From a virus: a DNA stretch of 30,346 bases. Within the stretch, counting starts at the first letter, position 1; the number at the start of each line of letters is the position of its first letter. Shown here one piece after another: positions 1-30,346 of this stretch. The stretch is from IMG/VR virus record IMGVR_UViG_3300023184_000383, positions 1 to 30,346 of that record; one strand, written 5' to 3'. The position numbers were made by a program, and so were the translations under genes. Below the pieces are notes generated by a model. It worked only from the letters and a program-made list of their open reading frames with translations, was not told the origin of the DNA and did no database searches.

Positions 1-2529
1 ACCCGAACCACCAGAGCCTCCAGAACCATTAGAACCTGGTTGTCCCTGTGATTGATCACGATTACCACCACCGCCACCGCCAGTTCCTGCGGTTCCAAAT
101 TCGGGTTTTACATTAGGTGAACCTGCTCCTGAACCGCCAGCACCACCACCACCTCGACCACCTTGACCACCGTCTCCTGGAGATTGTCCTCCGCCGCCAC
201 CGCCACCCGCAAAATACAGTGTAGTGCCTGTTAGTGTAGTTGATGAACCTATTCCACCAAGACCGCCTTTTGGTGGTGCCCCATCTGCTCCAACACCACC
301 AGCACCACCGCCACCGCCGCCAGCCCAGTTATAAGCACCAGAACCGCCGTTACTACCTTGACCTGGAGTTCCTGTACCTGCTGCTTCGGGATAACCACCA
401 CCGCCACCAGAACCACCATTTTTATTTGGTGTAGAAGTGCTATATGAACCAGCAGCACCACCACCAAATGAAGTGAAAGAAGAAAATGTTGAGTTCGAAC
501 CTCTTGTTGCTACGCCTGGTGCTGGAGATATTCCTCCAATACCTCCAGCACCAATAATAACTGAATATGATTGTCCTGGTGCTACTGGAAAACCTGTGCC
601 CGATAAGAAACCACCAGCACCACCACCGCCGCCGACTGTATGTCCACCACCACCGCCTCCACCAACAAGAACATAATCAACCGCAGTAATTCCTGGCGGT
701 GCTGTCCATTGACCTGATGCTGTGTATACGTATGTATTTACAGTAGGTTGTACCGCAGGAATAGAAATAACAACTATACCCGATTGACCAGGATTACCAT
801 CACCTAAACCAGTATCAATTCCATTACCACCATTTCCACTATTTGGTGTAGTCGCTGTTCTTGGTGCAGGTCCGGCTGTAGAACTTGCACCTTTACCACC
901 TACTGAATATGTTACAGGTGAACCAGAAAGAGGCGATGCTAATCCTGCTCCTCCAGCGGCACCCGCAGCAGGAACTGTTCCACCCGAACCTCCTACACCA
1001 CCAGCACCCCCACCGCCGCCAGCAGTATAGTTACCATTACCAACAGGAGTAACATCACCGCCATTATTACCTTGTCCTGGTGTTCCCAATCCTCCTGATG
1101 CTCCTCCAGGATAACCCGCAGCACCACCACCAGAACCACCCGATCTTCCTGCTTGTGAACCAGGATAGTTGACAGCAGCACCACCTCCACCACCAACAGC
1201 AATTAATGTACCGAATATTGAATTAGCACCATTTGATCCCATAAAAGCAGGACTAGAATCATTTACTGAACGACCATTTGCTCCACCACCACCAACGATA
1301 ACATTGATTGCAGAATTTGGACCTACTGGATAACCTGTACCTGTTAAAAAACCACCAGCACCACCACCACCACCTGCACCACCGCCACCGCCACCAATAA
1401 TCAAATAGTCTACTTGTGATACATTTTGTGGTACTATAAATTGACCTGTATTTGCGTATGTAAGAATTGCGGAAGGTGGATTAACATAGTAACGAAGAAC
1501 AACTACTCCAGAACCACCAGCACCACCCCATTGACTCCAATACAAATAATATCCACCACCGCCACCGCCACCGCCAGTGCCCGATACTCCTGGTGTTGAA
1601 TAAAATGTAGCATAACTTTTAGAACCATTTCCACCACCAAATGGAGTTCCTTGCCAAGGAGAACCATAACCACCAGTAATAGGTTGTCCAGCATATTGAT
1701 TATCATAAACTTGAGAATAACCGCCACCACCATAACCTATTCTATAAGAACCATTATCAATCGAACCTCCACCACCTCCAGCATATGCGGTATTGGAACC
1801 TGTGATTGATGAGAATATTCCTATGCCGCCATTACCTGCATATTGTCCTGCGGGGTCTGCTCGTTGACCAGCACCACCTGCACCACCGCCACCACCTGTA
1901 CCGCCACCACCAGCATATGGATTACTTCCATAGCCTTGAGAAACTCCACCCGCATAACCTTGTCCCGGTGTTCCTAAACCAGCATTATCTTGTTGAGAAC
2001 CTCCACCACCAGAACCACCTCCATATGCGCCAGTACCTGCCATACCGCCAGAACCACCACCGCCTCCACCGCCGCCAAGCGACCAATTAATTAAGTTTGT
2101 GCCTGTACTAGTATTAAATATTCCTGAGTTCGTACCATTCGAACCTCGTGCTTGAGAAACACTTCCGGCACCACCACCGCCAACTATAATTGTATATGTT
2201 GCTCCTGTTGATACGGATAGTTGCGTACCTGTTTGAAAACCACCCGCACCTGCACCACCACCATAACCATCAGATACCCCACCGCCACCGCCACCACCAA
2301 TAACAAGATAATCTACTTCTGTTACGCCAGTAGGTACTGTCCAGTTTTGTGAAGCATTAAATACTTGAACTGCCTGAAAAGAACCTGATGGCGTTTCTTG
2401 TGGCCATAAACCAGCAAGTTTAAATATTTGTGCTTCATTCAGCGAATAAATGCCTGTAGCAGCACCAGCATAACCACCAGTGGTAATATTTCTTGTACCA
2501 ATAATACCGCCGTTGAAACCTTTTGCCAT
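1..2529 (-). CDS. Glycine-rich modular tail fibre/adhesin, 3' end outside window
   Basis: Open for 843 codons from an ATG at 2529 to the window edge; I checked every codon in this frame and found no stop. The N-terminus (about residues 1-50) is not glycine-rich and carries a G-I-Y-S-L-N-E...A-G-L-W-P stretch like the attachment ends of other phage fibres. Three modules follow, starting near residues 55, 353 and 595. Each opens with a beta head (for example QNWTVPTGVTEVDYLV, GQWTAPPGITAVDYVLV), continues as poly-glycine, and closes with GGSG-V-V. The third module is nearly complete at the edge. The start overlaps the stop of the upstream 127-residue gene by one base (TAATG), so the two are probably translationally coupled. 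It is paralogous to the 1067-residue protein, with the same module order. A receptor-binding role is inferred from family and position; the exact fibre type is unknown. Confidence 0.8.
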   Translation of the reverse strand, partial: MAKGFNGGIIGTRNITTGGYAGAATGIYSLNEAQIFKLAGLWPQETPSGSFQAVQVFNASQNWTVPTGVTEVDYLVIGGGGGGGVSDGYGGGAGAGGFQTGTQLSVSTGATYTIIVGGGGAGSVSQARGSNGTNSGIFNTSTGTNLINWSLGGGGGGGGSGGMAGTGAYGGGSGGGGSQQDNAGLGTPGQGYAGGVSQGYGSNPYAGGGGTGGGGGAGGAGQRADPAGQYAGNGGIGIFSSITGSNTAYAGGGGGSIDNGSYRIGYGGGGYSQVYDNQYAGQPITGGYGSPWQGTPFGGGNGSKSYATFYSTPGVSGTGGGGGGGGYYLYWSQWGGAGGSGVVVLRYYVNPPSAILTYANTGQFIVPQNVSQVDYLIIGGGGGGAGGGGGAGGFLTGTGYPVGPNSAINVIVGGGGANGRSVNDSSPAFMGSNGANSIFGTLIAVGGGGGAAVNYPGSQAGRSGGSGGGAAGYPGGASGGLGTPGQGNNGGDVTPVGNGNYTAGGGGGAGGVGGSGGTVPAAGAAGGAGLASPLSGSPVTYSVGGKGASSTAGPAPRTATTPNSGNGGNGIDTGLGDGNPGQSGIVVISIPAVQPTVNTYVYTASGQWTAPPGITAVDYVLVGGGGGGGHTVGGGGGAGGFLSGTGFPVAPGQSYSVIIGAGGIGGISPAPGVATRGSNSTFSSFTSFGGGAAGSYSTSTPNKNGGSGGGGGYPEAAGTGTPGQGSNGGSGAYNWAGGGGGGAGGVGADGAPPKGGLGGIGSSTTLTGTTLYFAGGGGGGGQSPGDGGQGGRGGGGAGGSGAGSPNVKPEFGTAGTGGGGGGNRDQSQGQPGSNGSGGSGGSG

Positions 2530-2912
2530 TAACTTATCTCTTCAAACGATGTGATAAGATGCAGACGATTATTCGAATCTGCTTTTGCCTTGAGTTGATC
2601 ACCTTCTTCAAGATAAAGTGATTTAGAAAGAACATCTAAGGAAGATTTTGCAGGTACAGTCATTACATTAGCAAGAGCATATGTTGAGTTGCCTGTACCT
2701 GTGGATACATTTTGTGAACCAAATTTAAATAATTCTACTGATACGTTACTAGCATTTGTGCCATCAACATTCGCAATCATAATCGTATTGATTTTGAATA
2801 CTTTACCAGAGTTGACATCATTAACAATAACAGAAGATGAGGTCGTAGTAAGGTTAGCGACATTTGACTTGCCACGAATTGTAGTTACTCCGACTATATT
2901 AGGTGCTGCCAT
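2529..2912 (-). CDS. Small beta-rich virion protein, partner of the downstream adhesin
   Basis: 127 residues, no cysteine, no signal peptide or membrane segment. It shares a pattern with three other small proteins in the window (110, 112 and 112 residues): an early 'I-x-x-I-x-I-A-N' strand, a middle stretch before a 'V-P-A' turn, a late L-x-x-G-D-x-(I/L) strand, and a C-terminal '-E-I-' end. The ATG has a GGAG ribosome-binding site eleven bases upstream in the 23-base gap after the 299-residue adhesin gene. Its stop overlaps the start of the large adhesin that follows. I do not know a named family for it. An adaptor, cap or decoration protein for the adhesin is plausible from the coupling, but this is inference. 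Confidence 0.75.
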   Translation of the reverse strand: MAAPNIVGVTTIRGKSNVANLTTTSSSVIVNDVNSGKVFKINTIMIANVDGTNASNVSVELFKFGSQNVSTGTGNSTYALANVMTVPAKSSLDVLSKSLYLEEGDQLKAKADSNNRLHLITSFEEIS

Positions 2913-2935
2913 TTATTTTTTTCTCCGATAAATCT

Positions 2936-3835
2936 TTAGAATGTTAGTGTACCTGTTGAATTGAATGTGAAGTATCTATACGTACCATCCGATGAATATA
3001 ATCCTGTGGTAACTGCATTTGCTGAACCAATTGGATAACGAATAATAACTTTACCGGAACCTCCAGTACCAATATTGGGTGCTTGAGGTTGACCACCACC
3101 ACCGCCTCCAGAGTTTGTTATTCCTGATGAACCTGTGCTACCACCTGACAAATCTCCTATTGGTGCTGGCATCGAACCACCACCAGAGTTTCCATAACCA
3201 TCTGGATAGTTTGCAACACCTGCACCACCACCGCCACCATATGATGTATTTGAGCCTGAGAATGAAGAGAATATACTCAGTCCACCTTGGCCAAGTCCAT
3301 TGAGTCCTCCACCACCTCCTGCGCCACCAGCACCACCGCCACCTCCTCCACCATCAAAACCAGGTCCACTGCTGGCCGATGTAGCACCAACATAACCTTG
3401 TGCTGGTGAAACATTTGGTATGTTACCTAATCCAGCATTAGAACCATTTTTACTTCCGTTACCACCACCCGAACCACCACTCTGTCCGTAACCTAACGAT
3501 GGTGCTCCCGATCCCGTACCACCACCACCTCCACCACCAGCAGACCAGATAGATGAAACAGAATTACTTATTCCTGAATTGGAACCATTACCAGAACTTG
3601 CAGCACCACCAGCACCCACTGTTATGGTATAAGTTGTACTTGGTGTTAGAGGGTATCCTGTACCTGTACGATAACCACCACCACCTCCCCCACCACCAGC
3701 AAATCCTGCGCCACCACCACCTCCACCACCAACAATAAGATACTCGACTCCTAATGGAGGAAGATACTTACCAACTCTCCTTCCTATTCCAAATGATGAG
3801 GCACCACCATTTGCTAATGTACCTAGAATTGGCAT
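2936..3835 (-). CDS. Single-module glycine-rich fibre/adhesin
   Basis: 299 residues. A short N-terminal leader (MPILGTLANGG...) with basic residues precedes one glycine-rich module (from VEYLIVGGGG near residue 31) that closes with GSGKVIIRYP near residue 255. A final beta segment, Y-R-Y-F-T-F-N-S-T-G-T-L-T-F, ends the protein. The same ending (VIIRYP ... HYTFTGSGSITF) closes the 551-residue adhesin, so these two share a C-terminal cap that the larger multi-module protein ending at 5181 lacks. It starts one base after the stop of the 294-residue shaft protein, with an AGGAT ribosome-binding site. It is likely a small receptor-binding tip or fibre subunit. Confidence 0.75.
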   Translation of the reverse strand: MPILGTLANGGASSFGIGRRVGKYLPPLGVEYLIVGGGGGGGAGFAGGGGGGGGYRTGTGYPLTPSTTYTITVGAGGAASSGNGSNSGISNSVSSIWSAGGGGGGGTGSGAPSLGYGQSGGSGGGNGSKNGSNAGLGNIPNVSPAQGYVGATSASSGPGFDGGGGGGGAGGAGGGGGLNGLGQGGLSIFSSFSGSNTSYGGGGGAGVANYPDGYGNSGGGSMPAPIGDLSGGSTGSSGITNSGGGGGGQPQAPNIGTGGSGKVIIRYPIGSANAVTTGLYSSDGTYRYFTFNSTGTLTF

Positions 3836-3836
3836 C

Positions 3837-4721
3837 TTATCCTAGAGCAAATAAAGAGTTTGAAGCAAATACCGCATATGTGTTCGCAGCAGTTTTCAAT
3901 ACAGTGTAACCATAAATGTTTGTCTCTTGATTTGTGATCACTTGATAAATTGGTTTAGTATTACCAACATAAACAATAGAGTTTGATCCTGTGTTATTAA
4001 TCAAACCACCATCAATATAAAGATTGGCAGAATGACGATTTAATCCATGTTTCACAATTAATGCAACAGTTACAGATTGACCAGTAGTTGTTACTGAGTC
4101 AAATGTATTCTGTGTGTTGGCACGAAGATTAAATGTAATATTTGCTGTACTGTTTGCGTTAAAGTAGTAAACCACATTATTCGCAATATCAATATTAATA
4201 GTTCCATTAGGTGCAATAGCATTTATGTTTGCAGACTCTAATGCACGGGTCAACGAAATAGAAAGATTGGAAGAAAGAACATTTGATGTAATACCACCAC
4301 CAGCAAAGTTGTTAGCAGATACCGCACCTATACCAATATTATTACCTGATATTGCTTGTGTACCAATAAGATTACCTGTGATTTGTCCAGTAACAATGTT
4401 GTTACCACGAACAGAATTGGCAGCAAGTTTTGCACCAGTAACCGAACCATCAGAAGGTACAGATGTTGCTGAACCGTTACCCATATGATGAATAACAATG
4501 TTGTTTGTACCTAATGCTGGTGCTGAACCAAAAATGATTATGTCACCGTTGAGTGTATAATCTACGCCTGGTACTTTATAGACACCTGAGATGAACACTG
4601 CAATAGATGCTACAGATGCTGGAGCACGGGTAAGTTGCCCAAATACTGTAGCAGAACCTGTGCCACTAAATGTGTCTATAATGAACGGTACTGATGAAAC
4701 TTGATTGCCAATGTATGCCAT
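3837..4721 (-). CDS. Tail fibre shaft protein with 10-residue repeats and unknown C-terminal domain
   Basis: 294 residues in three parts. Residues 1-85 form a domain common at the start of phage fibres (F-S-G-x-G-S-x-T-V-F, then I-S-G-V and a Y-T-L-N-G-D-I-I-I-F turn, then G-T-N-N-I-V-I). Residues 94-153 are six tandem decapeptides of the type (V/I)-(S/T)-(G/A)-N-x-(I/L)-x-x-x-(A/G). Residues 155-294 are a non-repetitive beta-rich domain I do not recognise. Parts one and two are paralogous to the 223-residue protein at 10749-11420; part three is absent there. The ATG has an AGGAAAA ribosome-binding site. It probably forms a trimeric fibre shaft carrying its own tip. Confidence 0.75.
   Translation of the reverse strand: MAYIGNQVSSVPFIIDTFSGTGSATVFGQLTRAPASVASIAVFISGVYKVPGVDYTLNGDIIIFGSAPALGTNNIVIHHMGNGSATSVPSDGSVTGAKLAANSVRGNNIVTGQITGNLIGTQAISGNNIGIGAVSANNFAGGGITSNVLSSNLSISLTRALESANINAIAPNGTINIDIANNVVYYFNANSTANITFNLRANTQNTFDSVTTTGQSVTVALIVKHGLNRHSANLYIDGGLINNTGSNSIVYVGNTKPIYQVITNQETNIYGYTVLKTAANTYAVFASNSLFALG
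4263..4442 (-). repeat. Six tandem decapeptide repeats (shaft)
   Basis: Residues 94-153 of the 294-residue fibre protein. The repeats start at V94, V104, I114, I124, V134 and I144, an exact 10-residue period. A hydrophobic residue opens each repeat, followed by S/T/R, G/A/S, usually N, and a hydrophobic residue at position 6. This spacing is typical of beta-spiral or beta-helix shafts. Confidence 0.8.
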
Positions 4722-4732
4722 TTATTTTCCTA

Positions 4733-5146
4733 TTATTCTGGTCTTACTGGTGCATCGCCTTCTGGTTTAGGATATGCATCGTTCACCTCTTTGATCATGT
4801 TATAAAACTTTGTTCCTTTACCTGGTATCTCACTATTGTCTATTGCTTCCCAAAGGGAATTTACAAGAACTGTAATATCAGGATAGTTTGATGCACGATC
4901 TAAAAAGTATTGATGATGCTCAATAAACTTATTCTGATATTCTAACTCTGCCATAATTTCATTCTTCGTTGGCGGTTTGGTATTAGCATCATCCTCCCAA
5001 CGAGTAAACTCAAAATGTCCACCAGATGCCGACATATCGTATCGTGCTGTTGGACGTAATGCTTTGATTGCTGTATCAATGCCACAAACTAATTTATTGC
5101 TACTACCAATTAAAAAGTGTGCATATTCAATTTCTTTGTTATTCAT
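4733..5146 (-). CDS. Possible tail fibre assembly chaperone (XkdW-like)
   Basis: 137 residues, acidic and soluble, with no glycine-rich or repeat sequence, so unlike its fibre neighbours. The first half has A-I-K-A-L-R-P-T-A-R-Y-D-M, then a W-E-D, then K-P-P-T-K-N-E-I-M-A-E-L, a layout reminiscent of XkdW-type phage proteins. The second half (Y-P-D-I ... L-W-E-A-I-D ... F-Y-N-M-I-K-E-V-N-D-A-Y-P-K-P) resembles a tail common in small proteins beside phage fibre genes. The AGGAG ribosome-binding site lies seven bases before the ATG, and a late-promoter-like motif sits upstream. A chaperone or assembly role is inferred from position and composition; the family call is weak. Confidence 0.5.
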   Translation of the reverse strand: MNNKEIEYAHFLIGSSNKLVCGIDTAIKALRPTARYDMSASGGHFEFTRWEDDANTKPPTKNEIMAELEYQNKFIEHHQYFLDRASNYPDITVLVNSLWEAIDNSEIPGKGTKFYNMIKEVNDAYPKPEGDAPVRPE

Positions 5147-5184
5147 TCAATCACTCCTATAAAAAAGTTATACTCAGTATTTAT
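5147..5184 (-). promoter_or_regulatory. Candidate late promoter and strong ribosome-binding site
   Basis: This is the longest intergenic gap in the window (34 bases). On the minus strand an ATAAATA motif (5178-5184) overlaps the stop of the 1067-residue adhesin gene. It resembles the T4 late promoter core TATAAATA. A perfect AGGAG (5154-5158) sits seven bases before the ATG of the 137-residue gene. The distance from the motif to the ATG (31 bases) leaves room for a short leader. A chance match of a 7-base AT motif in AT-rich DNA is quite possible. Confidence 0.35.
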
Positions 5185-8100
5185 GTCCATGTTAGGATGA
5201 CAATTCCCGAACCACCTGCACCTGCTTGTCCTGTTGTATTGTTATTTCTTCTTGCACCACCACCGCCGCCGCCAGTATTTGGTGTTCCAGCAACTCCAGA
5301 ATTGTCAGCATCGCCACCTGCACCTCCACCTCCATTACCGCCTGTGCCTGCTCCCGAAGTAGCACCACCACCACCACCGCCAGCATAGTATGTTGGTGCT
5401 CCAGAATATGATGATAATAATCCTCCTCCACCATTTCCTCCTGGTCCTCCCGGTGATGGTGATCCTCCAACAGCATTAGCACCACCGCCGCCACCTCCGC
5501 CATAATTAGGAGAACCTTGTCCTGTACCACCAGCATTTCCTTGACCCGGTGTTCCTGCGCCACCTAAACCTGTACCGCCGCCGCCACCTCCTGAACCACC
5601 ACTCATTCCGTTAGTTGCTGGAGAAGTAGCAGCACTTGCAGCACCACCACCAATTGCAGTGAACGATGAGAAAGAAGAGTTTGTTCCATTTGAACCAACG
5701 CCGATGTAGGGTGGTGCTGGAGTACCTACGCCGGCAGCACCACCAGCACCGACTGTAATAGCATATTGTGATCCTGGTGTTACTGAAAATCCTGTGCCTG
5801 TGAGATAACCGCCAGCACCACCACCCGCACCACCACTACTACTACCAGCACCTCCACCTGCAACAACAAGATAGTTGACTGTTGCTGACTGTGCAGTAAA
5901 AGTACCTGATGCTAAAAATGTTGCTCTGTTTGGCTGTGATGCTGAATGTTTGAGTATTAGTATACCTGAGCCACCAGCACCACCTAATTGTTGTGTTGCT
6001 CCAGAATTTCCACCACCACCTCCGCCACCGCCGCCAGTGCCAGCAGTTCCATCAACTCCGACTTTACCAGAAACGCTACCTGCTCCACCACCACCTTGAC
6101 CACCAGCACCACCAGAAGTAGGAACATCGTTAGTTGAACCACCTCCACCACCACCAAAATATGTGAGTGTTCCAGTTAGTGTTGTTGATAAACCTGCACC
6201 ACCAACACCACCTGTAGTGGGTGTTCCATTACCACCTGTTGCACCCGCACCACCGCCACCACCAGAACCATAAGAACCTGATGTAGAGGCAGTGCCTCCG
6301 TTATTGCCTTGACCTGGCGTTCCTAAACCACCCGCCACAGGAGTATTGCCAGCAGCACCACCTCCAGAACCACCACCAGAACCACTTGTGGGAGAAGTTG
6401 AACCATTACCACCTCCACGACCACCACCAAGAGAAGTCAATGATGAGAATGATGAATTTGTTCCGTTGGAACCGCCAGTGCCAGATACGGTTCCACCAGC
6501 ACCAATAATGATAGGATATGTTTGTCCTGGTGCTACTGGATAACTTGTGCCCGATAGATAACCACCTGCACCACCTCCACCGCCAGACCAATATCCACCA
6601 GAACCGCCACCGCCAACTAACACATAATCAACCGCAGTAATTCCTGGCGGTGCTGTCCATTGCCCTGATGCTGTGTAGATATATGTTGTGACGGATGGTT
6701 GTGTAGTAGGAATTGAAACGATAACGATACCTGAACCGCCAGCACCTCCTAAACCATTACCGCCACCACCGCCACCACCGCCAGAACCACTATTTGGTTG
6801 AGCAGCAGTTCCATTTCCATTCGTTTGACCATAGCCACCTCGACCTGTTCCACCAACAGTATTTGGACCAGGATTATGTCCTGCGCCACCACCATCAGCA
6901 TATGCTGTGTTTGATCCAGAAATTGATGAATATAATCCTATGCCGCCCCACCCATTTCCAGGTGTTCCATTATTTCCAACAGCACCCGCACCACCACCAC
7001 CACCTCCGCCATTGCTAGGTGAACCATTACCACCATTATTTCCTTGTCCAGGTGTACCTAAACCGAAACGATTAGTAGACCATGATGAACCTGCTCCACC
7101 ACCAGAACCTCCAGATGCTCCATAAGCATCAGTACCAGTTGCTAAAGAACCAGAACCGCCACTACCTCCTCCTCTAGCAACTATTGTTCCAAATATAGAA
7201 TTTGATCCGTTACCGCCTCTAGTCCAGTTACTTGTGCCTCCAACACCACCAGCACCAACGACAACTGTAATTGCAGAATTTGAGCCTACAGGATATCCAG
7301 AACCAGCAAGATAACCACCTGCACCACCACCTCCAGCATCAGTATCAGCGCCACCACCGCCACCAGCAACGACAAGATAATCTACTTGTGATACATTTGC
7401 TGGTACGATGAATTGACCTGTGTTAGAAAATATAAAGATGCCATTTACTGATGTACTTTGTGTCCATTTGAGTACAATAACGCCTGAACCACCAGCACCA
7501 CCACCATATGATGTGCCACCCGGATCAGTATAACCGCCACCTCCACCACCGCTTCCTTGATTTATACTTGCAGAATTTCCTGTTGATGCGGCTGGTGTTG
7601 ACAATCCATTAGCAGCACCAAATAAAGCATTTCCACCACCACCATAACCGAATGGATATGCTGCTCCTGGACCATAAACACTTCCACCGCCACCGCCAGC
7701 ATAACCAGTATTAGAACCCGATATTGATGAGAATATGCCTATACCACCATTACCCGAATCATTTCCTGTAGCACCAGCACCACCAGCACCACCACCGCCA
7801 CCAGAACGATCATAAGGAGAAGAAGGACCACCATTAGGAGCACCTCGTCCACCATTATTTCCTTGACCCAGAGTTCCTAAACCACCAAGACCACCTGCGG
7901 GGTATCTACCACCACCTCCACCAGAACCACCAGACATACCATTACCAGCATCGGTACCACCTCCACCGCCACCACCAATTGTCCAAATAACTAAAGGTGT
8001 GCCACTGCTTGTGACAAATATTCCTGAGTTTGTTCCATTTGCTCCAGTTGCGCCTGGTGCAGCAGCACCTCCAGCACCACCGGAACCGATTGCGATAGTG

Positions 8101-8384
8101 TATGTTGTGCCAGGATTTACAGTAAGTCCTGTTCCTGTAATAACACCACCAGCACCTCCACCTCCACCAATACGACCACCACCGCCACCGCCGCCAGCAA
8201 GAACAAGGTACTCAACTTCAGTTATACCAGTAGGAACTGTCCATGTTTGCGATGTTAAAAATACTTGTGATACACTACGAGTTGTTGGAGCAGCAGGACC
8301 AGGTGCAGCACCACCGCCACCAGTGCCTGGCACAGTCATGCGTTTGAGTGAAACTTTGTTTAATGCTATTCTATTGAGTGCCAT
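5181..8384 (-). CDS. Four-module glycine-rich tail fibre/adhesin
   Basis: 1067 residues. A short basic leader (MALNRIALNKVSLKRMTVPG) and an alanine/proline linker precede four ~250-residue modules at about 41-308, 313-560, 566-815 and 820-1067. Each has a beta head (TWTVPTGITEVEYLV, GQFIVPANVSQVDYLV, GQWTAPPGITAVDYVL, GTFTAQSATVNYLV), a long poly-glycine body with recurrent G-T-P-G-Q-G-N-N-G-G and S-I-S-G-S-N-T-x-Y-A-x-G-G-G motifs, and a closing G-G-A-G-G-S-G-(I/V)-(V/L)-I strand. The protein stops directly after module IV. Poly-glycine bodies of this kind pack as polyglycine-II helix sandwiches in the gp38 adhesin of phage S16, so a host-receptor-binding role is likely. The start overlaps the stop of the upstream 112-residue gene (TAATG). 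Confidence 0.82.
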   Translation of the reverse strand: MALNRIALNKVSLKRMTVPGTGGGGAAPGPAAPTTRSVSQVFLTSQTWTVPTGITEVEYLVLAGGGGGGGRIGGGGGAGGVITGTGLTVNPGTTYTIAIGSGGAGGAAAPGATGANGTNSGIFVTSSGTPLVIWTIGGGGGGGTDAGNGMSGGSGGGGGRYPAGGLGGLGTLGQGNNGGRGAPNGGPSSPYDRSGGGGGAGGAGATGNDSGNGGIGIFSSISGSNTGYAGGGGGSVYGPGAAYPFGYGGGGNALFGAANGLSTPAASTGNSASINQGSGGGGGGYTDPGGTSYGGGAGGSGVIVLKWTQSTSVNGIFIFSNTGQFIVPANVSQVDYLVVAGGGGGADTDAGGGGAGGYLAGSGYPVGSNSAITVVVGAGGVGGTSNWTRGGNGSNSIFGTIVARGGGSGGSGSLATGTDAYGASGGSGGGAGSSWSTNRFGLGTPGQGNNGGNGSPSNGGGGGGGAGAVGNNGTPGNGWGGIGLYSSISGSNTAYADGGGAGHNPGPNTVGGTGRGGYGQTNGNGTAAQPNSGSGGGGGGGGNGLGGAGGSGIVIVSIPTTQPSVTTYIYTASGQWTAPPGITAVDYVLVGGGGSGGYWSGGGGGAGGYLSGTSYPVAPGQTYPIIIGAGGTVSGTGGSNGTNSSFSSLTSLGGGRGGGNGSTSPTSGSGGGSGGGAAGNTPVAGGLGTPGQGNNGGTASTSGSYGSGGGGGAGATGGNGTPTTGGVGGAGLSTTLTGTLTYFGGGGGGSTNDVPTSGGAGGQGGGGAGSVSGKVGVDGTAGTGGGGGGGGGNSGATQQLGGAGGSGILILKHSASQPNRATFLASGTFTAQSATVNYLVVAGGGAGSSSGGAGGGAGGYLTGTGFSVTPGSQYAITVGAGGAAGVGTPAPPYIGVGSNGTNSSFSSFTAIGGGAASAATSPATNGMSGGSGGGGGGTGLGGAGTPGQGNAGGTGQGSPNYGGGGGGGANAVGGSPSPGGPGGNGGGGLLSSYSGAPTYYAGGGGGGATSGAGTGGNGGGGAGGDADNSGVAGTPNTGGGGGGARRNNNTTGQAGAGGSGIVILTWT
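5184..8264 (-). repeat. Four tandem ~250-residue glycine-rich modules
   Basis: Module I spans about 7461-8264, II 6705-7448, III 5940-6689 and IV 5184-5927, with linkers of only a few residues between them. Modules I, II and III correspond in order to the three modules of the adhesin at 1-2529 (about 1470-2367, 755-1468 and 1-745). Module IV has no counterpart there within this window. Confidence 0.8.
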
Positions 8385-8722
8385 TAGTAGACTTCAGTGC
8401 CGAATGCTGAGAATGCTAATAGAGATGTATTAGCATTTACTGATATCTGTGAACCTGCGGCAAGAGTAATACCAAGTGTCAATGTAATCGCATCACGACC
8501 TGGCACATTGATACCATAAGCAAGATAGTTTCCATTAGCAATAGGAGAACCGGAAGTGTTTGCAGCAATTCTAAATGCTGCGCCATTTGCTGCGTTCTCA
8601 TCTAAGTTGGCAATAGTAATTGATGAGATGATTGCAGAGTTACCTGCTGGAACGGTATACAAGTTTGTCAGTATGTTTGCTGTCGAACTTTGTTGTCCTA
8701 ATATTTTATATGATCTTGCCAT
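8384..8722 (-). CDS. Small beta-rich virion protein, copy 2 of a paralogous pair
   Basis: 112 residues. It is a clear paralogue of the equally long protein at 10397-10735; an ungapped alignment by eye gives roughly half identical residues, with shared ILGQ, YTVP, NYLAY, NVPG-x-D, TLTLG, AGSQ-x-SV and FGTE motifs. There are no catalytic-looking residues, and the alternating hydrophobic pattern suggests a beta sandwich. The ATG follows a purine-only run (AGAAAAGAAAAA) after the 551-residue adhesin. The stop overlaps the start of the 1067-residue adhesin by one base. Each copy of this pair therefore sits directly before a glycine-rich adhesin. Function unknown; a partner or adaptor is inferred. 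Confidence 0.75.
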   Translation of the reverse strand: MARSYKILGQQSSTANILTNLYTVPAGNSAIISSITIANLDENAANGAAFRIAANTSGSPIANGNYLAYGINVPGRDAITLTLGITLAAGSQISVNANTSLLAFSAFGTEVY

Positions 8723-8734
8723 TTTTTCTTTTCT

Positions 8735-10390
8735 TTATGGATTGTAATCGAATGTAATTGAACCACTTCCAGTAAATGTATAATGAATAAATCCTGTAGG
8801 TGTAACTGACACATCCGGTGAACCTGAGTTTGATACATTACCAAACACTGCTGGATAACGGATGATGACAACACCTGAACCACCTGAACCACCTTCCGAG
8901 CCAGAATCACGACCTCTCCAATTAGGTGCGCCGGGACTACCATACGGATAACCAGGAGGCCAAACAGCACCACCACCAAGAGGTGCTGGATAGGGGGAAG
9001 GTGATAACGGACCAACGCCTGAACGGATTGTGGCAGGAAATGGAAAATATGATCCACCATTATAAGCACCGCCACCACCACCACCACGATTTCTTGATGC
9101 TCTTTTATTTTGAGGACTTTCACCAGTATCCCCACCAAAACCTATTTTTGATCCATAAGGAGGTAATGGCGCACCAGTTGGTGCAGTTCCACCATTAAAC
9201 ATCTCATCACCACCATTAAATACTGTACCTGAACCTGCTTCACCACCGCCGCCGGGTGCTGGATTATTAGATTCTTGATACGATGCACCACCGCCACCAG
9301 AAGCATATTTTAAACCAGTATATGGCCATGTATAACCACCACCACCCTCACCACCCCTCGACTCATTTGAATCATTAGGTGCTGGACGATCCCATCCACC
9401 AGCACCACCACCACCACCACGAACTCCAGGAACTAATGCATATGGTTGAGCACCTCTATCCACAGTTTCAGTTGGACCAGGTTGACCAGGAAAAGAATTA
9501 TCTTCACCAGTATCTGTACCGCTTTTACCATTTCTAACATCGTTATCAGCACCTGGTCGATACGATACGCCCCCATATCCACCCTGAACACTACCCGCAC
9601 AAAAACCAAATGGCATACTTCCTGTCCAAGCATAGAATGCGCCCTGCCCACCGCCAGTAGCAGTTTGACCTGTACCTGCTCCAGTTGCTTCCGAGTTCGG
9701 TACAACCGAACCACCACCACCTCCACCATACGCAGTAATAGGTCCAAAATCGGATTGAGAACCTCTATTACCTGTAGCATCAGTGCGACCACCACCACCA
9801 CTACCAACTGTAACACCAATAGGAGTGTTATAAGCAATACCCGAAACGCCTGTGACAGTACGAGGACCTAAAGAAAATGCTGGAGGTGATGCTGTGGGTT
9901 CAGCAGTTGCAGTTGGAGCAGTTGGTGAAGTTAATACTGTAGATACATAATAATTACCTGTAGCACCAGCAGTACCACTTCGTTGCTCAACAACACGTAC
10001 AGGCATATTTCCAGAAATACCAGGTATATTAATTACTGAATCTGGTTTTATGTAACCCGATCCAACTGACGTAACTTGCATCTCACAGTGACCTGTGCCG
10101 GGTGAACGTTGATAATAAAAAGAAGCAGTTGCAGAAAATCCTGCATATAATGGATTAGAAGTAAATCCCATTGTGCCGATAACAACACCACCTCCACCAC
10201 CACCGCCACCCCCACCCGAACCGCCAGCACCGCCACCACCAACAACAAGGTACTGTAAACTAAATTCTGGTTTACCGGAACCTTGGATTACACCAATAAC
10301 GGATTTTCGTTTGGTTAAACTCTGAGCAACTTTATCGTTACTTGTGAATCGATAAGAATTGATGGTTCGTGTAGCGGAACGTGTTGTCAT
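8735..10390 (-). CDS. Single-module glycine-rich fibre/adhesin with an inserted domain
   Basis: 551 residues. A basic, serine/threonine-rich leader (1-45) is followed by the module head QYLVVGGGGAGG and poly-glycine. At about residues 74-182 a non-glycine-rich insert interrupts the module. It contains V-T-S-V-G-S-G-Y and looks like the G-x-G-Y beta units of the baseplate proteins in this window. The module resumes at NTPIGVTVGSGGGG, runs on as glycine-rich sequence with aromatic, proline and charged loops, and closes at GSGVVIIRYP near residue 506. The cap HYTFTGSGSITF is shared with the 299-residue adhesin. The start lies six bases after the upstream 112-residue gene without an obvious Shine-Dalgarno, so coupling to that gene is likely. 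Confidence 0.78.
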   Translation of the reverse strand: MTTRSATRTINSYRFTSNDKVAQSLTKRKSVIGVIQGSGKPEFSLQYLVVGGGGAGGSGGGGGGGGGGVVIGTMGFTSNPLYAGFSATASFYYQRSPGTGHCEMQVTSVGSGYIKPDSVINIPGISGNMPVRVVEQRSGTAGATGNYYVSTVLTSPTAPTATAEPTASPPAFSLGPRTVTGVSGIAYNTPIGVTVGSGGGGRTDATGNRGSQSDFGPITAYGGGGGGSVVPNSEATGAGTGQTATGGGQGAFYAWTGSMPFGFCAGSVQGGYGGVSYRPGADNDVRNGKSGTDTGEDNSFPGQPGPTETVDRGAQPYALVPGVRGGGGGAGGWDRPAPNDSNESRGGEGGGGYTWPYTGLKYASGGGGASYQESNNPAPGGGGEAGSGTVFNGGDEMFNGGTAPTGAPLPPYGSKIGFGGDTGESPQNKRASRNRGGGGGGAYNGGSYFPFPATIRSGVGPLSPSPYPAPLGGGAVWPPGYPYGSPGAPNWRGRDSGSEGGSGGSGVVIIRYPAVFGNVSNSGSPDVSVTPTGFIHYTFTGSGSITFDYNP

Positions 10391-10396
10391 AATTTA

Positions 10397-10735
10397 TTAA
10401 GTTATTTCTGTACCAAAAACTGAAATTGCTAAAGATGTTGAATTTGCGTAAACTGATAATTGTGAACCAGCATTCATGGTAAGACCTAATGTTAATGTAA
10501 CGGTATCGCAACCTGGAACATTAACATCATATGCTAGATAGTTTGCTGTTGTGACCGCAGCACTGGAAGCATTTACTGCAACTCTAGCGGCAACACCACC
10601 ACCAGCAGAACCACTTGTATTGGTCAAAACAATTGACGATACGACAGCATCAGTTGCTCCTGGTACTGTGTAAACATTTGTTAAAACTGATGCGCTTGGA
10701 TTCTTTTGTCCTAAAATTCTATATGCTCTTGGCAT
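10397..10735 (-). CDS. Small beta-rich virion protein, copy 1 of a paralogous pair
   Basis: 112 residues, from MPRAYRILGQ to VFGTEIT. It is a paralogue of the protein at 8384-8722 with the same length and no gaps in the alignment. It has a single cysteine (NVPGCD) where the other copy has arginine. An AAGGAAAA ribosome-binding site precedes the ATG in the 13-base gap after the 223-residue shaft protein. The adhesin of 551 residues begins six bases after its stop. No known function; likely a structural partner of the fibre encoded next. Confidence 0.75.
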   Translation of the reverse strand: MPRAYRILGQKNPSASVLTNVYTVPGATDAVVSSIVLTNTSGSAGGGVAARVAVNASSAAVTTANYLAYDVNVPGCDTVTLTLGLTMNAGSQLSVYANSTSLAISVFGTEIT

Positions 10736-10748
10736 TTTTTATTTTCCT

Positions 10749-11420
10749 TTACATTCCACCGAGTAAAAACATGTCATCGAAATTTCTTGCTTCCATGCTC
10801 AAATTATTTGCACTAACAGAATTGAGTCCCAATGTATTACCTGTTACCGATTGAGTTTGGAATAGATTCCCACTCAAAGAACCCACAACAATATTGTTTG
10901 CTCCAATTGAATTTAGAGTTAAATTGTTACCTGAAATTGCATTAGCCGAAATTAAATTACCAGTTATTGCACCAATAGTAATTTGATTTGCGGAAATAGA
11001 AGTAACGCCAATATTATTACCAGATATAATTCCATGATTTGCAAGTTTGTCACCAGTGATTGCGTTTGCTGCTATCTTTGAATTGACTACAGCATTCGGT
11101 GCTAATGCAGTTGCAGTTACAGAATTTGCTAATAGTTGTGATGGTGAAATCTGATTATAGGCAATCGTTGTACCTGTACGATAAATCACAACAATATTGT
11201 TTGTACCAAGACCTGGTGGAGTTGTGAAGTTGAGAATTCCATCAGTGACAGTATAAGCATCACGTGGAGTTTGTAAAACACCACTTACAGCAACTTCAAG
11301 ATAGTTTGGATCATCAATATCTCTTGTTAAAGTAAATACAGTACAAGCACCAGAACCGCTGAATTTTTCAACGCCAACTGCAAAAGTATTTAATTCAGGT
11401 GAATTGCCAAGATAGGACAT
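10749..11420 (-). CDS. Tail fibre shaft protein with 10-residue repeats
   Basis: 223 residues. Residues 1-85 are the same fibre N-terminal domain as in the 294-residue protein (F-S-G-S-G-A-C-T-V-F-T-L, then V-S-G-V, then Y-T-V-T-D-G-I-L-N-F, then G-T-N-N-I-V-V-I-Y). From residue 91 to about 210 the protein is a run of twelve decapeptides, with one extra residue at 131. The last thirteen residues (A-R-N-F-D-D-M-F-L-L-G-G-M) break the repeat and may form a cap or a docking end. There is no separate tip domain, unlike the 294-residue paralogue, so another protein may supply the tip. The start overlaps the stop of the 110-residue gene (TAATG). Confidence 0.75.
   Translation of the reverse strand: MSYLGNSPELNTFAVGVEKFSGSGACTVFTLTRDIDDPNYLEVAVSGVLQTPRDAYTVTDGILNFTTPPGLGTNNIVVIYRTGTTIAYNQISPSQLLANSVTATALAPNAVVNSKIAANAITGDKLANHGIISGNNIGVTSISANQITIGAITGNLISANAISGNNLTLNSIGANNIVVGSLSGNLFQTQSVTGNTLGLNSVSANNLSMEARNFDDMFLLGGM
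10791..11150 (-). repeat. Twelve tandem decapeptide repeats (shaft)
   Basis: Residues 91-210 of the 223-residue protein. Repeats start at I91, V101, V111, I121, then after a one-residue shift at I132, I142, I152, I162, I172, L182, V192 and V202. The consensus is (I/V)-(S/T)-(G/A)-N-x-(I/L)-x-x-x-(S/A), strongest from residue 132 onward. Confidence 0.85.
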
Positions 11421-11752
11421 TAGGTGATCTCCAGAATCGAAGTGATAACATCAGCAGAGGATGCTACAGATGTATTTACCTGTATAAAATCACCCGCTTC
11501 TAATACCAACTTCTGATCTCCACCAATAGGTACTAATGCACCACCAGGAGCAATCGTTGCATCTTTAACTAAAAATACATTACCAGTAATTGTTCCACCG
11601 CTTATCATGACACTAGCAGTAATGGGTGTGGTAATAATATTAGCAATCGACATGCCAATGATTGTTGCTGAAACACCCACACCAGCAGCATAAGCATTCT
11701 GTGCGGTAACTCCAGCAGCCTTGAGAGTGTTATTCTTAAACGAATTAGCCAT
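11420..11752 (-). CDS. Small beta-rich virion protein
   Basis: 110 residues. It is the most divergent member of the small beta family in this window. The shared features are an early I-I-G-M-S-I-A-N strand, a central V-F-L-V-K-D-A-T-I-A-P-G-G-A-L-V-P turn, L-V-L-E-A-G-D-F-I-Q-V, and the ending I-T-S-I-L-E-I-T. It precedes a shaft protein rather than a glycine-rich adhesin. An AGAGGA ribosome-binding site lies four bases before the ATG, and an ATAAATA motif sits further upstream. No function is known; a structural connector is the most likely role. Confidence 0.7.
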   Translation of the reverse strand: MANSFKNNTLKAAGVTAQNAYAAGVGVSATIIGMSIANIITTPITASVMISGGTITGNVFLVKDATIAPGGALVPIGGDQKLVLEAGDFIQVNTSVASSADVITSILEIT

Positions 11753-11781
11753 TAAATCCTCTGTTTTCTAAAATTATTTAT
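11753..11781 (-). promoter_or_regulatory. Candidate late promoter and ribosome-binding site
   Basis: A 28-base gap. On the minus strand ATAAATA (11775-11781) lies 22 bases before the ATG of the 110-residue gene, close to the layout of a T4-type late promoter (TATAAATA at about -10, short leader). AGAGGA (11757-11762) serves as the Shine-Dalgarno. If real, it would give the fibre island its own transcript. The motif is short and AT-rich, so chance is a serious alternative. Confidence 0.35.
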
Positions 11782-12146
11782 TACCCAAGTGCAATTGAAA
11801 ATGCGATACCCGCATCAATTGCAGCAGTAATTGTTGTATAAATTGCTGTATTTGGAGCACCAACAAAATCGCCTGTGATCGTTACATCTCTAAGATGTAA
11901 CTTACTAGAAACATTTGCGTTAACAATGTTAGCCGTATTCGAATACAATTGATTTATCTCACCACGACTATTAACGTTTAGACTAGCATTCACACCAGTA
12001 AGTACTATATTTGTATTAGAAATAAGCGGTGTAGCATTTGATTGTCCAACAAATCCAGTAAGACTGTTAGCAACTGCCACCAAATAAGAGGTAGTAGTCA
12101 CCCATTCTGAAAAGGTATTCGATGTGTTTATTTGATCAATTGCCAT
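11781..12146 (-). CDS. Small fibre-type structural protein
   Basis: 121 residues. The N-terminus has N-T-S-N-T-F-S-E-W-V-T-T-T-S-Y-L-V-A-V-A-N-S-L-T, a pattern (F-x-x-W followed by a helix with L-V-x-x-x-N) found at the start of many fibre-like proteins of marine T4-like phages. The rest is rich in N, T, V and A with alternating hydrophobic residues, as in beta-structured fibre segments, ending in an alanine-rich stretch. It overlaps the end of the coiled-coil gene by 11 bases. It may be a short fibre or a connector between baseplate and fibre; not assigned to a named family. Confidence 0.65.
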   Translation of the reverse strand: MAIDQINTSNTFSEWVTTTSYLVAVANSLTGFVGQSNATPLISNTNIVLTGVNASLNVNSRGEINQLYSNTANIVNANVSSKLHLRDVTITGDFVGAPNTAIYTTITAAIDAGIAFSIALG

Positions 12147-12372
12147 TTGGTGCCTTCATTTGTACAAGTTCACGGAGCATACCTTTGATGTCCGTGATAT
12201 CTTCTTCTAGTTTATTTACTTTGTTTTTCATTTCTTCCTGTTCAGCCAATCGTTGTTTTGCCAATTGACGCTGTGCCAAATAGTTTTCTAGACCTACCCG
12301 ATCAGTATTTAGAATTGCTCTATTAGAGATATCCCTAACCAAATGTTTATCTTCTTCTATATGAACAAACAT
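12136..12372 (-). CDS. Small coiled-coil protein
   Basis: 78 residues. About residues 30-70 form a charged amphipathic helix with heptad-like hydrophobic spacing (L-A-K-Q-R-L-A-E-Q-E-E-M, then V-N-K-L-E-E-D-I-T-D-I-K-G-M-L-R-E-L-V), which predicts a coiled coil. The N-terminus (MFVHIEEDKHLVRD...) is charged and not helical-repeat. AAGGAG lies five bases before the ATG and overlaps the stop codon of the giant upstream gene, so reinitiation is likely. A small trimeric or dimeric linker between the DUF4815-like protein and the fibres is a reasonable guess, nothing more. Confidence 0.7.
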   Translation of the reverse strand: MFVHIEEDKHLVRDISNRAILNTDRVGLENYLAQRQLAKQRLAEQEEMKNKVNKLEEDITDIKGMLRELVQMKAPNGN

Positions 12373-12381
12373 TTATTCTCC

Positions 12382-15300
12382 TTATAGACCATCAGGTAAA
12401 GCAATAACACGCAAATCTTTAATCTTAGGAACATTTACGGTGCTATCACCCAACATCACCACTTTAACTGCAAACGTAGCAAAATCGGTAAACGTTTGTG
12501 TGCCAGCAGAGTTTGTATATGTAATCTGATTTGATGGAACACCAGCAGTTCCTGGAGCAAATGTCAACTCACGGAAGTCACTTTCATCGGCAGACACGAA
12601 ATTATTATTGCTGATTTGTGTCAGTAGATTCCAAGATTTATCCTCGAATGGTTCGGCATCACCAGGCGATAAAAACTTACCATAGACATAGATGTTAGAA
12701 AGTGCTGGTTTATAACCGAGTAAATATACACGAAGATCGCCAGAGGTAAATCCTGGTGCTAACTGAACCTTACGAGTCAGATATCGAACCTTTGCGTTAC
12801 CGCCTTCCTTTTTATCTTCACCATTAATTACAATAGACGCACCGTTTGCTGAAGCACCTACAGTGATACCACCCGAATAGGGTAGTCCACCAGATACCGA
12901 TGTACATAAAGATGCAAACAGATTGATTGTTGGTGAAGTTAAATAACCCGTACCAGAAGAAACTATCCATGCACGACTCAATCTACCACCGACAACGTTT
13001 GCGCTTGCGGTTGCGCCTGAACCACCACCACCAGATAAACTTAGTGAATAGATACCATCTTGCATATTTTGACCAACGTTAGCAACAACAATATCAGAAT
13101 TAGATAATCCTAAATTATTAATCTTATTCTCAATAGTCAATAAATTGAATCGAGTAACATCAATCATTGGAGAAATATCTGGATTACTACTTTGCAGTGT
13201 TGTTCTTAAAATGAATGTTGTATTGCCAGTTGTTGTACTTAAAACACGGCGACCAAAACCATCCACCATTTTATAATCATTGTTTGGAATGAATGGTAAG
13301 AATCCATGAGTTGCACCAGTTCCGTCTTGTTGTGAGATGAAGTTATAGTCAATCGATGTATTCGACAACACCACATCAGTTGACATAACTTGCATCAAAT
13401 CATACACTGCATTCGCAGTCTTACTGGACATATCAGCTTCAAAATAAGCATAACCGTAGTTGCCTGTGTATACTTTTTTCTGTAGGCTGAACATCATGTC
13501 GATATTTTGATCTGCGGTCCAAGTTGAACCATTTTGAGATTCGAAGAATGAACCTGTATATGCTTGTTTAGAAATTTTTGCAGAAGATGCTAAATTGATT
13601 TTATCTTTTTCTGCAACGAATGTTTCGTAACCAATACTGTTGGACAGTAGAACAATTGAATGTTCACCCGGTAACAACAATACGGGAACATCAAATCTAA
13701 ATTCAGTATACTTTGTTGAATCTTCAATGTTTGGTATTGTGCTTGTATTAACTTTATCTGGAGTCAACACTACGTCAGCATAAGGATATACCGTAGACGA
13801 AGATGGATAGCCATTAACTACTGGACGAATTTGTAACTGTACAGGTGCACTTACATCTTTAGTTTTAAAGCAAACCCGAACACTCGACAACATAATACCT
13901 TGTGGGTATTGATCTGAATTGATCAAGAATGTTTCAGCAAGTGGATCGTGATACTTGATCGAAGTTTTTGTAGCAGTACGAATTGATGAAGATACTGAGG
14001 TTCTACTTTCAGATACATCACTTCTTACTACATTAGGAACAAATACCGAAACTGATGTCTCTTGTTTAGTTTGAATCAATCCTTGTGAGAAGAACGAAGC
14101 ATCACCATTTGTCGTTGAACGCTCAACCGTACCTGTAGAATCGTCAATTAATCGGAAAAGTTTTTCACCAGTACGGAAAGTATCTGTAGGTGCAGAGAAT
14201 ATACCAGCAGTTGCACCTTCAATTGAAGTTGTAAGTGTACCAATAGAATATGTCGATGTTGAATCGGGTGTTGTTGTCCATGTGCCAGTTATCTGAGCAT
14301 ATCGAGTATTCGCATTATAAGCAGAAATAACTGCTGATGTACCCGAACCAGTTCCACCAATAATACGAATTGTTTGTCCAACATAATCAGAAGTATTGGA
14401 AGAACCACCTGCATGATAATCAAGTTGAATGTAACTTGAGTTAGCAGCAGTAGCCTTACCGGAATAATGATCTACTGTTGCAGTAATATTACTTTCACCC
14501 GAAGTTGCACCAACCACACGAATACCCCCTGTGGCACCCGACCACGAACCGTATGCGGAACGGGGAATGATATTCGTAAAAAATGCATGATTGTTCGCGG
14601 TCAACACTACAACACCAGAACCCATTAGCGAACCTGTAGCAACATCATAAAATGCCACATCTTCAGGATTACTGATTGTAGTCTGATATGTTAAATCATT
14701 ATTAACAAACTTAATGATGTTTGCACGATAAACATACTTGTCAACATTTGTATTATCAAAGAATGTGTACAGAGTTGTTGATGGTTTAAATCCAGTTCCA
14801 ACAGCAAGGATATTAATATTACGCATAAACTGAACAATCGTCACATCAACAACACGATCTCCCAATGATTTGGTAAGTTGTTGTGGTACAATCTGCGACA
14901 AAATTCCTGTACGAGTTTCGTTTGTTGTTTTTGTTTCTAAGAAATCTTGCGTTGTAGTCGTAGTATCTTTTAGTTTTTTACCAGTAGCAGAACGTTCTGC
15001 CGCAGTAGCCTTCGCAGTCGTAGTTGTCGATTTTGCTGCACTAATTGCTCTGGAATCCACGCCTGTCCATGTTGTTTGCCATGAACCCCATGATGTACTT
15101 TGAATTGATGACCAAGCATCACGCGCAGCATCACCACCAGTTAGATCAATATTTTGTGCTTCAATTCGAGTGTCTGATGTCCAAACGTCTGATGGTGGAT
15201 CAAGTTTAACTGAACCAACATAGTTAATAACATTGAAGGGATTAATATTTACCGATTTTGATGCTAGGTTTTGTGTAAGGAATGTTGTAGTTGTTCCACT

Positions 15301-18300
15301 TAAAGTTAACAGCGGTCCATTATATTCAACACCAGTATCAAAAACACTATTGTTAGAAAATATTTTTGTTGAATATAGATTGTAAGTATTACGTGCCAGA
15401 TTATTGATAATATCAATAGACGAATTGAAATCACGGGCAGTGAAGTTTGATACAGTTTTATCAACGAATGAATCTACTATTATACCATTTTTGTAACGTG
15501 GTAAACCAGTGGAATCTAATATTGATAAATCTTGCTTTGTTACTGTAGATTGCTCTAACAGTGATAAAGATGTGTAATATTCTAGATTTTCAATGCGCTT
15601 TTCTAACGCACCAATATCTCTCATCGTATAACGCTTATTCTTAAATGTCTGAATACTTGTTGATGATGCGAAACCAAGATATGCAGGATACTCTAAAACA
15701 TACAGAGTCATTGCTTCATCTGGCTCTTGAGGTGCAACAGGAGTCCTTGAAGGAACGCCTTGGATAACCTCAAACGTACCTATTTTATTCAAAATAACTC
15801 TGTCAACACGTGGTAAATAATAACTATAATCTGTAAGAATAGCACTACCAACTAAAGGAAACTTGGGACCAGCACCAGTATCTTCAACATCAAACACAAA
15901 GTTATTTGCTGAAAACGATTCTGTCGCATCTTTACGGACAGCACGGAAATCAAGGTAATCTCCCAATGCATATGAAACCCCATTTTCTGTAGAGAACAAT
16001 GGAATATCCGCATAATCAAGATTATTTGGTCCTAAACGAGTATATGAATCGACATCAAAATAACCAGTGCCTGACGATTTGAAACGGTTGTAACGAACCA
16101 ACAATGGACCAGTTGGCGGTGTCTGACCAGGTTTCAAACGAATTGATGCATGATCATAATAAGAATCTTTTTGTCCATTAGAAAGAACATAACGTGTTGT
16201 TACATTGGATGCCGATGAATCAGACTTATCTAAAGCATTATAGTTTGCTGTACTAATTGTTTGACCCTGAAAGTCAAAGATAGCATTAATAGAATGAACA
16301 TCAGAAACAAACAATGATTGCCCAATACCAGGTGTTCTTACCAACATAGTATTGCTAGTAATTGCTGTTTGTCCATCAAGTGCTGCAACATATACAGAAG
16401 TATTACCAGCACCAAAAATATTGTTCGTACCGCCACCAGCGGGATCGACTAAAACAGTATTTGCTTTGATGAATGTTTTTGTTTTTGATGTGGGATTTGA
16501 ACTGCTGATTGTAGCGTAAACGTTTGCAGTTAAACCTGCGCCAGGTGTGCCAAGATTAATTTGACGAGTTGATGTACTGACGCTGGCTATACCTGTTGCG
16601 GGAACAGTTGTACCCACATCATAGATACTGCTTCCTTTTGCGGTAACTACGACTGTGTAATATTGTTGTTTGGCAGTATCTGTTGTTGCTGCTAACAGAG
16701 ATTCGCCCACACCAATTGGCAATGCAGTTGAAAGACCGTTCCCATCAAAAGCAACACTTTGGTATAATCTAGAATATGAGAAACTAAAGTCTGCTAATGT
16801 ATTTGGTGCAACATTATCTTCACCTACTTTAAATAATAATGGTTCTGAACCAGATTCTGAAACAAATACTGGATAATGTAAAACGCCACCTGAAGTTAAT
16901 GTTTGACGTTTTGAATAAGGATGAACGTTTGCTGAAGCAAGTCTACTTCCACCAGCAGTGTAAAGAGCAAGCGATTCTGCTTGTCCAATATCAAAGTCGA
17001 TTACAAATTTGCTGTTAGAAAATAAAGCATTTACCCCTAATGGTGCGCCGATTGGTTGAGAGAATGCACGGTCAACTGTTACGTTACGTGTTGATCCCTC
17101 ATAGAATTTAATTGTTCTTGCTGTATCGAATGTTCCATTACCTGCCAAAATACGAATTCGAGCACCTACATAGCAATCATTATTGCCTGAGAAACCTGTA
17201 GGTAATGTAAACGTTGTTGTGTTACCTGCGGTATTAATGAAATAACCATTTGCAGAACCGCTTGGATCAGTCAGGTTGATAATTGAACGAGTATTGATAT
17301 CAGATACAAATGTTTTATAGATGTATGTGTTAGAATCTAATGTATTTGCAGATGAATCATAATTGACTGTTCTAACTTTTGCAGTACCAATTTTAAGATT
17401 GGCAAGGAAAGAAGTATTACCTGCATAGTTTACCAACTGTCCAACATCCACACAATAGATGTCAACGTTAGCAATCTGATTAGTTGCAAAGTTACCAAAA
17501 AACGAATTTGCATAAACATAATATCCATAATCAGCACTAATACGCTGATTGTTCACATTAGTCACACTTCTTGGTTTAGGGATAACAATAGTTGTTGGTG
17601 CTATGGTTCCAAACTCATACCCTCTTACATATGCTTTACCTGGACTTAATGTAACATTTGCAAATGCTGTATTAGTGGAATTATCAGTCATTGTAATATC
17701 AAAAGATTTTACAATATAATCACCCGATTCATCATAGGTGCGACGAGCAAGTTCATCACCAAGAACACCATAAATTGGAGTTTGGATAACACTCTTTTGA
17801 ATTCCGCTTTGGAATTCCGATAACTGAATAAACTGTGAAAGGTCTGTACTGTTAGTGGCACGTGTTGTCAGTGTCAAAGTAATCTTATAACGATCTGCGC
17901 CAGGTGCTTGGAAATTAGATGCTGATTGTGCAGGATCAAGCAATGACGTATCTTGAGTATAGTTGACAACATCTTCTACTACTTGGAAACCTACCAGTGC
18001 TGTTGAGTTGCGGTCATACTTAGAAATAGCAACCGACTGTGGTTGATTCTTTACGAAGAAACCTTCATAGTAGAATACACCAGTATTAATTGAGAATGCT
18101 TTTGAATTACCAATTGGATTACTGGACGCAGTATTTGCGTAATAGTTAATAGCATTTGTTGTCGTATTTGCGGTGATGATAGTTTCACTAGCAGTGAAGT
18201 TACCGCCATACATCGAATTGATAATAAGAGTGATTGGATCACCAGTGGCAGCATCCGAGTCATATGCTTTTAAAACATATGCTTTTTTTGTTCCTGTTGA

Positions 18301-18597
18301 ATTAGTAATATACTGTTTATCGAAATTGGATGCAGTAATGGTGTTATTAGCATACGTCGAAACTAGATTAATATAAGCGGTATTCTGAACAAATATTTGA
18401 CCACCAGTTACAATCGAACCTGACTTGAATACATGATCACCAAACTTTTTGATTTGGTCTTGTAAAATTGTTTGAGACTGAGTTAATTCACGCGACTGAA
18501 CCGCATATCCTGGTTTGTATAGGATACGATGAAAATCTTTATTGTCATCAAAATCATCATAATACGGATCAACATTAAAATTTGTGTTTAGTGCCAT
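12382..18597 (-). CDS. Giant DUF4815-like virion structural protein
   Basis: 2071 residues, the largest gene here. The N-terminus (NVDPYYDDFD...KDFHRILYKPGYAVQSRELTQ, then L-Q-D-Q-I-K-K-F-G-D-H-V-F-K-S-G-S) is the typical opening of DUF4815 proteins in T4-like and other large marine phages. A lysine/threonine-rich probably helical segment lies at about 1187-1215 and is followed by a conserved-looking M-R-N-I-N-I-L-A-V-G-T-G-F-K-P-S block near 1258-1280. A G-x-G-Y beta unit (SSGTGYLTSPTINLF) lies near 1855-1890. In gene order it occupies the place of T4 9, 10 and 11, so it probably builds the outer wedge and fibre-attachment part of the baseplate. An AAAGG ribosome-binding site precedes the ATG. 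Confidence 0.8.
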   Translation of the reverse strand: MALNTNFNVDPYYDDFDDNKDFHRILYKPGYAVQSRELTQSQTILQDQIKKFGDHVFKSGSIVTGGQIFVQNTAYINLVSTYANNTITASNFDKQYITNSTGTKKAYVLKAYDSDAATGDPITLIINSMYGGNFTASETIITANTTTNAINYYANTASSNPIGNSKAFSINTGVFYYEGFFVKNQPQSVAISKYDRNSTALVGFQVVEDVVNYTQDTSLLDPAQSASNFQAPGADRYKITLTLTTRATNSTDLSQFIQLSEFQSGIQKSVIQTPIYGVLGDELARRTYDESGDYIVKSFDITMTDNSTNTAFANVTLSPGKAYVRGYEFGTIAPTTIVIPKPRSVTNVNNQRISADYGYYVYANSFFGNFATNQIANVDIYCVDVGQLVNYAGNTSFLANLKIGTAKVRTVNYDSSANTLDSNTYIYKTFVSDINTRSIINLTDPSGSANGYFINTAGNTTTFTLPTGFSGNNDCYVGARIRILAGNGTFDTARTIKFYEGSTRNVTVDRAFSQPIGAPLGVNALFSNSKFVIDFDIGQAESLALYTAGGSRLASANVHPYSKRQTLTSGGVLHYPVFVSESGSEPLLFKVGEDNVAPNTLADFSFSYSRLYQSVAFDGNGLSTALPIGVGESLLAATTDTAKQQYYTVVVTAKGSSIYDVGTTVPATGIASVSTSTRQINLGTPGAGLTANVYATISSSNPTSKTKTFIKANTVLVDPAGGGTNNIFGAGNTSVYVAALDGQTAITSNTMLVRTPGIGQSLFVSDVHSINAIFDFQGQTISTANYNALDKSDSSASNVTTRYVLSNGQKDSYYDHASIRLKPGQTPPTGPLLVRYNRFKSSGTGYFDVDSYTRLGPNNLDYADIPLFSTENGVSYALGDYLDFRAVRKDATESFSANNFVFDVEDTGAGPKFPLVGSAILTDYSYYLPRVDRVILNKIGTFEVIQGVPSRTPVAPQEPDEAMTLYVLEYPAYLGFASSTSIQTFKNKRYTMRDIGALEKRIENLEYYTSLSLLEQSTVTKQDLSILDSTGLPRYKNGIIVDSFVDKTVSNFTARDFNSSIDIINNLARNTYNLYSTKIFSNNSVFDTGVEYNGPLLTLSGTTTTFLTQNLASKSVNINPFNVINYVGSVKLDPPSDVWTSDTRIEAQNIDLTGGDAARDAWSSIQSTSWGSWQTTWTGVDSRAISAAKSTTTTAKATAAERSATGKKLKDTTTTTQDFLETKTTNETRTGILSQIVPQQLTKSLGDRVVDVTIVQFMRNINILAVGTGFKPSTTLYTFFDNTNVDKYVYRANIIKFVNNDLTYQTTISNPEDVAFYDVATGSLMGSGVVVLTANNHAFFTNIIPRSAYGSWSGATGGIRVVGATSGESNITATVDHYSGKATAANSSYIQLDYHAGGSSNTSDYVGQTIRIIGGTGSGTSAVISAYNANTRYAQITGTWTTTPDSTSTYSIGTLTTSIEGATAGIFSAPTDTFRTGEKLFRLIDDSTGTVERSTTNGDASFFSQGLIQTKQETSVSVFVPNVVRSDVSESRTSVSSSIRTATKTSIKYHDPLAETFLINSDQYPQGIMLSSVRVCFKTKDVSAPVQLQIRPVVNGYPSSSTVYPYADVVLTPDKVNTSTIPNIEDSTKYTEFRFDVPVLLLPGEHSIVLLSNSIGYETFVAEKDKINLASSAKISKQAYTGSFFESQNGSTWTADQNIDMMFSLQKKVYTGNYGYAYFEADMSSKTANAVYDLMQVMSTDVVLSNTSIDYNFISQQDGTGATHGFLPFIPNNDYKMVDGFGRRVLSTTTGNTTFILRTTLQSSNPDISPMIDVTRFNLLTIENKINNLGLSNSDIVVANVGQNMQDGIYSLSLSGGGGSGATASANVVGGRLSRAWIVSSGTGYLTSPTINLFASLCTSVSGGLPYSGGITVGASANGASIVINGEDKKEGGNAKVRYLTRKVQLAPGFTSGDLRVYLLGYKPALSNIYVYGKFLSPGDAEPFEDKSWNLLTQISNNNFVSADESDFRELTFAPGTAGVPSNQITYTNSAGTQTFTDFATFAVKVVMLGDSTVNVPKIKDLRVIALPDGL

Positions 18598-18607
18598 TTA
18601 TTAACCT

Positions 18608-20164
18608 TTAGAATCTAACAATAAGTCTGATGTTTTCTGCTTGACCATCTGCTCTGGTGGTCTTAACCGTGTTTTCTGTATAAAGAATATCACCCGAATA
18701 AGGTTGAAATTCTGGACTTCCTGAACCAATAGTTAAACGACTTGTACCCGAACTTGCACCAACCAACGATGAACCTGTTACAAATGTTCCTTGTACGTTG
18801 GTCAATTTGATTACACTTGAAGTCTGATCAACAACAAATCCATATGCACTTGCAGTTGATGGAGATGTTCCCTGATAAACAAATTCATCTAATGTATATG
18901 ATGCACCAGTATCAACTGAGATGTCTGTTGTTTGAGATATAACCGAATTAGCATTTGCTTGTGTTACTACATTGGCATCTGCATATTTATGAGGGTCTAC
19001 AAAGATACCGTATTGTCTGAACGTAGTATTTGCCGATATCTTTCCATTCTCAGATGAATCGATCTCACCAATCTTTACGGCAACCATTATATTGTTTGCG
19101 CCAAGTTCTTTTGCTGGATTGTATGCATGACCATATTTTGGATCAAGAATACAACGTAAAGCAGCACTGCTTCCCGTACCATACACATACGCATTGGCAC
19201 GTGAATACCCGCGACCAATTGTAGATACAGTTACTTTAGTTACATAACCCGCAGCATTCACTACAGGCGTTGCTGCTATACTTGTACCATCACCATCAAT
19301 ATAAACTCTTGTAGATAGTGACAATTGATTTGCTGTTGTTCCACCACCACCAGCAGCAGTTGTTGGTGTTGATAGTGTGATCTTATTCAGGAGAACATCA
19401 ATTGAAGAAATGTATGTGGCAGGAGTAATACCAATTCCAGAAATTGCCATATTTGCAGCAACAAAATCCGTATTAGCAAGAGTTAAAACTGTGCAACCTG
19501 TTGGATATATTAATGGAACTGAAATCTTATTTTCAAAATAATTTGAACCAGTATTAGTAACAACAATAGTCGAAAGTTCACCATCAACAACATCAATTAC
19601 ATTTACACCATAATCAATCTGTGCAGTGGAAGTTGGCGTTGGAATCCATGTGTTCGTCAAGAACTTATTCGATGGCTTGACGTTAAACATGTACTTCCAA
19701 ATATATCCATCGGAAGTGGCAATGTTACCATTTGAAGATGTATAATCTCCCGTTGGTTCTACAGTAGAATTAGCGGAAGCATTATTAGATAAACACTTGT
19801 AAACACTTCGTGCCGTTGTCATAATATACATTGGCTTGACGTTTAAAGATGTATTACCTGTCAGCAATTCATCAAACGAAACTACATCATCATATTGTTT
19901 ATACTTGGTATTTGCTGTCCAACCAACTCTTGGAATGACAAATTCAACATCATTACCAGTAATCTTCTTGGCACCAATCATATTATCCCAAGATTTCTTT
20001 TCATCGGAAATAGAATCTTTGATTGATGAGGGAGTATTTTCATCAGTATATGCTAAATGATTACCAATGAATACATACCCCACAGTTGGAGATGGCTCAT
20101 AGAATGATTCTTTGAACTGTGATGCTGCAATATATGCTATTTTTTTAGAAGTTGCTGAAGTCAT
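18608..20164 (-). CDS. 8: Baseplate wedge protein gp8
   Basis: 518 residues against about 334 in T4. Family features in the first third are clear: Y-V-F-I-G (30-34), K-S-W-D-N-M (57-62), V-I-P-R-V-G-W (76-82), K-Y-K-Q-Y-D-D (87-93), V-Y-K-C-L-S-N-N (121-128) and D-G-Y-I-W-K-Y-M (152-159). After W-I-P-T-P the protein is expanded by beta-rich sequence, including a G-R-G-Y-S-R-A-N unit near residues 315-340. In T4, gp8 is a dimeric wedge component linked to gp7 and gp10. Its place straight after the 7-like gene agrees. The gap upstream is 16 bases. Confidence 0.9.
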   Translation of the reverse strand: MTSATSKKIAYIAASQFKESFYEPSPTVGYVFIGNHLAYTDENTPSSIKDSISDEKKSWDNMIGAKKITGNDVEFVIPRVGWTANTKYKQYDDVVSFDELLTGNTSLNVKPMYIMTTARSVYKCLSNNASANSTVEPTGDYTSSNGNIATSDGYIWKYMFNVKPSNKFLTNTWIPTPTSTAQIDYGVNVIDVVDGELSTIVVTNTGSNYFENKISVPLIYPTGCTVLTLANTDFVAANMAISGIGITPATYISSIDVLLNKITLSTPTTAAGGGGTTANQLSLSTRVYIDGDGTSIAATPVVNAAGYVTKVTVSTIGRGYSRANAYVYGTGSSAALRCILDPKYGHAYNPAKELGANNIMVAVKIGEIDSSENGKISANTTFRQYGIFVDPHKYADANVVTQANANSVISQTTDISVDTGASYTLDEFVYQGTSPSTASAYGFVVDQTSSVIKLTNVQGTFVTGSSLVGASSGTSRLTIGSGSPEFQPYSGDILYTENTVKTTRADGQAENIRLIVRF

Positions 20165-20180
20165 AACTTGTATTTATTTG

Positions 20181-23100
20181 TTATTTCCATATAATCATTT
20201 CCTGACCATTTGCGGTCTGGCTAAATGAACCCACACTGTTAACTCTTAGAACTGCTCCGGTGCCACCAGTATTTGGTGTAATATCTGGTCTGTAAAAATA
20301 TTCGCCTGGTGAAGTAACTGTAATCCTACGGATTGCTCCGTTTGAAGGATAAACCTCAACGGTATTTGCTGTTCCAGTATTCGTTCCTGTAAATCCAACA
20401 GTAATGACTGCTACCGTCTGAGTGTTTGTAACGCCAGACATTGTAAAGGCTGCATTTGTTACAGAGTTACTATTTGCGGTAATCGATACTGCTGCGGTAT
20501 ATGTCGCATTTGTGCTTGTTGTAGTGCTTAAAACTGGAACATTACTTGTATTTGAATTGACATAAACACTAAATGTTGCTCCAGTTCCGGTTGCGGGTAT
20601 CACACTCTTGACTGTAATAGCACTATTACCCGTATACAATCCTATGTTATTTATCACTGTTCTGACAATCGATCCCGTACCATTCACAACTATCGAGACA
20701 TCAGCATTTGTATTTGCACCACCACCTTCAAGAATAATATAACCATTTGAGTATCCAGTACCACCCTCTAATGGTAAAACTTGAGTTACAGAAACTGGTG
20801 TGCTATTTGGTGCCACAGTTGGAGCAGTACGATACAGACCAGCATTTGTTATTGTCACTCTTCTAATTACACCATTCGCTGGATACACTTCAACGTTTGC
20901 ACTTGCATTAATAATTGGATCGCCACCCGTAAAGGTAATAACACCATTTGAAACAAATCGACCATAAGTGAATGCTGGTGCAGTATTCGATACAATTGTA
21001 CTAATTGAAATTGGCGTTGTATTCAGTACCGCAGTTGGTGCTGATGCATACAAACCCGAATCGTAAATTGTAAATCTACGGATTGCACCATTTGCTGGAT
21101 ACACTTCAACCCCAACCGATGCTGCCCTTGTTGGACTGCCACCAGAGAATGTCAACACACCATTTGAATGTCCATTACCAACTGATGTTGCAGTTACAGC
21201 AAATACAACTATACTTTGTGATGAATTTGGTGTTGCAGCAGTTGGATTACTCTCATATAGTCCAGAATCATTTATGGAAACACTTCTAATTGCTCCATTT
21301 GATGGATATACCTCAACTGAAACGTTTGCTGGACGAATAGGTGCACCGCCAGTAAAACTCAAGAAACCATTAGCATAACCAGCACCAGGATTAGTGATAG
21401 TAATAGAATTAGCGTAAAGAACTTTATGTGGATCACTTGCTGGTAATGCAATTGGAATACCGGAGTACAATCCACCACTTACTAATGTGACACTCTGTAG
21501 ACACCCATTTGCATTTGCAACTACAGTGGCAACCGCAGGTATTGCTTCATCTGCATTTGACAATACAACATTACCACTTTCATAACCATAACCTGGATTG
21601 GTAATGGTGAGGCTTGTTATTGTGCCGCCGCCGTTACTGAACACTAAGTAACCATTTGAATAACCTGAACCAGCATTCGCAATCCAAATATCATTGACAT
21701 TTGAAGATACTAATAATGATGTATTACTTACAACAGAATTGACTGTGCGGATTTCACCATTCACAGCAATTCTGGAACCCGCAGTAAATGCGCCACGGGA
21801 AACCGCAGCATTAAATTTAGTATTTGTGCCAGTAACAAGAATGCTTCCATTACCAACATTGACTCTACCAGCAACTGTCAAGAATTGACTGTCGGTTGCG
21901 ACATTGATAGTAGATACGCTGACATCAGTTAAATCAATTGTATTTGTTCTATTAAAAGTTGCATACTTAACAAAACCGACAGGATGCAACAATTCTTTAA
22001 GTAACTGTTTGTATCGATAGAATTCAATTTGTGAAGATATTACATAAGAATAATTCACATAATAATCACGACCCGCAAGGTTTCGTTCTGTTGAAGATAC
22101 AATAGAATCTGAAGTTACCCAACGACCAGGAGATGTTAGATAGGAACGTTCAATATCTGCGTTTGCAGTTGCCGTTCCCGAACCACCAGTAATAGTTACA
22201 ATTGGGATGTATTCATAACCTGAACCAGGATTCAAAACTTGAATCGAAAGAATCTCTCCTGGTTGTCCAACACCAGTTGGGAAAATTGATTCCCCATCAG
22301 AAACAAGAGAATCAACCTCAATACTTGCTCCAACACCACCAGCAGAAGATACTGTTACCGTTGGAAAATTGTTCTGTGTATAACTATGACCACCTTTTGG
22401 ATTGCGACCAAATACTCCAACCTTTTTATTTGCTGCGGAATATGTAAATGGTGAAGTGACTGATAATGTTATATCGTCGGAGATAGTATCAACAATTCTA
22501 GATTCATTATTAACATCAATCCTGTCACCTTTACGCAAATCTGTTGAGAATTTTGTTCCAGTTCCACTGACTGCTGCTGATGTGGCAGTTACACTTACTG
22601 TACCAGTTAAACGAGTATTTGCCATACCTATGGTAACAATACCACCAGTTAGAGTAACCGATTCTACTGTTGCAGCAGCAAATTGACCATATGTACCTGA
22701 CGGATTACCTCCAAATATTACTTCATCACCAACGACATAACCAGTTCCAGGATTGTTTACTTTAATACGACCTATTGATCTTAAACTCTTTGGTGAACGA
22801 AGTGTTCCAGCATTTGGTCCATACGGTACACCAAACGCATCCAATAAAGGAGTTGTTGGCGTTGCTCCAGATGTTAAAAGAACTTTTACGTTTGTAATTG
22901 GTCCTACAGATAATGTTTGGAAACCAATAACATCAACAATTCGAGTGTTTAGATTTGGACTTGTAACTGCAATTGAATTTGCGAATGCGTAGTTTGCAGA
23001 ACTTATTGATGTTGATTGATATGGTGAAATGACATCAGTAGATACAATAAAACTGTTTGCTGCATTTACACCAGACTGATCAATACCATCAACAACAATT

Positions 23101-24206
23101 GTTAAGGTGACTGCACCATTACCAGAAACTGCAACAGGTGAAAGATTTGAGAATACGGAACCTCCACGGGAAACCGCAACAGATTCAATCAACCCTTTAA
23201 AGATAGATGAAACTGTACCAATAGCATTTACTGAAGCATTACCACCAGTAACTATAACCGGATCACCAATTTGATAGTTATAACCCCCATCAATTATGTT
23301 GAACTGTTTTACAATCGAAAATGTCGAAACTTCGATATTGATTGTGTTGCCATATGGTTCATCAGGATTGATAATCGGAATGGTTACGTATTCACCATTC
23401 AAGAAACTACCATCTAATGATTCTGTATTAATAAGCAATTCAACTGGTAAACCAAGATTCAACGTATCCGAAATAATACGACGATTGGCTTGTTCAATAA
23501 TTGCAGATGCGCCAGATTTGATACCAGTAACTTTACGATTGTTTAATAACGTAGTATCGAAACTGTCATACACTACCCGAACAATCTTAGTATTTGCTGG
23601 TGCAGTTACAAGATTAAGTTTGCGATATTCTTTGTTGACGAAAAAATTAGTTTGTTCAACGTTGTCAACATAAACTGTTATTTCATCTTTATCAACAACT
23701 TGTGCTAATGTAAAGGTTTTCGTTACTCCATCACCAGTATAAACTGAAGCGATATCTTGATTGATTCGAAGTTTATTATCAATCTGCCATTTACTGCTTG
23801 ATGCTTTTAGTACATTGTTTTGAGGTAAAATGACATCAATATCTACGCCAAAAATAAGTTGGAATAACAACTTGAAAGAAGCATCACTACCTTTTGCTTT
23901 ATATAAAGGTACAAGATGTTTAAATAACAGTGCTTTATCTGCTTGAACATTCAATGGTACTAGAGAAGCATACGTGTTATAAAAGTTTGTTTGAAATTCA
24001 TCCAAAGACAAATCAACATCACGAACATCACGCAGACTCTTAGCGGTTGTAACAAGATTATTTGCTGTTGTGCTAGTATTAGCATTCCCCTCAAGAAACT
24101 GATAATATGCTTCTAAAAACGTAACAAATGTAGGATACTCATCCCTAACGAATTCAGGGACTTGGCGATTTAGCAGTAGTGATGTTTTTAAATCTGTTGA
24201 TGACAT
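20181..24206 (-). CDS. 7: Baseplate wedge protein, gp7-like core with beta-repeat array
   Basis: 1341 residues. Residues 24-130 (Y-P-T-F-V-T-F-L-E-A-Y-Y-Q-F-L-E ... L-Y-K-A-K-G-S-D-A-S-F-K-L-L-F-Q-L-I-F) match the pattern of the C-terminal core of T4 gp7 (F-x-x-F-x-E-A-Y-I-Q-Y-L ... T-K-G-I-E-A-S-Y-K-F-L-F). Residues 693-750 (G-R-W ... Y-Y-V-N-Y-S-Y-V-I ... L-L-H-P-V-G-F) match the gp7 stretch ending in V-H-P-V-G-F. Between and after these lie long beta-rich segments; residues 842-1305 are tandem repeats. T4's large N-terminal domain is absent. The position between 6 and 8 supports the call. The start overlaps the stop of 6 (TAATG). The comparison relies on remembered T4 sequence. Confidence 0.75.
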   Translation of the reverse strand: MSSTDLKTSLLLNRQVPEFVRDEYPTFVTFLEAYYQFLEGNANTSTTANNLVTTAKSLRDVRDVDLSLDEFQTNFYNTYASLVPLNVQADKALLFKHLVPLYKAKGSDASFKLLFQLIFGVDIDVILPQNNVLKASSSKWQIDNKLRINQDIASVYTGDGVTKTFTLAQVVDKDEITVYVDNVEQTNFFVNKEYRKLNLVTAPANTKIVRVVYDSFDTTLLNNRKVTGIKSGASAIIEQANRRIISDTLNLGLPVELLINTESLDGSFLNGEYVTIPIINPDEPYGNTINIEVSTFSIVKQFNIIDGGYNYQIGDPVIVTGGNASVNAIGTVSSIFKGLIESVAVSRGGSVFSNLSPVAVSGNGAVTLTIVVDGIDQSGVNAANSFIVSTDVISPYQSTSISSANYAFANSIAVTSPNLNTRIVDVIGFQTLSVGPITNVKVLLTSGATPTTPLLDAFGVPYGPNAGTLRSPKSLRSIGRIKVNNPGTGYVVGDEVIFGGNPSGTYGQFAAATVESVTLTGGIVTIGMANTRLTGTVSVTATSAAVSGTGTKFSTDLRKGDRIDVNNESRIVDTISDDITLSVTSPFTYSAANKKVGVFGRNPKGGHSYTQNNFPTVTVSSAGGVGASIEVDSLVSDGESIFPTGVGQPGEILSIQVLNPGSGYEYIPIVTITGGSGTATANADIERSYLTSPGRWVTSDSIVSSTERNLAGRDYYVNYSYVISSQIEFYRYKQLLKELLHPVGFVKYATFNRTNTIDLTDVSVSTINVATDSQFLTVAGRVNVGNGSILVTGTNTKFNAAVSRGAFTAGSRIAVNGEIRTVNSVVSNTSLLVSSNVNDIWIANAGSGYSNGYLVFSNGGGTITSLTITNPGYGYESGNVVLSNADEAIPAVATVVANANGCLQSVTLVSGGLYSGIPIALPASDPHKVLYANSITITNPGAGYANGFLSFTGGAPIRPANVSVEVYPSNGAIRSVSINDSGLYESNPTAATPNSSQSIVVFAVTATSVGNGHSNGVLTFSGGSPTRAASVGVEVYPANGAIRRFTIYDSGLYASAPTAVLNTTPISISTIVSNTAPAFTYGRFVSNGVITFTGGDPIINASANVEVYPANGVIRRVTITNAGLYRTAPTVAPNSTPVSVTQVLPLEGGTGYSNGYIILEGGGANTNADVSIVVNGTGSIVRTVINNIGLYTGNSAITVKSVIPATGTGATFSVYVNSNTSNVPVLSTTTSTNATYTAAVSITANSNSVTNAAFTMSGVTNTQTVAVITVGFTGTNTGTANTVEVYPSNGAIRRITVTSPGEYFYRPDITPNTGGTGAVLRVNSVGSFSQTANGQEMIIWK
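20290..21683 (-). repeat. Tandem beta-repeat array in the gp7-like protein
   Basis: Residues about 842-1305. The unit is N-x-G-x-G-Y-(S/A)-N-G-x-(L/I)-x-F-x-G-G-x-P ... V-E-V-Y-P-(A/S)-N-G-(A/V)-I-R-(R/S)-V-x-I-x-x-(S/A)-G-L-Y-x-x-x-P-T. The V-E-V-Y-P strand recurs at 964, 1033, 1105 and 1283, with a degenerate copy near 1173. The first four units are spaced about 70 residues apart; the last is about 110 away. Confidence 0.85.
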
Positions 24207-26263
24207 TATGCAGTTTCTAATGTTGTACTGATTGCTGTTGGATCATCGATGTCCAATGTAACAATTGTATTTTTATTTGTACTAATAATACCTTTTTCAG
24301 ATTCAACTGATAGGCGAATATATTCATCCGTTGAAGATACTGCTTTTATGTAGATGTCATTTATTTTAACTACACCAACATCATAATCAATAGTACCAGC
24401 CGTGGCATCAACAATTTGACGTTGTGCATTCGAATCGTAATAAACAGTTCTTAGTTCACCAGTACGAGCATCGATTACTGCTTCTGCCGTTGCACCATAC
24501 CCACCACCATCAGAAATAGTTATGGTGGCACGGGTGTAATCGATACCGCGATTGGTCACTTCAATGTTTTGAATCTTACCGTTCACGATAGTTGCGGTAG
24601 CATTTGCTCCAGTACCGTCACCAGTGATTGTGATTGTGGGTGAACTTGTGTAACCCTGACCAGCATTTAAAACATTAATTGCGGAAATTCCAGAGAATGA
24701 TTGTGGTATCTCATCAAATTGAACAACCTGATCCATACCATCGGCATCAACTACTGTGAAGAATGTTGATGATAATTTATTACTAATTGTTCCACGACGA
24801 AGGGGAACATTAAAATAAACTGTGTATGGTTTTGATTGGTCTGTTGAAGGTTTAAATCGTTTTTGAACACGAACCGAAACTTTAGAACCGATGATTGAAT
24901 TAGCATCGGTAGCATCAACAACATCTTGTACTTTAGATAGAATAAACTTGGAATCAAACTTGTCGAGATATGTTTCTTTATAAGCTAAAATAGAATTACG
25001 AATGCCAGTTTTTAACTGATCGGAAGTCAGAGTTGTTTTCTTTGGGTCATATGTTACCGTTGGTGAAATCAACAAGTACAAGTATTCAGGATCACGAATG
25101 ATAGTTTGAACTGTAACAACTGCTTTCGGAGTAATAATCTCATCAATTATTCGTTGCTTTTCTGTGTCGGACAAATAGTAGTTTTGTTTTGGTTTCAGTG
25201 CGATGTATACACGACCATAAGTTGGTGGGGTTTCTTCCTCACCACCCCATACTGAAACTGAATCTACTGAAGGATAATTCTTTTTAATGAATGATTCATA
25301 ATCTTTAAATGTAACCAATCGATTCTGTGTTGTAAACTGAAGTGGTGCGCCAAACTTAATCTCATCTACAGATTCACGTTCCGCACCACCCGCTGCCTCA
25401 CCAACTGGATCAATTGTAAAATTGATTAAGCTGTTGCCTAATGAATCTGCAAGAGTAGCAGTTGCAACAAAGTTATTAGCTTTATTTGCAGCGGTTCCGT
25501 TTGTTATTAAATAAGTAATTAAAACAATTGAACCGTCTTTTATTTTTTTACCGATAACATCATTACCGAAATAAAGATCATATTTTTGACTCTTATTTTC
25601 CTGTAAATAAAATACTGGAGATGATGTAGTTGCTTCAGTAGCATCAGAGGCAAGAGTAAAAACTTCAGATTCAGTACTTGTTGACGAAGGTCGGACAGTT
25701 ACCGTGATTGTCGAAATATCGACACCCTCATCAGGAATTGCGAAAATCTGCTTGGGGTTAGTTGCTTTATCGTATGAATATGAATACGTAACCAACTGAC
25801 CTTCATGAATGGGTAAGTTTAAAAAGTTAAAACTTGTATTTGATTTGGTTGCAATCGTTTCACCAAGAGTTACAAAACCATAACTGATTCCATCAATCTC
25901 ATTTGATAGGAATCGGAAACCTTTAGGAATAGTTACTGTAGCTGAAGTATTGGACGTTGACGATACGGTAAAGTTGATATTTGCTTGTGGTGCTTTGCGT
26001 GAATATGGAACGTAACCAAGAACTTTGGCATGAGAGACAACAGAATCACGAAGCAATGCCGTATCCAAGAATGCTTCGTTGGCAATCATATTTACATAAT
26101 AAGCATTGTAATGGGTATTGTATGCAAGGATATCTAACAATACACTCAGTCCCGAACCCTCAAAATCATAATCGGTAAATTGAGTTTGCCTCTGTAAATA
26201 AGTTTTTAAATTCTGCTTGATCTGATCAAAATCAAGTTCGGTTACTCTTAGACGTTCTGTCAT
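24206..26263 (-). CDS. 6: Baseplate wedge protein gp6
   Basis: 685 residues, close to T4 gp6 (about 660). Family signatures are plain: I-K-Q-N-L (15-19), D-Y-D-F-E-G-S (31-37), L-L-D-I-L-A-Y-N-T-H-Y-N (42-53) and L-G-Y-V-P (82-86). The central part has the baseplate-J layout, with E-S-V-D-E-I-K then T-F-K-D-Y-E-S-F and later Y-L-Y-L-L-I-S-P-T-V-T-Y. In T4 two gp6 copies per wedge form the ring that joins the six wedges. Residues about 525-590 carry two G-x-G-Y/G-x-D-Y beta units (N-A-G-Q-G-Y-T-S-S-P-T-I-T-I) not expected from T4. It starts one base after the stop of 25. Confidence 0.92.
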   Translation of the reverse strand: MTERLRVTELDFDQIKQNLKTYLQRQTQFTDYDFEGSGLSVLLDILAYNTHYNAYYVNMIANEAFLDTALLRDSVVSHAKVLGYVPYSRKAPQANINFTVSSTSNTSATVTIPKGFRFLSNEIDGISYGFVTLGETIATKSNTSFNFLNLPIHEGQLVTYSYSYDKATNPKQIFAIPDEGVDISTITVTVRPSSTSTESEVFTLASDATEATTSSPVFYLQENKSQKYDLYFGNDVIGKKIKDGSIVLITYLITNGTAANKANNFVATATLADSLGNSLINFTIDPVGEAAGGAERESVDEIKFGAPLQFTTQNRLVTFKDYESFIKKNYPSVDSVSVWGGEEETPPTYGRVYIALKPKQNYYLSDTEKQRIIDEIITPKAVVTVQTIIRDPEYLYLLISPTVTYDPKKTTLTSDQLKTGIRNSILAYKETYLDKFDSKFILSKVQDVVDATDANSIIGSKVSVRVQKRFKPSTDQSKPYTVYFNVPLRRGTISNKLSSTFFTVVDADGMDQVVQFDEIPQSFSGISAINVLNAGQGYTSSPTITITGDGTGANATATIVNGKIQNIEVTNRGIDYTRATITISDGGGYGATAEAVIDARTGELRTVYYDSNAQRQIVDATAGTIDYDVGVVKINDIYIKAVSSTDEYIRLSVESEKGIISTNKNTIVTLDIDDPTAISTTLETA

Positions 26264-26264
26264 T

Positions 26265-26687
26265 TTATCTTATACGCTCTAAAAAGAAGTTAATCGTTAT
26301 TGGATTTGGCAAGGTATTAATGAAGAAAGACAACACAACTTTGTATCCATTTTCATCTGGAGCAGGAATAGCGGTAATATATTCTATGCTAACTCTTGGC
26401 TCGAAGTTATTGATAACCTCGGCAATCTGCCTTTCCAATGCTGCACCAGAAACTGAATCAACCATTTCAAACAAAATTCTTTTGACACCAGAACCAATTT
26501 CTGGACGAAAAGGACGCTCATAGAAATTCGTAGAAACCAAGTTCTTAACCGAATTAATTATTGCCTTTTCGTTGTAATGCATAGTCACATCCTTCTTAAT
26601 AGGATGTGCCCTAAAATTTAAATCCAAATCCTTATAGCCTCTCTCAGCTAAAATTGATGGATCATTTGATGTTATTGTTGTTGACAT
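26265..26687 (-). CDS. 25: Baseplate wedge protein gp25
   Basis: 140 residues against about 132 in T4. It has the conserved fold features of the gp25/GpW family: Y-K-D-L-D-L-N-F near the N-terminus, N-F-Y-E-R-P-F-R-P-E-I-G-S-G (54-67), and the E-P-R motif (E96-P97-R98), which in the family anchors the wedge trifurcation unit and links to the first sheath ring. It lies between the PAAR gene (11-base gap) and 6 (1-base gap), the usual neighbourhood. The ATG follows an AAAAG stretch, a weak ribosome-binding site. Confidence 0.93.
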   Translation of the reverse strand: MSTTITSNDPSILAERGYKDLDLNFRAHPIKKDVTMHYNEKAIINSVKNLVSTNFYERPFRPEIGSGVKRILFEMVDSVSGAALERQIAEVINNFEPRVSIEYITAIPAPDENGYKVVLSFFINTLPNPITINFFLERIR

Positions 26688-26698
26688 CTTTTATTTAT

Positions 26699-27004
26699 TC
26701 ATCCTCCAGCAAAGACATTACCCGAACCGGAAGTCAAAGTGTGTCCAGAATACTCATCACCCTTTCTTCCAACACCTTTTCCATTAACGAATACTGTACT
26801 GGAATAGGATGTCAACGACACAGTATGTGGCACACATGATGGACCAGATTCAATTAAATGCACTTGACACAAATCCCCTGCACGAACTGAACCTATACCA
26901 TTTACAAAAACATCCGATGAACCCTGATCAGTTACAGTCGTAGAATCACATCCATGTCCAGTAGATATGGAATCTGTTCCACTTTTTCTTGAGATTGCTG
27001 GCAT
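26699..27004 (-). CDS. PAAR spike-tip protein (gp5.4-like)
   Basis: 101 residues. It has the PAAR layout: an N-terminal P-A-I-S-R-K-S-G-T-D-S ... G-H-G-C-D, then two similar halves with V-F-V-N-G-I-G-S-V-R-A-G-D (near 32-44) and V-F-V-N-G-K-G-V-G-R-K-G-D (near 71-83), each followed by a histidine (H48, H88). Histidines and cysteines of this kind bind the metal at the cone tip. The gene directly follows the spike gene with one base between them, as expected for a protein that caps the gp5 needle and first contacts the host envelope. No effector extension is fused to it. Confidence 0.88.
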   Translation of the reverse strand: MPAISRKSGTDSISTGHGCDSTTVTDQGSSDVFVNGIGSVRAGDLCQVHLIESGPSCVPHTVSLTSYSSTVFVNGKGVGRKGDEYSGHTLTSGSGNVFAGG

Positions 27005-27005
27005 A

Positions 27006-27824
27006 TTAATTTAAATTAATTGTCTTACCATTTACTATTACATCACCAGTTACATTCAATCTATAATCACCATCAACATATATCTGCACATCACCTTGTA
27101 TATAAATTGCTTCATCACCAGCTACTACTGTATATTTGTTACGTTGAATTCTTTCGGAACGATCTCCTAATGGACCATATTCAACATAAGAACCTGAACG
27201 ATGATATAGATGAATTCGTTCAGCACCTTTAGTATCATCAAATTCTAATGCGTGTCCTGATTCAGATTCGTAAACATTGTTATAGGGATACTTAGCAGCA
27301 TAGTATGAATTTGGCTCAACTTTACTGGCTTTCTTGGTTTTCTTTGCTGCCACAATAGCCGAAGGATAATCTGAATCGTTTCGTGCTAATCGTGAAGTTG
27401 TCGGCTCATCTAGCTTTCTTGGATAGTTTGTGGCAGACTCATCGGGCTTTACAGGTGCCGCTGATAACTCAGCCGATGAACGTGGATCACTAAATCCCTT
27501 TTGTGGGTTAGCTGCATCTAATGGGATACCTGGCATAACCCCAATAATTATAGGGTCTTGTCCACTTTCACCATCAGTGAAGAAGCCGACAACCATATCA
27601 CCTTCACGGGGTGGATATGGATTGGTATTATTTGTCGGTAATAAAACTTGTGCCCAAGGCAACGAATCAGAAGGCAACAACTGTTTATTATCAGTGTGCC
27701 AACCAACACAACGTATACGACACCGACCAAGTTTCAATGGATCATTAATTCGTTCAACAACCGCAACGAACCAAATGAAACCCCCTTTACCAGCAAAGTT
27801 TTTACTGTCTTCAGATTGTTCCAT
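27006..27824 (-). CDS. 5: Baseplate central spike protein, gp5-like without lysozyme
   Basis: 272 residues against about 575 in T4. Residues 16-98 form the gp5 OB-fold domain (W-F-V-A-V-V-E-R-I-N-D-P-L-K-L-G-R-C-R-I-R, P-R-E-G-D-M-V-V-G-F-F-T-D-G). Residues 100-180 are a proline/charged linker. Residues about 185-272 are the needle, with a strict 8-residue repeat at the end: G-D pairs at 236, 244, 252 and 260, as in the T4 gp5 triple beta-helix. The lysozyme domain that T4 carries between OB fold and needle is missing, as in related marine phages. The gene overlaps the hub gene by 14 bases. Confidence 0.88.
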   Translation of the reverse strand: MEQSEDSKNFAGKGGFIWFVAVVERINDPLKLGRCRIRCVGWHTDNKQLLPSDSLPWAQVLLPTNNTNPYPPREGDMVVGFFTDGESGQDPIIIGVMPGIPLDAANPQKGFSDPRSSAELSAAPVKPDESATNYPRKLDEPTTSRLARNDSDYPSAIVAAKKTKKASKVEPNSYYAAKYPYNNVYESESGHALEFDDTKGAERIHLYHRSGSYVEYGPLGDRSERIQRNKYTVVAGDEAIYIQGDVQIYVDGDYRLNVTGDVIVNGKTINLN

Positions 27825-29154
27825 AGTTCTCTATTTCTTTTGTTTCTTCTGGTGTCGCCGTTGGTATAAACGGCAATTCATTAGAAGTTGTTGCTAATTC
27901 GATTATAGTTTCATGTTTCTGATAACCAATGATATGACGAGTAGCAACAATCAAGTAACGTCCACTTAATGAACGATCTTCATTCTCACCACCACTTTCA
28001 CGAATAGAGAAGTCTGGTGTGCGAAGATTTAAATTAAAACCAGAAGTCAACTGAAAGTTACCTGGCATAACCAACTTTAATCTTTTATTCATCAGATTGG
28101 TTATGATTGCCTTACGCTGAAAAATAAAATCTTCCTGTGTTTCCTGTTTGGAAATAGAAGTTGGATCGTATTTTTTAATGTAGGCACTTTCTCGACGGAA
28201 TGCACCAAACGAACTAACAGTCTTTCTAGAATCAAATGCTTGAGATGAATCGTCACCGCCGCGATTAATTGAAGAAAAATAATTGGCATTAGGGTTGCCA
28301 TGTTTCATGGCATTATAATGATCTTCATAATTAATCTTTTTAACACCAATAGAACGAGTAATAGGATCAAATCCAATAAACGTACCAGCATTTACACCAG
28401 ACCGAGTTGATTTAATCTTATCAACCTGATTAATAATCTCAAAGTTACGGGGACTTAACAAATCGTCAACTACGTTAGTTTGTTCTAAGTTTTTAGGTGA
28501 GAATTTAATCGTGAACAACTCCTTCTGTGAAAGGAGTGTGGATAATGATGTAAAGTTATAACCTAAATTATTTTCAAAAAATACGTAGTTAGCTGAACGA
28601 TTCTCATCTATAGAACGCTTGGCACACCACTCAATTGCATCAAGGGGTTTTAAATTGGGTATAACCACATCACGAATGCCAGTAGTGGTTTCAAATTTAC
28701 CATTCAGTTTATTGTCAGGTGTTTTTAAATAATTAACTAATATCTTTTTAACAATATCGGAATATGTTGTTTTATATGCTTGATTAATTAGTTGCTGATC
28801 TGAAAACATTAACTCGTCAGAAACAAAATGAAGCACATACACCTCACTTGTTTGATTGATGTTCTTGCGGTCAGATTGCTTGTAAATTCTAAATGCTTTT
28901 TTAAGTTTTAGGACATCGGAATCTGTGGTCTTACCCACATCAATTAATATAGACTCAGAACCATCAAATATCAATTTAGAAGACAATCCAACAGAATCAT
29001 TGATGAGTATGTTGCCATTCATTATCGGTATCAATATAGAATCGAAAATATTAATCTCTTCGTATATTGAAGATATGTCAATCTTACCCGCTTTGGTTAT
29101 AACAGAAAGTTCATTTACTACAAACTTCGATGCAGACATAAGCTGCGAACTCAT
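27811..29154 (-). CDS. 27: Baseplate central hub protein (gp27-like)
   Basis: 447 residues against about 391 in T4. The N-terminus (residues ~10-55: V-N-E-L-S-V-I-T ... D-I-S-S-I-Y-E-E-I-N-I-F-D-S-I-L-I-P ... G-N-I-L-I-N-D) is the usual opening of hub proteins in T4-like phages, followed by a domain with Y-V-L-H-F-V-S-D-E-L and I-P-N-L-K-P-L-D-A-I-E-W-C-A-K-R-S. The C-terminal third has L-K-L-V-M-P-G-N-F-Q-L-T-S-G and S-L-S-G-R-Y-L-I-V-A-T-R-H, as in hub and late-control-D-like folds. The hub trimer joins the tail tube to the spike, and the gene directly precedes the spike gene. The start overlaps the stop of 53 (ATGA). Confidence 0.82.
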   Translation of the reverse strand: MSSQLMSASKFVVNELSVITKAGKIDISSIYEEINIFDSILIPIMNGNILINDSVGLSSKLIFDGSESILIDVGKTTDSDVLKLKKAFRIYKQSDRKNINQTSEVYVLHFVSDELMFSDQQLINQAYKTTYSDIVKKILVNYLKTPDNKLNGKFETTTGIRDVVIPNLKPLDAIEWCAKRSIDENRSANYVFFENNLGYNFTSLSTLLSQKELFTIKFSPKNLEQTNVVDDLLSPRNFEIINQVDKIKSTRSGVNAGTFIGFDPITRSIGVKKINYEDHYNAMKHGNPNANYFSSINRGGDDSSQAFDSRKTVSSFGAFRRESAYIKKYDPTSISKQETQEDFIFQRKAIITNLMNKRLKLVMPGNFQLTSGFNLNLRTPDFSIRESGGENEDRSLSGRYLIVATRHIIGYQKHETIIELATTSNELPFIPTATPEETKEIENYGTI

Positions 29155-29813
29155 GAAGTAATTACTTTCTTGAATTCATTGATCAATCCACGTTCTGTTA
29201 CATAATCAGATTTTAATAAACGTATATTTCGTTTGGCATCATTCAACTCAATTTCATAGTCGTAGTATGTTTGGGTTGTTTTGGAAATAGTCTCAGTAAT
29301 CTTACTACCATCTTGAAGTGTATATGGGGTAGTTGTTACAGGTAAATTTGTATGGGTGTTAGCATCAATTTCTATTTTTTCAACTATTTGATTTTTAGTT
29401 GGCTTAGAACTTAAACGAGTTACTGTTTTATAGTATGCTTTAATATTACCTGCATCTTGCGCCCACTGAATGCCCGTTTGGTATGGTGAGTGTATAGCAC
29501 CTTGCTTAGCATACTTATCGTTAATATACTTGATAAGTGTTCGTTGATCTAATGGCCAATCATATTGTGGGTCAATTATGTTATTGAACAATAAAACTAT
29601 CCAGTGTTTTTCAGATGAACCATAATACTTGTTTGCAATCATCTCAGGTGTTTCACCATCCTGCACTTCATACGGATAAAACAGTGAAGTGTTTTCCTTT
29701 ATAGCATCTTCAAAGGCAAAACGTGCAATGATATTTGTTACAGTATCAAGCGCAGTAGACTCATTTGAATTACTATAATAAGTTGTGGGAAAATAGTTGA
29801 AATACTTTGCCAT
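29151..29813 (-). CDS. 53: Baseplate wedge protein gp53
   Basis: 220 residues against about 196 in T4. It opens with F-N-Y-F-P-T-T-Y-Y, typical of the family. A LysM-like segment follows at about 45-90 (Y-E-V-Q-D-G-E-T-P-E-M-I-A-N-K-Y-Y-G-S-S-E-K-H-W-I-V-L-L-F-N), ending with the conserved D-W-P-L (85-88). The C-terminus is charged, with R-L-L-K. In T4, gp53 binds the wedge core and helps close the ring of wedges around the hub. The start overlaps the stop of the 48-like gene by one base (TAATG). Confidence 0.9.
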   Translation of the reverse strand: MAKYFNYFPTTYYSNSNESTALDTVTNIIARFAFEDAIKENTSLFYPYEVQDGETPEMIANKYYGSSEKHWIVLLFNNIIDPQYDWPLDQRTLIKYINDKYAKQGAIHSPYQTGIQWAQDAGNIKAYYKTVTRLSSKPTKNQIVEKIEIDANTHTNLPVTTTPYTLQDGSKITETISKTTQTYYDYEIELNDAKRNIRLLKSDYVTERGLINEFKKVITS

Positions 29814-30346
29814 TATCGAACTCTTTTCGTTGCCCTACCGAAATCTTTCTTGGTAAGGAATTGTGTTTCTTTGAATTCCAGTGTTAAGCGAATTGCCGAA
29901 GGCATACCAGTTCGACCTAAAGCAGGACTGAATTCTCCCGGCATTTCATAACTCGACCAACCATTTGGCGCATAATCCATCGAGATGTTTGTTAATACAC
30001 AACGTGCAATTGGAGGTATGTTTGGGTTGGGTTTTCCTGCATAGTAGAATTGCAATTCAAACTCTGAAGGTGGTATCAAAAGAACTCCACCAGAAGAATC
30101 ATCTAATTCTGGTGCTTGATGGAAACGGAGTCTTTCTAAAATGTTTTGTACTTCCAAAGCTTCACGTTCATCACGTGGATAGAAAAGAAATTCAAATGTA
30201 AATGAACGAAAATCTGGAGAAGAATACAGCATCTCCAACATTGGATTTACTACACCCCCTAGTAAGGCGAATGTTCCTGCTTTAGCTGTGGCAGAGGAAC
30301 CTGAAGCATCACCCAATCCTTTAACAGCACCCGCCACAGCTAAAGC
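29813..30346 (-). CDS. 48: Tail tube cap / baseplate protein gp48-like, 5' end outside window
   Basis: The frame stays open to the window edge (three further codons, A-L-A, precede a GTG at 30337), so the true start lies outside and about 177 codons are visible. The visible part has F-T-F-E-F-L-F-Y-P-R-D-E-R-E-A-L-E-V, then I-P-P-S-E-F-E-L, then a M-D-Y-A-P-N-G-W strand and a final I-R-L-T-L-E-F-K-E-T-Q-F-L-T. This matches the C-terminal half of T4 gp48, which sits on the hub and helps start tube polymerisation. Adjacency to 53 is as in marine T4-like phages. gp54 fits less well. Confidence 0.75.
   Translation of the reverse strand, partial: ALAVAGAVKGLGDASGSSATAKAGTFALLGGVVNPMLEMLYSSPDFRSFTFEFLFYPRDEREALEVQNILERLRFHQAPELDDSSGGVLLIPPSEFELQFYYAGKPNPNIPPIARCVLTNISMDYAPNGWSSYEMPGEFSPALGRTGMPSAIRLTLEFKETQFLTKKDFGRATKRVR

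Follow-up and report, generated by a model that had tools for sequence, protein, structure and literature searches.

Glycine-rich tips of phage adhesins

Among the described systems, the closest to the proteins discussed here is gp24, the fibre protein of the cyanophage Pam3 (PDB 7YPX, 7YFW), which joins a TNF-like base to a glycine-rich distal domain and is trimerised mainly via an N-terminal helical bundle (PMC9608196). A similar fold is found in the tail tip of the mycobacteriophage Bxb1, another kind of phage (PDB 9D93 chains Qa/Qb, probably gp33, for which PMC13243192 uses the name tail wing brush domain). The gp38 adhesins of S16 and PP01 also carry glycine tracts with variable loops, and gp38 binds the receptor; PP01 gp38 is reported to have a beta-helix base, to cap the trimeric gp37 fibre and to contact OmpC through its loops (PMC12892980). 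Pam3 gp24 has been related to S16 gp38 by DALI over 52 residues (PMC9608196), and the Bxb1 domains have been related to it by eye (PMC13243192). In hafunaviruses, glycine-rich adhesins are reported to track host range (PMC8651126).

The locus analysed here lies in a window of 30,346 nucleotides, which is the whole stretch taken from the viral record IMGVR_UViG_3300023184_000383. Its adhesin genes resemble Pam3 gp24 in the plan of their modules; unlike gp24, with one module per chain, they encode one to four modules and include permuted forms.

Four adhesin genes and their modules

The features of the four genes are as follows.

1-2529, minus strand: adhesin P1, 843 aa, truncated at the low end of the window; carries three canonical modules
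1483-2373, 754-1470 and about 1-738, minus strand: canonical modules of P1
2936-3835, minus strand: adhesin P3, 299 aa; a single module, circularly permuted
5181-8384, minus strand: adhesin P6, 1067 aa; four canonical modules
7455-8273, 6702-7439, 5940-6689 and 5184-5930, minus strand: canonical modules of P6
8735-10390, minus strand: adhesin P8, 551 aa; a single module, divergent and permuted, with an insert
9830-10168, minus strand: head insert of P8, about residues 75-187, from the module alignment

The earlier note had described four glycine-rich genes holding at least nine module copies. All four were recovered at its coordinates as minus-strand open reading frames, and the copies (three in P1 as truncated, one in P3, four in P6, one in P8) stand as eight clear modules and a divergent one in P8. 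Glycine makes up 34% of P1, 35% of P3, 36% of P6 and 24% of P8. P1 begins with MAKGFNGGIIG, a putative anchor, and extends past the low end of the window, so that the closing strand of its third module is missing. Three modules are likely its full count, since a complete relative of 837 aa, L022, has an N-terminus resembling that of P1 and three modules, with the stop directly after the closing strand. The P8 head insert, of about 110 residues, is carried by its homologues in L022 and L068 as well.

In a Pfam search, the family PF21722 (Gly_rich_2) matched three stretches of P1 (E 3e-49, 168 bits), one of P3 (E 1e-11, 46 bits) and four of P6 (E 1e-80, 271 bits), all above the curated threshold, 24.3 bits; P8 gave no match to it, even at E 1. 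All four proteins matched phrog_2295. Neither family entry gives a function, and we found no mention of PF21722 in the literature searched. Pairwise local scores among the eight clear modules lie 10 to 44 z units above composition-preserving shuffles, and those of P8 against the other modules only 2 to 5. When P8 and two homologues were compared as a profile with the permuted family, the match reached 98.9% probability (E 4e-17) over the body, closing strand and tail; under other settings it reached 98.4%, with an alignment of 34 head columns only. The controls (eight column-shuffled, one reversed) reached 4.6% at most, and this match with clean controls supports the count of nine copies.

The fold of the module

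The isolated third module of P6 was modelled by AF2 as a compact structure of high confidence (pLDDT 95.1, pTM 0.92), the outcome that the earlier note had proposed to look for in structure prediction of a single module. Its best solved matches in Foldseek were the Pam3 fibre (E 3e-7) and Bxb1 (E 2e-6). VIA aligned 182 residues with each, at Z 16.9 and rmsd 2.4 for Pam3 (model range 1-254) and at Z 15.7 and rmsd 3.2 for the Bxb1 tail protein. The glycine-rich ligand-binding domain of the animal receptors ALK/LTK, also TNF-like with a glycine-rich fold, matched more weakly: VIA Z ranged from 9.3 (126 residues) down to 6.6, with roughly half of the module aligned, and the Foldseek E was 0.05 at best. 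From these matches, the predicted module consists of a TNF-like base and a glycine-tract body, and as modelled it falls among receptor-binding tips of a kind already known from phages. The suggestion of a gp38-like fold held for the compactness of the module; its base is predicted, from the Pam3 and Bxb1 matches, to be a TNF-like sandwich and not a beta-helix as in gp38. S16 gp38 (6F45) was not among the matches listed by Foldseek (best 50 of 139) or VIA, an absence that carries no weight. In BFVD, 249 models matched at E <= 0.001, an HF2 protein being among the fold matches, and most of the 50 listed are named glycine-rich domain-containing protein.

The sequence similarity to Pam3 is weak. 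A profile of 70 modules searched against the PDB gave the Pam3 fibre, the best sequence match there, at a whole-protein E of 0.002; taken one by one, its stretches reached E 0.23 and E 16, and the bias exceeded the score. A profile of eight modules had one PDB match only, which was judged to be chance.

Circular permutation in P3 and P8

The earlier note had read all four genes as repeats of a single plan. This fits P1 and P6, which are canonical; by sequence and strand pattern the other two proteins, P3 and P8, are circular permutants in which the first head strand has moved to the C-terminal end.

2942-3001, minus strand: C-terminal strands of P3, residues 279-298, corresponding to the canonical first head strands
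8747-8791, minus strand: C-terminal strand of P8, the equivalent of that in P3 by profile evidence

In the P3 model, strands 286-291 and 295-298 have a 6-3-4 spacing, as do strands 4-9 and 13-16 of P6 module 3. Against a profile of head strand A, the tail of P3 scored 14.7 bits and that of P8 6.9. More than 8 bits were reached by 22 of 36 tails of permuted proteins, by one of 360 shuffled tails and one of 360 body pieces; among N-termini, strand A was matched in 68 of 74 canonical proteins and in none of 36 permuted ones. Canonical modules start at head strand A. Permuted modules start past this strand, which they seem to provide from their C-terminal end. P3 was modelled with lower certainty (pLDDT 79.9, pTM 0.82), and its N-terminus, unlike the helical bundle of the Pam3 fibre, came out without a helix, mostly at pLDDT under 50.

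The idea that the C-terminal strand of P3 completes the head of a neighbour, as a donor strand, is disfavoured, because the P3 monomer model gives the C-terminal strands a pLDDT of about 90 and because a mixed array, L019 6603-8246, has one strand A per head.

Tandem arrays and the exchange of modules

A search for tandem copies in other phages had been proposed along with the original reading, and such arrays do recur in other viral records. Viral contigs carry arrays of two to four modules, and module pairs occur in the cultured Synechococcus phage Bellamy. Scanning the viral contigs with a single module as query gave 54 loci, an earlier scan with poly-glycine patterns at least 11, and a scan of genome contigs three MAG loci. 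In a window-biased sample of 61 tandem proteins, 34 have three modules, 20 have two and seven have four. Chains of three or four modules have junctions of near-constant length. In the three-module proteins, 32 of 34 first junctions span 36-38 residues and 30 of 31 second junctions span 33-37, against module bodies of 201-283 residues. Among two-module chains, 4 of 22 junctions exceed 40 residues.

The array positions are separate lineages: in 103 of 130 cases the closest module of a different gene sits at the corresponding position. Whole modules have also been swapped between adhesin genes. In all nine gene pairs sharing one module at 75% identity or more, a sample that includes three pairs with P6 and one between different positions in one genome and that contained no close unswapped pair as baseline, a same-position module is below 60% identity. 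Going along P6, the nearest relatives change from L142/L051 to L102 and then to L020.

A rather doubtful extension of these findings is that a three-module chain forms a single-chain pseudo-trimer, with TNF-like modules around a three-fold axis, an asymmetric tip and any fourth module as an added head. If so, one polypeptide would replace the three identical subunits of Pam3, each module would have evolved its own loops, and the faces of the tip would be replaceable singly through recombination. The prevalence of the three-module class in this window-biased sample, the positional lineages and the near-fixed junctions are consistent with such an arrangement; the existence of two- and four-module chains and the longer two-module junctions speak against it.

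Neighbouring genes and relatives in other phages

Three of the four adhesins follow a small phrog_1276 protein, whose phiPsal1 relative is annotated as a putative virion structural protein.

2529-2912, minus strand: small phrog_1276 protein, one-base overlap with the P1 start codon (TAATG)
3837-4721, minus strand: ordinary fibre protein, encoded between the P6 and P3 genes (phrog_18673, phrog_892 among weaker matches)
4733-5146, minus strand: conserved 137-aa protein after P6
8384-8722, minus strand: small phrog_1276 protein, one-base overlap with the P6 start codon (TAATG)
10397-10735, minus strand: small phrog_1276 protein, immediately upstream of P8
11420-11752, minus strand: small phrog_1276 protein upstream of the fibre gene 10749-11420

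From its position one might guess the 137-aa protein to be a candidate fibre assembly factor; a sequence search of the PDB gave it a best match at E 0.15, and none to gp25, the chaperone dedicated to the homotrimeric Pam3 fibre.

In ten whole records searched with PF21722, the family was patchy within Kyanoviridae, with one match in HTVC008M, one in Mosig and none in S-PM2. A search of one stretch of Mosig with our own profile returned no module. Two of three adjacent PF21722 genes of Synechococcus phage Sf-FR1 are labelled tail fiber protein, and in Melnitz annotated tail-fibre genes and module proteins come after the long post-baseplate gene; the module genes of Bellamy, Melnitz and HTVC008M that were checked carry the label hypothetical. 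Neither megablast of window positions 1-25000 nor tblastn of whole P6 gave a match in the phage database searched, the latter probably owing to the low-complexity filter.

What the adhesins may do

The modules, the fold match, the permutation (from sequence and strand pattern), the positional lineages and the mosaicism were computed in this analysis. On this basis P1, P3, P6 and P8 are very probably modular, multi-head receptor-binding proteins at the tail of a contractile-tailed phage resembling Kyanoviridae, and by analogy with relatives the four adhesins would bind receptors. Each protein would be carried on the virion and begin with a short N-terminal segment, probably an anchor, followed by one to four modules. 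In each module the glycine tracts would run out and back from the TNF-like beta-sandwich base as a packed lattice, and the variable segments between them would be exposed to the host and bind its surface structures. Arrays would provide several heads per chain, presumably to the benefit of the phage, with each position keeping its own lineage, and recombination near the conserved junctions would exchange whole modules among adhesin genes.

Other readings have to be weighed against this one. A glycine content of 24-36% and the strong compositional bias seen when the PDB was searched by profile could suggest low-complexity proteins of purely compositional similarity and without a defined fold, which is extremely improbable given the shuffle controls for P8 and the modules, a single-module model at pLDDT 95, the conserved motif order and junctions near-fixed in length. 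The proteins could also be monomeric tip adhesins of the same family as S16/PP01 gp38, capping a separate trimeric fibre. They share with gp38 the plan of glycine tracts and variable loops, which in PP01 are reported to touch OmpC (PMC12892980), and both Pam3 gp24 (PMC9608196) and Bxb1 (PMC13243192) have been linked to S16 gp38. We regard this as quite unlikely, as the structures matched best are those of Pam3, Bxb1 and ALK/LTK, and the base matched here is TNF-like, against the beta-helix base described for PP01 gp38 (PMC12892980).

Virion decoration or neck/whisker proteins that would keep the particle close to surfaces or polysaccharide and not decide host range are an unlikely alternative with some points in their favour. 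TNF-like and C1q-like sandwiches occur in decoration proteins, there are several copies per genome, and the phrog_1276 neighbours of three of the adhesins have the phiPsal1 relative mentioned above. The tail-fibre labels and gene place in relatives, together with the host-range evidence for relatives, argue for receptor-binding proteins instead. A literature search for mass-spectrometry evidence found none.

The Gly_rich_2 module and the tip made of a TNF-like base and glycine tracts were already known. Added here are the permuted form, the recurrent arrays of two to four modules, the positional lineages with module swaps and the near-constant junctions. No account of glycine-rich modules in tandem or permuted form was seen among the search results listed, a weak negative as subscription journals were mostly outside the coverage of the search.

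Among the proteins by which phages recognise their hosts, glycine-rich tips are a widespread class with poor annotation, and a single module is a unit suited to production and testing in isolation. Tandem arrays probably let a marine tailed virus grip the bacterium it infects through several heads that differ from one another, and since whole modules are swapped near conserved junctions, one head could be changed at a time. Position-specific heads, a permuted form and module exchange would together make a scheme for stepwise change of attachment in marine phages.

A Shared Module and Its Predicted Fold

The modules of all four adhesin genes were read and aligned: P1 (1-2529, 843 residues, truncated at the window edge), P6 (5181-8384, 1067 residues, four modules), and P3 (2936-3835, 299 residues) and P8 (8735-10390, 551 residues), which carry one permuted module each. 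The earlier note had proposed that one module is shared by the four genes, and this stands: eight modules match PF21722, all four proteins match phrog_2295, and P8, a divergent family member with a long insert, was joined to them by profile comparison. In this comparison with the permuted family, body and tail aligned in one run and only the head in another; the controls gave no match. P8 has homologues at 75% (L022) and 58% (L068) identity in other viral contigs. By eye, its insert (9830-10168) has a GSGY-type motif resembling those in the window's gp6-like and phrog_438 proteins.

Structure prediction of one isolated module, which the earlier note had suggested, was carried out on P6 module 3 using 70 modules drawn from the window and from viral contigs, and yielded a confident model (pLDDT 95.1, pTM 0.92). 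Among solved structures, Pam3 gp24 and a tail protein of Bxb1 come closest, and ALK and LTK follow. In the published description, Pam3 gp24 combines a TNF-like domain with a distal glycine-rich one, in which twelve glycine-rich motifs form a lattice of four layers and a conserved stem carries a variable tip; its authors liken the fibre to ALK and S16 gp38 (PMC9608196). Of the 250 reference positions compared across 170 modules, 82 (66 of which are glycine) have one residue in at least 80% of sequences, and 112 stay below 50%; the module is a glycine frame carrying variable segments. The same fold is predicted, among the matches listed in BFVD, in algal viruses (Micromonas, Bathycoccus) and haloarchaeal virus HF2.

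Circular Permutation

A canonical module starts with a pair of strands (YxYTASGQWTAP), strand A, followed by the YLVVGGG strand, whereas P3 and P8 begin at YLVVGGG and have a similar strand pair at the end. Single-module ORFs with 22-70 residues past the closing motif were picked as a permuted set, blind to the tail sequence, and scored with a profile built from 104 internal strand-A segments. Scores above 8 bits were reached by 22 of the 36 tails (the lowest had 1.6 and 1.9 bits), against 1/360 shuffled tails and 1/360 body pieces; at the N-termini they were reached by none of the 36 permuted proteins and 68 of 74 canonical ones. In the P3 model, strands 286-291 and 295-298 repeat the 6-3-4 pattern of strands 4-9 and 13-16 of the canonical model. 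In structural alignment the canonical model spans residues 75-276 of Pam3 and 39-267 of Bxb1; the P3 model spans 94-280 and 58-267, its final 25-31 residues being unaligned. By eye, L119 1768-4365 is a permuted array of three modules, and L019 6603-8246 is a mixed canonical and permuted array with one strand A per head.

Tandem Arrays and Module Exchange

In a sample of 142 viral-contig loci and the window, the module profile matched 144 non-redundant ORFs, 128 of them complete. The profile search for tandem copies that the earlier note had called for shows that tandems recur, with 61 proteins past the coverage filter (7 with four modules, 34 with three, counting P1, and 20 with two) in a sample that favours the window's kin because it was gathered with window queries. 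PF21722 was also matched in 18 of 20 viral records picked from these loci. Of ten named phage records, nine had a match as well; the exception was Synechococcus phage S-PM2. Pairs within one reading frame occur in Synechococcus phage Bellamy, whose four PF21722 genes are labelled hypothetical, and in phage DSL-LC04; tandem heads as such are therefore already in sequence collections.

A FastTree tree covers 130 modules, taken from 41 three- and four-module proteins; 58 of its 127 inner branches have support below 80%. The nearest module in another gene occupies the same array position for 103/130, and the nearest overall lies in the same gene for only 6/130. Likewise within the window, modules 1, 2 and 3 of P1 are each closest to modules 1, 2 and 3 of P6, so the two arrays have a common ancestor.

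All nine gene pairs with one module at least 75% identical also have a same-position module below 60%, and modules have thus moved between genes. The shared modules hold the same position in eight pairs, and are third versus first in one (L107). There, module 3 of 4701-7118 is 76% identical to module 1 of its neighbour 7122-9584, a sign of exchange inside one genome. P6 matches L142 over residues 57-357, L051 over 57-300, L102 over 294-631 and L020 over 531-1068; the mosaic borders therefore lie near module borders. The genes nearest to P6 module 1 bear a P1-type N-terminus, so N-termini travel separately from modules. In three- and four-module chains the junctions are nearly fixed and the bodies variable in length; over all chains, 117 of 124 junctions measure 30-40 residues.

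Genome Setting and Neighbouring Proteins

The window is a virus record of 30,346 bases, and its main genes lie on the minus strand:

Minus strand: matches to the PHROG families for baseplate wedge, hub and PAAR proteins
Minus strand, between the baseplate genes and the fibre cluster: phrog_358 protein, 2071 residues (PHROG match)
12146-1, minus strand: fibre cluster
2529-2912, 8384-8722, 10397-10735 and 11420-11752, minus strand: four diverged phrog_1276 copies, about 110-127 residues, all of them preceding a fibre or adhesin gene

The gp6-like protein shares 36-40% identity with relatives in 25 records among the matches listed, including the Kyanoviridae Melnitz, Mosig, HTVC008M and Synechococcus phages. 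In Melnitz, Mosig and HTVC008M a gp8-like gene is followed by a very long one, which carries the label VrlC in the latter two and hypothetical in Melnitz. Past it, several Melnitz genes have a tail fibre label, and neck genes close the stretch; likened to these relatives by gene position, the fibre cluster of the window is therefore at the place expected for fibre genes. GC per kilobase is 34-40% in the baseplate genes and rises to 47-50% across the four adhesin genes (1-10390), owing to their glycine codons; GGT dominates these codons in both groups and GGG is rare.

A phrog_1276 protein lies directly upstream of three of the four adhesin genes, with two start codons overlapped as TAATG. Across loci it neighbours 62 of 104 module genes not preceded by another module gene, and in whole loci the adjacency occurs in 65 cases, against 21.0 ± 3.7 (maximum 34) in 1000 label shuffles. 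In Pontimonas phage phiPsal1 a relative carries the annotation putative virion structural protein and matches one from HTVC010P. Our guess is that the phrog_1276 protein may be an adaptor. The 137-residue protein downstream of P6 has 44 relatives among the ORFs of other loci, redundancy kept; a PDB search gave a best match at E 0.15.

Function

The gp38 loops of PP01 touch OmpC (PMC12892980), and an antireceptor role is discussed for polyglycine-rich brush domains (PMC13243795). In Synechococcus phage Sf-FR1, three PF21722 genes are neighbours, and two of them carry the label tail fiber protein. From such relatives we infer that the adhesins of the window would bind receptors.
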